Under the pieces are notes generated by a model. That model ran no database searches. It was not told the origin of the DNA and worked only from the letters and a program-made list of their open reading frames with translations. A program made the translations under genes and the position numbers. A stretch of DNA of 50,265 nucleotides from Pirellulales bacterium. Its GTDB lineage: Bacteria; Planctomycetota; Planctomycetia; Pirellulales; PALSA-1355. Within the stretch, counting starts at the first letter, position 1; each line of letters begins with the position of its first letter. Of this stretch, positions 1-50,265 are shown piece by piece. The stretch covers positions 257,236-307,500 of the forward strand of contig JALHMI010000002.1 in assembly GCA_022844125.1 (NCBI GenBank), given 5' to 3'.

Positions 1-1172
1 TGCCGGCCCACTTCCCGCGTGACGCTCACGGTCTGCGGATGTTCGACGGCACGCATCTCTACGAGCATGCCGACCCGCGTCAGGGCGAGCACCCCGACTG
101 GGGCACCGTGATTTTCAACTACGGCCGCAACGAGGTCCGCAACTACCTCGTGTCAAACGCCCTGTTCTGGCTCGACCACTACCACATTGACGGGCTGCGC
201 GTGGATGCCGTGGCCTCGATGATCTACCTCGACTACAGTCGCGGTCCGGGCCAGTGGATCCCCAACGAATACGGCGGACGAGAGAATCTCAAGGCGATCA
301 GCTTCCTCAAGGAATTCAACGAACAGGCGCATGCCCAGTATCCCGGCGTGCTCACGATCGCCGAGGAATCAACCGCCTGGACCGGCGTCTCGCGGCCAAC
401 CTATCTCGGTGGCATGGGCTTCAGCCTCAAGTGGAACATGGGCTGGATGAACGACACGCTCCGCTACATGCGGCACGAGCCGGTGCACCGCAAGTTTCAC
501 CACGACGAGTTGACGTTCAGCCTGATCTACGCCTTCAGCGAAAACTTCATGCTCCCCTTCTCGCATGATGAAGTCGTGCACGGCAAGGGTTCGTTGCTCG
601 ATCAGATGCCGGGCGACCTCTGGCAGAAGTTCGCCAATCTGCGGCTGCTCTACGGCTATATGTTCTCGCACCCTGGCAAGAAGCTGATGTTCATGGGCTG
701 CGAGTTCGGCCAGTGGAACGAGTGGAACTACGACACGAACCTGCAGTGGGACCTGCTGCAGTGGGACACCCACCAGGGACTCAAACGCTTCGTCGCGGAC
801 CTCAATCATCTCTATCGCCGCGAACCGGCCCTGCACGAAGTCGATTTCGACAGCAAGGGCTTTGAGTGGGTCGAGTGCCACAACTGGGAGCAGAGCACGC
901 TCGCTTATCTGCGGCGGGCCAAAAATCCGCAGGACTTCATTATCGCCGTCTGCAACTTCACGCCTGTGCCACGGACAATGCACCGCATCGGCGTGCCCGA
1001 GCAGTGCTGGTACGAAGAAGTCATTAACAGCGACTCGACATTCTATGGGGGCAGCAACCTGGGGAATGGTCCCGGCATCATGGCCGAAGAACTACCCTGG
1101 GACGGCCGCCCGTACTCGGTGCCAATCGTCCTGCCACCCTTGGGCATGGTCATGCTCAAGCCGCGCAGATAG
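1..1172 (+). CDS. glgB: 1,4-alpha-glucan branching enzyme, C-terminal part
   Basis: Forms alpha-1,6 branches in glycogen. The frame is open from the window edge (first full codon at 3) to TAG at 1170-1172, so about 389 C-terminal residues are visible and the N-terminal carbohydrate-binding domain lies outside. Family GH13 signatures are clear: [11 protein letters not shown] with the nucleophile Asp codon at 204-206, TIAEEST carrying the acid/base Glu near 363-368, and [13 protein letters not shown] with the third catalytic Asp near 567. The stretch from about 850 to the stop matches the C-terminal beta domain, ending in a PLGMVML motif typical of the family. The first residues ([16 protein letters not shown]) match the usual GlgB sequence before the barrel core. 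No other glycogen gene is in view. It converges on the next gene, with 60 bases between the stops. Identification is secure. Confidence 0.97.
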
Positions 1173-1232
1173 GGCGAAGCCCTCGAGCGGTCTATGCCAA
1201 GGGTCCGATCAAAGCTGCCGACGCAGTTGGAG

Positions 1233-3686
1233 TCAAAACTCCGCTTCGCTGGCGGCGGTCGAGCGGCGGACGTCAGCTTGTCGCAGCCAGCGAACGTCGG
1301 CGTCGGACTTCAGATCTTCGATCCAGTTGCGATAGATCGCCCGCTGATCCTCGCGCGCAGCGGACAAGTATCGCATCGGATTCTCGCGGGCAAACTCGTC
1401 CCGAAGCTGTTCTTCGGACGGCTCGAACTCAATCGCCCGAACCACGTAGACGATATCCTGTGGCTGGTTAAATGCCACGCCCACGCCCCCGGCGGATAAG
1501 CCGAAGACCATTCGCATAAAGTCGGGACCGGCCTGATCGACACCGTCGACATCGCTCAGTCGCGGCTCTGCGCCCTGCTGCAGCGGCACATTCCCCAGAG
1601 TGAGCCAACTGAAAGGCGCTGGCTCGCTTACCTTCATGTTTGGCTGAGAACCAAATAGCTCGGCCAGCGACTTTTTCTGCGTCCGGGCCTGTTCGGCATA
1701 TTCCTCGCCGCGTTTCTTTGCCAGTTCGCGAGCTTTGCTGAGCTTCCAGGCTTGCACCACTTCGCTGCGGATCTCATCCAGCGGCGGAACGTAGGCCGGT
1801 TCTTCGCTCGTCTTCCAGAACAGGTAGAAGTTATTCTCGCCGTCCTGGTCCATTTCCGCACGATACTCGGGCAGATTCTCGGCGAACGCGAACTGTACGA
1901 ACGGTATTTGCCGTCCCTGGCCTGGCACGGCGCTCTGCGTCTCGCGGAACGACTTGCCGATGTCCGATTTCATGGCCTGCAGCGGCGTGACCGACTTCAG
2001 TTCGCCAACTTCAACATTCTTTCCTTCGGCCAGCTTGTTGAAGTCCAGCGGCTGCGGGGCGATCGCCTTCGCATTCGTCTGCTTTTCAACGGAGTAGATG
2101 TCGTGTTCGTCGGCATACCGTTTCATCTGTCCGGAAAGCTCTTCGAACTGCGCTTGCAGCTTCTCGGCGGCCTTCTGTTGCGCCAGGATGTCGCGAATCT
2201 CGTCCTTTACCTTTTCAAGCGGCTCGAACTGCGGTGCCGCATCTGGCACGGCCGGCTCGGGCACTACTTCATCGCCCGGATCCTTCGGTTTGTCGCCGGC
2301 CGGCGCCGCGTCAGCAGGCGCCGCTTCGGCTGGCTTTTCAGCAGCGGGAGCGGCCTCTGCAGCACCTCCTGTGGATGGGGCCTCCGCAGCCGGCTCTTCG
2401 GCAGCGGGCTTATCTTCCGCAGGGGTTTCAGTCGCTGGAGCTTCCGTAACCGTGGTTTCCGCAGCGGGAGTCTCTTCGGCTGGTTTTTCCTCCTGCAGGC
2501 TCACCAGGCGGAACACCTGTTCGGCCCCGCGCCGGGCTTGAGGCGACTCGCTCGGAGCCGCTTCACCTTCGGCCGGCTTCTCTTCGGGCGCCGTTTCCGT
2601 AGCAGGCGTTTCTTCCGCGGGTTTCTCTTCCGCCGGCGTCTCCGCCGCAGGCGCTGCTTCAGCCGGCTTCTCTGCCGCAGGTTCCGCGGCGGGAGTTTCA
2701 GCAGCGGGAGCTGCGGCGCCCGGCGCTTGAGCGGCCGCGTTGTTCAGGCTCGTTGCCGGGAATCGCTGCTTGTTCTCTTCATAGAACTTCGCGATCTCTT
2801 CCTCGCTCACTTCGCCCTTGAGTTGCTCGGCGAGCGGATCTAGCGATGCCTTGAAGTACTGGAACGATGCCCGCTTGGGCTTGTTGAAGCCGGGCTCGGG
2901 CGACGTCGGATCGGGATAGGCGTTCTTATACTTTTCGTAGAGCTCCTTCACCTCGGCATCGGTCGGTTCCGGCGCCTGGCTCACGAAATCCGCCACAGCC
3001 AGCGGCATCAACTCGGACTTCACGCGCCGATTCAACCGCGAGAAGTATTCGAACCGCTGAGCCGGCGGCACATCGGCCAGCGAACTCACGAAAAACTGGT
3101 AGTACTGCATCGCCAGCAACTCAGTCCGGAACGCATCGAACAGCCGGGCGACGCTAATCGGGCGCTGGGGCTGCAGGCGGCTAATGATTGTCTGTATCTC
3201 GGCGGGAGACAAGCTATCAGACGAGATCTGGCGAATCATGTCGTTAATCGTTTGATCGCTCACCACCAGGCCCATCTGCTTGGCCCGTTCGGCCATCAGC
3301 ATCGTCTCGACCGCCTGCTGCTCCGGTCCACCCGAGGCGTGCTCCATGATGCGATTGTGCCACATCATGAACTGTTGCTGGGCAATCTGCTGCAGCCAGC
3401 GATTGTCCATTCCAGGCTGAGAGAATTGCTTGGCCGCGGATTCGACGACCAGCGCTTCGATGAATCGATTGACCAGTTCACGCTGATATTCGAGACCCTG
3501 CAGTTCGCTCGCCTTGAGGTCGCCGTACTTCGTCTCGACGATCACGGGATTGCCACCCTCGGGGCGGCCGCCGCCCATGTACTGCGAGAGCGGGCCAAGA
3601 AACACGAAGGCGATCATGGCAGCCACGCCGAAGACGGCCATCAGGATCTTCTGGTTCTTGCGGAACAAGGAAAACGGACTTGCCAC
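1233..3686 (-). CDS. SurA/PpiD-like membrane-anchored folding protein with a long Ala/Glu/Pro insert
   Basis: 817 residues. It has an N-terminal cytoplasmic tail and one membrane segment (about residues 13-33), so most of the chain should be periplasmic. Residues about 45-300 are helical and resemble the SurA_N/PpiD chaperone region. At about 295-310 the text reads EEEIAKFYEENKQRFP, the usual lead-in to a parvulin domain. What follows instead is a low-complexity run (about 316-485) of PAAE/KPAE/ETPA units, broken only by a short normal stretch near 382-400. The text then resumes with FEPLEKVKDEIRDIL, the typical end of PpiD-like proteins, and about 320 further residues. I see no convincing parvulin core. 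A role in folding of exported proteins is inferred from family and topology; peptidyl-prolyl isomerase activity is doubtful. Confidence 0.75.
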   Translation of the reverse strand: MASPFSLFRKNQKILMAVFGVAAMIAFVFLGPLSQYMGGGRPEGGNPVIVETKYGDLKASELQGLEYQRELVNRFIEALVVESAAKQFSQPGMDNRWLQQIAQQQFMMWHNRIMEHASGGPEQQAVETMLMAERAKQMGLVVSDQTINDMIRQISSDSLSPAEIQTIISRLQPQRPISVARLFDAFRTELLAMQYYQFFVSSLADVPPAQRFEYFSRLNRRVKSELMPLAVADFVSQAPEPTDAEVKELYEKYKNAYPDPTSPEPGFNKPKRASFQYFKASLDPLAEQLKGEVSEEEIAKFYEENKQRFPATSLNNAAAQAPGAAAPAAETPAAEPAAEKPAEAAPAAETPAEEKPAEETPATETAPEEKPAEGEAAPSESPQARRGAEQVFRLVSLQEEKPAEETPAAETTVTEAPATETPAEDKPAAEEPAAEAPSTGGAAEAAPAAEKPAEAAPADAAPAGDKPKDPGDEVVPEPAVPDAAPQFEPLEKVKDEIRDILAQQKAAEKLQAQFEELSGQMKRYADEHDIYSVEKQTNAKAIAPQPLDFNKLAEGKNVEVGELKSVTPLQAMKSDIGKSFRETQSAVPGQGRQIPFVQFAFAENLPEYRAEMDQDGENNFYLFWKTSEEPAYVPPLDEIRSEVVQAWKLSKARELAKKRGEEYAEQARTQKKSLAELFGSQPNMKVSEPAPFSWLTLGNVPLQQGAEPRLSDVDGVDQAGPDFMRMVFGLSAGGVGVAFNQPQDIVYVVRAIEFEPSEEQLRDEFARENPMRYLSAAREDQRAIYRNWIEDLKSDADVRWLRQADVRRSTAASEAEF

Positions 3687-3899
3687 GGAAACAGTCCTTT
3701 GTGCGTCTGCGGGTGCGAAAAACGAATGCCTGGTCGAAAGCCAGCGCCGCCCAAGGCGGTTGAGAACGCTAGCGGCGCGGCACTTTTGTGCGCTTGCGGG
3801 AATTGTAGGGCCGAAGCTCCGCCCGATGCAATGCCAAAGGCAGCCGGGGTTTGGAGCGAATCCCAGGCTCGACCAGCCCGTGTCTGCCTGACGGGCACA

Positions 3900-5375
3900 T
3901 CAGGCGAAGATTTCAATCCCGCGCCGCTCAGGCGCCGGAAACGGCTCGGCACAGACTAAGCACTGGCTGCGATTGCGTGGCGTCGGTCGGCCGCAATGTT
4001 CGCAGGCGGTGCGAACCGGCCACGGGCGATGCAGCAGATAGGCCGCCAGACCGAACGGTCCGGTCAGCAGGACGAAGATTGCCCAGGCCGCGGCACCTCG
4101 CGACTCGTACCGCGCGTGCCGACGATACGTCCGAACGGCCAGCGCCAGGCAGATCAGGACCAGCAGCGTGTACGGCGCCCAGAACCGGCTCAGCAACTGG
4201 GCGAACGCCGTCGTCATGTCGGGCGCAGCCCCCCGGTTCACCTCGAAGTAGGCCGCCACTGGCATCACGATGGCGTACAAACCAGGAACGTTGAGGATCC
4301 CCAGGAACACCCAATCTTGCCACGGCTGCTCGGGTCGCCGCGGAAACACATCGGCGACCACGTGGCGCAGTTCCTTGCCGTCGGCGGCAAACCAGGTGAT
4401 GGTCGGTGGTGCTTTGCCACGACCGGCCGCGTTCGCTTCCAGAATGAACTCCCCAGACTCGAGGTTGTACAGCATCAGACTCTTATCCTGCAGTTCCGAC
4501 TTGAGCGGAATCGCGCCCAGCGGCTCTCCCTGCAGGCTGAACAACCGCAGCTCGTTCGGCAGCCGCACGACCATCGCATTGGGACGCGCATGCCGCGGGA
4601 TGGCTCCGGCGTGCGGCGTATATCCGCCCAGCGAGACGACCTTGCCCGGAAGCGGAATCGCTTCCACCGTCTGATCGGTCAGACTTATCCGCAGCAACTC
4701 GCCATCCGAGACCAGGAACAGGTCCTCACGCAGCGCAGCGTCGTAATTCGGCTCCGATCCGCGCTTCGTGTACTCCGCTCTCCAGCCCCCTTCCACGAAC
4801 AAGTCGAACGGAACCTTGAATGAATCGGCCGCACTGGGCGGATCGGTACTGAACCCACGCCGCCCGAAGTAGCCCATTCGCCGCCGGGTGCGCGCGTCGT
4901 ACCCAACGAACGCCGCCGTCCCCTCGTGGTCCAGGTTGTAAATCAAGTACCAGAACGTCTTCGTGGGCGAAAGAGCGCTGATTCCCAGCATCCGCATCGA
5001 CCAGTTATTGCGGTCGAGGTAACGGTAGGCAGAGTCGGGATCAGTCGCCGGACGAATGACCTGCGCGTAGTCATCCACCAGATCGCGCGGATCCACTCGC
5101 GTGGCGTTTCCTTCCTTTGGCACATAGGGCCGGCCCTCGAGCGTTTGGTAAATCGGATCGACGTCGCTCTGATAACCAGCCGGATAGATCTTGAGCAACG
5201 CTTCACCGCCGCGGGTGAACACGATCTGCCTCGATGCGTCCTGCGTTCGGAAGGGACGGATGACGTTGTCACCCATGATGAACACAAAGAACCAGGCCGC
5301 GAACAGGCCGACGCCCAAAATCGTCGCCAGCACGAGCGACGCAGCCAGCGAAGCTTTCTTCCAGCGAACAGTCAT
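3900..5375 (-). CDS. membrane protein with C-terminal zinc-ribbon-like tail, ABC-operon associated
   Basis: 491 residues, family not recognised. One hydrophobic segment near the N terminus (about 12-36) is followed by a roughly 300-residue extracytoplasmic region. Two or three more membrane segments lie between about 345 and 450. The C-terminal tail carries two CxxC pairs (CEHCGRP and CLVCAEP), a likely zinc ribbon facing the cytoplasm. It lies 38 bases downstream of the ABC permease gene on the same strand, and so is probably the last gene of the regulator-ATPase-permease operon. The large outer region suggests a sensor or accessory part of that transporter, but this is inference from position. 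Base composition matches its neighbours. Confidence 0.7.
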   Translation of the reverse strand: MTVRWKKASLAASLVLATILGVGLFAAWFFVFIMGDNVIRPFRTQDASRQIVFTRGGEALLKIYPAGYQSDVDPIYQTLEGRPYVPKEGNATRVDPRDLVDDYAQVIRPATDPDSAYRYLDRNNWSMRMLGISALSPTKTFWYLIYNLDHEGTAAFVGYDARTRRRMGYFGRRGFSTDPPSAADSFKVPFDLFVEGGWRAEYTKRGSEPNYDAALREDLFLVSDGELLRISLTDQTVEAIPLPGKVVSLGGYTPHAGAIPRHARPNAMVVRLPNELRLFSLQGEPLGAIPLKSELQDKSLMLYNLESGEFILEANAAGRGKAPPTITWFAADGKELRHVVADVFPRRPEQPWQDWVFLGILNVPGLYAIVMPVAAYFEVNRGAAPDMTTAFAQLLSRFWAPYTLLVLICLALAVRTYRRHARYESRGAAAWAIFVLLTGPFGLAAYLLHRPWPVRTACEHCGRPTPRNRSQCLVCAEPFPAPERRGIEIFA

Positions 5376-5413
5376 CGTGGTTTCTTTCTCGGCTAAAGCG
5401 CGGAGGGTTGTTC

Positions 5414-6070
5414 TTACGAATAGTCACGAGACTGCGCGACCAGGTATATCGCAACTAGATAGGCCAGCTCAACTAGCAACGTGAGCACCACCGTGACCAG
5501 GGGCCCGTACGCAACGATAAACAACAGCAGGAACAACAGAGGCGCCGCAAACAGCGGCAACGCCCGGCTTCCCAGCCAGCGTCCCGGCCGCAGTCCGCTG
5601 AGATACGCCCCCAGGTAGAACAGCGGCAACCGAAACCACATCAGCCAGGTTGCGGTCGTCATCGACCAAAAAAATGGACTGGCATGCGTACCCGGCGTCG
5701 CCGCCCATAGTGCGTAACCCAGAATCGGCACGCCGGCGACCAAAAGCGTCAGCACCACTCCCACGGCTAACTTCGCGGTGAACACGGTCGTGCGCTCGAC
5801 GGGGCGATGCAGCAGAAATAATAGCGTTCCTCGGCTGAGTTCGCCCGCCGTTTGCCAGAATCCCAAGGCGATGCCCGTCGCCCCACCAACCACGAGCAAC
5901 CAGTTCTCGAGCGATGTGCTGACAAAAGGGATTCGCCCCTGGTCGCTATAGTTCATGTTCATACTGATAAACATGTTCAGAGGGAAATAGAACATCAGCT
6001 CGGCAATGACTGCCAGCGCCACCAGCGGCGCAAGCTCTCGCGATTCTTTCCAAACCAGCGCCTTTAGCAT
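5414..6070 (-). CDS. ABC-2 type transporter permease
   Basis: 218 residues from ATG at 6070. Reading further upstream gives Arg/Gly-rich text with no homology value, which is why I chose this start. It begins MLKALVWKESREL, the usual cytoplasmic start of ABC-2 permeases, and is then nearly all hydrophobic with about six membrane segments. Its ATG lies inside the last codons of the ATPase gene (the ATPase stop is at 6064-6066, a 7-base overlap), so translation is probably coupled. With the ATPase it should form an exporter under the YtrA-type regulator. The substrate cannot be read from sequence. Confidence 0.85.
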   Translation of the reverse strand: MLKALVWKESRELAPLVALAVIAELMFYFPLNMFISMNMNYSDQGRIPFVSTSLENWLLVVGGATGIALGFWQTAGELSRGTLLFLLHRPVERTTVFTAKLAVGVVLTLLVAGVPILGYALWAATPGTHASPFFWSMTTATWLMWFRLPLFYLGAYLSGLRPGRWLGSRALPLFAAPLLFLLLFIVAYGPLVTVVLTLLVELAYLVAIYLVAQSRDYS

Positions 6071-6999
6071 CGCAGTGGCTCCCGATCGAAAGAGGGCAGC
6101 GGCCGCGTCTCGCCGCGGGTGTAGGAGATGAACGCGTCCTCGAGATTCATCTCCACTTCCTCCACGTGAATCGCGCCCAGCTGCTCTGCCAGTTCGCGGT
6201 GCACTTCGCCATAGTTCACCACTACGATCTCCAGTCGATTGCCGATTTGTCGCTGGCTGACCAGTCCCTCGCAATCGGGAAACCGCGGCACACTACCGGA
6301 GAATTCCAGCACGACGCGGCGGAGCGCCGCTTTGAACGTGTCTGTCGGACAATCGACGCGGAGCACGCCATCGACCAGAATCCCGATCCGATCGGCCACG
6401 CGTTCGACGTCGCTCAGAATGTGCGAGCTGAAGAAGATGGTTCGCCCACTGCGCTGGATCAGATGAATCATCGATTCCAGAAAATCGCGGCGCACAACGG
6501 TATCGAGGCCCAACGTCGGATCGTCAAGCACGAGCAGTTCGGGATCAGGAGCAAGTGCAAGTGCGAGACTGACCTGAGCTCGCTGGCCGTTCGACAAGCG
6601 GCCCATCTTGCTCTTCGGCGAGATGCGAAAGTGATCCAGGATCTCGTCCAGAAAGCGGCCGTGCCAACGCTCGGGCGCATAAAACGCTTGCGTGAAACGA
6701 GTCGCTTGTGCCACCGTCATCCAGCGATAGAGAGGATGGCCTTCAGCGAGGTAGGCAACGCGAGCGCGTGTGTCGGGCGTCAGCGAGCTACTGTCGTCTC
6801 CCAGAAGCTTCGATGATCCGGCATCCGGCTGAACCATGCCCATCAGCATTTTGACAAGCGTGGATTTGCCGGCGCCATTGCGGCCGAGAAATCCGTAGAC
6901 ACAACCGGCCGGCACGCGGAGGTTGACGGTGTTGACCACGCACCGCGGACCGTAGTATTTCGTCAACCCTTCGATGACGATTGCGTCGCTCATGGCCAT
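6064..6999 (-). CDS. ABC transporter ATP-binding protein
   Basis: Nucleotide-binding subunit of the YtrA-controlled exporter, about 311 residues. Visible motifs are Walker A GRNGAGKST, signature-like LSNGQRAQVSLA in place of the usual LSGGQ, Walker B ELLVLDDPTLGLD (Asp where most ABC proteins have Glu) and the switch FFSSHIL. The C-terminal 90 residues form the usual extra domain. The reading frame extends to a TTG at 7044 next to the regulator's stop, but homology begins at MAMSDAIVIEGL. I place the start at ATG 6999; ATG 6993 is an alternative. It overlaps the permease gene by 7 bases. The Asp for Glu in Walker B could slow hydrolysis; this is an observation, not a tested effect. Confidence 0.9.
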   Translation of the reverse strand: MAMSDAIVIEGLTKYYGPRCVVNTVNLRVPAGCVYGFLGRNGAGKSTLVKMLMGMVQPDAGSSKLLGDDSSSLTPDTRARVAYLAEGHPLYRWMTVAQATRFTQAFYAPERWHGRFLDEILDHFRISPKSKMGRLSNGQRAQVSLALALAPDPELLVLDDPTLGLDTVVRRDFLESMIHLIQRSGRTIFFSSHILSDVERVADRIGILVDGVLRVDCPTDTFKAALRRVVLEFSGSVPRFPDCEGLVSQRQIGNRLEIVVVNYGEVHRELAEQLGAIHVEEVEMNLEDAFISYTRGETRPLPSFDREPLRC

Positions 7000-7044
7000 C
7001 CCCGTAAGTTTCAGAGTATTGCGCGTACCTTCAAACAAACCCAA

Positions 7045-7437
7045 TTAGCTCGTCGTTGAACCCGTTTGCCATTGGAACTGTTTGATGCGGCTGTCGATCA
7101 ACTCCAGCACTTCGCCACTGTCACAGCCCAGTCCCACGGCCTCGATCAGCAGCTTGTCCACCGCGTCTTGCAGCCGGGACTGCCGCTCCTGGCGTGTGAG
7201 AGTAGGTCGCGCGGAGCGGACGAAGACCCCCATTCCTGGTCGCGTATAAACTGCCCCTTGCCGCTCGAGCTCTGTGTAAGCGCGGGCCACGGTGTTCGGG
7301 TTGATCACCAGTGTTTGTGAGAGCTCACGCACCGACGGGAGCCGCTCATCGGGCGTGAGTCGCCCTCGAGCGATGCCGGCGCAGATTTGCTCCGCAAGCT
7401 GCTGATAAATCGGGACACCGGTCGTGGCTTGGATCAT
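7045..7437 (-). CDS. GntR-family transcriptional regulator, YtrA subfamily
   Basis: 130 residues from ATG 7437. The N-terminal winged helix-turn-helix carries the typical text VPIYQQLAEQI, LPSVRELSQTL and NPNTVARAYTELERQG. A short C-terminal helical dimerisation tail of about 50 residues marks the YtrA subfamily, which usually controls adjacent ABC transporter genes. An in-frame ATG at 7458 adds seven residues but lies inside the palindrome and at the predicted transcript start. The start MIQATTG resembles known YtrA starts and has GGAGAG 13 bases upstream. The gene is first in the operon with the ATPase, permease and membrane protein. Autoregulation through the palindrome is likely. Confidence 0.92.
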   Translation of the reverse strand: MIQATTGVPIYQQLAEQICAGIARGRLTPDERLPSVRELSQTLVINPNTVARAYTELERQGAVYTRPGMGVFVRSARPTLTRQERQSRLQDAVDKLLIEAVGLGCDSGEVLELIDSRIKQFQWQTGSTTS

Positions 7438-7455
7438 GAATTCCACATCGCTCTC

Positions 7456-7484
7456 CATCTGTACTAGTTGTACTAGTACAGATG
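7456..7484. promoter_or_regulatory. perfect 13-bp-arm palindrome, probable YtrA-type operator
   Basis: Arms CATCTGTACTAGT and ACTAGTACAGATG match perfectly around a 3-base centre (TGT). The site covers the spacer and -10 box of the predicted promoter at 7467-7495 and sits directly before the regulator gene. This is where a GntR-type repressor would block its own operon. Binding by the adjacent regulator is inference. Confidence 0.75.
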
Positions 7485-7495
7485 TTTTCCGTCAA
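7467..7495 (-). promoter_or_regulatory. predicted sigma-70 promoter of the YtrA-type operon
   Basis: On the minus strand TTGACG (7490-7495) is followed by a 17-base spacer and TACAAC (7467-7472). Transcription would start near 7460, giving a leader of about 22 bases before ATG 7437. The -10 box lies within the palindromic operator. Confidence 0.55.
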
Positions 7496-7835
7496 GCATG
7501 AGGGCTACCTTCGGGGGACCCTAGTGCAGGCCCGTTTGGCGAACTTGGCTTGACAACCGGGTGAGCTGAGCATTAAGCCAGTACCGCGAGAGCGATTGCG
7601 GCAGCCGGCAGTAAGAAAACCAGTGAATAGGTAAGTCGCTATAGAGTAGTGACTTGCGAGCGATAACTGCCGTCGCTGGCTCGGAAACGTGCTTGCCAAA
7701 AGCGGAGAATGAATTAAGAGAGTCTGATATTCGTTCGTGGCATGAGGCGGTCCATCGGGCCGATTTTCCCAGCAAGATCCCGAGTTTTCGGCGATGGACT
7801 GCCCCCAGCGTGGCAGCAAGGACAGATAACGGAAG
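7496..7835. other. intergenic region between the YtrA-type operon and topA
   Basis: This stretch holds the upstream region of topA. I see no convincing gene: minus-strand frames here are short, have no recognisable motif and run into topA. AAGGA at 7819-7823 and GGAAG directly before the topA ATG are the only ribosome-binding-like signals. No clear -35/-10 pair was found. Confidence 0.4.
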
Positions 7836-10562
7836 ATGGCCAAGAAAAATGGAAAGTCGCTGGTGATCGTCGAATCGCCGGCCAAGGCACGCACGATCAG
7901 CAAGTTTCTGGGCAGCGACTTTACGGTCGAGGCCAGCATTGGCCACGTGCGTGACTTGCCCCAGGGGGCCAAACAGATTCCGGCTCAATATAAAGGAGAA
8001 GATTGGGCCCACCTGGGCGTGAACGTCAACAGCGACTTCGACCCGGTCTACATCATTCCACCGGGGAAGACCCAGCAAGTTCGCAAGTTAAAGGACCTGC
8101 TGAAAGAGGCGAAGGACCTTTACCTGGCGACGGACGAAGACCGCGAAGGAGAAGCCATCAGTTGGCATCTCAACGAACTCTTGAAGCCGAAAGTCCCCGT
8201 CCACCGGCTCGTCTTCCACGAAATCACCAAGGAAGCGATCAGCGACGCGCTCGAACACACGCGATCGATCGATGAAGACCTGGTCAAGGCTCAAGAAGCC
8301 CGGCGGATCATCGACCGGCTGTATGGATATGAAGTCTCGCCGCTCTTGTGGCGCAAGGTGCGGCCGAAACTTTCGGCCGGACGGGTGCAGAGCGTCGCGG
8401 TGCGGTTGATCGTCGAACGCGAACGCCAGCGAATGGCCTTCGTTTCGGCGACCTACTGGGATTTGCTCGGCAAGTTTTCCAAGCGCGATCAGCAGTCGTT
8501 CCAGGCGGAACTCGTTTCGGTCGACGGCCGTAAGATTCCCAGCGGCAAGGATTTCGACGCCGCGACTGGCAAAATCAAGGACGAGTCGCTGCTCCTGCTC
8601 GATGAAGGCGGCGCGGCTGTGCTCCTCGAGCGTCTGGGCCGAGCCAGCTTCACCGTCACGGCGCTCGACGACAAGCCCTTCACGACGAAACCATATCCGC
8701 CGTTCACCACCAGCACGCTGCAACAGGAGGCCAACCGTAAACTTGGCTTCACCGCCAAGCGCACCATGCAGGCCGCCCAGAGCCTGTACGAGAACGGCCA
8801 CATTACTTACATGCGAACCGACTCGACGAATCTGGCCAAGGTGGCCGTCGACGCGGCGCGCGACCTGGTGCGTTCGCAGTACGGCAGCGAGTATCTGCCC
8901 GACGCGCCGCGGACCTATCAAACCAAGGTCAAGAACGCCCAGGAAGCTCACGAAGCCATCCGCCCCGCGGGCCATCCTTTCGCGCTCCCCGAAACGTTGC
9001 GTAACGAACTCAACGCCGATCAATTCCGGCTGTACGATCTGATCTGGAAGCGGACCGTCGCCAGCCAGATGGCCGACGCGCACGGCCGGCGCATCACGAT
9101 TACCATCGAAGGCGACGGCGCGATCTTCCAAGTCGGCGGAAAAACCATCGATTTTGCCGGCTATCTGCGAGCCTATGTCGAGGGCAGCGACGATCCGCAG
9201 GCCGACCTCGCCGAACGCGACACCGTGCTGCCGAGCGTCGTGGTGGGCGAGCCGCTCGACCTCAGCGAACTCGAACCCAAAAGCCACACCACCCAGCCTC
9301 CGGCGCGCTACAGCGAAGCCTCGCTCACCCGGGCGCTGGAAGAAATGGGGATCGGCCGCCCGAGCACGTACGCCTCGATCATCGACACGATTCTCGCGCG
9401 CGAGTACGTCTTCAAGAAGGGGAACGCCCTGGTGCCGACCTGGGTGGCATTCTCCGTCGCGCAGTTGCTAACGGCCCACCTGCCGGAGCTGGTCGACTAC
9501 AAGTTCACGGCCCAGATGGAAGACGATCTCGATGCGATCAGCCGCGGCGAATCGGGACACGTCGACTACTTGCGGCAATTCTATTTCGGCAATGGCAAGC
9601 CGGGGCTCAAAAAACTACTGGCCAACAAAGTGGACGAGGTCGATGCCCGCGACATCGGCCGCATCTTGATTGGTCAACCGGAAGGCGAAGAACCGATTTT
9701 CGTTCGCGTCGGGCGCTATGGACCGTTCATCGAACAGGGCGAGCGCCGCGGCAGCCTGCGCGAAGAGATGGCGCCCGACGAACTCTCGGTCCAAGCCGCG
9801 CTCGAGATTCTCAGCCAGGCCGCCCAAGCCGAAGAGCCACTGGGTCACGACCCCGAGTCCGGCAAGCCCATTTTCCTGAAGGTAGGCCGATTCGGGCCCT
9901 ACATTCAGCGGGGCACGCCGGAGGACGAGGAGAAACCCAAGAACGCCTCGCTGCTCAAAGGCATGAAGCCGGAAGACGTCACGGTCGAAGTGGCGCTGCG
10001 ACTGCTGTCGCTGCCGCGTGAGCTTGGCATCTTCCCCGGCAACGGCGAACCGATCGTGGCTCAGAACGGCCGCTTCGGACCCTACATCAAGGCAGGTTCC
10101 GAGACTCGCAGCTTGCCGGCAGATCTTTCACCGATCGACGTGACGCTCGAACAAGCCCTCGAACTGCTCGCCCAGCCGAAGGCCGTGCGGCGGGGCTTCG
10201 GCGCCCCGCGCGAGCCGCTGAAGGTGTTTGACGAGTCACCGGTGACGAAGCAGAAGATCCAGCTGCTTGAGGGCCGCTATGGGCTATACCTGAACGACGG
10301 TGAGACGAACGCCTCGCTGCCCAAGGGGCTCACGGCTGATGCGCTCACGCGCGAACAGGCACTGGAACTACTGGCTGCCCGGGCAGCGCTCGGCCCTGCG
10401 AAGAAATCGGCCAAGCGAAAGGCCGCCAAGAAGGCACCCGCGAAGAAAAAGGCTGCGGACACCAACGGCACGACCTCCGGCAAGAAGTCAGCGGTCAAAA
10501 AAGGCACGAAGAAAAAAGCCATCAAGAAGAAGTCATCGGCCGCGGATGATGCACCCTTCTGA
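7836..10562 (+). CDS. topA: DNA topoisomerase I (type IA) with C-terminal repeats and Lys-rich tail
   Basis: Relaxes negative supercoils. 908 residues. TOPRIM domain: VIVESPAKA with the catalytic Glu13, and ATDEDREGEAISWH with the acidic metal-binding triad. The active-site tyrosine is Tyr325 in the YMRTDS motif (codon 8808-8810). The core continues to about residue 590. Instead of the zinc-finger CxxC modules of E. coli TopA, the C-terminal part holds four repeats of about 55-75 residues. Each contains a GR[YF]G[PL][YF] motif (near residues 627, 686, 748 and 812) and matches the Toprim_C_rpt type. The last 45 residues are a Lys/Ala-rich basic tail (about 865-905). No CxxC pair is present. 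It is a single-gene unit. Function is secure; the tail probably aids DNA binding. Confidence 0.98.
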   Translation: MAKKNGKSLVIVESPAKARTISKFLGSDFTVEASIGHVRDLPQGAKQIPAQYKGEDWAHLGVNVNSDFDPVYIIPPGKTQQVRKLKDLLKEAKDLYLATDEDREGEAISWHLNELLKPKVPVHRLVFHEITKEAISDALEHTRSIDEDLVKAQEARRIIDRLYGYEVSPLLWRKVRPKLSAGRVQSVAVRLIVERERQRMAFVSATYWDLLGKFSKRDQQSFQAELVSVDGRKIPSGKDFDAATGKIKDESLLLLDEGGAAVLLERLGRASFTVTALDDKPFTTKPYPPFTTSTLQQEANRKLGFTAKRTMQAAQSLYENGHITYMRTDSTNLAKVAVDAARDLVRSQYGSEYLPDAPRTYQTKVKNAQEAHEAIRPAGHPFALPETLRNELNADQFRLYDLIWKRTVASQMADAHGRRITITIEGDGAIFQVGGKTIDFAGYLRAYVEGSDDPQADLAERDTVLPSVVVGEPLDLSELEPKSHTTQPPARYSEASLTRALEEMGIGRPSTYASIIDTILAREYVFKKGNALVPTWVAFSVAQLLTAHLPELVDYKFTAQMEDDLDAISRGESGHVDYLRQFYFGNGKPGLKKLLANKVDEVDARDIGRILIGQPEGEEPIFVRVGRYGPFIEQGERRGSLREEMAPDELSVQAALEILSQAAQAEEPLGHDPESGKPIFLKVGRFGPYIQRGTPEDEEKPKNASLLKGMKPEDVTVEVALRLLSLPRELGIFPGNGEPIVAQNGRFGPYIKAGSETRSLPADLSPIDVTLEQALELLAQPKAVRRGFGAPREPLKVFDESPVTKQKIQLLEGRYGLYLNDGETNASLPKGLTADALTREQALELLAARAALGPAKKSAKRKAAKKAPAKKKAADTNGTTSGKKSAVKKGTKKKAIKKKSSAADDAPF

Positions 10563-10576
10563 AGCCGCGGTTCCGA

Positions 10577-10966
10577 TTAGCGCCGCCGGCTGAGGCTCGC
10601 GATTAGCAGTGCCGAATCGACCGGCTTGACAAAGTGCTCATCGAACCCAGCCTCGGCTGAGCGAACCCGATCCTCCGGTTGGCCGTAACCGGAAACCGCG
10701 ATCAAGTAGACGTCGCGCACGCGCTCGCGAATCCGCCGGGCCAGTTCGTAGCCATCCATCTCCGGCAGGCCGATGTCAAGCAGTGCCACTTCAGGATTCA
10801 CCGCATCGAGCATCGTGAGCGCCTCAGGGCCGTCGTATGCCGTGGACGTCTCATGCCCTGACAGTTTGATCAAGAGGGCCATGGTATGTGCGGCATCGCG
10901 ATTGTCGTCGACGATCAGCACACGGCGAGAATTTTGTGAGGGTACGATTGTCCGGTTCCTCTGCAC
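10577..10966 (-). CDS. stand-alone response regulator receiver protein
   Basis: 129 residues, a single CheY-like receiver domain with no output domain. All key residues are present: the acid pair in VLIVDDN, phospho-acceptor Asp in LLDIGLPEMDGYELA, Ser in AVSGYG and Lys in HFVKPV. The frame opens at a GTG (10966) without a clear ribosome-binding site, and no ATG lies upstream of the domain, so the start is uncertain. No kinase gene is nearby. It converges on topA with 14 bases between the stops. Such small receivers often act by protein contact or in a phosphorelay; the partner is unknown. Confidence 0.88.
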   Translation of the reverse strand: MQRNRTIVPSQNSRRVLIVDDNRDAAHTMALLIKLSGHETSTAYDGPEALTMLDAVNPEVALLDIGLPEMDGYELARRIRERVRDVYLIAVSGYGQPEDRVRSAEAGFDEHFVKPVDSALLIASLSRRR

Positions 10967-11168
10967 GGAGAAGGATTGCGAGAAGGAAATTTCAACCTAG
11001 GGGCTCGTTCGTTGCGTGTCAACAACTACCGTCCGAACGTTCAGTGCAGCAGTGACTTGCGGCAGGCATCCCGCATTCGGTGAAATCAACGTGATCGCCA
11101 CGCAACCAGCTCTGATTGAGTCCTGACCGGCATGCTCCCGCTCGATTTAGACTTATTGCCAGGCTGGC

Positions 11169-11987
11169 TCAATCGTCGTCCGAGTTCATGCTCCGCCGCA
11201 CGATCCGCTCGTCAAAGTAGTTCACGCTCATGCCGGCGTCGATCACGAGTTGCTGGGCGTTGATTCCGCTCGAGCGCGGACTGAGCAAGAAGGCAACCGC
11301 GCCGGCGACTTCCGGCGTCGCCAGGGCTCGGCGGCGAAGAGTTACCTGTTCGGCGTACAGGTAGCTGTCGATGTAGCCGGGAATGCCGGCTGAGGCCGAT
11401 GTTTTGAGCAAGCCCGGCGAGACGGCATTGAACCGTACCTCGGAGAACCTGCTGAACGACTTCGCCAGGAACACCAGCGAAGAATCGAGCGCAGCTTTCA
11501 CCGGCGCCATGTAGCCGTAGTTCTCGGCCGCCATCCGTGTGGTTGAGATCGAGATCGCTACGACCGACGCACTCGCATCCAGCGCGGGCTTAAACGCGTT
11601 GGCCAGCGCCACCAGTGAGAAACAGGAGATATCCACAGCGCGCAGGAATGCCGACCGTGACGTCTCGTGAAACGGCCGCGGCCCTTCGCCGTAGTCGGCA
11701 AATGCGATCGAGTGCACGAGGCCATGCAGCTTGGGATGCCGGGCAGAGACTTCAGCGGCCATTCGCTCGATCTGGACCTGATGCTCGACGTCGCAGACGT
11801 AAATATCCGTCTCCGGTCCAAGCAGCTTCCGCACTCCATCGCGGCGTTGTTCATTGCGAACGACATACACCACGTTTGCGTCGGCCTCGCGTAGCACCTG
11901 GCCCACGTGCCAGGCGACGCTCTTGCGATTCGCCACGCCGAACACGAGGATAGTTTTGCCGGCCAGTTGCAGAAAATCAGTGGCCAT
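11169..11987 (-). CDS. FabI-like enoyl-ACP reductase family protein (divergent)
   Basis: 272 residues from ATG 11987, which overlaps the dehydratase gene by 11 bases. An upstream ATG at 12020 would add 11 Arg/Asn-rich residues. It is an SDR-type Rossmann protein with FabI marks: [13 protein letters not shown] near the N terminus, HSIAFADYG, and Tyr157-x6-Lys164 in the YGYMAPVK motif. Canonical FabI has a second tyrosine ten residues before this Tyr within an SYxGxE context; here the local text is [13 protein letters not shown] and that residue is missing. It therefore belongs to the FabI family but may reduce an unusual acyl-ACP or act as a different reductase. It is the last gene of the ketoacyl synthase to reductase operon. 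Confidence 0.82.
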
Positions 11988-12450
11988 TCGGCGCCGCGCC
12001 CCGTTCGTTGCCGTTGCCATTCATTTCCGGCTGGGCCAAGGCGCAGATGAAGTCCATGCGAACGGCAAGCTGCCCGCCGCAGGAAACCTTCGCCGAGAGG
12101 AACCAGGCTTTCGAGATGCGGTTTGTGAGCCTGACTTCCATCTCGATGGTGTCGCCCGGCCGAACCATCCGCCGGAAACGCACGTTGTTCAGACCCGCCG
12201 CTACTGGAACTCCACCCTCCGCTGGCTTCTCGCGATGCGAGAGCAAAATCGCGCCGGCCTGCATCGCTGCTTCGCACAGCAGCACGCCCGGCGTGATTGG
12301 AAACTCCGGATAGTGGCCAGCGTAAAAGTACTCGTCCCCGTGGAACGTCTTCCGGCAGATGATCCAGTCTTCACCGCGATCCACGATTTCGTCGACCAGC
12401 AGGAACGGCGGACGATGCGGGATTGCTTGTTCGATCTCTTGCAAGCTCAT
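11977..12450 (-). CDS. FabZ/FabA-like 3-hydroxyacyl-ACP dehydratase
   Basis: 157 residues with a hotdog fold. The catalytic pair is visible: His46 in [11 protein letters not shown] and Glu60 in VLLCEAAMQ. These match the GHFPxxPxxPG and EAxAQ motifs of FabZ. It should remove water from 3-hydroxyacyl-ACP in the same pathway as the neighbouring ketoacyl synthase and reductase. The last 15 residues are a Gly/Asn-rich extension. It lies 12 bases after the FAD oxidoreductase gene and overlaps the reductase gene. The missing ketoreductase (FabG) step is not encoded in this operon. Confidence 0.9.
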
Positions 12451-12462
12451 GGGGGATCTCAG

Positions 12463-13908
12463 TCACGTGGTAGCGGCGAGAGGCGGGCGCGTTGCGGATT
12501 TCAGCAACCAGGAATCGACGTCGTTGGCCACGATCACACCGTAGTTCATCGCGCCCAGCCAGCCCGACATGATGATTCCAACACTGCCCGCGTGATACAA
12601 GCCGCCGACCTGTTCTGGAATTGCCCGGCTCACGGCGAGCCCCTCGAACTTCGTGCCAAAGCTGGCCCCATTTAAGTGCTGGGTGTAATGACGGAAGGTA
12701 ATTGGCGTGGAGGCCTCGGCGTGCGCCAGTCGCTCGCGAATGTCGGGAACATAGCGTGCGAGAGCATCGATCGTCGTTTCAACCAGGTCTCGCTTGCTGG
12801 CCTCGTAATCTTCCTTGGAAAGTTTCGCCCAGTCCTCGTAGCGAGCGTTTGTGCTCGACACAATCAGCGAGCGATCGCTGCCGGGCCGCGTGCGGGGATA
12901 GTAGAAGGAATACGTTCGGCTAGTGATGTCTCGCGAGAGCAATGCGTCCGTCCGGAATAACGGCGCAGTAGAACTGAACAGCAGGTCGCCCAGGCTCTCA
13001 TCCAGGTCGCTTCCCGGCTTGAGAGCCATATACACCTGGCAACTTGAATTGTTGAGCCGCACGGCCTGCGCGTCGTCGACGAACTTGCGGTCGAAATGCT
13101 CCTCGCCGACCATGCGGAAGATCGTGCTTTTCAGATTCGCATTCGAGACGACCGAGCGGGCGGCGATGTCGCGCCCGTTGACCCGCACGCCACACACGCG
13201 GCGGTCGCGGACCAGGATTTTTTCCACATCGCAACGAATTCGCACGTCGACGCCGCTGGTCACAAGCTCCTTGTGCATCAGATCGATCAGTCGATCGGTT
13301 CCCCCCTCGAACGTGAACACGCCCTGGGACATGAAGTTCGAGAACACGATGCCGTAACTGATCGCAGGATCCTCCAGCGTCGAACCGTTCGCGTACGTAA
13401 TCGGCTCCATCAGCAGCCGGATCACGTCTTCGCGACCGGGAAAAAACTTCTGGAACAGTTCGCCGACGGTGGTCGACTGATCGTCGTAGAAGTTCATGCC
13501 GCGTGCGGCGTCGAAGAACGCCACTACGTCGGCCTCGGGCAACTGGAATTTCTCGATTAGCAGCCGCGTGAAATCTTCGCGATTGAACGTCGTCGTCAAC
13601 GAGAACATCGGATTGTCGAACCGAATATTTCTGAGCTGCACGATCGAATCGGCAATCTCCTTCGACCAATAGCGGCGGCAGCTCTTGATCATCCCGACCG
13701 GAAAACCATGCAGCGAGATGTCGAAAATGTGCCCGCCGGGACGTTTGAACCACGTGGCCATGCCCCCCAGCTTGTAATGCTGCTCGAGCAGCAGTACCGA
13801 CTGCCCGGTGCGAGCCAGCGTATTGGCGGCCGTCATTCCGGCCAAACCGCTGCCGATGACGATGCAGTCGTAGCTGTCTCGCGCGCCTTTTAGAAAGTCT
13901 CGGGCCAT
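12463..13908 (-). CDS. CrtI-like FAD-dependent oxidoreductase (phytoene desaturase / retinol saturase family), copy 1
   Basis: 481 residues. The N-terminal FAD dinucleotide fold is [16 protein letters not shown], followed by [16 protein letters not shown]. The C-terminal FAD motif is near [23 protein letters not shown]. The family covers carotenoid desaturases and isomerases and retinol saturases, and homologues occur in planctomycete lipid clusters. The context (ACP, ketoacyl synthase, dehydratase) suggests it acts on an acyl chain rather than a carotenoid; no phytoene synthase is present. The gap to the second copy is 30 bases. The two copies share fold and length but differ widely, so they are not a recent duplication. 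Confidence 0.85.
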
Positions 13909-13938
13909 ACAGAAATCGCGGCGGTGCGCGCCTTTCTC

Positions 13939-15363
13939 TTAGAAGTCGACGCCGACGGCCGCGACTTGTTCGAGGTCCGTGGAAACAGTGCCCAGCACGT
14001 GCCGATTAGCGATCATGATGCCGCTGAACATCGCGCCGATAATGCCCACGAACCCTTGGTCGGTGCCGCACAGGAACAAGTTTTTCAGATGCGTCGTCCC
14101 GTGCCTGCGTTTCTCGGGCGAACCGTAAATGGCGCCATTGGCGTGACCGGTGAACCGTTCGACAGTCATCGGCGTGAACATGTCACTGGCCACGGTGCGC
14201 GCCCGGTACTCCGGAATGAATCGCCCGACAATCTCCATAATCCGTTCGTAAGTCGCTTGTTTGGCAGCCTGATAGTCGACCGGCGGCAGCAAGCGCCACC
14301 GGTCGTAGTTTGCCAGCGCCGTGACGCGCACCATGGCGTCTTCCAACGGGCGATCGAACTTGAAATTGTTCGGCAGGCAGACCACCCCGCTCGTCACATC
14401 CACCAGTTCGTCCGGCTTCTGCCAGCGGAACTTGTCCGAATCGTTGAAGAAAATGACCGAGCGATCGCAACCGAGTTTCTGCGGCTGCTCATTCAGCACG
14501 GCGATCCCCTCGACGAACGATAGCTGACCTGGCTGCGGAGTCCGCGCGGGCTGCTGATCGACCATCGCCAGCGTTTCCACAAGCCCCGCCGAGGAAAGCA
14601 CACGATCGGCCGTGATCTCACTGCCGTCGTCTAGCACGATCCGGCTCACACGGTCGTCGTCGACTTCCATCCGCTGCACGCCGGCTCGCAGACGCAGTTC
14701 GCCCCCCAGTTCCTTGAACCGGCGCACCAGGTTCTTCAGAATCTGCCGGATCCCCGACCAGGGTCGCGCGAAGCCTTCCTGAAAGATGCTGCGGAACATG
14801 ATTGAGAATTGCCCGAAGTCCATGTCGTGCTCACGGGCACCGCCGTAGTATTGCAACGGGCAGAACAGCATGTCGATCAGCAGCGGGTCGCGGATCCACT
14901 GCGTCACGATACTCCGGGCCGACTGCGAGGCAAGCGCTCCGTCCAGATCGTCGTAGTCCATGATCGCCGCGGACAACTTGTCGAAATTCGCCCGTTCGGC
15001 GGGAAATGCCTGGTGGACTTCGCTGCGGAACAATTCGAAGTCGTTTGTGAAATTGAGCGAAATGCCCGGAAATGCAATCTGCGAGCCGATCTGCGGCACC
15101 AGAGCGAAGTCTTCCCAGCGGAACCGCAACTGGCGCAACAGCCGGGCGAGCGGCCCCTTGCGAGCGCCTTTGGGAGTGTAGTTGGTCACGGCGTGGAGGC
15201 CGACGTCGAAGTTTCGCCCGCCCAGGCGATAGAACGAGTTCAGGCCGCCGATCGTGGTGTGCCGTTCGAGGATGCACACCCGCCGATCGTAGTGCGCGAG
15301 CCGAATGCCCGCTGCCAGTCCTGACAATCCCGCGCCAATGATGATCGTGTCGTAGCTGGACAT
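13939..15363 (-). CDS. CrtI-like FAD-dependent oxidoreductase, copy 2
   Basis: 474 residues. FAD-binding text is IIGAGLSGLAAGIRLAHY with ERHTTIGGLNSFY. The C-terminal flavin motif is near LKNLFLCGTDQGFVGIIGAMFSG. It belongs to the same broad family as the downstream gene and probably works in series with it. An upstream gap of 121 bases separates it from the ACP gene; no terminator was seen there, so one transcript is still likely. Substrate unknown. An acyl desaturase, saturase or isomerase role is inferred from the operon. Confidence 0.85.
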   Translation of the reverse strand: MSSYDTIIIGAGLSGLAAGIRLAHYDRRVCILERHTTIGGLNSFYRLGGRNFDVGLHAVTNYTPKGARKGPLARLLRQLRFRWEDFALVPQIGSQIAFPGISLNFTNDFELFRSEVHQAFPAERANFDKLSAAIMDYDDLDGALASQSARSIVTQWIRDPLLIDMLFCPLQYYGGAREHDMDFGQFSIMFRSIFQEGFARPWSGIRQILKNLVRRFKELGGELRLRAGVQRMEVDDDRVSRIVLDDGSEITADRVLSSAGLVETLAMVDQQPARTPQPGQLSFVEGIAVLNEQPQKLGCDRSVIFFNDSDKFRWQKPDELVDVTSGVVCLPNNFKFDRPLEDAMVRVTALANYDRWRLLPPVDYQAAKQATYERIMEIVGRFIPEYRARTVASDMFTPMTVERFTGHANGAIYGSPEKRRHGTTHLKNLFLCGTDQGFVGIIGAMFSGIMIANRHVLGTVSTDLEQVAAVGVDF

Positions 15364-15484
15364 GAACGCTCTTAGCTCGCGACAGGCGTCGCGGATGTTG
15401 TTGCGAGGGGGGATTTAGTGCGATTTGCGGATTCGCCCAGCGGGGTCATTTGGCCCAGTGGGATCAGTTCGTCCGGGGGTAGGA

Positions 15485-15745
15485 TCAGACCTTCTCCAGG
15501 TCCTTCATCAGCGGAGTCAAGTAATTCACCGTGCTGTTCATCGTGGCCAGTTCCAGGTAGTCGTCCTCGGGAATCTGCACCCGGTAACGCTTGCGAAGCT
15601 CCATCACGATGTCCAGAAAGTCCATGCTGTCGAGTTCCAGTTGCTCGCGCAGCGGCACATCATCCTTCAGGCCGCTCAGATCTTCGTCCGGCGCGATGCC
15701 TTCCAGAATGTCGAGAATCGTCTCTTTGATTTCAGCAGGACCCAT
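15485..15745 (-). CDS. acyl carrier protein
   Basis: 86 residues, the normal ACP size. Ser40 in the LELDSMDFLDIV motif is the 4'-phosphopantetheine attachment site (DSMDF instead of the common DSLDT/DSLD). Three or four helices are apparent. It sits 30 bases after the ketoacyl synthase gene on the same strand and is presumably dedicated to this pathway rather than to bulk fatty acid synthesis. Confidence 0.93.
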   Translation of the reverse strand: MGPAEIKETILDILEGIAPDEDLSGLKDDVPLREQLELDSMDFLDIVMELRKRYRVQIPEDDYLELATMNSTVNYLTPLMKDLEKV

Positions 15746-15775
15746 GCCCTCAGGTTCTCCAGTGAAGCAGGCTCG

Positions 15776-17032
15776 TTAGATGCGGGTAACGATGACGACC
15801 GAGTTGATCCCGAGCATTCCGAACGAATTGTTCAGAATCACGTCCACGCGATTCTTTTCGCGGGCCTCGTTGACCACCAGACCGTCCAAAGCACACTCGG
15901 GGTCGAGCGTGTCAACGTTGATCGTAGGATGGCACACGCCGTCGGCAAACGCCGGCAGGTTTCCGCCCAGTTCCAGCGAACCGGCGGCACCCATCGCGTG
16001 GCCAATGAAACTCTTGGCGTTGTTGAACCAGGTCGATTCCGCACCGGCAAACACGCTGCGCAGCGCCATGCACTCCTGCACGTCTCCGCTCGAGGTCCCC
16101 GTCGCGTGCGTGCTCACGATGTCCACTTGCTGGGGCTTCAAGCGCGCCCGCCGCAATGCCAGTTGCACACACTCAGCCTGGCGCACCGGATTCGGCAGCA
16201 CGAAGTCGCTCGCGTCGCTGTTCATCGCGTAGCCGGCCACTTCGCCATAGATCTTCGCACCGCGCCGCTTGGCGTCGCTCAGCCGCTCGAGGATGTACAA
16301 GCAGCCCCCTTCGGCCACCACGATCCCATTACGCTCGGTATCGAACGGGCGCGAGGCCTTGGCTGGTTCGGCATGCGCGGCCAGCGCGCCCTGGCTGGCG
16401 AAGCTGGCAAAAATGCCGAAAGTTCGCACGCTCTCGGAAACACCGCCGGCAATCGCGACATCGCACTCGCCGAGCCGCAGCATCTGCGCACCCTGGATCA
16501 AACCGGCGTTACCCGCCGCACAGGCGGCGCCCACCGTGTAGTGCGGCCCCGTGATGCCCATGTTCAGCGAGATCTCGCCGGCGGGATTGTTCGCGACGGT
16601 CCGCGGATTGTGGTGGTGCGACCAGAACTTCGTGTCGTAGTCGAACCCGCGCAGCTCGTAGATCTCGTTTTCTGTCTCGACGTTGCCGTGCTCGGTCACG
16701 CCGATGTAGATGCCCACCATCGACTTGTCGACGTTGGGCCAATCCAGCCCGGCATCCTTCACGGCTTCGTTCGCACAGTAGATGCCGACGCTGGCCGCCC
16801 GGGTGCCGCGGCGCAGTTCCTTCTTCTTCTGGTAGCGAAGCTCGTCGAAGTTGCAGACGCCGGCCAGGGTCTTGCCGACGTAGCGAATCTCGTACTCCGA
16901 AACGCCGCTGCGGCCGTTGAGCAGAGCCTCGCGAAACTCGCTCAGCGAGTTGCCGTTCGGAGCGGCAAGGCCGACTCCGGTAATCACGATTCGCTCGTGA
17001 TCCGGTCGTTGGGTAGCTGGGTTGGCAATCAT
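15776..17032 (-). CDS. beta-ketoacyl-ACP synthase, FabF (KAS II) family
   Basis: 418 residues from ATG 17032, which has GGAAG 7 bases upstream; the frame opens further back at 17056. Cys-His-His catalytic residues are all present: Cys171 in GAACAAGNAG, His309 in STHATGTSSGD, and Lys340/His345 in KSFIGHAMGAAG. It catalyses decarboxylative Claisen condensation of malonyl-ACP onto an acyl chain. It is the first gene of the synthase-ACP-FAD-FAD-dehydratase-reductase operon, behind a predicted promoter. It is FabF-type, not the FabH/thiolase-type fold of OleA, so it does not fill the OleA role for the upstream ole genes. Confidence 0.93.
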   Translation of the reverse strand: MIANPATQRPDHERIVITGVGLAAPNGNSLSEFREALLNGRSGVSEYEIRYVGKTLAGVCNFDELRYQKKKELRRGTRAASVGIYCANEAVKDAGLDWPNVDKSMVGIYIGVTEHGNVETENEIYELRGFDYDTKFWSHHHNPRTVANNPAGEISLNMGITGPHYTVGAACAAGNAGLIQGAQMLRLGECDVAIAGGVSESVRTFGIFASFASQGALAAHAEPAKASRPFDTERNGIVVAEGGCLYILERLSDAKRRGAKIYGEVAGYAMNSDASDFVLPNPVRQAECVQLALRRARLKPQQVDIVSTHATGTSSGDVQECMALRSVFAGAESTWFNNAKSFIGHAMGAAGSLELGGNLPAFADGVCHPTINVDTLDPECALDGLVVNEAREKNRVDVILNNSFGMLGINSVVIVTRI

Positions 17033-17112
17033 GGCGCGACTTCCGTGTAGATCCAAAAACGTCCTGACACCATGATCTTACGCACGCCTCGACAACCTCG
17101 CTCAAACCCTTG

Positions 17113-17141
17113 AAATTAGCGGCTTTCCGTGCCACTGGCAA
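17113..17141 (-). promoter_or_regulatory. predicted promoter of the ketoacyl synthase operon
   Basis: On the minus strand TTGCCA (17136-17141) is separated by exactly 17 bases from TAATTT (17113-17118). A start near 17106 would leave a leader of about 74 bases. The -35 box is good and the -10 box weak. It lies in the only sizeable gap (196 bases) between the oleD stop and the synthase start. Confidence 0.4.
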
Positions 17142-17228
17142 GGCCTCGCCAGGCGCGTGAAACGCCCCCTGCGCGGTCGCGAGTGACTTTGCTCTGCAAA
17201 GCGCTCAATTCGGTATCGCAAAGCCTGT

Positions 17229-18227
17229 CTAATGCGACTGCTCCGCGCGCAGTGTGACGCGCAAACGCTCCATACCAGCCTCTTTGCCGACCACCGGCCG
17301 ATAGCCGAAATCGCGCCGCGCCGCCTTGATGTCGAAGTAATGCGACATCCCCAGCTGGCCCGCCAGAAATCGAGTCATGCGCGGCTCACCCGTCAGACGC
17401 AGCAACCGGTACGCCCATTCCATGGCCGCACCAACCTGCCACGCCGCCGACAGCGAGATGCTCCGCTTGACGGGCGGCAAACCGGCGAGCCCGAGCAGTT
17501 CGTCGATCCACTGCCAGCAGTTGACCGGCTCTCCTTGGCTGATGAAGTAGGCCCGGCCCGCTACCGGCGAACCCGGCGTCAGGGCCTCGGCCGCCTGCAA
17601 ATGAGCTGCGGCCGCGTTGTCCACATACACCATGTCGATCAGATTCTTGCCGTTTCCGACGCGGCGCAACTGCCCGCTGCGAGCTCGCTCGATCAGCCGC
17701 GGAATCAAGTGCTGGTCGCCCGGCCCCCAAATCAAATGCGGCCGCAAGGCGCAGACTGCCAGTGCCCGCGTGTTCGCAGCCAGGGCTTCCTGCTCGCCCA
17801 GCGCCTTGGTCTGGGCGTAATGGCACAGCCAGCGGCTTGCGTAGCCCACGCTCTCGTTAACGTTCTCCTGCGGTCTACCGCCGAATGTCACGCTGGGGCT
17901 ACTTGTATAAACGAGCTTAGGTACCTTGTGCTCGCGACAGGCTGCAATGACGTTCCGTGTCCCCAGCACATTGATCCCGTAGAAGTGCTCCCAAGGTCCC
18001 CAGATCCCCGCCACGGCGGCCGTATGAAACACCAGCTCGCAGCCCGCGCACGCACTGGACACTCTGGCTGCATCGCGAATGTCGCCGCGCAGACATTCGA
18101 CGCCGCGTGCTTCCAACTGGGGGTAATTGCCCCGCGCGAGGCTGCAAACTTCGTCCCCCTGAGCGAGCAGTTGCTCGATGATCGCCCGGCCCAGGAAACC
18201 TCCGCCGCCAGTCACTAGCACTCGCAT
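17229..18227 (-). CDS. oleD: OleD-like NAD(P)-dependent 3-oxo-acid reductase
   Basis: 332 residues from ATG 18227, which shares one base with the upstream stop (TAATG); ATG 18236 is possible. Extended SDR fold of the 3-beta-HSD type: VTGGGGFLGRAI nucleotide-binding motif, FHTAAVAGIWG, Ser region VYTSSPSVTFGG and catalytic YAQTKALGE (Tyr-x3-Lys). In characterised ole operons OleD reduces a 2-alkyl-3-oxoalkanoate to the 3-hydroxy acid that OleC turns into a beta-lactone. The tight coupling to an OleC homologue here supports that role. OleA and OleB are not in the window. Confidence 0.82.
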   Translation of the reverse strand: MRVLVTGGGGFLGRAIIEQLLAQGDEVCSLARGNYPQLEARGVECLRGDIRDAARVSSACAGCELVFHTAAVAGIWGPWEHFYGINVLGTRNVIAACREHKVPKLVYTSSPSVTFGGRPQENVNESVGYASRWLCHYAQTKALGEQEALAANTRALAVCALRPHLIWGPGDQHLIPRLIERARSGQLRRVGNGKNLIDMVYVDNAAAAHLQAAEALTPGSPVAGRAYFISQGEPVNCWQWIDELLGLAGLPPVKRSISLSAAWQVGAAMEWAYRLLRLTGEPRMTRFLAGQLGMSHYFDIKAARRDFGYRPVVGKEAGMERLRVTLRAEQSH

Positions 18228-19918
18228 TAGTGCCATCCCAGTTTGCGAGCCGCCCAGGGAGCCAACTTCTCGCGAAATATTTTGGCGTTGTGCCGAATGT
18301 CCACCGGCATCGCCGGGTGAATCAGAAATTGCTCTATGGACACGGTCAGTGGATTCGCTTTACCGAGCTGCGCGAGCTCCATGATGAGTGCCTCACGCGC
18401 CTTTCGCCAGCGTGGCCGCATTCCCGGCCATGGCTCAACAATGATCACCGGCCGCTGCTTACCCGTCTGCCCGACGCCCACGAGCGCTGAGCGATATACG
18501 ACCGGATGCTGATTGAAGATCGCTTCGCAGGGAATTGAGTACATCGGTCCCTGCGAGGTTTCTACCCGGTGAGCTTTCCGGCCACAGAACCAAAAGCGGC
18601 CACGATCGTCCAGATAGCCAACGTCCCCCATGCGGTGCCAGACACGCGGGCCGTCGGAAATCTTCGCCAGGGCGTTCGACTCGCGGCGAGTCACATACTC
18701 GTGTGTGACTACCGGCCCCGTGACGATGATTTCGCCAATCTGGCCTTGGGGAAGCTCCCGCACGTCGTCGATCGATTCGATCGGCTCCTCCGTGATCGCG
18801 ATGATCTTCCACTGGATGCCCGGAAAGTGGCCGCCGACGCAGGTCCCCCCTCCCTGAGCCCAATGATGGCGAGTTTCGGACAAGATCTCGCTGGCCGAAA
18901 GCGACGCGACGGGTAATGCCTCGGTGGCTCCGTAGGGGGTATGCACGTCGCCGTCCGAAGCGATCGCCGCTTTCATGCGCGCCAGCACGTGGGGAGGCAC
19001 CGGCGCTCCAGCCGATATCACACGCTGCAGCGGTAGCCGCACGTTATGCTTTTCGCAGTACTGGCCGACGCGGTTCCAAATCGCCGGCGAGCCAAACGAC
19101 TGCGTGGCTTGCCAGTCCTGCACGACGGCCACGAACTTCTTGGGATCAATGCGCGCCGGACGCGAGGCGTCCATGATCGGAATGACCGTCGTCACACCCA
19201 TCGCCGCATTAAACAGCCCAAAAAGTGGAAAGCCGGGGACATCGATCTCTCCCGGCTGAATTCCGTAAAACTCCGAGATCTCTCTCACCTGGCGGTCGAA
19301 GTTCCCATGCCGGTACAGTACGCCCTTGGGAGGTCCCGTACTGCCTGTGGTAAATATGATCGCGGCGGGATCGTCGGCCGAGGTTTCCTGGCATGTCGGC
19401 TTGGATGAACCCAGCTCGAGCAACTCGGCGTAAGTGATTCCGTCCCAGAACAGCCGCCGCCCAACCGTGACATTGAACCGCGCCTTGGGGAAACGCGATT
19501 GCAATAGGCGACGCAGCCCATGCACGGCAGGAATTGCAATGAAACCTGCCGGCTCGGCATCGGCCAGGCAGCGCAGCAGATTGCGCCGCCCCATGCCCGG
19601 ATCAATCAGGATGATCACCGCACCGGCCTTGAACAGTCCGAACACCAGCGCGATGAATTCGCGGCCTGGCTTGACGAGCAGCGCGATCCGCGTGCCAGGC
19701 GTGACGCCCAATGTGCATAGGCCACTCGCGATACGATTTGTTTCCGCTTCGAGTTCCGCGAACGTGCACCTGTCGTACGCGAACCGGCCCCCACTTTTTC
19801 GCGGCACGGCAACGGCAACCGCGCCCGGCATCCGCTCGGCCATTGCCGCCAACCGCCGCGCTACGTTCACCGGTGCGGGCACAGCAGCAATCGCCGTCGA
19901 GTTCGTGACGCGGGACAT
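18227..19918 (-). CDS. oleC: OleC-like beta-lactone synthetase (ANL superfamily)
   Basis: 563 residues. AMP-forming enzyme motifs: FTTGSTGPPKGVLYRHG (P-loop-like A3), TPYGATEALP, GDVGYLDDRGRFWFCGR, and RHNAKIFREKLAPWA at the C terminus with the conserved Lys. The YRHG after the A3 motif and the RHNAKIFREKL ending are characteristic of OleC rather than of general acyl-CoA ligases. OleC uses ATP to close 3-hydroxy acids to beta-lactones, which OleB then decarboxylates to alkenes. It lies 26 bases after the ATP-grasp gene and overlaps oleD by one base. Confidence 0.86.
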   Translation of the reverse strand: MSRVTNSTAIAAVPAPVNVARRLAAMAERMPGAVAVAVPRKSGGRFAYDRCTFAELEAETNRIASGLCTLGVTPGTRIALLVKPGREFIALVFGLFKAGAVIILIDPGMGRRNLLRCLADAEPAGFIAIPAVHGLRRLLQSRFPKARFNVTVGRRLFWDGITYAELLELGSSKPTCQETSADDPAAIIFTTGSTGPPKGVLYRHGNFDRQVREISEFYGIQPGEIDVPGFPLFGLFNAAMGVTTVIPIMDASRPARIDPKKFVAVVQDWQATQSFGSPAIWNRVGQYCEKHNVRLPLQRVISAGAPVPPHVLARMKAAIASDGDVHTPYGATEALPVASLSASEILSETRHHWAQGGGTCVGGHFPGIQWKIIAITEEPIESIDDVRELPQGQIGEIIVTGPVVTHEYVTRRESNALAKISDGPRVWHRMGDVGYLDDRGRFWFCGRKAHRVETSQGPMYSIPCEAIFNQHPVVYRSALVGVGQTGKQRPVIIVEPWPGMRPRWRKAREALIMELAQLGKANPLTVSIEQFLIHPAMPVDIRHNAKIFREKLAPWAARKLGWH

Positions 19919-19944
19919 GAAACACTTCGCTCGTTGGCCTACGG

Positions 19945-20826
19945 TTACTGTTGCCTCGCGACCTGCCCGGCAACATAGTCGAGTACTTCGCGGGCAATGT
20001 CGACTTCCAGCGTTCGCGCCAACGCCTGCCAGCCAGGCACCGCGTTAACTTCGATTACGTGTAGCTCGTGATCGCGGCCAGGCAGCAAATCGACTCCGGC
20101 AATCGCGGCGCCAATCGCATCGGCCGCGCGCCGCGCCAGTTGAGCCCAGTGCGGATCGCATTCAATCCCCTCAGCTATCGCCCCGCGGCTCACATTGGTC
20201 CGCCAATCAAGCGGGTTACGTCTCCGCATCGCCCACATCCGCTCCCCGACCACCAGCACGCGAATGTCCCATCCATCATGGGGGACGAACCGCTGCACGT
20301 AAAGCACGGCCCCCAGTCCGGTGAGCAGGCTGAACGTGCGTTGGGCGATCGCCTCATCTTCTAGCCGCGCGATTCCACGACCTTCGCCGCCAAACAGCGG
20401 CTTCAGCACCACGTCTCCGCCTAAGCGGGCAAACGCCTCCATGGCAGCGTCGACGGTCTGACACACAATGGTTTCGGGAGTCTTCAGTCCCGCTGCAGCG
20501 AGCTTCGCGCTCGCCAGGTACTTGTCCACCGCGGCTTCCACTGCCCGGGCGGAGTTGACGACCAGCGTTCCTGCCGCTTCAAGTCGCCCCAGGACGTCCA
20601 TTCGCATCACAACCTGCTCGAGAGAGGCGGGCGGCATCGTCCGGACCAGTAACACGTCGACGGCCGCAAGATCGAGACCTCCCGCGATAAATCGCGGAAC
20701 AGACGGCCCCAACTCGGCAGCAAGGTCGCGAAACGCAAGCGGCGTGAGCTCGTGGTCCCCGGCGGCCGCTCGACGCAGGTCCTGTAAATACCAACTCGTA
20801 GGTGAGCAGAGAACGGCAAAGTGCAT
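19945..20826 (-). CDS. RimK-family ATP-grasp ligase, probably tetrahydromethanopterin-related
   Basis: 293 residues. ATP-grasp features: SARAVEAAVDKYLASAKLA, DVVLKPLFGGEGRGIARLE (ATP-binding Lys and Gly-rich loop), YVQRFVPHDGWDIRVLVVG, and VIEVNAVPGW with the metal-binding Glu/Asn. The family includes RimK, the F420 ligase CofF and the methanopterin glutamate ligase MptN. It lies 11 bases downstream of mch, and RimK-like genes are known neighbours of methanopterin C1 genes in methylotrophs and planctomycetes. A role adding glutamate to the methanopterin cofactor is therefore likely but inferred. Confidence 0.8.
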   Translation of the reverse strand: MHFAVLCSPTSWYLQDLRRAAAGDHELTPLAFRDLAAELGPSVPRFIAGGLDLAAVDVLLVRTMPPASLEQVVMRMDVLGRLEAAGTLVVNSARAVEAAVDKYLASAKLAAAGLKTPETIVCQTVDAAMEAFARLGGDVVLKPLFGGEGRGIARLEDEAIAQRTFSLLTGLGAVLYVQRFVPHDGWDIRVLVVGERMWAMRRRNPLDWRTNVSRGAIAEGIECDPHWAQLARRAADAIGAAIAGVDLLPGRDHELHVIEVNAVPGWQALARTLEVDIAREVLDYVAGQVARQQ

Positions 20827-20837
20827 GAGATTCGCAC

Positions 20838-21836
20838 CTACCGCAGATCGAACGATTCGTGAATCACCCGTGGCAACGTCCGACCGGACACGAACGTGCG
20901 GCCCGTGTCCAGGTTCGAAAGCACGATCCGTGCAGGACTGAACAGGTGCGGATCGATCTTGTAAAAATCTTGCCCCGCACGCGCGAAGATCGCGGCAAAT
21001 GGCTGCCCATGATCGGGCGATGCACCGCTGGGAACCTTGGGGCCGAGTTGCTCGAGGCTGGCGTCATCGCCGCGCACGAACAGCGTCACCTCACCGCCGT
21101 ACAGAATTGCGTCGTTGGTACGCCCAATCGCCACCAGGTCATCTGCAGATGCCGGCGGCAGCGGCGCCGTTCCGAAGCCGCTCTCGACGCGTGCTAAATC
21201 GAAGCCCAGCTCAAACAGCTTGTGCATCGCTGTTTCGACGCTTCGGGCGACGATCTGCACCATGCCGGCCAGGCTCGCAGTGGGAGCCATGAGCAATGTG
21301 AGCTTTCCTGGCGAGACGCCGCACTCCTCTGCCAGTTGGTGGCACAATTCGTCTGGCGGAGCCTTGCTGGTTTCCAGCACTCCGATGGCTACTTTCGCAG
21401 ACTCCTGATATCCGATTTTGGCGAACAGCGGCTCCTTACGAGCAAGCGACCGCATCGGGCCCGATCCCATCGCGAAGTATTTCCCCTCGGCGATCTGCCA
21501 GCCGGCATACTGCGAAGCCATGCAGGCTTCGAGTGGATGATCCGTGACAACTTGCACCGCCAAGCCCGGGGTTTCCGCCAACTGCGACGGCACGTAGCTG
21601 ACTTGTCCCAGTCCCGAAAGGCAGATTTCGGCCAGTCGTCGGCCCGCTTCCAAACCGCCAGACGCAGTGATTCCGCAATCGATCAGTCGCACACCGTTAC
21701 ACGACTGTGCAACGGAAATGCGCAAATCGGCAGCCTCGGCTACCAGTCGTTCGCACAATTCGTGAGCAAGCTCGTTTAAGGGACGCACGACCGCTTCCTG
21801 AGCAACCGGGGCGAATAACTTACTGGCCGCCATCAT
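20838..21836 (-). CDS. mch: methenyltetrahydromethanopterin cyclohydrolase
   Basis: 332 residues from ATG 21836. Converts methenyl- to formyl-tetrahydromethanopterin in formaldehyde oxidation. Family text is clear: NELAHELCERLVAEAADLRI, NGVRLIDCGITASGGLEAGRR, AEICLSGLGQV, MGSGPMRSLARKEP and APTASLAGMVQIVARSVE. The frame is open to 21989, but the extra 51 residues are Arg/Pro-rich, run into the divergent regulator gene and have no counterpart in Mch, so I reject them. No strong ribosome-binding site is seen at either ATG (21836 or 21833). Methanopterin-linked C1 genes in bacteria are restricted mainly to methylotrophic proteobacteria and planctomycetes. Confidence 0.93.
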   Translation of the reverse strand: MMAASKLFAPVAQEAVVRPLNELAHELCERLVAEAADLRISVAQSCNGVRLIDCGITASGGLEAGRRLAEICLSGLGQVSYVPSQLAETPGLAVQVVTDHPLEACMASQYAGWQIAEGKYFAMGSGPMRSLARKEPLFAKIGYQESAKVAIGVLETSKAPPDELCHQLAEECGVSPGKLTLLMAPTASLAGMVQIVARSVETAMHKLFELGFDLARVESGFGTAPLPPASADDLVAIGRTNDAILYGGEVTLFVRGDDASLEQLGPKVPSGASPDHGQPFAAIFARAGQDFYKIDPHLFSPARIVLSNLDTGRTFVSGRTLPRVIHESFDLR

Positions 21837-21982
21837 CTCGCGAGCATGTGCTTCCCGCAATGGCCCCGGCAAGCCCGCCGCCGCGAGGATCGGTGGCTCG
21901 CATGGATCCCTGCGCAATTGAGGGCTAGAATACCACTGGCGGTTCATTCGTGCGCAGACGTCAAAAGTGCGGGGAGGCGGCC

Positions 21983-22645
21983 TTGCCAAGCCTGACGGTC
22001 GAGAACTACATCAAATCGATCTACCAGATCTGCCATACCAGCGACGGTCATGCCGCGACTGGGCGGCTAGCCACGGCCTTGGGCGTATCGCCCGGCACAG
22101 TAACCAGTATGCTTAAAACGCTCAGCGAGAGTAAGCTGGTCACGTACACGCCGTACGAGGGCGTGCGGCTCACCGGCGCCGGCTCGGCCCTGGCGCTCCG
22201 CGTTGTGCGGCGGCACCGCCTTATCGAGCTTTTCCTCGTCAAGACGCTCGATCTCAGTTGGGACGAAGTCCACGAAGAAGCCGAGCATATGGAACATGCG
22301 GTGAGCGATCGGCTCATCGACCGCATCGATGCGTTCCTCGGCCACCCCGAGGCCGATCCTCATGGCGACCCGATTCCGAGCTCCGATGGCACGTTAAAAG
22401 TCCCCAAGAGCCGTTCGCTGGCCGAGTGCCAGGTCGGCGACACCTTCCAGCTCTCGCGCGTGATTGACCAGTCCCCCGAGTTCCTGCGTTTTCTGAGCAA
22501 CGCAGGTTTACCCCTCGGTGTGGCAGGAGAAGTAATTGCCAACACACCCGAAGGCGGCGTCATCACCGTGCGCATTGCTGGAGCGGAAACGACACTTGGT
22601 CAGGCGGCTGCCGAAAAACTGCTGGTCACCACCCCCGGCGCGTGA
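21983..22645 (+). CDS. DtxR/MntR-family metal-dependent regulator
   Basis: 220 residues starting at TTG 21983. A strong GGGGAGG (21971-21977) lies 5 bases before it, and the protein then begins PSLTVENYIKSIYQI, the usual family start; the frame also opens at GTG 21950. The N-terminal winged helix includes ALGVSPGTVTSMLKTL. The dimer/metal region has WDEVHEEAEHMEHAVSD with Glu/His metal-ligand positions. An FeoA-like SH3 domain covers about 140-218. It should bind DNA with Mn or Fe(II). It is divergent from mch with 146 bases between starts; TAGAAT at 21926-21931 is a possible -10 box. The target genes are not evident. Confidence 0.9.
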   Translation: MPSLTVENYIKSIYQICHTSDGHAATGRLATALGVSPGTVTSMLKTLSESKLVTYTPYEGVRLTGAGSALALRVVRRHRLIELFLVKTLDLSWDEVHEEAEHMEHAVSDRLIDRIDAFLGHPEADPHGDPIPSSDGTLKVPKSRSLAECQVGDTFQLSRVIDQSPEFLRFLSNAGLPLGVAGEVIANTPEGGVITVRIAGAETTLGQAAAEKLLVTTPGA

Positions 22646-22671
22646 TCGGCAAGTTCGTCAGCCGTTTAACA

Positions 22672-22707
22672 AATGCCCGCTGCCAAGAGACCTCAGCAGC
22701 GGGCATT
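22672..22707. terminator. hairpin between convergent genes
   Basis: Perfect 12-bp stem AATGCCCGCTGC / GCAGCGGGCATT with a 12-base loop, located between the converging stops of the DtxR gene and the Gly-rich TPR gene. T-tracts are weak on both strands (TTTGTTAAA on the minus side), so it may act as a weak bidirectional terminator. Confidence 0.6.
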
Positions 22708-22730
22708 GCGTTTCAACGTGACTAATTACC

Positions 22731-24845
22731 CTAAGCATCCGTACCCACCGGGGCCGGCGGCGTGACGGGCTTCTGATCTGGGCCAAGTCTTGGCGAGGCG
22801 GGAATTGGAGCACCACCAGCCGGTTGTCCGTCGGCGGGCTGCGCAGTGTGCGGTCGGGCGGGCATCCCCGCTTGAGCGGCGAAGATGTCGCGAAGTTTTT
22901 CCGCCCCCACATCGCGAGGTTCGATCACCAGCGCCGCATCCAGCTCACGTACGGCTTGCTTCGGATAGTTCAAGTAGCCGAAGTGAAAACCGAGCAGGAA
23001 CCGCACTGCCCCGTCGTCCGCTCGCGTGTCGCGAGCTTTCTCCGCCGCCCGCACCTGGTTGGTGTAATCCTCGATGTTGCCATAGAGCTGGGTGTAATTA
23101 CGAACAACATTGCCCCACTCGGTTTCCGGCAGCATTTGCATGCCCATTTGGGTCGCGTTTGCAGCCGACTCGTATTGGCCGAGCGCGAACAGGGCCTGAG
23201 ACATCAGGAGCACAACCGCGCCATTGTCCGGATCGTCGACCATTGAGTGTTGCCACAACCGAAGCGCGTCTTGATAGCGACCGGCGCGAAACGCCGCTTC
23301 GCCATCGGCCACAAAGTCGCCCGTGGTTGCCAACGGGTCGAGCGCCGGTTGCTGTGCTGGGGGAACAATCACGTCGGACGCGTCCGCGTAGAGCGTCGTG
23401 GTGGGATAAACGTAGGTAGTGTCGTAATACGTAGGAAGACCGAAACCGCCCCAACCGACGTTACTTAAGCCCCAGCCGAGCCCCCCAACCAATCCCCAGT
23501 TGTTCCAGCCGATGAGTGGCCACCCCCAACCCCAGGCCCAATTATTCCAGCCAGGGGTCCACCAGACATTTCGTCCGTAGCCCCACCAGCCACGGTTGCC
23601 TCCCCACCAGTTGTTATTCCAATGATTATTCCAGCCGTGGTTCCAGCTCCAATGATTATTCCAGCCGTGGTTCCAGCTGTTGCCCCACTGATTCCAACCG
23701 TGGCGGTTCCAATCGTTGCGACCCCAGTTGTTCTTTCCCCAGTCGCCGCGGTTCCAGTCGCTACGGCCCCAGTCTCCGCGGTTCCAGTTGTTGTTGCGAC
23801 TCCAGTCGCCCCGGTTTCCATCACGATTACCGTCGCCGCGGGCCCACTCGCCACGATTCCAGTCTCCGCGATTGCCATCGCCGCGGTTCCGATCCCCGCG
23901 ATCACGATCGCCGCGGCGAAAGTCATTGCCCCACGAACCTGGTCGTCCGTTACCGTCGCCTACGCGGATTGGGATTTTTGTCGTGCCGAAGTTGCGAGCG
24001 ACAAAATCGGAACGACTTCCGCCCGCGCGACCGGGAGTATCCGCCCCGACGGCATTGCCGCGTGATGGTCCTCGGCTGATGTTCCCGAGATTCTGGCGGT
24101 TGGCCTTGAACCGCTGCGTGGCGTTGCGCTGCGGCCCGCCGCGTTGTGCCAGATTGCTCGAGGACAGATTGCTCCTCGACGAGAAGTTACGATCGGCGAA
24201 GTTTCGCGATTCCGGCGAGCCGCCAGATCGCACCCTTGGATTCCCCAACGAATTTCGCCCGCCGCCGGGCGAAGCCAAACGGCCAGCACTGCCACGGTCG
24301 ATCGACCGTCCGAGACTACCAGCCGAGAAATCGCGCATGCTGGGCGAACGTGAGATCGAACTGGGAGTACGTCTCTCGCTCATCGACGAGCGACCGCCGG
24401 AACCGGAAAAACTCCGCACGCTGGGCGCAGAACTTCGAATCGGAGCGGAGAAGCTGCGCGAACTAGAGGGTGAACCGCCCGATCGGCCACCGAGATTCGA
24501 GGAAGAAAAACCACGCATGCTTGGGGCCGAGCCCCGTGACGCCGAGCCCCGTGACGCCGAGCCCCGTGACATCGACGAACCGCTGCCGCTTCGAGACACC
24601 GACGGACCGCCACCGCGCGAGGAGAAACTGCGACTTCCGCCGCCCCCACCGCCCATCGAGCGTGCTCCGCCGCCACCGCCACCCATTCGGGCTCCACCAC
24701 CGCCACCACCACCGCTGCTGCGACCACCACCTCCGCCGCCTCGGCTGCCGCCCCCTCGTTGAGCCCAGGCTGTGCTCTCAGGCAGCGCCAGCAGCACCGT
24801 CATGATGACCACGGTGGTCCACTTCCAGAAACTAGCGACTCTCAT
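22731..24845 (-). CDS. secreted Gly/Ser/Arg- and Trp/Asn-rich protein with C-terminal TPR domain
   Basis: 704 residues. Signal peptide of about 28 residues ending STAWAQ. Residues about 29-290 are Gly/Ser/Arg-rich with many GGGG and SRGSA units; one 15-base unit is repeated three times at 24531-24575. Residues about 300-400 hold RGDWNR/NRGDWG-type repeats, followed by a Trp/Asn/Gly-rich stretch to about 480 (NHGWNNHW units, repeated in DNA near 23625-23690). From about 515 to 650 is a normal TPR-like helical region, FVADGEAAFRAGRYQDALRLW being recognisable, with a Pro-rich tail. It is probably exported. The TPR part suggests protein binding; the rest could be a surface or matrix scaffold. No enzyme motif. 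Family function unknown. Confidence 0.8.
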   Translation of the reverse strand: MRVASFWKWTTVVIMTVLLALPESTAWAQRGGGSRGGGGGGRSSGGGGGGGARMGGGGGGARSMGGGGGGSRSFSSRGGGPSVSRSGSGSSMSRGSASRGSASRGSAPSMRGFSSSNLGGRSGGSPSSSRSFSAPIRSSAPSVRSFSGSGGRSSMSERRTPSSISRSPSMRDFSAGSLGRSIDRGSAGRLASPGGGRNSLGNPRVRSGGSPESRNFADRNFSSRSNLSSSNLAQRGGPQRNATQRFKANRQNLGNISRGPSRGNAVGADTPGRAGGSRSDFVARNFGTTKIPIRVGDGNGRPGSWGNDFRRGDRDRGDRNRGDGNRGDWNRGEWARGDGNRDGNRGDWSRNNNWNRGDWGRSDWNRGDWGKNNWGRNDWNRHGWNQWGNSWNHGWNNHWSWNHGWNNHWNNNWWGGNRGWWGYGRNVWWTPGWNNWAWGWGWPLIGWNNWGLVGGLGWGLSNVGWGGFGLPTYYDTTYVYPTTTLYADASDVIVPPAQQPALDPLATTGDFVADGEAAFRAGRYQDALRLWQHSMVDDPDNGAVVLLMSQALFALGQYESAANATQMGMQMLPETEWGNVVRNYTQLYGNIEDYTNQVRAAEKARDTRADDGAVRFLLGFHFGYLNYPKQAVRELDAALVIEPRDVGAEKLRDIFAAQAGMPARPHTAQPADGQPAGGAPIPASPRLGPDQKPVTPPAPVGTDA

Positions 24846-25094
24846 TTTACACGCCCCACCATCAGTTTGCCCGCGCCTGTCGCCGAAATCATTCTATGCA
24901 TCGCTTGAACCAAAAGGTTACAAAATCCCGCGTTACTCGCGGCGATTTCCTCAAATCGTGAATCTCGCAAGAGAATTGGTGGCGTCCGTATGCTCGGTGC
25001 GGCTTCGTTGCGATCCGATGCGTGATTCGCCTGCGATCAGTTGTCGCACAATTGACGGCGCGCGAATCCATTTCGCGGCACTTCCGCTGCCCCT

Positions 25095-25122
25095 TTGACG
25101 GGGCGACCTTCGTGCGTAAGAA
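25095..25122 (+). promoter_or_regulatory. predicted promoter of the SRP RNA gene
   Basis: TTGACG (25095-25100), 16-base spacer, TAAGAA (25117-25122). The predicted start near 25129 is about 10 bases before the base of the SRP RNA stem. The -35 box is good, the -10 box moderate. Confidence 0.45.
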
Positions 25123-25139
25123 TTGGTAAGCACCTCCTC

Positions 25140-25267
25140 GCGGCCTGGCGGCCTCCGATGAGAGGCCCTCGCAATGGGGACCTGCGAACCTGGTCAGGGA
25201 CGAAAGTCAGCAGCCATAAGCAGTCATCTCTTTGTGCGATGGGTCTCTCATCCGAGGTCGCTACCGC
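25140..25267 (+). ncRNA. ffs: signal recognition particle RNA, small (4.5S) bacterial type
   Basis: RNA core of the signal recognition particle, binding Ffh. The conserved helix 8 is evident: GGTCAGG (25192-25198), then stem GAC (25199-25201), tetraloop GAAA (25202-25205), stem GTC (25206-25208), then AGCAGCC. This matches the universal GGUCAGG...GGAA...AGCAGCC arrangement with a covarying three-pair stem. The flanks form one long imperfect hairpin: 25158-25164 pairs with 25245-25251, and 25140-25143 with 25264-25267. I see no Alu domain, so it is the small type of about 110-130 nt. Exact ends are approximate. The gene lies directly upstream of dnaX, as in many bacteria. Confidence 0.93.
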
Positions 25268-25320
25268 TTGGTCGCCATTCTGCCCCACGCTGCTTTGTGC
25301 ATGCCCCCTCTCGAGTTGCG

Positions 25321-27084
25321 ATGGCCGCTCCGGCTGGAAAACCTCCGATCGATAACTCAGCCGGTGACGCTCCCCGTTCCGGCGAGTACGTGGTCGTCGC
25401 CCGCCGCTATCGGCCCCAAGCGTTCGACGAGCTAATCGGCCAAGATCACGTCGCCCGAGCGCTGACAGGCGCCATCGCCGCCGGTCGAGTCGGTCACGCC
25501 TACCTGTTCACCGGTGCTCGTGGCGTTGGTAAAACCTCCTCCGCCCGGATTCTCGCCAAGTCGCTCAATTGCGTTCGTGGTCCGACGGCCACCCCCTGCA
25601 ACGAGTGCGAGATCTGCCGCGACATCACGGCCGGCGCAGACGTCGACGTCATCGAGATTGACGGCGCCAGCAACCGCGGCATTGACGAAATTCGCTCGCT
25701 CCGCCAGAACGTAAACGTCCGGCCGAGCCGGGCACGGTTCAAGATATACATTATCGACGAAGTCCACATGCTCACGCGCGAGGCTTTCAATGCCTTGCTC
25801 AAGACGCTCGAGGAGCCGCCCGAGCATGTGAAGTTCATTTTCTGCACGACCGAAGCATCGAAGATCCCGATCACGATCCTCTCGCGCTGCCAACGGTTCG
25901 ACTTCGCGGGGATTCACATCGCTTCGATCGTCGAGCGGCTCTCGCAGATCGTCGCGGCCGAGCGTGTCGAGGCGGAGCCCGAGGCACTCACCATCCTGGC
26001 TCGCCGGGCGGCCGGCTCGATGCGCGACAGTCAGTCGCTATTGGAGCAGATTCTGGCGATCGGTGGGGAGCGAATTACGGCGGCCGACGTCCATGCGCTC
26101 TTGGGCACGGCTGGTGAAGCTCGCTTGACCACGCTGGTCGATCACCTGCTCGGGCGCGATGCCGCGGCGGCCATCGCCGATCTGGATTCCGCCGCCAGTG
26201 AAGGCGTTGACGTCGGCCAACTGCTTGAACAACTCCTGGGCTACTTCCGCGACGTAATGGTCACTGCCGTCGGCTGCCCGGCCGAGGCACTGCTGCATAC
26301 CGCTCCTGCACAGCACGCGTACCTCGCGGAAGCGGGGCGACGAGCCGGGCTGGAAACCGTCTTGGCGATCATGCAGATCATCGATCACACCCTCTCGCGG
26401 ATGCGCTACAGTACGCAGTCGCGCACCCTGGTTGAAATGGCCCTGGTGCGGATCGCGAGTCTGGAGAACCTCGACGACCTCTCGGAGCTGATCCAGGGAC
26501 TGCAAACCGGCGGCCTGCCTGTATCAACCGGGACGATCAGGCCGAGCGCTACTCCCAACAGTGTCCCCGCGGTGTCCGATCTGGCAGCAAAAAAAAAAGC
26601 TGAGCCAGTCTCTCCCCAATTAGAGCCAGGGGACAGCGAGCCAGCGACGCCGCAATCATTAACCCCCGCCTCGCTACCGTCGGCCGAAGTGACGAGTGGG
26701 AATGCGAAACGCATCTGGGATGCCGCGCTCGCCAGCCTCGAAGGACTATTGCATCAAAACGCAGACTTCTGTGAAAGCGCAAGCGCGCCCGGCGGCAATC
26801 GGCTGGTCGCTACATTTCGCGCGAAGTATACTGCCTGCAGAGCTTTCTGCGAGCGGCAGGTAGCCGAGATTGAACAGGCACTTTTAAGCGTCGCGGGCGG
26901 CCATGTAAAGCTTGAGTTTGCCACGATTGCGGACGAACCCCAACAGGCCGCGGCCCAGGTACGCCGCGCGGCTCCGCACAGGCAGCGCGTGGCCGAACTG
27001 AAAGAGCACGCCATGGTTCGTCGAGCGACTGAATTATTCGATGCTCAAATCGTGCGTGTCGAAGATCCCGAAGCTGCGAACTGA
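25321..27084 (+). CDS. dnaX: DNA polymerase III subunits tau and gamma
   Basis: Clamp-loader ATPase and replisome organiser. 587 residues from ATG 25321; the open frame extends upstream to 25174, but that part lies over the SRP RNA. Domains: Walker A GARGVGKTSSARILAK, zinc module CNECEICRD preceded by Cys in LNCVRG, Walker B IYIIDEVHM, sensor/arginine-finger motif ILSRCQRFDF, then the clamp-loader collar to about residue 370. A Ser/Pro-rich linker starts near 400, and a C-terminal domain of about 140 residues follows. The linker holds a run of ten A residues (26589-26598) that probably yields a shorter gamma form of about 427 residues. It is followed after 31 bases by ybaB and then recR, the classic order. 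Confidence 0.97.
   Translation: MAAPAGKPPIDNSAGDAPRSGEYVVVARRYRPQAFDELIGQDHVARALTGAIAAGRVGHAYLFTGARGVGKTSSARILAKSLNCVRGPTATPCNECEICRDITAGADVDVIEIDGASNRGIDEIRSLRQNVNVRPSRARFKIYIIDEVHMLTREAFNALLKTLEEPPEHVKFIFCTTEASKIPITILSRCQRFDFAGIHIASIVERLSQIVAAERVEAEPEALTILARRAAGSMRDSQSLLEQILAIGGERITAADVHALLGTAGEARLTTLVDHLLGRDAAAAIADLDSAASEGVDVGQLLEQLLGYFRDVMVTAVGCPAEALLHTAPAQHAYLAEAGRRAGLETVLAIMQIIDHTLSRMRYSTQSRTLVEMALVRIASLENLDDLSELIQGLQTGGLPVSTGTIRPSATPNSVPAVSDLAAKKKAEPVSPQLEPGDSEPATPQSLTPASLPSAEVTSGNAKRIWDAALASLEGLLHQNADFCESASAPGGNRLVATFRAKYTACRAFCERQVAEIEQALLSVAGGHVKLEFATIADEPQQAAAQVRRAAPHRQRVAELKEHAMVRRATELFDAQIVRVEDPEAAN
26589..26598 (+). promoter_or_regulatory. dnaX: A10 run in dnaX, probable slippage/frameshift site producing gamma
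   Basis: The codons read GCA AAA AAA AAA GCT. One extra A in the transcript, or a -1 frameshift, gives AAA AAA AAA AGC TGA, an immediate stop after codon 427. Loss of one A gives a stop at TAG after ten further codons. A possible hairpin (TCCCC pairing with GGGGA) follows about 15 bases downstream. E. coli (ribosomal -1 frameshift) and Thermus (A9 transcriptional slippage) make gamma at the same place in the gene. Confidence 0.75.
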
Positions 27085-27115
27085 ACATCGTCGAAACCAC
27101 TTTGTGAGACTTCAC

Positions 27116-27493
27116 ATGTTCGAAGGACTCGGGAAACTCGCCAACCTCGGTAGCATTCTGAAACAGGCTCAACAAATGGGCGGCCGGCTGACGCGAATTG
27201 CCGACGAGCTCAAATCCAAGCGCGTCGAAGGCACTGCTGGCGGCGGACTGGTAACCGTCGAAGCCAACGGTGCCGGCGAGATTCTCTCCTGCCGTATCGA
27301 TCCTTCGCTGATCACCGGCGGCGACCGCGAGTTGATCGAAGACCTGGTGCCTGCAGCGATGAATCAGGCTCTGGCCAAGAGCCGCGAATTGCACGCCGAG
27401 GCCATGAAGTCGCTCACCGCCGGACTGGATATGCCGGGCATGAATGACATGCTATCACAACTTTCGGGGGGTAGTTCCGGAACTCAGGGCTGA
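27116..27493 (+). CDS. ybaB: YbaB/EbfC-family nucleoid-associated protein
   Basis: 125 residues from ATG 27116. The frame opens earlier, but the upstream text is over the dnaX end and unlike the family. Core motifs: LGSILKQAQQMGGRL, then GTAGGGLVTVEANGAGEI and the helical end LVPAAMNQALAKSRE. The family forms dimers that bind DNA with little specificity. The C-terminal 25 residues (LDMPGMNDMLSQL, Gly/Ser-rich end) are typical. It lies between dnaX and recR. Confidence 0.94.
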   Translation: MFEGLGKLANLGSILKQAQQMGGRLTRIADELKSKRVEGTAGGGLVTVEANGAGEILSCRIDPSLITGGDRELIEDLVPAAMNQALAKSRELHAEAMKSLTAGLDMPGMNDMLSQLSGGSSGTQG

Positions 27494-27580
27494 AGCCGGC
27501 TGGGCGGTTCCGCCAAGCGTGCTCCGCGAACCACCTCACAGGATCCCCACGCCTATCACCATTTTTAGGACAATTGCCGC

Positions 27581-28174
27581 TTGATCAGTGAATCGGTAAC
27601 CAGGCTGGTGGAGGAGTTCGCCAAGCTGCCGGGCATCGGCAAAAAGTCGGCCGAGCGGCTGGCCTACCATATTCTCAGGGTTCACCAATCGGAAGCATTG
27701 GCCTTGGCCGACGCCATCCGTCATGTGAAAGAAAACGTGCGGTACTGCCGAACTTGCTATAATCTCACGGAGCAGGACGAGTGTGAGATCTGCCGCGACG
27801 CGAAGCGGGACCGCAGCCAACTCTGCATCGTCGAGCAGCCGCGAGATCTACTGGCCCTCGAACAGCCAGGCACTTATCGCGGACTATATCACGTATTGCT
27901 CGGTAGGATCGCACCGCTGGATGGCGTGGGTCCGGAGAATTTGACCATCGAGGCGCTAGTCGAGCGGGTCCGGGGGGGCACGTTCCGCGAAGTGATCATG
28001 GCCACGAATCCGACCCTCGAAGGAGACGGAACGGCACTGTATATCTCGAACTTATTGGCCGGTTTGCCTGTGGAGATCACCCGGCTGGCCCGGGGCATCA
28101 CCAGCGGCAGCGTGCTAGAATTTGCTAACAAAGAGATTCTGGCTGACGCCCTGGCAGGTCGGCAGAAGTTCTAA
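27581..28174 (+). CDS. recR: recombination mediator protein RecR
   Basis: 197 residues, normal length. Acts with RecO/RecF to load RecA at gaps. The helix-hairpin-helix [17 protein letters not shown] is followed by a Cys4 zinc finger CRTCYN...CEICRD, then a TOPRIM domain with [15 protein letters not shown] and [15 protein letters not shown]. The end ([19 protein letters not shown]) holds the usual conserved C-terminal region. The start is TTG 27581 with AGGA (27567-27570) upstream. It closes the dnaX-ybaB-recR unit. Confidence 0.96.
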
Positions 28175-28289
28175 CGGAAAAACAAGCCTGGCCCGAGCAC
28201 ACGAACACAACAGCAAGATCTGCGCCAGCGAGCGTCGTCGCGTGACTAGCGCGAACGACCAGGTACACGACGGAACAAGTTGAACTTTC

Positions 28290-29822
28290 ATGCGACTTTC
28301 ATTTGGCCAGGAATTGCGATTGGTTCAGAAGCAGGTGCTTGCACCGCGGATGATCCAATCGATGGAAATCCTGCAATTACCGATCATGGCGTTGCAGGAG
28401 CGGATCGAGCAGGAGATCCAGGAAAACCCCGCGCTGGAACTCACCGAGGAGGACTCCGATCTTCCGGAGGAGCCCGTCGACATTGAAAACCCCGACGCGC
28501 CGAGCGAGGAAGAGCGCGAGCTGGTCGTCGATGAGAGCAAGAACAACGAGGACGACTTCGAACGCCTGCTGAACATGGACGAGGAGTTCCCCGACCAGTT
28601 CGAGGAACGTACCCGCCCGTCCAGCACGCGGATCGAAGAAGAAGGCGACCGCAAGCACGACGCGATGGCCAACATGGTCGCCCGGCCCCAGTCGCTGCAA
28701 GACTACCTGCACGATCAACTCGGCTGGTTCAACCTCGCCCCCGAACTCCGGGCGATGTGCGACCGCATCATCTACAACCTCGATGCCAATGGCTACCTGC
28801 AGTCGCGGCTCGAAGATCTGATCGATCCGAATTCTCCACCCGAGCAGTTGGTCCTGGCCCAGCGCGCGCTGGTGATCGTGCAGAAGCTCGACCCGCCGGG
28901 AGTCGCCGCCCGCGATCTGCGCGAGTGTCTGCTCCTGCAGCTCACGCCGGGCATGCCGCACTACGAACAACTCAAAACGATCATCTCCAGCCACCTGGAA
29001 GACCTCGAACACAATCGCCTGCCGGCCATCGAACGCAAGACGGGGTACTCGATCGCGCTCATCCAGGAAACGCGCGAAGAGCTGCGAAAGCTCAATCCCA
29101 AACCGGGCGCGAGCTTCGGCGAAGTCTTTGTGCCGAACGTGATTCCAGACGTATTTGTCGAACTCGGTGACGACGGCAAGTACCGCGTCCGGCTCGAGGA
29201 TGGCCGCACGCCCAAGCTGTACATCAGTCCGACGTACCGCAACATTCTGATGAGTGAGAAGACCAACGCCGAGACGCGCGAATACATCAAGCGGAAGATC
29301 AACTCCGCCCAGTGGCTCATCGAATCGATCGAGCAGCGACGCAACACGCTGACGCGTGTCGCCCAGGCGATCGTCGATCACCAGACCGAGTTCCTGAACA
29401 AGGGCCCCGAGTCAATCGAACCCTTGAAAATGCAGCAGATCGCCGACAAAGTTGGCGTGCATGTCACCACGGTCAGCCGGGCAGTCGACGACAAGTGGAT
29501 TCAAACCCCGCGCGGCATCTTTCCGTTGAAGCGGTTTTTCTGCGGGGGCACTGTGAGCGCCGATGGCGAAGAAGTCGCCTGGGATACGGTCCGCCTGAAG
29601 CTGCAGGAAATCATCGACAACGAGAACAAGCAGCACCCGCTCAGTGATGACGAACTCGTTCGCGAGCTCGGCAAGCACGGCCTCACGGTCGCCCGCCGCA
29701 CGGTGACCAAGTATCGCAAGGCGATGAACATTCCCAGCAGCCGCCAGCGGCGTGATTGGAGCGAAGGCCCGGACGGCGCCCCCGAGCCAGCCGCCACAAA
29801 CGGCCGTCACGAGGAAGAATAA
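28290..29822 (+). CDS. rpoN: RNA polymerase sigma-54 factor
   Basis: 510 residues. Region I: LSFGQELRLVQKQVLAPRMIQSMEILQLP in shape, Gln/Leu-rich and the enhancer-contact part. Region II (about 50-115) is strongly acidic. Core-binding region from about 130; helix-turn-helix MQQIADKVGVHVTTVSRAVDD; and the RpoN box ARRTVTKYRKAMNIPSS near the C terminus (canonical ARRTVAKYRE). The last 20 residues are a variable tail. The start at ATG 28290 has GGAAC some distance upstream. No enhancer-binding protein or PTS-type genes lie next to it, unlike proteobacteria. Confidence 0.97.
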   Translation: MRLSFGQELRLVQKQVLAPRMIQSMEILQLPIMALQERIEQEIQENPALELTEEDSDLPEEPVDIENPDAPSEEERELVVDESKNNEDDFERLLNMDEEFPDQFEERTRPSSTRIEEEGDRKHDAMANMVARPQSLQDYLHDQLGWFNLAPELRAMCDRIIYNLDANGYLQSRLEDLIDPNSPPEQLVLAQRALVIVQKLDPPGVAARDLRECLLLQLTPGMPHYEQLKTIISSHLEDLEHNRLPAIERKTGYSIALIQETREELRKLNPKPGASFGEVFVPNVIPDVFVELGDDGKYRVRLEDGRTPKLYISPTYRNILMSEKTNAETREYIKRKINSAQWLIESIEQRRNTLTRVAQAIVDHQTEFLNKGPESIEPLKMQQIADKVGVHVTTVSRAVDDKWIQTPRGIFPLKRFFCGGTVSADGEEVAWDTVRLKLQEIIDNENKQHPLSDDELVRELGKHGLTVARRTVTKYRKAMNIPSSRQRRDWSEGPDGAPEPAATNGRHEEE

Positions 29823-29908
29823 TCGCTCGCGCTGTTTGCGTCACCGCGACGAGGAGTTCTTCTGGGTTGACTCACTTACGCTGCGTACCATTCGTCGCGT
29901 GCAGCGTT

Positions 29909-30589
29909 TCAAGTCTGATGATCGATGCTGCTGAAATCGATGCGCCGGCCGCGGCGAACCTGCTCGGCCCGACGTGCCTTATCGATCTTCCCCGCCACAT
30001 CTTCGGCGGTCTCGATGCCCTTTAGCTCAAGCTTGCCGTGCGTGCGGTCGGCCGAAGTGATCGTGATCGTGCCCACGCCCACGGCCCTTTCGACGAGTCC
30101 CTGCGTCCAGGCCACGTCATGAATCTCGATCAGCTCGATGCGATCGGTGGTCCGCGTCAGAACTCCTTCGCGATGATAGAACATCTGGTTGGTAAGCTTG
30201 TAGCTGCGTCCCAGCCGATTGACCGCCAGTTTCGCCAGTGCCGCCAGCCAGACCACGGCAATCGCCCCCAAGAGCACCGCACCCAGCAGCGGCACGGTCG
30301 ATAAAAAAATCACCCCGCCCACCACCAGCAGCACGCTCAGGATTCCACACAGGACGAACGCCCCCAGCATCGCCTTGGGCGAATAGGTTCCTTCCCAGAT
30401 CGTTTCCTCTGGTACGTCGGTCACGCGTCCCGATCGGCCGCTCGCGACGGGCTCGCTCATCACGGGTTGTGGTTTGGTCGGAGGGCTCCTGGTGGCCGTC
30501 TCAACGCCGTCGTCGGGCAGCTTCGCGCCGCAGTGCTGGCAGAAGGCCGATCCCGCGGCCGTGTCCTTCGTGCAAATGGGGCATTTCAT
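29909..30589 (-). CDS. zinc-ribbon plus bacterial PH-domain membrane protein
   Basis: 226 residues. An N-terminal zinc ribbon (CPICTKD...CQHCGAK, two CxxC pairs), a Pro-rich linker, then two membrane segments (about 90-135). A bPH2-type domain follows (YKLTNQMFYHREGVLTRTTDRIEL, then VGTITITSADRTHGKL). The family (DUF304/YdbT-like) is widespread and its function is unclear. It converges with rpoN (86 bases between stops) and is divergent from nrdR. The zinc ribbon is also seen in the unrelated membrane protein at 3900-5375, a common planctomycete decoration. Confidence 0.82.
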   Translation of the reverse strand: MKCPICTKDTAAGSAFCQHCGAKLPDDGVETATRSPPTKPQPVMSEPVASGRSGRVTDVPEETIWEGTYSPKAMLGAFVLCGILSVLLVVGGVIFLSTVPLLGAVLLGAIAVVWLAALAKLAVNRLGRSYKLTNQMFYHREGVLTRTTDRIELIEIHDVAWTQGLVERAVGVGTITITSADRTHGKLELKGIETAEDVAGKIDKARRAEQVRRGRRIDFSSIDHQT

Positions 30590-30832
30590 GCCAGAGTGTT
30601 CTCCGCAAAAGATTGGTGGACATCTCCCGTGGGCTTGCCGAGTGGGCCATTATAGCGCCGCCCCGCCGAGGCGTACCAGACGGCTCAGTCGGCTGCAGGT
30701 CATTCGTCGGTCGCGACCCATTCTTTGCGGGTGCTGAACGCTAAACCGGCAAGCTCCCATGCTGGTTGCCGCCCGGGTTCCTGTTATCATGAGGGCTACC
30801 GGTCTAATCCCGTGCGATTGAGCGCGACGCGC

Positions 30833-31435
30833 ATGAAATGTCCCAACTGCGGCATCGACAACGACAAGGTGATCGATTCGCGTGCTAGCCACGACGGCTT
30901 CGCGATTCGTCGCCGACGCGAATGCTTGGGTTGCCAGACGCGTTACAACACCTACGAACGCTTCGACGATGCGATCCGCTGCCCTTTCTGCCACGACGAT
31001 TCCAATCGCGTGCTTGAAACCGAAATCAGCGAAGGAGGCTTTTCCGTCCGCCGCCAGCGCGAGTGCCTGGCTTGCCGCCGGCAGTACACGACCTGCGAGC
31101 GAAGCGAACAGCGTCAGCTCAAGGTCGTCAAGAAAGACGGCACCCGCTCTCCGTTCGATCGCCAGAAGATCCGCCAAGGCCTGGAAAAGGCCTGTTGGAA
31201 ACGCCCCGTGAGCGACGAGCAGATCGAAGCGATCGTGGTAGCCATTGAGAGCGAAGTCTACGCCCGCGGCGAACCCGAGGTTCCCAGCACGATGCTCGGC
31301 GAGCTCGTGATGCAGCATCTGCGGAAGCTCGATCAGGTCGCCTTCGTCCGCTTCGCCAGCGTCTACCGCGAGTTCAAAGACGTGCAGGACTTTGTCGACG
31401 AACTCGACGAGATGATGGCCAAGCGAGCGCGGTAG
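30833..31435 (+). CDS. nrdR: NrdR transcriptional repressor with duplicated zinc ribbon
   Basis: Regulates ribonucleotide reductase genes. From ATG 30833 (MKCPNCG) it has 200 residues, against about 150-160 for the family. The excess is a second zinc ribbon. Ribbon 1 has Cys3, 6, 31, 34 with VIDSRAS and the Arg patch RRRR. Ribbon 2 has Cys50, 53, 78, 81 with VLETEIS and RRQR. The ATP-cone follows from about residue 96: LKVVKKDGTRSPFDRQKI, then VAFVRFASVYREFKD. Both ribbons keep all four cysteines, so both should bind zinc. The frame extends upstream to 30725, but the family start is clear. No nrd gene is in the window. Confidence 0.94.
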   Translation: MKCPNCGIDNDKVIDSRASHDGFAIRRRRECLGCQTRYNTYERFDDAIRCPFCHDDSNRVLETEISEGGFSVRRQRECLACRRQYTTCERSEQRQLKVVKKDGTRSPFDRQKIRQGLEKACWKRPVSDEQIEAIVVAIESEVYARGEPEVPSTMLGELVMQHLRKLDQVAFVRFASVYREFKDVQDFVDELDEMMAKRAR

Positions 31436-31741
31436 CGCCAAACGTTCTTGAGTATTCGGGTGCCACGGTCTGGGTTTGCCCAGCCGCGTCCAACGATTGA
31501 CAACGCTGGAGGTCGGATCGCGTACCACCAGCCCGAAGCGCGAGCGAGGTTACCCCGCTAGTTCGCTTTGCGTTACGCTGGATAGAGGCTGCGAAGTCCA
31601 CTGAGTACCGAAAATCCCTCGGCAGGTACCCTCGCTCACGCTCTTTGAAGTTGCGCCAGCATGCTAGCAGTGGGTAAAAAACGAGACTCCGGCGGTGTGA
31701 ACGCGAATTATTCTGGAGCTGGTTAGGCCCGTTACGCGTTA
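31436..31741. other. intergenic scar, repeat-like
   Basis: No gene is supported. The text near 31535-31560 (CCCGAAGCGCGAGCGAGG) resembles a short interspersed repeat I associate with planctomycete genomes, from memory only. GAGACTCCG at 31683-31691 is repeated inverted as CGGAGTCTC at 31750-31758, flanking the start of the transposase-like frame. Confidence 0.35.
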
Positions 31742-31984
31742 TTGCATCGCGGAGTCTCTACAACGATTATTCCCGAATCGCTACCGATAATCAAGTTGTT
31801 TCTGCGTCCAGTCGCCGGCCGTCTGACGGAGGTCGTTCCCTTGGTGCAGTTGCTGGCTGCGTTCGTATCGCATGTGGGCCGAACGTCCGCCTCGCAAGCG
31901 GCAGAGTCGATACGCACGTGGAGCCGACATCGAGCCGATGTGGCTCGTTACTTGGCGCGTCCCTGTGCCGAACGCCTGCATTAG
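31742..31984 (+). pseudogene. possible transposase N-terminal remnant
   Basis: An 80-codon frame, opening at TTG, ending at TAG 31982-31984. Its middle reads IKLFLRPVAGRLTEVVPLVQ and SRHRADVARYLARP, in the style of the N-terminal region of planctomycete DDE transposases. No catalytic domain follows: the next gene begins on the other strand at once. If correct, it is a truncated insertion-sequence remnant. It could also be a chance frame. Confidence 0.35.
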
Positions 31985-31998
31985 ACTAGGCCCTCGGC

Positions 31999-33003
31999 TT
32001 AGTCCTGCCGGCTAACGACCAGTTCAGAAAGCGACACGAGCACATCCCGGGCTTCGCCGGCCGGCAGGGCTTCGGCCTCGACGCGGGCCAGATCCGCGTA
32101 TCGCCGGGCCGTCTGCCGGGCGTACTCCATCCCGTCGCCTCGCTCGAGCCAGAGCGCGATCTGGCTGCGGTCCGCTCGGCTCTTGGAAGCGAGCAGTTCG
32201 CGGATTTCGACGCGTTCGTCGGGCGAGCTTTCTGAAAGCAGACGGATGAGCGGCAGCGTGAGCTTCTGCTTTTCCAGGTCGGTGCCGAGGCTCTTCCCCA
32301 TCGAAGCTTCGTCGCCGACCAGGTCAAGCATGTCGTCGGCAATCTGGAAGGCGATCCCCAGGTTACGGCCATAGCGGTCGAGCGACTCCTCGACCGCCTC
32401 GCTCGCGCCGGCATAGTGCCCGCCCAGTCGGCAACAGCAGGCACAGAGCTCGGCCGTCTTGGCATCGATGATCGAAAGATACTCGGCCTCGGTCAGCTCA
32501 AAGTTGCCGCGGCTGTTGATCTGCCGCAGTTCGCCGGCGCAAACAATGTTCGTCGAGTGGCCGATCCGCCGGCAGGCATACGTCGTATCCAACGAGCTCG
32601 CCAGGTAGAACGAGTGCGTGAACAGGAAGTCGCCCACCAGTACGCTGGCTTCATTGTCGCTGCGGGCGTTGATCGTTTCGCGATGCCGGCGGAGGCTCGC
32701 TTCGTCGAGCACGTCGTCGTGCACCAGTGTTGCGGTGTGAATCATCTCCAGCACGGTAGCCAGCACCACGTGCTCGCGCGAGGTCTTGCCCGCGGCTTTG
32801 CCAGCCAGCAGCACCAGCGCCGGCCGCAGACGTTTGCCGCCGAGGCGATAGGCGTGCTTCACGAGCCCGTCAACAAACGGATCGTCGCTGGTGAGCTCGC
32901 TGCGGAGCAGTGATTCGCTGGCGGCGAGCTCGTCGGCGATCGGAGCGTACAGGCGCTTCCAGTGGCGCGCGAGCGCATCCTGCTCGCGGGTGGCTTGCTT
33001 CAT
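31999..33003 (-). CDS. polyprenyl diphosphate synthase (trans-isoprenyl type)
   Basis: 334 residues from ATG 33003, which has AGAAGGA 10 bases upstream; ATG 33048 and the longer frame to 33150 overlap moaC and look non-homologous. Both Asp-rich motifs are present: first DDVLDEASLRR (chain-length region before it LEMIHTATLVH), second DDMLDLVGDE. Also GGKRLRPALVLL and the substrate Lys/Gln motif KTAELCACCCRLGG. It condenses isopentenyl diphosphate onto allylic diphosphates. Length and motifs suit octaprenyl/heptaprenyl or similar products, which would serve menaquinone side chains (mqnA/mqnC are 10 kb away). Product length is not determinable here. It is probably cotranscribed with moaC. Confidence 0.92.
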   Translation of the reverse strand: MKQATREQDALARHWKRLYAPIADELAASESLLRSELTSDDPFVDGLVKHAYRLGGKRLRPALVLLAGKAAGKTSREHVVLATVLEMIHTATLVHDDVLDEASLRRHRETINARSDNEASVLVGDFLFTHSFYLASSLDTTYACRRIGHSTNIVCAGELRQINSRGNFELTEAEYLSIIDAKTAELCACCCRLGGHYAGASEAVEESLDRYGRNLGIAFQIADDMLDLVGDEASMGKSLGTDLEKQKLTLPLIRLLSESSPDERVEIRELLASKSRADRSQIALWLERGDGMEYARQTARRYADLARVEAEALPAGEARDVLVSLSELVVSRQD

Positions 33004-33056
33004 CGAACGAAGGTCCTTCTGGTCTGTCGCGCCATGCACACTCGTCATTGGTTTAC

Positions 33057-33533
33057 TCACGGCTCGCGGCGAAAGTTGCCGCTTCGCCCTCCCGACTTTG
33101 CTTCCAGTTGCACACGCTCGACGACCATCGCCCGATCGACCGCCTTGCACATGTCGTAGATCGTCAGCCCTGCCACGCTCACCGCGACCAGCGCTTCCAT
33201 CTCGACGCCTGTTCGGGCCGTGGCCCTGGCCGTGGCCGTAATCGCCACATGCAGGTCATCAGGAAACGCAAAACTCACTTCCACGGCATCCAGCGGCACC
33301 TGGTGGCAGAGAGGGATCAGCCCGCTGGTTTGCTTGGCGGCCATGATCGCGGCCAGCCGAGCCACCTCCAGGACATCCCCTTTAGCGCTCGTTCCGCCTC
33401 GTATCATGGCTAGCGTCTGGGGCTGCATCTGCACGCTTCCGCTGGCGGTCGCCACTCGCTGGGTGACGGGCTTGGCGGCCACGTCGACCATACGGCTGGC
33501 GCCTTCAGCGTCGAAGTGTGTCAGTTCGTTCAT
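33057..33533 (-). CDS. moaC: cyclic pyranopterin monophosphate synthase MoaC
   Basis: 158 residues, molybdenum cofactor synthesis step 1 (with MoaA). Key text: DVAAKPVTQRVATASG, IPLCHQVPLDAVEV with the active-site His, TGVEMEALVAVSVA, and YDMCKAVDRAMVV with the catalytic Lys. Start ATG 33533; a GTG lies directly before it. Its stop is 53 bases before the ATG of the polyprenyl synthase. No other moa gene is in view, so the pathway genes are scattered. Confidence 0.95.
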   Translation of the reverse strand: MNELTHFDAEGASRMVDVAAKPVTQRVATASGSVQMQPQTLAMIRGGTSAKGDVLEVARLAAIMAAKQTSGLIPLCHQVPLDAVEVSFAFPDDLHVAITATARATARTGVEMEALVAVSVAGLTIYDMCKAVDRAMVVERVQLEAKSGGRSGNFRREP

Positions 33534-33763
33534 CACCGGCTCGCCCAGAGTCCCTTACTCGCAAAATGAAAACCGCAAACCATTTTGCAGCATCACCCTG
33601 GAGCCCGAATTCCCGCATATGGGTCCAGCAGGCGCGAGAAACCAAGTGTTCATTCTAGATTTGGAACGGGGCGCGTCGAGGGGCATTTCGAGCGGGGGCG
33701 AGAAGGTCGCACTTTGCTTCGTAAAGTAAGCAGAATGCACCCTAAGACGCTTCCCACGCGCGC

Positions 33764-33801
33764 AAAAAAACCCGTCGCGGGGGGTCATCCCGCGACGGGT
33801 T
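33764..33801 (-). terminator. strong intrinsic terminator of the HTH-receiver gene
   Basis: 13-bp perfect stem AACCCGTCGCGGG (33769-33781) / CCCGCGACGGGTT (33789-33801), 7-base loop. On the minus strand it is followed by TTTTTTTGCG (seven T, 33764-33770). It lies 50 bases downstream of the HTH-receiver stop. TTGGTTTT on the plus side could give weak two-way function. Confidence 0.9.
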
Positions 33802-33851
33802 GGTTTTAGCGAGTCTTGGGCGCCCAGTGCCCGGCGAAACCGCGCCGCTCG

Positions 33852-34424
33852 TTAGACGAGCTCTTTGCGAGCGCCAATCAAGGTCCGGATCCGCTCGGCA
33901 AGCAAGGCGGCGTCAAACGGTTTCTTGAAGGTTTCATTGATGCTGGAGCGATCGAAGCTCGTCGAACTGCCGTCGTCCGGCAGCAGGGCGATCAGAATCG
34001 TGTCGGCATACTCGGGGTTGCGACGCAGATTCTGGCAAATCTGCAGGGCTTCGACCCGGCCAATCGAGAAGTCGACGATGATACAGTCCGGATGGAAGCT
34101 CTCGGCCTGGATGCCGGCTTCGAATCCGCTGGCGGCAACCGCGACTTTGAACGAACGGTCAATCGGCAGCTTCTGCTTGAGGTTCTCGATCAGAACCTGG
34201 TCCTGGCCGACGAGCAGCACCTTGGCCATGGCCTCGTCTTCGAGGTCGCCCAGGGGCATGCCGTGCTCTTTCAAGAAGCGGATCAAATACTCGCGGGGAA
34301 TGCGGCGGTCCTGGCTGCCCGGGATGCGATATCCCTTGAGCCGGCCCGAATCAAACCATTTACTGACGGTACGTGGGGCTACTTTACAGATCTTTGCGAC
34401 CTGACCCGTGGTGAAGACCTTCAT
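33852..34424 (-). CDS. excisionase-type HTH domain fused to a degenerate receiver domain
   Basis: 190 residues. Residues 1-55 form a MerR/excisionase-like helix-turn-helix (FTTGQVAKICKVAPRTVSKW, GYRIPGSQDRRIP). Residues about 68-185 are a receiver domain, the reverse of the usual receiver-output order. The phospho-acceptor Asp (CIIVDFS) and the Lys (FKKPFD) are kept. The acid pair is replaced (VLLVGQD where VDDD is usual), and the Thr position is lost (LIALLPDD). Phosphorylation by the normal metal-dependent route is therefore doubtful. A GGAGAG site 7 bases before the ATG and a strong terminator mark a single-gene unit. Related proteins occur in planctomycetes. Targets unknown; possible autoregulation through the inverted repeat at 34466-34485. 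Confidence 0.85.
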   Translation of the reverse strand: MKVFTTGQVAKICKVAPRTVSKWFDSGRLKGYRIPGSQDRRIPREYLIRFLKEHGMPLGDLEDEAMAKVLLVGQDQVLIENLKQKLPIDRSFKVAVAASGFEAGIQAESFHPDCIIVDFSIGRVEALQICQNLRRNPEYADTILIALLPDDGSSTSFDRSSINETFKKPFDAALLAERIRTLIGARKELV

Positions 34425-34465
34425 TACAGGCTCTCCAAAATGACTCGCGCTATAGTGGGAACTCG

Positions 34466-34485
34466 TCCGCGGTAAGTTCCGCGGA
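34466..34485. promoter_or_regulatory. inverted repeat upstream of the HTH-receiver gene
   Basis: TCCGCGG and CCGCGGA arms, each 7 bases, around TAAGTT. It lies 42-61 bases before the ATG and just upstream of a TATAG-containing box (minus strand, 34450-34456) that could be a -10 element. Position suits an operator or activator site. Confidence 0.4.
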
Positions 34486-35287
34486 GCTAAATCGCCCCTT
34501 GCCTGCGGTTGTTCGGCCTTTGTTCCGTTCCTTCGGTCCGATCGTGGGGGCGACCGGCCTGTACCGCAAACATCTGGGTCGGGGCATCACGTTGTTGATT
34601 GCTTCTTCGGGGCGTGGTTCAGGTCCTTCTGATCCGCGCCTCGCTTCAGTCATCGGCAGTCCGGATGGTTTAAGCGCGAAGGAAAATCCTTGAGCTGCAA
34701 AGCTTGCCCAGCATCACGAAGGGCGGATTTTGCCTCGCCTAACGGTTCGTCTTGGGAACGAACCATGTTGGCTCAAACTTCCGGATACAAGTGGGGCTTG
34801 CGCGTGCGGCTCGATCAGGCCTTTCAATTGCGCGAATCCACGCGAGTGAAAATGCCAGGCCGAAGCCGTGAGCAAAACAATGGCTTGTCTTGCGGCAGGT
34901 GTCCCCCCCTGCAGTTCGTCCCGCCAACTCCTTGCTAAAGTCGCTGGCGGAACAAACCTTCCGAAGTTAGTTTCGATTCCCGGAGGGGGGCGACTTTAGA
35001 AACTTTCTCCAGTCGTAACGAGCACTCCGGTCCTGGCGCACGTGACGAGCGTTCCTGTGCGGCCGGACAGGCAAGCGATGCCCGTGGCAAACCATTATGT
35101 GGATTGCCTTTATCGCCCACGGTTAGGGCGACGGTAGCGGTTGTCCCAGGTTCGGGAAATAGCGAAAGGAAATCGTTCGGATCGCGCGCCTCCGGTCACG
35201 CAAAATCCTGCCATTGCTCGGGCTCTAACGATTATACGCGTCGTACAAGGAGCAGGTTCAACCCAGAATGCCCCAACTCGGGTGCGA
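34486..35287. other. 800-base intergenic region without recognisable genes
   Basis: Frames here are short (under 85 codons), on both strands, and without family features. I looked for tRNA, tmRNA, 6S and RNase P cores and found none: T-arm-like strings (near 34970 and 35256) have no pairing stem. The region holds the promoter area of the HTH-receiver gene at its left end. It may carry unrecognised RNA or decayed sequence. Confidence 0.4.
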
Positions 35288-36148
35288 TCAGGATGCTTGC
35301 ACAACCGGATTGAACAGACATCCTATCCCGGTAATCCAGATGCTTACGCCATCTCCCGGCATGAGCGTGAAGTCATCGCCCGGAACAATCCCCGTACCGG
35401 TCAAGAGAATCGCGCCGGCGGGAAAGGAATTGTCGCGCCCCAACCAGCCGATGAGATCGGCAAAACCACGGGCCATTTGCGAGACCTTCGTACTGTTGCT
35501 AAATACGATCGCATCGTTTCGCTCGATTTCTAGCAGGATGGTCGTTTCCTCAGGCGAGGGCATCGCGCCAGCTAGTGTGATCCAGGGTCCCAGGCCGCAG
35601 CATGCGTCGTAAACCTTCGCCTGCGGCAGATAGAGGGGACTCGCCCCTTCGATGTCACGCGAACTCATATCATTGCCAATCGTGAAGCCGACCAGTTCCA
35701 GCCGTGAGTTCAATACCAAGGCCAACTCCGGCTCTGGGACGTTCCAGCGTGCGTCACGACGAATTCGAACATCCTGGCCGGAACCGGCCACACGATGCGG
35801 CGTCGCCTTAAAGAACAGCTCCGGCCGGTCTGCCAGATAGACTTGATCGTAAAATACTGCCGCGCCCTTCGACTCCTCCATCCGTGCGACTTGGCTACGT
35901 CGATACGTCACGCCGGCAGCCCACACTTCCTGTTGGTCAATCGGCGCCAGCAATTCAACGCTATCCAAGGGCACGAAGCCGGGGCTCGCCGTGATCAATT
36001 CATCGACGGTTGCTTTCGGGTCGGGGGACTCCAGAATCGCCGACAATGAGTCGTAAACGTCGGTGCGCGGCAGCAACTGAAACCCAAGGTCCTCGACAAC
36101 TCCGCTCGTGAGCGTGCCATCGGACAGCCGCAACTTGGATAGTCTCAT
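35288..36148 (-). CDS. fumarylacetoacetate hydrolase family protein
   Basis: 286 residues. C-terminal FAH domain with metal ligands in PEPELALVLNSR (Glu pair) and GFTIGNDMSSRDIEGASPLYLPQAK, and GTGIVPGDDFTLMPGD. The N-terminal part (WAAGVTYRRSQVARMEES) resembles bacterial 2-keto-3-deoxy sugar acid dehydratases such as D-arabinonate pathway enzymes, rather than true fumarylacetoacetases. It lies 31 bases downstream of the metallophosphoesterase on the same strand. Nearby sugar isomerase and dehydrogenase genes support a sugar-acid role; the exact substrate is unknown. Confidence 0.87.
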   Translation of the reverse strand: MRLSKLRLSDGTLTSGVVEDLGFQLLPRTDVYDSLSAILESPDPKATVDELITASPGFVPLDSVELLAPIDQQEVWAAGVTYRRSQVARMEESKGAAVFYDQVYLADRPELFFKATPHRVAGSGQDVRIRRDARWNVPEPELALVLNSRLELVGFTIGNDMSSRDIEGASPLYLPQAKVYDACCGLGPWITLAGAMPSPEETTILLEIERNDAIVFSNSTKVSQMARGFADLIGWLGRDNSFPAGAILLTGTGIVPGDDFTLMPGDGVSIWITGIGCLFNPVVQAS

Positions 36149-36179
36149 TGCAGTACCTGTTTCCTTACAGTTTGCCGAT

Positions 36180-37163
36180 CTACGCGTCCCGCCGCTTGGG
36201 AGTCACGATCTTGTGGGTAAAGCCACCTGCTGCCAGATCGATGTCGATCAACCGTCCGCCGCGTTCCAGGTCGCCATACCCCGACCAGCCACCGACGCGA
36301 CCGTAGACGAGTTCGATCCCCTGCCAGATACCGGCATAGTCATTCTCATGATCGTGGCCGCTGAATACGGCCCGCACGCGACCGGAGTTCTTGAGCGCAG
36401 TGAACGTGTCGCCAGTGTCACTGTCGAAACAGACTCGTTCACCAAAGTGCCCTTTGTGCAGGTTCGCAGCCCGCAGGCTCTCAAACTCCACGACGGGGAT
36501 ATGAATCATTGCCAGACTCGGCGTCTTAAGGCCCTCGGCCGCGTCGCGTTTCATCTGTCCCACGAACCATTCGATCTGCGGCTGGCTGACGCGGCGGTTC
36601 GGCTCTTCGAAGCCCGAATCGAAGCAGAACAATGAGTGTCGCGGATCGCCGCCACCGCCAGTCGTGATATCAAAGCGGAAAGCGTACTCGTTCTTGTCTC
36701 CGGAGCGGAACTCACCCACCGCGGCGTGCTTCATCGGTTTGCGGAACTCCGCGACACTGAGGTGCCCATGATCATGATTGCCGAGTGCGTGTGTCCAGGG
36801 AATGCCCAACTCGTCGAAGACCTCAATTGCTTCAAAGCTGACCTTCTCGCCCTGGTCGTTGTTGATGAAGTCGCCCGTATGTACCAGAAAATCTGGCTTC
36901 TGCTCTTCGACCAGCCGGCGGATCTCCAGAAAGCTGCGACCGTCGTTGATCTTCGCACCGACGCTCTGGCTGCCGAAGTGCGTATCGGTAAGCTGCAGGA
37001 TGCGCAGCGGCCGCGGCTCGCGGGGCGAAAAGTCGAGCACGAAGCGATCGGGCTCAGTTCGACGAATCATCACGGCGGACTTTACCTCGCCGGCGGCGGC
37101 ACGCAGCGCAACAGCGGCGATCCCGGCGCTACCGGCGGCTTGCAAAAAATGGCGGCGATCCAT
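36180..37163 (-). CDS. Tat-exported calcineurin-like metallophosphoesterase
   Basis: 327 residues. N-terminal twin-arginine signal MDRRHFLQAAGSAGIAAVAL. All metallophosphoesterase blocks are present: LQLTDTHFG, LVHTGDFINND, ALGNHDHG, MIHIPVVEF and FSGHDHENDYAG, supplying the Asp/His/Asn ligands of a two-metal centre. The arrangement resembles purple-acid-phosphatase-like family members that act on phosphate esters in the periplasm. It is the first gene of a probable two-gene unit with the FAH-family gene, divergent from the isomerase at 37366. Substrate unknown. Confidence 0.9.
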   Translation of the reverse strand: MDRRHFLQAAGSAGIAAVALRAAAGEVKSAVMIRRTEPDRFVLDFSPREPRPLRILQLTDTHFGSQSVGAKINDGRSFLEIRRLVEEQKPDFLVHTGDFINNDQGEKVSFEAIEVFDELGIPWTHALGNHDHGHLSVAEFRKPMKHAAVGEFRSGDKNEYAFRFDITTGGGGDPRHSLFCFDSGFEEPNRRVSQPQIEWFVGQMKRDAAEGLKTPSLAMIHIPVVEFESLRAANLHKGHFGERVCFDSDTGDTFTALKNSGRVRAVFSGHDHENDYAGIWQGIELVYGRVGGWSGYGDLERGGRLIDIDLAAGGFTHKIVTPKRRDA

Positions 37164-37365
37164 GGCGGTCTCGGTGTGGGGTTAGCACGGCGCTTCGGCG
37201 CCGACGGCCAGTATGCTTGCCAATGTAATTTAAGGGCCAGGCCACCGCCATCTTGAGCCTGCCGACGTGCTTGCAATTCACCCTTGATGCAATAAGATGC
37301 GAAGTTCCCGGCGGGTAAATTTGCCGGCCAATCCTCCCCACCAACCAGCCACTTTCGAGCGAGCC

Positions 37366-38535
37366 ATGGGCCACCATCAAACCGCGCAGCACCGTTCCGG
37401 CAAGCACTCCTATCACCAGATTGGCCTCGTCCGCGGGCAGTTTGGAAACGTGCCCGAGGATCAGTGGCTCGACTGGATCGCAAAGACCGGTTTTGACGGC
37501 TGGGAAGAAGCCAGTTGGGAACTCGACCTGGCTCGCTGCGGCGACGACGCGGGCGCGAAGGCCTATGCCGAAGAGCGCGTGGCGAAAGCCAAGAAGCGAG
37601 GGCTGGAGATATTCTCGCTGGCCGCTCACCTGCAAGGCCAGGCACTGGGCGACGAACCGAGCGCCAAGACGCTACAGTTCTTAGGCGGTGAATCTGTCGA
37701 AGCCTACTCAAAGTGGCGCGCCGCCGGAAACAAGCCGCCCCGTACGAACCCCTACTACGTGCCGGACGACGTGGCCGAAATCGCTCGCAAGCAAGCGGCC
37801 ACGACGCTGGTGAACATCGTGCGGCTCGCGCACTTTATCGGCAAGCTGGAGGATCGCGTCGTGCCCGTTTCGGGATTCGTCGGTTCGCCGGCCCATTGCT
37901 GGAGTCATTGGTTCTTGTTCCCGCCGCTGCCGAGCTCATTGGGCGGTCACGAGATTCCGAATGTATTCGACGTGAGCCTGGAACTTTTAGTTGAGCGTTT
38001 CGCGCCCGTCTTCCAGGCATGCCTCAAGTACGGCACGACATTTGACCTCGAATGCCACCCCAGTGAACGCGCGATGGGCGACATCACCAGTGCCGGCGAC
38101 TACCTGGCCGCTGTCGACAAGGCCGGTTTCGAGAAGGCCGCCGGCTTCAATTTCGATTGCTCGCACATGGAATGGCAAGGGGTGAGCGGCGTCGACTTCA
38201 TCCGCACGCACGGCGACCGGATTCACTGTGCCCATATCAAGGGTGTGCAAGTCGACAAAGGCTACACCCGCAATGGCCGCCTGGGTGGTCACAAGCCAAT
38301 GGGCGACAAGCATAACGGCTGGAATTTCGTGACGCCGGGCACGGCGCGCGACGCCACGAACACCGAAGAACTGCTGGTCGAGCTCAATCGGGCTGGTTTC
38401 TCGGGCGCCGTATCGATCGAGTGGGAAGACAATGACGCCGAGCAGCACGCCGGCGCCCAGGCCGCCTTAGCTAATGTGCACCGCGCCGACCTGCCCCCCA
38501 GCGGCATGCGCCACGACGAGCAGCTTAAAGCCTAG
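37366..38535 (+). CDS. sugar phosphate isomerase/epimerase (xylose isomerase-like TIM barrel)
   Basis: 389 residues from ATG 37366; the frame opens at 37297 but the extra residues look random. Metal-binding positions of the family are visible: TFDLECHPSE (Glu), FNFDCSHMEWQG (Asp, His), IHCAHIKGVQ (His) and VSIEWEDND (Glu). It opens with IGLVRGQFGNVPEDQWLDWI. These enzymes isomerise or epimerise sugars or act on keto-sugar derivatives in catabolic clusters. It is divergent from the metallophosphoesterase, and a second member of the family is at 39321-40211 on the other strand. Specific substrate unknown. Confidence 0.87.
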   Translation: MGHHQTAQHRSGKHSYHQIGLVRGQFGNVPEDQWLDWIAKTGFDGWEEASWELDLARCGDDAGAKAYAEERVAKAKKRGLEIFSLAAHLQGQALGDEPSAKTLQFLGGESVEAYSKWRAAGNKPPRTNPYYVPDDVAEIARKQAATTLVNIVRLAHFIGKLEDRVVPVSGFVGSPAHCWSHWFLFPPLPSSLGGHEIPNVFDVSLELLVERFAPVFQACLKYGTTFDLECHPSERAMGDITSAGDYLAAVDKAGFEKAAGFNFDCSHMEWQGVSGVDFIRTHGDRIHCAHIKGVQVDKGYTRNGRLGGHKPMGDKHNGWNFVTPGTARDATNTEELLVELNRAGFSGAVSIEWEDNDAEQHAGAQAALANVHRADLPPSGMRHDEQLKA

Positions 38536-38702
38536 TGCTGCTACGAAACCGGTGGTTGGGGGACCGCTCCGCTGCGATCTAGCGGTGCCTCCGGGCGGCG
38601 GCGCTCCATTTCCTTGCGAATTCGCCAAGATCGACCATACTGGGTCGAATACGGTCCAGCGGAGCCATTCCGTGACCATGACTGCCCCTGAGGGATTTTG
38701 TG

Positions 38703-39011
38703 ATGTTCGAATTGCTGTCTCGCTTGACCAGCGAAGATCTCCTCGCGTTGTGCGGCATCTTCCTGGGCCTAGTGGCCATCGTAGGTGGACTCTCCATCGG
38801 GCTTGTGGCGGTGATTTCTTACCACTACCGTCGCAGTCGAATGGATGACATTGAAGCGACGCTCAAGATGGAGATGATCCAGCGCGGAATGTCTGCCGAC
38901 GAGATCAGCAAGGTTCTGGAAGCTCGGGCTGCTGAGTGCGCTCCGAAGGCGACCGGCGGTAACGCCGGCTGGGCTGGGCTCCGCCGCGAGTTCGCCAAAA
39001 CCTGCAACTGA
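38703..39011 (+). CDS. small single-span membrane protein, tandem copy 1
   Basis: 102 residues from ATG 38703, with AGGGA 7 bases upstream. One membrane segment (about residues 14-40), then a charged cytoplasmic helix with ATLKMEMIQRGMSADEI, then a variable tail. The helix motif (KxEMIxRGMSAxEI) is shared with the next gene. Similar text occurs in small bacterial membrane proteins of unknown function. Function not recognised. It is 23 bases ahead of its paralogue. Confidence 0.75.
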   Translation: MFELLSRLTSEDLLALCGIFLGLVAIVGGLSIGLVAVISYHYRRSRMDDIEATLKMEMIQRGMSADEISKVLEARAAECAPKATGGNAGWAGLRREFAKTCN

Positions 39012-39034
39012 GATCACTCTCGAAGGTTCACAAT

Positions 39035-39310
39035 ATGAACGGATTTCCGATCGAAGCCGTATTGGGCATTTGCTTGCCGCTTCTGGCGCTAACCGTGGTG
39101 GGCATGACGCTGATCATCAGCATCAACAATCGCAAAATGCAGCGAGACGACATGGAAGCCACACTCAAGATGGAGATGATCGAGCGCGGGATGTCGGCCG
39201 AAGACATCGAACGCGTCCTGTCCGCGCGAATGGGACCGCCCAAGCACAACTGCCAGCACCGCGGTTTTCGCCGCGACCAGCGAGAGTTTCAGCCGCAAGC
39301 TCGGGGTTAG
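39035..39310 (+). CDS. small single-span membrane protein, tandem copy 2
   Basis: 91 residues. Membrane segment about residues 7-29, then ATLKMEMIERGMSAEDI followed by ERVLSAR. The helix is nearly identical to copy 1 at protein level, and the DNA there is about 80% alike by eye, while the membrane segments and tails differ. This indicates tandem duplication with selection on the cytoplasmic helix. AAGG lies 9 bases before the ATG. Converges with the isomerase at 39321 (10 bases between stops). Function unknown. Confidence 0.75.
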   Translation: MNGFPIEAVLGICLPLLALTVVGMTLIISINNRKMQRDDMEATLKMEMIERGMSAEDIERVLSARMGPPKHNCQHRGFRRDQREFQPQARG

Positions 39311-39320
39311 GTTCTGCGAT

Positions 39321-40211
39321 CTACTTTGACGGCCAGTATTCCGCCATTTTACGTCTGAGGAACTCGGCGCTTCGCCTTAGTTGATCGATGCCGTCGACAC
39401 CGTCTTCAATGCTGATCCAACCGTCGAAGCCCACGCCAGCCAGTTTGCTGAAGATCGCGTCGTAGTCGTTCATGCCCTTGCCAATCTCGCCGTGCCGCAA
39501 GCGGCTGGCGTAACCTACGCTGTCTTCTTCTTTGCGAAGGTCTTCGATCGTCCCTTCGGCCAGGTAGCGGTCGCTGGCGTGCATCGTTACCACGCGATGC
39601 TTGACGCGCTCCAGTAGTTCGAGCGGATCTTCGCCAGCCAGAAACGTGTTGCTTGGATCGTAATTCACGCCAAAACCATTCGTCGGCAGGCGCGCCACCA
39701 GATCGCAAAACACATCCATATGCTGGGCGAATTCGGGATACTGCCAGTAGTTGTCCTTGTAGTGGTTCTCGATAATCAGCGTGATGCCTGACGCCTGCGC
39801 GTGAGGAATGCACGCTTCGATGCTTTCCGCGGCATAGCGAATGCCTTCTTCGCGCGACACCTCAGGGCGCCGTTGACCTGATAGCACGCGACAAAAGCGT
39901 CCGCCCAGTTCGGCGGTCATGTCGATCCAGCCTTTTTCGAGTTCGATCTGTTGACGGCGAAACTCAACGTCGGGATGGGTGAAATCGGGGGAGCAGCAAA
40001 GCATGGGGATGGTGAGTCCCTTTTCCTCCGCGATCTTGCGCGCTTCGCGCCAGTTGCGGCTGTCCTGCAACTCCAGGAAGCCGCTATAGAATTCAAGGCC
40101 ATCGATATCGAGATTCGCATCGGCGAGCTCGACCCAATCGCGAATCGTCATCGAACCGTCGACGACCAGGTTGTCCATGTAAGCCTTCGGAAATGCAGCG
40201 AGCTGTGGCAT
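39321..40211 (-). CDS. sugar phosphate isomerase/epimerase (AP-endonuclease-2-like TIM barrel)
   Basis: 296 residues. Metal ligands of the family: TLIIENHYKDNYWQYPE (Glu), VNYDPSNTFLAGED (Asp), VVTMHASDRY (His) and WISIEDGVDGI (Glu). The start MPQLAAFPKAYMDNLVVD is typical of hydroxypyruvate isomerase or inosose-dehydratase-like enzymes in sugar operons. It is the fourth gene in the run 42827 to 39321 (hexulose-phosphate-synthase-like, dehydrogenase, SDR, isomerase) and probably shares their pathway. The 97-base gap to the SDR holds no obvious terminator. Confidence 0.88.
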   Translation of the reverse strand: MPQLAAFPKAYMDNLVVDGSMTIRDWVELADANLDIDGLEFYSGFLELQDSRNWREARKIAEEKGLTIPMLCCSPDFTHPDVEFRRQQIELEKGWIDMTAELGGRFCRVLSGQRRPEVSREEGIRYAAESIEACIPHAQASGITLIIENHYKDNYWQYPEFAQHMDVFCDLVARLPTNGFGVNYDPSNTFLAGEDPLELLERVKHRVVTMHASDRYLAEGTIEDLRKEEDSVGYASRLRHGEIGKGMNDYDAIFSKLAGVGFDGWISIEDGVDGIDQLRRSAEFLRRKMAEYWPSK

Positions 40212-40308
40212 GAAAAGAGTAGGGGGTTAGAGACGGGGGATCAGGATCAGGATCAGATGTGGACCGGGTGTGGAGCCTCAATTTCCGGCCCTCAACCCTA
40301 ACCCCTGC

Positions 40309-41094
40309 TTAGTTGACTTCCTTGGGCGGATTGCGACCGATCACGGGATGTTGCTCCAGGTCAATCACGCTGCCACTGATGGGGTAGCTTTCGTCGCTGA
40401 TCCAATAGACCGCCGCCGCGGCAATCTCCTCGGGCTTCAACAGCCGGCCCGCGGGCGCTTTGGTGCGCGGGACCCGCTCGGGCCAATCAGGCGGCAAGCC
40501 GTCTGCGATCTTCTGCTCGTACTCGTTCGGCGTGAGCACCCAGCCCACGTTGAAGTGGTTCACACGAACGCCTTCGAAGGCCAGCGCGTCGCCCAGGTTC
40601 CGCGAGAGAGTCATGAGCCCGCCCTTTGAGATCGAGTAGGCGAGCAGATTTCGCTCTCCGCAATATCCATTGAGCGAACCGATGTTGAGCACGGCCCCAC
40701 GCGTGGCCCTCAAGTGAGGGGCGGCGGCCTGGATCAAGAGCAGCGGCGCTCGAACGTTAATGGCGATCATCAGGTCGAAGAAGTCGACGGTCGTCGTGTC
40801 AAGATTGCTGCGCTGCACTGACGCGGCGTTATTCACGAGCGCATCGAGCCGGCCGAAGGCCTTGATGGCGGCCGAAATCATTCGCGCCGGCGCGGCCGGA
40901 TCGGCGATGTCGTCGCGGTGGAACACCGTTTGATTGCCCAACTCGGCGACCAGTGCCCTGCCCCGCTCCTCATCGCGGCCGTGAATCAGGACGCGAGCAC
41001 CCTCGGCCACCGCGCGCCTAGCGATGGATTCGCCAATGCCGGTGGTGCTGCCAGTAACCAGGATGACTTTGTCGTTGAGGCGCATGATCCCCAT
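40309..41094 (-). CDS. short-chain dehydrogenase/reductase
   Basis: 261 residues. Classical SDR: VTGSTTGIGESIAR cofactor loop, ALVNNAA, Ser in LNIGSLNGYCG, catalytic YSISKGG (Tyr-x3-Lys) and a C-terminal PISGSVIDLEQ. The acidic/basic pattern after the first beta strand (IHGRDEERG) suggests NADP preference; this is a weak inference. ATG 41094 lies 3 bases after the dehydrogenase stop, so the two are coupled; ATG 41085 is an alternative. It likely oxidises or reduces a sugar or polyol of the operon's pathway. Confidence 0.9.
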   Translation of the reverse strand: MGIMRLNDKVILVTGSTTGIGESIARRAVAEGARVLIHGRDEERGRALVAELGNQTVFHRDDIADPAAPARMISAAIKAFGRLDALVNNAASVQRSNLDTTTVDFFDLMIAINVRAPLLLIQAAAPHLRATRGAVLNIGSLNGYCGERNLLAYSISKGGLMTLSRNLGDALAFEGVRVNHFNVGWVLTPNEYEQKIADGLPPDWPERVPRTKAPAGRLLKPEEIAAAAVYWISDESYPISGSVIDLEQHPVIGRNPPKEVN

Positions 41095-41097
41095 CGC

Positions 41098-42120
41098 TTA
41101 CGGCTTGAGCACGGCCTTGACGATCTTGCCTGAGTGCATGGTCTCGAAAGCCTCGTGCCACTCTTCGAGCGGCCAGATCCCGCCGATGACCTTCTGCACG
41201 TCGAGGGCGCCGGTGTCGAGCAGGCGGATGACGCGTTCCCAGATTGGCCAATTGTGGCTATAGCTGCCGCGGAGCGTGACGTTCTTTTGCACCAGCGGAT
41301 CAAGCGAGTGACCGTACGGGAGTTTCCCCCAGCCAACCTTCGTAACCCAGCCGGCTGGCCGGACGATGTCGAGCGCCGTCTTGAGCGTGGCCGAAATACC
41401 GGCTGCGTCGATCACGCCGTCAGCGCCCAGCCCGTCGGTTGCCCTGGCCCAGGCGTCGAGATCTTCGACGATCGACACGCAGCCAAACAGCTCGCCAATC
41501 GCCAGACGAGGCCGATCGCGTTCCAGTCCCACCACCGCGACTTCCGCCCCCTGCATTCGAGCAATCGCCGCGCACAGCAGGCCGATGGGGCCAGGCCCCA
41601 GCACGACGACGCGGTCGCCAGGCTTCACGTTTGAGTTTACCGCGACGGCGTTGTAGGCGACGCAGCAGGGTTCGGTCAGACCGGCTTTCTCAATCGGCAG
41701 CGAGTCCGGCAAGTGATGTAAGCAGCGGACCGGCACGCGGACATACTTGGTCATCGCGCCGTTAACGCCGTAGCCAAAGCCCTTTCGCGTGGGATCCAGG
41801 TTGTACAATCCTTGCTTCGTGAGCGGGCTGTCCAGATCGATGACCGCCGCCGTTTCGCTGACGCCGCGATCGCCTTCGCGCCAGCCCTTGACGTTCTTTC
41901 CCAGCTCGACGACAGCGCCGGCGAACTCGTGTCCCAGCACGACCGGATAATTTACCGGCCAACTGTGCTCGGCCGTCCACTGATGCAGATCGCTGCCGCA
42001 AACGCCCACCGCGCCCACTTCGAGCAGCACGTCGTCCGGGCCAATCTCTGGCCGCTCGATTTCGCGAATCTCGACACTGAACTGCTCGGGCCCGAAATTG
42101 ACTACGCCTGCAGACTTCAT
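41098..42120 (-). CDS. medium-chain zinc-type alcohol/polyol dehydrogenase
   Basis: 340 residues. Catalytic zinc ligands: Cys in AVGVCGSDLHQW, His/Glu in VVLGHEFAG, and Glu in LTEPCCVAYNA. Rossmann motif VVVLGPGPIGLLCA. The structural-zinc lobe, normally with four closely spaced Cys, reads ETAAVIDLDSPLTKQG and contains none, so the second zinc is absent. The family includes sorbitol, threonine and sugar-acid dehydrogenases. The ATG overlaps the upstream stop in an ATGA junction (42117-42120), showing translational coupling with the hexulose-phosphate-synthase-like gene. Confidence 0.92.
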   Translation of the reverse strand: MKSAGVVNFGPEQFSVEIREIERPEIGPDDVLLEVGAVGVCGSDLHQWTAEHSWPVNYPVVLGHEFAGAVVELGKNVKGWREGDRGVSETAAVIDLDSPLTKQGLYNLDPTRKGFGYGVNGAMTKYVRVPVRCLHHLPDSLPIEKAGLTEPCCVAYNAVAVNSNVKPGDRVVVLGPGPIGLLCAAIARMQGAEVAVVGLERDRPRLAIGELFGCVSIVEDLDAWARATDGLGADGVIDAAGISATLKTALDIVRPAGWVTKVGWGKLPYGHSLDPLVQKNVTLRGSYSHNWPIWERVIRLLDTGALDVQKVIGGIWPLEEWHEAFETMHSGKIVKAVLKP

Positions 42121-42827
42121 GATTTCTTTCCTACCGGGATATCGCCATAGCTATGGACTTTTTCGCAGATCAACCGCAGCGAGGACTCAACATCGCCGCT
42201 GGCCGTCTTAAAGGCGTCGGCGTCAATCGTCAGCGGCGCGCCGAGCACGACGAGCGGCGCGCCATACTCGGGCGTCCGCACCGCCTGCTCCAGGCTCAGG
42301 CCGCCGACAGCCTGCACCGGAATGTTGACCGCCTCGACGACTGCCCGCAATTGATCGAGCGGGCTGGGCATTCGGAGTCCCTGGGCCGCAATCCCGCGCC
42401 GTTCGTCAAAGCCGATGTGGTGAATGACGAAGTCGCAGCCGAGGTCTTCCAGGAACTTCGCCCCGTCGACCATGCTCTCGCACACCATGTTGTCGCCCAT
42501 CACCTGGACGCCAAAATCGCGGCCAGCCTTGACTACGCACTTGATCGTTTCGGCATGGGCCCGAGCCATCACCACGACGTGCGTCGCACCTGCCTTGGCC
42601 ATCATCTCGGCTTCTAGGTACCCGCCATCCATGGTCTTGAGGTCGGCCACAATGGGCGTCGTGGGAAATCGCTCTCGCAGGGCCCGCACGCCGTGCATGC
42701 CTTCGGCGATAATCAGCGGTGTGCCCGCCTCGAGCCAGTCAACGCCGGCCCGGATGGCCATTTCGGCTGTTTCTAGAGCTTCTTCCTTCGTCGTAACGTC
42801 AAGCGAAATCTGAACGATCGTTCTCAT
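42117..42827 (-). CDS. 3-hexulose-6-phosphate synthase / 3-keto-L-gulonate-6-phosphate decarboxylase family protein
   Basis: 236 residues from ATG 42827; an upstream frame to 42896 is not family-like. OMP-decarboxylase-superfamily barrel with IVADLKTMDGG (the Asp-x-Lys-Thr-x-Asp metal/substrate motif), LEAGTPLIIAEGM, VIHHIGFD and VQAVGGLSLEQA. Members either fix formaldehyde to ribulose 5-phosphate (HxlA) or decarboxylate keto-gulonate 6-phosphate (UlaD). The operon of sugar-type dehydrogenases and an isomerase favours a sugar-acid role. No HxlB isomerase partner is seen, which argues against the formaldehyde route. First gene of the operon. Confidence 0.85.
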   Translation of the reverse strand: MRTIVQISLDVTTKEEALETAEMAIRAGVDWLEAGTPLIIAEGMHGVRALRERFPTTPIVADLKTMDGGYLEAEMMAKAGATHVVVMARAHAETIKCVVKAGRDFGVQVMGDNMVCESMVDGAKFLEDLGCDFVIHHIGFDERRGIAAQGLRMPSPLDQLRAVVEAVNIPVQAVGGLSLEQAVRTPEYGAPLVVLGAPLTIDADAFKTASGDVESSLRLICEKVHSYGDIPVGKKS

Positions 42828-42956
42828 CAAATTTTGCCCTAGTGGCGCTGTCCTGGATTCGTTTGGAATGTTTGGGCAGGCCGTGGGCCCTGGCAATGAA
42901 GCGACCGGGAGTTCGGCTGGCTATTTGTGTGGTCTTAGCGCCCCGAATGCGGTCTT

Positions 42957-42962
42957 TATAAT
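42957..42962 (+). promoter_or_regulatory. TATAAT -10 box upstream of mqnA
   Basis: A perfect TATAAT lies about 82 bases before the mqnA ATG. The -35 position (TTAGCG, 16-base spacer) is poor. It is the best promoter candidate for mqnA-mqnC. Confidence 0.4.
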
Positions 42963-43043
42963 GACGTTTCGTGAAAAGATTCACAAGCACCCGACGCCAC
43001 AGGTGTTCGGGAGCACTGCCGAGAGGTGCCTGAAACGGATCCC

Positions 43044-43859
43044 ATGGCCACGGGTAAGAAACTTCGAGTTGGCGCGGTCAACTACCTGAACACAAAGCCG
43101 CTCGTCTACGACTTCGAGCGTCTTGCGCCTCAGGCGAAATTGGTGTTCGACTACCCGAGCCGCCTGGCCGACCATCTGGCGGCTGGAGCGCTCGACATCG
43201 CCCTGATCCCATCGATCGAATTCTTTAAGGATCCTACGTACACGATCGTCTCCGATGCCTGCATCGGCTGCCGGGGACCGGTGCTTTCGGTGAAGCTGTT
43301 CAGCCGGGGTCCGATCGAGCACATTCGCACGCTTGCGTTGGATGAGGGCTCTCGCACAAGCGCCGCGCTCACGCGAATCCTGCTTAAAGAGCGGTACGGC
43401 CTCGAGCCTCGATTTGAGCGACTGCCCGTCGAGAAAAGCATCTCCGACACTTCGGCCGATGCCGTACTGCTGATTGGCGACCGTGCGATCCACTCGCCGC
43501 CGGGACAGTTCGAGGTCGTCTGGGACTTGGGAGATGAATGGTGCCGCTGGGCGGAATTGCCGTTCGTGTTTGCGATGTGGGTCGCCCGCGCCGGTGCGGA
43601 ACTCGACGGATTGGACACCGCCCTCAGCCAGGCTCGCGATGCTGGGGTCGCTCATCTGGACGAGATCGCCGCGCGCGAAGCGGCTCCACTTGGCCTGACT
43701 CGGCCGCAGTGTTTGAGTTACCTGCGCGATAACCTGTATTTTTACTTCGGCCAGCGCGAACACCGCGGACTGGCACTCTACTATCAGAAAGCCGCTGAAC
43801 TGGGCCTGGCGCCCGCCGGAGTCGACTTTGGATTCAACGATTGCCAAGCTTCTGGATAA
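43044..43859 (+). CDS. mqnA: chorismate dehydratase MqnA (futalosine menaquinone pathway)
   Basis: 271 residues from ATG 43044; GTG 43026 in frame adds six residues. It opens with LRVGAVNYLNTKPLVYDF, the family hallmark, followed by LADHLAAGALDIALIPSIEFF, SVKLFSRGP and the C-terminal helices LSYLRDNLYFYFG. It converts chorismate to 3-enolpyruvylbenzoate, the first step of menaquinone synthesis by the futalosine route. It overlaps mqnC by 32 bases, so the two are cotranslated. Planctomycetes commonly use this route rather than MenFDHCEB. Confidence 0.95.
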   Translation: MATGKKLRVGAVNYLNTKPLVYDFERLAPQAKLVFDYPSRLADHLAAGALDIALIPSIEFFKDPTYTIVSDACIGCRGPVLSVKLFSRGPIEHIRTLALDEGSRTSAALTRILLKERYGLEPRFERLPVEKSISDTSADAVLLIGDRAIHSPPGQFEVVWDLGDEWCRWAELPFVFAMWVARAGAELDGLDTALSQARDAGVAHLDEIAAREAAPLGLTRPQCLSYLRDNLYFYFGQREHRGLALYYQKAAELGLAPAGVDFGFNDCQASG

Positions 43860-44922
43860 AGCCGCGGACGGCGGCCGATTGACGCCGGACGAGGGGCTGC
43901 GTCTGCTGGAGTGCCACGACCTGGCCGCGCTGGGGCGGGCCGCTGACGCGGTGACGCGCCGCCTGCATCCCGAGTCATACCGGACGTATAACATCGATCG
44001 GAACATCAATTACACCAACGTCTGCGCGGCAGTCTGCGATTTTTGCGCGTTCTATCGCAAGCCGAAGCACGAGGAAGGCTACATCCTCGAACGCGACCTG
44101 CTGCTGCAAAAGATTCAGGAGACCGTCGACCTCGGCGGCGATCAAATTTTGATGCAAGGCGGCTTGCATCCTGACCTGGAACTCGAGTGGTACGAGGATC
44201 TGTTGCGCGACATCAAGTCGCATTTTCCACAGGTCAATGTGCATGGCTTCAGCCCGCCGGAGATCCACTTCTTCACGAAGCTCTCAAAACGGCCGCTGCG
44301 GGAGGTCCTCGAACGACTCAAAGCGGCCGGACTGGGAAGCATTCCGGGCGGCGGCGCCGAGATTCTCGTCGACCGCGTGCGGAAGGACATTACACGCGGC
44401 AAAGTGCTGACCGACGACTGGCTCAACGTCAATCGCGTGTGGCACGAAATGGGCGGCCGCAGCACGGCCACGATGATGTTTGGGCACGTGGAAACGTTGG
44501 CCGAACGGGTCGAGCATCTAGAGCGACTCAGGCAGCTGCAGGACGAGACCGGCGGCTTCACCGCCTATATCTGCTGGACCTTCCAGCCGGGGCACAACAT
44601 GGCCGACGTGCCGCCGGCCGGCTCGTTCGAGTACCTGAAAACCCAGGCCGTAAGCCGGCTGTATCTCGACAACTTCGCCAACATCCAGTCGAGTTGGGTG
44701 ACCCAGGGACTGAAGATAGGTCAGATTGCCTTGCTCTATGGCGCCAACGACATGGGTAGCTTGATGATCGAGGAGAACGTTGTGGCGGCTGCCGGCACGG
44801 TCCATTACCTGACGCTCGAAGAGATGAAGGATGCCATCCGAGAGCTTGGATACACGCCGCGACGGCGCAACGTATTCTACGAGCTCATCGATGAAGCTCC
44901 ACTGGAACCGGCCGTCGCCTGA
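43828..44922 (+). CDS. mqnC: cyclic dehypoxanthine futalosine synthase MqnC (radical SAM)
   Basis: 364 residues, starting at TTG 43828 with CGGAG 6 bases upstream, inside the mqnA end. Radical SAM cluster CAAVCDFC in the context NINYTNVC...AFYRKPKHEEGY. Further family text: QGGLHPDLELEWYEDLL, VHGFSPPEIHFF, SIPGGGAEILVDRVR and MMFGHVE. The text (GGGAEI, HPDLELEWY) fits MqnC rather than MqnE. It cyclises dehypoxanthine futalosine to the naphthoquinone precursor. MqnB and MqnD are not in the window. Confidence 0.95.
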   Translation: MDSTIAKLLDKAADGGRLTPDEGLRLLECHDLAALGRAADAVTRRLHPESYRTYNIDRNINYTNVCAAVCDFCAFYRKPKHEEGYILERDLLLQKIQETVDLGGDQILMQGGLHPDLELEWYEDLLRDIKSHFPQVNVHGFSPPEIHFFTKLSKRPLREVLERLKAAGLGSIPGGGAEILVDRVRKDITRGKVLTDDWLNVNRVWHEMGGRSTATMMFGHVETLAERVEHLERLRQLQDETGGFTAYICWTFQPGHNMADVPPAGSFEYLKTQAVSRLYLDNFANIQSSWVTQGLKIGQIALLYGANDMGSLMIEENVVAAAGTVHYLTLEEMKDAIRELGYTPRRRNVFYELIDEAPLEPAVA

Positions 44923-45024
44923 CCTTCGTCTGGTCGTCGGGGACTCCGCCAACCATCGGACGGGGTGAGTTGAGTACGCCTCGAAAGTGTTCCCGGATCG
45001 CTTGCGGTGCTTCGCGAAACAAAG

Positions 45025-45057
45025 CAGGGTTGGTTCCGACGGTCGGAGCCAACCCTG
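45025..45057. terminator. hairpin between mqnC and the first PEP-CTERM gene
   Basis: 15-bp stem with one T-G wobble (CAGGGTTGGTTCCGA / TCGGAGCCAACCCTG), loop CGG. It lies between convergent genes. The minus side is followed by CTTTGTTT and the plus side by TTC, so it is likely a moderate bidirectional terminator. Confidence 0.7.
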
Positions 45058-45116
45058 TTCGTGAATCGTCGAGTGACGGCCGAAACCACCTGGCCCGTCA
45101 CAATGTGGTCGGAAGA

Positions 45117-45875
45117 CTAGGCCCGGCGGAACCGGCGGCGACCGACGGCAATCAGGCTAACGGAGCCCAGGCCCAGCATGACGATGGCGCCGGGCTCGGG
45201 AACGAGCTCCGCCACGATCTGGCCCTGCAGATTGACAACGGCCGTCCCAGGTGGGTCACCTGCAAGCACCTCGAATTCGAGGCTGACGTTGATCGGAATG
45301 GTCAGCGTCGTACCAACCAAAGATCCCGTGCCTCCCGTTGGGCTTGCCGTTTCACCTGCAATTTCCAGGTGGCCCACCAGGCTGGCGAACGGCACGTTGT
45401 AGTCAAGACTGCCGTCGCTGACCGTCAATAGCAGCGACATGAGATCAAAATCATTACCCACCAACGGCGAGGTGCCCGTAACGGACACCACAAAGTCGCG
45501 AAGCGCGAGGCGACCGGTTGAGGCGTTCCCCAAAAAGAGGGCTATATCCGCTGGGGCATTCGGACCGGCGACCGGGGGATCGCCGCTGATGATGCCCGGG
45601 TTAAACGGACCCGGCTTCTCAACTGCGTCGGCCACCGAAGAGATGAAGTTGATATTGCCGCCGCTCGCGTCGATGTCGAGCGAACCCTCGATGACGGCGA
45701 CATTCGAGCCGGCCGATTGGGCAATGATGGGAATGAACCCTAGAGCAAGGCCCGTGATGGTGATCGAGCTTTGCGAAGAATCGATGACGTACGTAGCGCC
45801 ATGTGCATGGGGCGCGGCCAAAGAAGTGGCAAACACGGCCAGGGCCGCGAGTAGAGCTTTCAATTCAGTTCTCAT
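45117..45875 (-). CDS. PEP-CTERM exosortase-sorted protein, copy 1
   Basis: 252 residues. Signal peptide of about 26 residues (MRTELKALLAALAVFATSLA to AHGA). The mature part is Ser/Thr/Gly/Val-rich and predicted beta-rich. C-terminal sorting signal: VPEPGAIVMLGLG, a hydrophobic span, then GRRRFRRA. This directs processing by an exosortase and attachment outside the cell. AGGGAG lies 11 bases before the ATG. The exosortase gene is not in the window. Specific function unknown; such proteins often belong to extracellular matrix. Confidence 0.88.
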   Translation of the reverse strand: MRTELKALLAALAVFATSLAAPHAHGATYVIDSSQSSITITGLALGFIPIIAQSAGSNVAVIEGSLDIDASGGNINFISSVADAVEKPGPFNPGIISGDPPVAGPNAPADIALFLGNASTGRLALRDFVVSVTGTSPLVGNDFDLMSLLLTVSDGSLDYNVPFASLVGHLEIAGETASPTGGTGSLVGTTLTIPINVSLEFEVLAGDPPGTAVVNLQGQIVAELVPEPGAIVMLGLGSVSLIAVGRRRFRRA

Positions 45876-46373
45876 TAGACGGTCATCTCCCTTTCCAGCG
45901 AACTATGAATGGATGTGCACGGTGTGACTGGTCAGGATTTATGGCTGCGAACCGAACTCACTAATCTCATTCTGACTGTGCTGGAGAGCACCGAATCGAG
46001 CGCTCGGCTGACCTGCAAAGGCTGCCGCTAGGGTGAGTTGCGAACGGACGAAGCCGCAAAGCGTCAGAGGCTTGTCGAGCCGATCAAAGTCGATGGAACG
46101 CAGCGATCTAGCAGTCGCCACAGAAACAGGTTGCCAGGTGCCGAAGACTCTGCCTACGAGTGGAGCAGTGAATCAGCGGCCGCAGCCATTAGCGTTCCCA
46201 ACCAGTACTTGGATGCAAAAGCAGTTAACTCTGAATGACCATACTAACCACACAAGATTCAGCGTCAAGTAAATTAGAAAGATTTCGCAGAAAGATGCAA
46301 ACCGGCGGCGAATGGAGAAAATTGGCCGAAACCCTGGCGGATCGCCGGCGATTCGGGACGTGCAACCGCGAAT
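45876..46373. other. intergenic region between the two PEP-CTERM genes
   Basis: About 500 bases with no supported gene; frames are under 80 codons. It holds the upstream region of copy 1. No clear promoter pair or repeat was found apart from the terminator at its right edge. Confidence 0.4.
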
Positions 46374-46412
46374 AAAAAAAGCTGGCCTTCCCGCGAAAGG
46401 GAAGGCCAGCTT
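46374..46412 (-). terminator. strong intrinsic terminator of PEP-CTERM copy 2
   Basis: 14-bp perfect stem AAGCTGGCCTTCCC (46379-46392) / GGGAAGGCCAGCTT (46399-46412) with loop GCGAAA. On the minus strand it is followed by a T7 tract (46374-46380). It lies 36 bases past the stop of the gene at 46449. Confidence 0.92.
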
Positions 46413-46448
46413 CAGGCATTTTAGCCTTTTGGATGCACAGATCGGCTC

Positions 46449-47159
46449 TTAGGCCTTGCGGAAGCGGCGACGGCCGACCGCGACCAGACCGATGACACCC
46501 ATGCCGAGCATGGCAATCGTGCCCGGTTCGGGGACCACCTTCGTGCCAGTAAAGGCGAGGTTCCCTACAAGGGAGAAACCAACTGTGCCGATACCTTGCA
46601 CGGGCGATGAGCCAGAAACGTTCACAGGAATGGTCAGCGTTAAATCATAGGTGTTCGGACCACTCAAGACTTCCGAGAAGTTCGCGATCGTAGGCGACGG
46701 CAAGTTGAAGTTAGCCGGACTTGCGCTGAAATCAAATAGTCCGCCGTTGACGAGCCCCTGATTGATCGACACAAACAGGCCGCCGAGATCAACCGTGCCC
46801 GGGTTAACGCCGTTCGTGGGGAATGAGCCAGTGCCATTACCGACTTGGAGCCCTACACCTGTCACGCTCAGAAACGCGATGGTCAAATTATTCACGGAAA
46901 TCTGTCCATTCAGATTGTCCAGGCTGATAGCAGGCGGGGCCGAGCCCGTCTGATCAACTGAAAGCGCGATGCTTCCGCCATTCGGAACGATTGGAGCACT
47001 GCCCAACGGGAAACCATTGAGGGATACCGAGACTTGGGCCGTGGTCAAGGCAGCGTTCGGCACGAGCGTGGCCGGAAACGAGGCTGCAGAGGAAAAAGAA
47101 GCGTAGCCGACGACGGCTACAGCGGCGAGCGCCGCGACAAATCGAGTTGCGCATCTCAT
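46449..47159 (-). CDS. PEP-CTERM exosortase-sorted protein, copy 2
   Basis: 236 residues from ATG 47159, with GGGAG 8 bases upstream; the frame extends five codons further. Signal peptide of about 25 residues (MRCATRFVAALAAVAVVGYA). The mature region is Asn/Gly/Ser/Val-rich with beta-strand pattern (LDNLNGQISVNNLTI). C-terminal VPEPGTIAMLGMGV, hydrophobic span and GRRRFRKA. The end is almost identical to copy 1 (AVGRRRFR[RK]A) while the bodies differ, so they are probably sorted by the same exosortase. A strong terminator follows. Confidence 0.88.
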   Translation of the reverse strand: MRCATRFVAALAAVAVVGYASFSSAASFPATLVPNAALTTAQVSVSLNGFPLGSAPIVPNGGSIALSVDQTGSAPPAISLDNLNGQISVNNLTIAFLSVTGVGLQVGNGTGSFPTNGVNPGTVDLGGLFVSINQGLVNGGLFDFSASPANFNLPSPTIANFSEVLSGPNTYDLTLTIPVNVSGSSPVQGIGTVGFSLVGNLAFTGTKVVPEPGTIAMLGMGVIGLVAVGRRRFRKA

Positions 47160-47287
47160 TAGCAGATCTCCCAAGAAATACTGGAACAGAAAGTAATTGA
47201 TTGGCCAATCTTGCCCAGACCAGCAGCCCGGACAACGGATGCGATTATTACCACGGTTACCAATTTCCGCAAAGAAAAAATCCCTAG

Positions 47288-47341
47288 AACGAGACTATTT
47301 GCGCGTTCGCGCAATTCCCGAGTCTCGTTTGTTGCTTTTTT
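47288..47341 (+). terminator. orphan compound hairpin with T-tract
   Basis: Outer stem AACGAGACT (47288-47296) / AGTCTCGTT (47321-47329), 9 bp. Inner stem TTGCGC / GCGCAA (47299-47304, 47309-47314) with a GTTC loop. It is followed on the plus strand by GTTGCTTTTTT. It looks like a plus-strand intrinsic terminator, but the upstream gene lies on the other strand and the downstream natA starts 244 bases later. It may end a small RNA or act as an attenuator for natA. Apart from it, 47160-47584 contains no gene I can support. Confidence 0.6.
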
Positions 47342-47584
47342 CCTCGAATTTTACTGTCCGACGCGCTGCGCTTGAAACTTCCTGAAAACTTGTGTCGTTT
47401 TTGAGCCGGCAACGGGAGGTGCACGCCGGATGTCCCCAGGGGGAATGGGGCTCTTGAAGCAGTTTCCCGCGTTCAGTCCCATCGCTTGGGCAATCACAAC
47501 GCGGGTTTGTGGTAGCCTTAAGGGACCGTCACTTAATGGTTTGAACTGAGGCCCCCCTGGGGTCGGACTCTCCCCAACCATCGT

Positions 47585-48349
47585 ATGATCCACGTCCGCC
47601 ATCTGACGAAGCACTATGCCGACCTGAAACGCGGCAAAATCGTCGCTTTGGGTGGGGTCAGCTTCGATGCCATGCCCGGCCAGGTTTACGGCCTCTTGGG
47701 CCCTAATGGCGCCGGAAAAACCACCGTACTGCGGATCTTGAGCACGATCTTGCGACCCTCGGGCGGAACGGCGAGCATCAACGGATACGAAGTCCTGACC
47801 CAAGCTTCGCACGTCCGGCACCAAATCGGCTTTGTTTCGACAAATACGGCGGTTTATGACCGCATGACGGCCTGGGAGATGGTGGAGTACTTTGGCCGCC
47901 TATACGGACTCGAAGGCGAGACCTTACGGGCGCGGATGGAGGAGATTTTCGACCGTTTGCAAATGAACGAGATTCGCGACATGCTCGGCGCCAAAATGTC
48001 GACGGGCATGAAGCAGAAAGTCTCGATCGCACGGGCCATCGTGCACGATCCGCCAGTACTGATTTTTGATGAAGCCACCAGCGGCCTCGATGTGCTCGTG
48101 GCCCGGGCACTGCTCAAATCGATCGCCGAACTTCGCGACCAAGGCAAGTGCGTCATCTTTTCTACGCACATCATGCGAGAGGTAGAAAAACTCTGCGATC
48201 GGATCGCGATCATGCACCGTGGACATGTCCTTGCCGAGGGGACGCTTGGAGAATTGTGCGAGACGCACGCGCAGCCCGACCTGGAAGAGCTATTCTTTCA
48301 CCTGATCCAAGACCATGATTACCGGCATGCGATCGTGCCGGCCGGTTAG
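47585..48349 (+). CDS. NatA-like ABC transporter ATP-binding protein
   Basis: 254 residues. Walker [11 protein letters not shown]-loop near [14 protein letters not shown], signature [14 protein letters not shown] (STGMKQ in place of LSGGQ, as in NatA-type proteins), Walker [13 protein letters not shown] and switch FSTHIM. It drives an efflux system with the next gene, 26 bases downstream. Related sodium exporters exist, but the substrate here is not established. ATG 47585 has no strong ribosome-binding site. Confidence 0.92.
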
Positions 48350-48375
48350 CGGCCCCTTTCGCAGATTGACCATCC

Positions 48376-50265
48376 ATGAATTGGCGCAATGTCAAGCTGA
48401 TCCTGGCTCGCGAAGTTCGCGACCAATTGCGCGATCGGCGTACGCTGTTCATGATTGCCATTCTCCCAATGGTGCTCTATCCGCTCTTGGGCATGAGCTT
48501 CTTTCAGGTCACGCAGTTCCTGCGAGAACATCCGGTTCGCATTCTCGTGGTGAACCCGCCACCAGCGGGCGAACTGCCTCCGCTCATTGACGGCGATCGA
48601 TTCTCGGGGACATTATTCTCGCCCGGCGACAATCGATCGGCCGACCTGCTGCGGGTCACGTCGCAGTCTGCCCCTCAAGACGCGTCACGAGGGGCAGACG
48701 CCTGGGCTCGGCAACAGATGCTGGAAGGCGGTTACGACGTTGTCGTGAGCTTTCCGCCCGAATTCGCACTACGCGCCAAGGCGGCGATTGAGCCCCTTCG
48801 GCAAGACTCCGGACGACCGGAGCCCGAATTGGATGTTTCCGTTTATCCAAACTTGGCCCGAGATTCGTCGCGGACGGCCTATCGCCGCGTGAGTGACGTT
48901 CTGCTTAAGTGGCGTGATGAGCTCGGTCGGCAGAACCTGGAATCGCGCGGGCTACCGATTACCGCGGCGAAACCGTTCAAGATCGCGACCCACGATGTGG
49001 CTGAAAAGTCGCAACATCGAGCCGCCGCGTGGTCCAAGATCCTGCCGCTGGTGCTGCTCCTCTGGGCACTGACGGGTGCCTTTTATCCGGCGATCGATTT
49101 GTGTGCCGGCGAGAAAGAGCGCGGTACGCTGGAAACCTTGCTGAGTAGTCCGGCCGAACGGCTGGAAATCGTGTGGGGGAAACTGCTGACCGTGATGCTG
49201 TTCAGCATTGCGACGGCCGTGCTGAACCTTAGTAGCCTCGCCCTCACTGGCACGCTCGTGCTGAGCCAGTTGCCGAATCTTGGTCCGCCGCCGACGCTTG
49301 CGTTTTTGTGGCTGTTGGTGGCCTTGGTGCCAATGTCGGCGCTGTTCTCGGCACTTTGTCTTGCTCTAGCCGTGCTGGCCAAGAGCACCAAGGAAGGTCA
49401 GTACTACCTGATGCCGCTCGTGCTGGTCACGATGCCGCTGGTGGTACTGCCGATGTCGCCCGGCGTGGAGCTGAATTTTGGTAATAGCCTGATTCCGGTT
49501 ACGGGCGTCGTGCTGCTACTGCGTTCGCTGCTGGAAGGCGAATATCTGGCTGTGTTGCCTTACGTGCCGTTGGTGATTGCAGTGACCGTCGCTTGCGCGC
49601 TCCTGGCAATCCGCTGGGCCACGAACCAGTTCAACTCCGAGAGCGTGCTGTTCCGGGAAAGCGAGCGACTCGACGTCAGTCTATGGTTGCGGCACCTGGT
49701 GCGCGACCGCGGTCCGACTCCCAGCTTTGCCGAGGCAATGTTTTGTGGTTTTCTGATCCTGCTGGTGAAGTTTTTCATGAGTTTCGCAATGCGAGCGCCA
49801 CAATCGTTCGCCGACTTTGTCAGCCTGGTGGCGATCACCCAGTTGATTGTGATCGCACTACCCGCTTTGCTAATGGCAGTCTTCTTTACGAGCCGGCCGA
49901 CCGAGACACTTCTGGTCAAGCGGGCGCCGTTCGGCATGCCGATGGCCGCAGCACTGCTTGCGCTTGCTTTTCATCCCACAGCCAACATGCTGCAGGCGGT
50001 CGTGCAATGGGTCTATCCGCTCGACGATCAGGTTGCCAAGACGATCAGTCAGATGGTGTTTCAGCCAGATAGCATCTGGATGCTGTTGCTGGTGATCGCC
50101 GTTCTGCCGGCCATCTGCGAAGAGTTCGCCTTCCGCGGCTTCGTGTTGTCTGGCCTACGTCACATGGGACACAAATGGACTGCGATTTTGGTGAGCAGCC
50201 TGTTTTTCGGAGCGACTCACGCCTTGTTTCAACAGTCGATCGTGGCTTCGCTGGTGGGTGTGATC
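48376..50265 (+). CDS. NatB-like ABC-2 permease fused to a CPBP intramembrane protease (partial)
   Basis: The frame is open from ATG 48376 to the window end (630 codons, no stop). The N-terminal half is an ABC-2/NatB permease: cytoplasmic start NWRNVKLILAREVRDQLRD, first membrane span, a long extracytoplasmic loop (to about residue 215), then KILPLVLLLWALTGAFYP, the cytoplasmic CAGEKERGTLETLLSSP signature and further membrane spans. From about residue 570 a CPBP (Abi/CAAX-protease-like) domain begins: Glu582-Glu583-x3-Arg587 in AICEEFAFRGF and Phe611-x3-His615 in FFGATH, the glutamate/histidine catalytic motifs. The fused architecture is known in planctomycetes. How proteolysis and transport relate is unknown. 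Confidence 0.9.
   Translation, partial: MNWRNVKLILAREVRDQLRDRRTLFMIAILPMVLYPLLGMSFFQVTQFLREHPVRILVVNPPPAGELPPLIDGDRFSGTLFSPGDNRSADLLRVTSQSAPQDASRGADAWARQQMLEGGYDVVVSFPPEFALRAKAAIEPLRQDSGRPEPELDVSVYPNLARDSSRTAYRRVSDVLLKWRDELGRQNLESRGLPITAAKPFKIATHDVAEKSQHRAAAWSKILPLVLLLWALTGAFYPAIDLCAGEKERGTLETLLSSPAERLEIVWGKLLTVMLFSIATAVLNLSSLALTGTLVLSQLPNLGPPPTLAFLWLLVALVPMSALFSALCLALAVLAKSTKEGQYYLMPLVLVTMPLVVLPMSPGVELNFGNSLIPVTGVVLLLRSLLEGEYLAVLPYVPLVIAVTVACALLAIRWATNQFNSESVLFRESERLDVSLWLRHLVRDRGPTPSFAEAMFCGFLILLVKFFMSFAMRAPQSFADFVSLVAITQLIVIALPALLMAVFFTSRPTETLLVKRAPFGMPMAAALLALAFHPTANMLQAVVQWVYPLDDQVAKTISQMVFQPDSIWMLLLVIAVLPAICEEFAFRGFVLSGLRHMGHKWTAILVSSLFFGATHALFQQSIVASLVGVI

Follow-up and report, generated by a model that had tools for sequence, protein, structure and literature searches.

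The dnaX locus and its product

The window, that is, the whole stretch of 50,265 bases analysed here, carries the genes for SRP RNA, dnaX, ybaB, recR, and rpoN in this order on the same strand. The small SRP RNA gene (RF00169; 25157-25255, plus strand; cmscan 64.7 bits against a gathering threshold of 40, E 3.2e-13) lies just upstream of dnaX (25321-27084, plus strand), which encodes the tau subunit of DNA polymerase III, a protein of 587 amino acids. Translation probably begins at the ATG at 25321, which follows the SRP RNA gene, since the longest open reading frame, from 25174, would overlap this gene. A search with Rfam at gathering thresholds over positions 24500-28500 returned nothing besides the SRP RNA. 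The next genes are ybaB/ebfC (27116-27493, plus strand; TIGR00103, 80.7 bits) and recR (27581-28174, plus strand; Pfam Toprim_4 and RecR_HhH). On the minus strand, positions 22731-24845 hold an open frame of 704 amino acids that is rich in G, R, S, N, and W, and whose C-terminal part differs in composition.

The identity of DnaX is supported by TIGR02397 (449 bits, cut-off 250) and NF004046 (473 bits), both above their cut-offs; the top-scoring model, NF011526, reaches 509 bits and stays below its own cut-off of 670. The protein matches solved tau/gamma chains, which we take to be those of E. coli, at an E-value of 3.5e-88, and its closest named matches are Planctomycetota, Pirellulales among them. 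The clamp-loader AAA+ domains I-III are recognized by Pfam (PF13177, PF22608, and PF12169), with domain III spanning residues 252-393 (26074-26499, plus strand; PF12169, 64.2 bits) and marking the end of the folded part that gamma would retain. It is followed by a linker predicted to be disordered (residues 399-453, 26515-26679, plus strand; AlphaFold2 pLDDT below 50) and by a C-terminal domain that AlphaFold2 predicts as folded, from about residue 462 to 573 (26704-27039, plus strand). The NF004046 match extends through residue 577. The C-terminal domain resembles that of E. coli tau (2aya) weakly (probability 0.96, E 0.02, TM 0.41), ranking sixth in the fold search behind SirA and DUF59 domains, and a profile of the tau C-terminus alone found no match among PDB sequences up to an E-value of 1. 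Gamma is the form of DnaX that holds the clamp-loader ATPase and lacks the C-terminal domain.

The A10 run and its predicted products

A run of ten A's, as proposed in the original prediction, is confirmed at 26589-26598 (plus strand) by the sequence itself, in the gene that the profile matches identify as dnaX. Within the codons GCA AAA AAA AAA GCT it extends from the third base of codon 423 through codon 426, and it sits in the disordered region 30 residues past domain III. This is the only homopolymer of at least eight bases of any kind in the window. The 6.44 Mb genome holds 10 separate A or T runs of at least nine (11 overlapping matches), and the dnaX run is the only one that reaches ten. 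Of the other nine (L181-L189), all A9 or T9, a few fall in long open frames, such as that of L187, with 1002 codons.

When one A is added in silico, translation meets the TGA at 26601-26603 (plus strand) and the product has 427 amino acids with the C-terminal end AAKKKS, in full agreement with the short gamma that had been predicted. The loss of one A or the addition of two (A9 and A12) leads to products of 433 and 434 amino acids, respectively, both ending in LSQSLPN before the TAG at 26621-26623 (plus strand). The earlier estimate that this TAG lies ten codons on was about right: it is the eighth codon past the run and the eleventh counted from the first AAA.

The mechanism proposed here is that RNA polymerase would, in a fraction of cases, add or drop A's at the run. 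Run lengths that keep the frame (10, 13, and so on) would be translated into tau, while other lengths would lead to a stop within 1-8 codons and thus to a gamma of about 427-434 residues, retaining clamp-loader domains I-III and losing the C-terminal domain. The predicted product of truncation at the run is, according to the domain and structure models, a complete clamp-loader ATPase minus the C-terminal domain, i.e. gamma-like. We infer that slippage takes place at the RNA step, at a rate that yields both forms, and that the cell produces gamma and puts it to use. The genome encodes tRNA-Lys with both UUU and CUU anticodons (ARAGORN on the best 30 of 47 tRNA matches).

Synonymous codon shuffling of the window's dnaX alone gives a run of nine or more A's in 7% of the shuffles, which is modest evidence on its own, so the case rests on the relatives.

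Conservation of the run in relatives

In the window's order, dnaX was found in 182 of 196 genomes, and 132 of these genes were read: 32 loci that came from searches (28 of them best-scoring) and 100 picked to spread over genera, a choice that left out numerous further members of genera already well represented, as well as a few genes located at the ends of contigs. The set for the phylum comprised 139 genomes, 129 with dnaX, and 108 genes were read of the 127 lying outside the order set. For the sister order, dnaX was read in 31 of the 41 genomes that have it. Run lengths were taken from the assemblies, many of them in hundreds of contigs.

A linker run of 9-11 A's is present in 105 of the 132 genes of the order (A9 in 67, A10 in 35, and A11 in 3), and run-bearing genes occur in 18 of the 19 families read. 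The remaining 27 genes have a longest A run of 2-5 in 24 cases and of 7 in three; runs of exactly six or eight were found in none of the 132 within the linker stretch examined, and L083 has an A8 near the 3' end of dnaX, beyond that stretch. One of the genes counted as lacking the run (L128) lies on a contig that ends before the run position, and thus 26 assessable genes without it remain, indicating that the proposed slippage route to gamma can be lost. Family f17 has 15 such genes among its 31. Domains I-III of the same genes have a longest A run of only 2-7, and the median G+C content of the run-bearing genes is 0.62.

The sister order keeps an A9 or A10 in 29 of 31 genes, with none in the other two, and several of the run holders are single-contig genomes. 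The run, whose presence in relatives had been named as a check, is therefore far from absent among them. Runs of nine or more occur in 15 of the 108 other Planctomycetota genes, six belonging to the sister order and nine spread over eight families. A separate sample of 80 named dnaX genes has such runs in 7 of 11 Planctomycetota versus 4 of 69 others. The named Planctomycetota with the run include Aporhodopirellula aestuarii (A10) and Gemmata sp. IIL30 (A9), and those without it are Candidatus Anammoximicrobium, Candidatus Scalindua, and two unnamed MAGs; the A9 runs outside the phylum belong to one Ignavibacteria, one Verrucomicrobia, and two Bacteroidetes MAGs. On a FastTree phylogeny of 240 DnaX cores, run presence requires 24 changes, compared with 79 when the labels are shuffled. 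Members of family f62 (L156, L165, L167, L170, and L171; G+C 0.43-0.50) have an A8 in or past the linker in all five dnaX genes read.

Selection on the nucleotide run

The 105 runs of the order start in codon phases 0, 1, and 2, with at least 20 changes of phase on the tree among run holders, and are followed by C in 56 genes, G in 37, and T in 12. They lie 1 to 65 residues beyond the end of the aligned core and encode 25 different peptides. Synonymous shuffling (200 shuffles) leaves a run in a mean of 10.9 and a maximum of 18 genes, as opposed to 103 of 129 observed, a result on which both chance and a patch of lysines kept at the protein level were rejected. The share of AAA among lysine codons outside the run is 39%.

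In the frame entered with one added A, a stop follows the run at a median of 2 codons, and within 10 codons in 97 of the 105 genes, against 19.7% at other linker positions; for the frame entered with one lost A the median is 5 codons, and the stop falls within 10 codons in 82 of 105, against 22.2%. In 77 of the 105 genes a stop closes each of the two frames within 10 codons, as compared with 4.4% at other positions of the same linkers. A ribosomal -1 shift requires a stop in the added-A frame only, whereas slippage adding one or two A's requires both. Across the genes compared, it is the nucleotide run rather than the encoded peptide that appears conserved, and the site is, on this comparative evidence, under clear selection.

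Absence of enriched ribosomal stimulators

Shine-Dalgarno (SD)-like motifs precede the A9+ runs of the order in 9 of 105 genes versus 8.3 expected, or in 14 versus 11.2 when GGGA is included, and none is found within 40 bases upstream of the window's A10. RNA folding downstream of the run gives a mean z of -0.09 versus -0.18 in control windows (104 genes). With another control range, the values are 9 versus 10.9 expected for SD-like motifs and -0.07 versus -0.16 for the fold. The presence of a stimulatory SD or stem-loop of the E. coli kind at the A-run genes was thus rejected, as neither is enriched. The same tests applied to family f23 of the phylum detect SD-like motifs in 17 of 29 genes versus 3.4 expected (21 versus 3.8 with GGGA) and a fold z of -1.39 versus 0.27, so under identical settings both tests have power.

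The frame of the tau C-terminus

In some relatives only a change of frame joins the tau C-terminus to the rest of the protein, and the run stands at the joint. These cases were recognized with a profile made from the tau C-termini of 207 full-length genes, which recovers frame 0 in 198 of them and has no match in 9. The clearest set comes from g72, a genus of the window's order with dnaX in 17 of 20 genomes, all 17 carrying an A10 (12 genes) or an A11 (5 genes). Here the tau C-terminus is in frame 0 in ten genes, in +1 in four, and in -1 in two (L066 is one of these six frame-shifted members), and one gene is cut by a contig end. The +1 genes include three species that share one arrangement (L429, L431, and L438), making it unlikely that these cases are single assembly errors. 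Outside this genus, the tau C-terminus of L032, L219, and L261 is likewise out of frame, the change falling at an A10 or A11 run, although the A11 of L032 may be a single-base assembly error, since two congeners have an in-frame A10. According to PMC3711429, ribosomal frameshifting conserves the direction of the shift, while transcriptional realignment does not necessarily do so. The direction is not conserved in g72, which by this rule points to realignment.

Alternative explanations

The most serious competitor is ribosomal -1 frameshifting at A_AAA_AAA, comparable to that at A_AAA_AAG in E. coli dnaX, which would make gamma from uniform transcripts. The run of the window does contain this heptamer in frame, and its -1 frame hits TGA at once, as in E. 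coli; across the order the -1 frame also has the nearer stop, and family f23 appears to use A_AAA_AAA. However, the order keeps 9-11 A's in any phase, with seven in only three genes and eight in none, and the run precedes C in more than half of its holders. Neither SD nor hairpin is enriched, stops are enriched in the +1 frame too, and tau is found in +1, -1, and 0 within a single genus, so that we regard a ribosomal -1 shift as unlikely. A related possibility is that ribosomes slide in either direction on consecutive AAA codons, giving gamma from unchanged RNA. E. coli ribosomes have been reported to enter several frames on iterated AAA (PMC4363877), and such sliding could be blind to register as well. 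Sliding should, nonetheless, track the number of in-frame AAA codons, and the threshold seen is nine A's in every phase: an A8 in phase 0 equals an A9 in phase 2 in AAA codons, yet no linker A8 occurs among the 132 genes of the order. This makes sliding a very unlikely source of gamma.

It could also be thought that the run is a mere lysine-rich patch of the linker or a chance homopolymer, with no second product at all. Every one of the 105 runs encodes at least two lysines, and 26 assessable relatives do without a run. The excess over synonymous shuffles, the diversity of the encoded peptides, and the strong enrichment of stops in both other frames speak against this reading, as do L032, L219, L261, and the six g72 members, where tau C-terminus and gamma are in different frames; it is thus extremely unlikely. 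The A10 is, by contrast with these alternatives, probably a selected RNA polymerase slippage site from which tau and gamma would both be made out of one gene. Slippage as the probable route, put forward in the original prediction, now has comparative support in the run of nine or more in any phase, the stops in both frames, the lack of enriched stimulators, and the three tau registers of g72. The suggestion that dnaX with two products extends to planctomycetes is backed in the same manner by the conservation of the run and by short products that end just past domain III.

Other candidate dnaX recoding in the phylum

Besides the A-run genes, three families of the phylum appear to end or join DnaX in other ways. 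Family f23 (L399-L428) provided 29 readable dnaX genes of 30 found in 31 genomes. Here frame 0 encodes gamma, and tau follows in the -1 frame after A_AAA_AAA (24 genes), G_GGA_AAA (4), or C_CCA_AAA (1), with an A run of exactly 7 in 24 genes and of 4 in five. The heptamer ends 0-1 codon ahead of the zero-frame stop in 27 of 29 genes, near codons 372-400 of dnaX. The placing of tau in the -1 frame is based on the match of these frames to the tau C-terminus profile (hhalign probability 98.8). Judged by these features, together with the SD-like motif and the downstream structure, the family looks like a case of ribosomal -1 frameshifting with the products swapped, gamma being the default.

Family f30 (L380-L396 and L398) has 18 readable dnaX genes of 19 found in 23 genomes, without a long A run. 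All 18 hold an in-frame C_CCN 1-5 codons ahead of a stop that closes the zero frame where domain III ends, with strong structure directly past the stop (z -2.57 versus -0.10). In 15 of the 18 genes the -1 frame runs on for at least 80 amino acids, and it matches the tau C-terminus with an hhalign probability of 98.2. C_CC.U and C_CC.C are listed as shift-prone tetramers in E. coli by PMC4066793, and the combination of C_CCN, stop, and hairpin is possibly a new dnaX frameshift signal. Readthrough of the stop codon was considered for this family and rejected, the tau part being in the -1 frame in five of the seven genes read first, those with a C-terminal match.

In family f43 (L224, L229, L231, L233, L234, and L236), DnaX stops 37-91 codons after the aligned core, in most cases with a tail like LKRxFGAR, and the tau C-terminus profile has no match in any frame of these six genes. 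The DnaX of this family is apparently gamma-only, to judge from these ends. A YbaB-like frame, judged by eye, follows dnaX in these genes.

Taken together, we see an even prospect that dnaX with two products is ancient in Planctomycetota and has outlasted repeated swaps of mechanism, with A9-A11 slippage in the window's class, -1 ribosomal frameshifting with SD and structure and with gamma as the default in one family, and C_CCN with stop and hairpin but no A run in another. If this were true, gamma would matter far beyond E. coli and Thermus, and selection would be keeping the product and not the mechanism. It has long been asked if gamma is anything beyond an oddity of a few bacteria, and a 2012 review (PMC3290774) states that most bacteria besides enterobacteria and Thermus keep no dnaX frameshift signatures and may not make gamma. 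Most sampled members of the order and its sister order keep the putative slippage site, and other candidate recoding signals stand at the same place elsewhere in the phylum. The need for gamma thereby becomes testable in culturable planctomycetes, and the runs offer a natural series of presumed slippage sites in G+C-rich genomes.

Comparison with known systems

The dnaX gene of E. coli makes gamma by -1 programmed ribosomal frameshifting at A_AAA_AAG, with an SD and a stem-loop. The gene described here resembles it in that the predicted gamma of the -1 frame terminates one residue beyond the run and at the same place after domain III, and differs in that SD and hairpin are not enriched in its order, the run is longer and in any phase, stops occupy both frames, and the shift direction is not conserved.

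Slippage is known for dnaX from Thermus thermophilus (Larsen et al. 2000, as cited in PMC1088944 and PMC5009743). As these accounts describe it, that gene shares with the present one an open frame that encodes all of tau, a run of at least nine A's late in the gene, stops in both other frames, and two lysine tRNAs in the genome, the last of which may explain the use of polymerase slippage in Thermus (PMC5009743). The threshold of nine seen in the order also fits the reports in these two papers. On the other hand, the present gene belongs to another phylum, has ten A's rather than nine, and is known from sequence alone. Its run stands relatively earlier, at residue 423 of 587 as compared with seven-eighths of the gene in Thermus, the E. 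coli position being given as two-thirds (PMC5009743). The claim that the end of gamma matches those of E. coli and Thermus is thus right for the architecture, with short products ending just past domain III, and not exact for the position in Thermus.

Slippage in dnaX is already known from Thermus, and two-ORF dnaX genes with 10 A's were already predicted by GeneTack (PMC3711429; nine 10-A genes appear in Figure S3). Among the open-licence PMC papers listed for this subject, judged by title and abstract, none reports dnaX slippage in planctomycetes. To the extent that this literature covers it, the breadth of the conservation, the finding of three registers in a single genus, and the proposed swaps of mechanism across the phylum look new. 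The GeneTack genes (PMC3711429) share the poly-A at the joint of gamma and tau with the genes studied here, and L032, L219, L261, and the six g72 members are like them also in that tau requires a shift. Unlike the GeneTack genes, the window and most of the order have tau unshifted, and g72 has both shift directions, whereas a shift of -1 at the DNA level is reported for the dnaX cluster of GeneTack.
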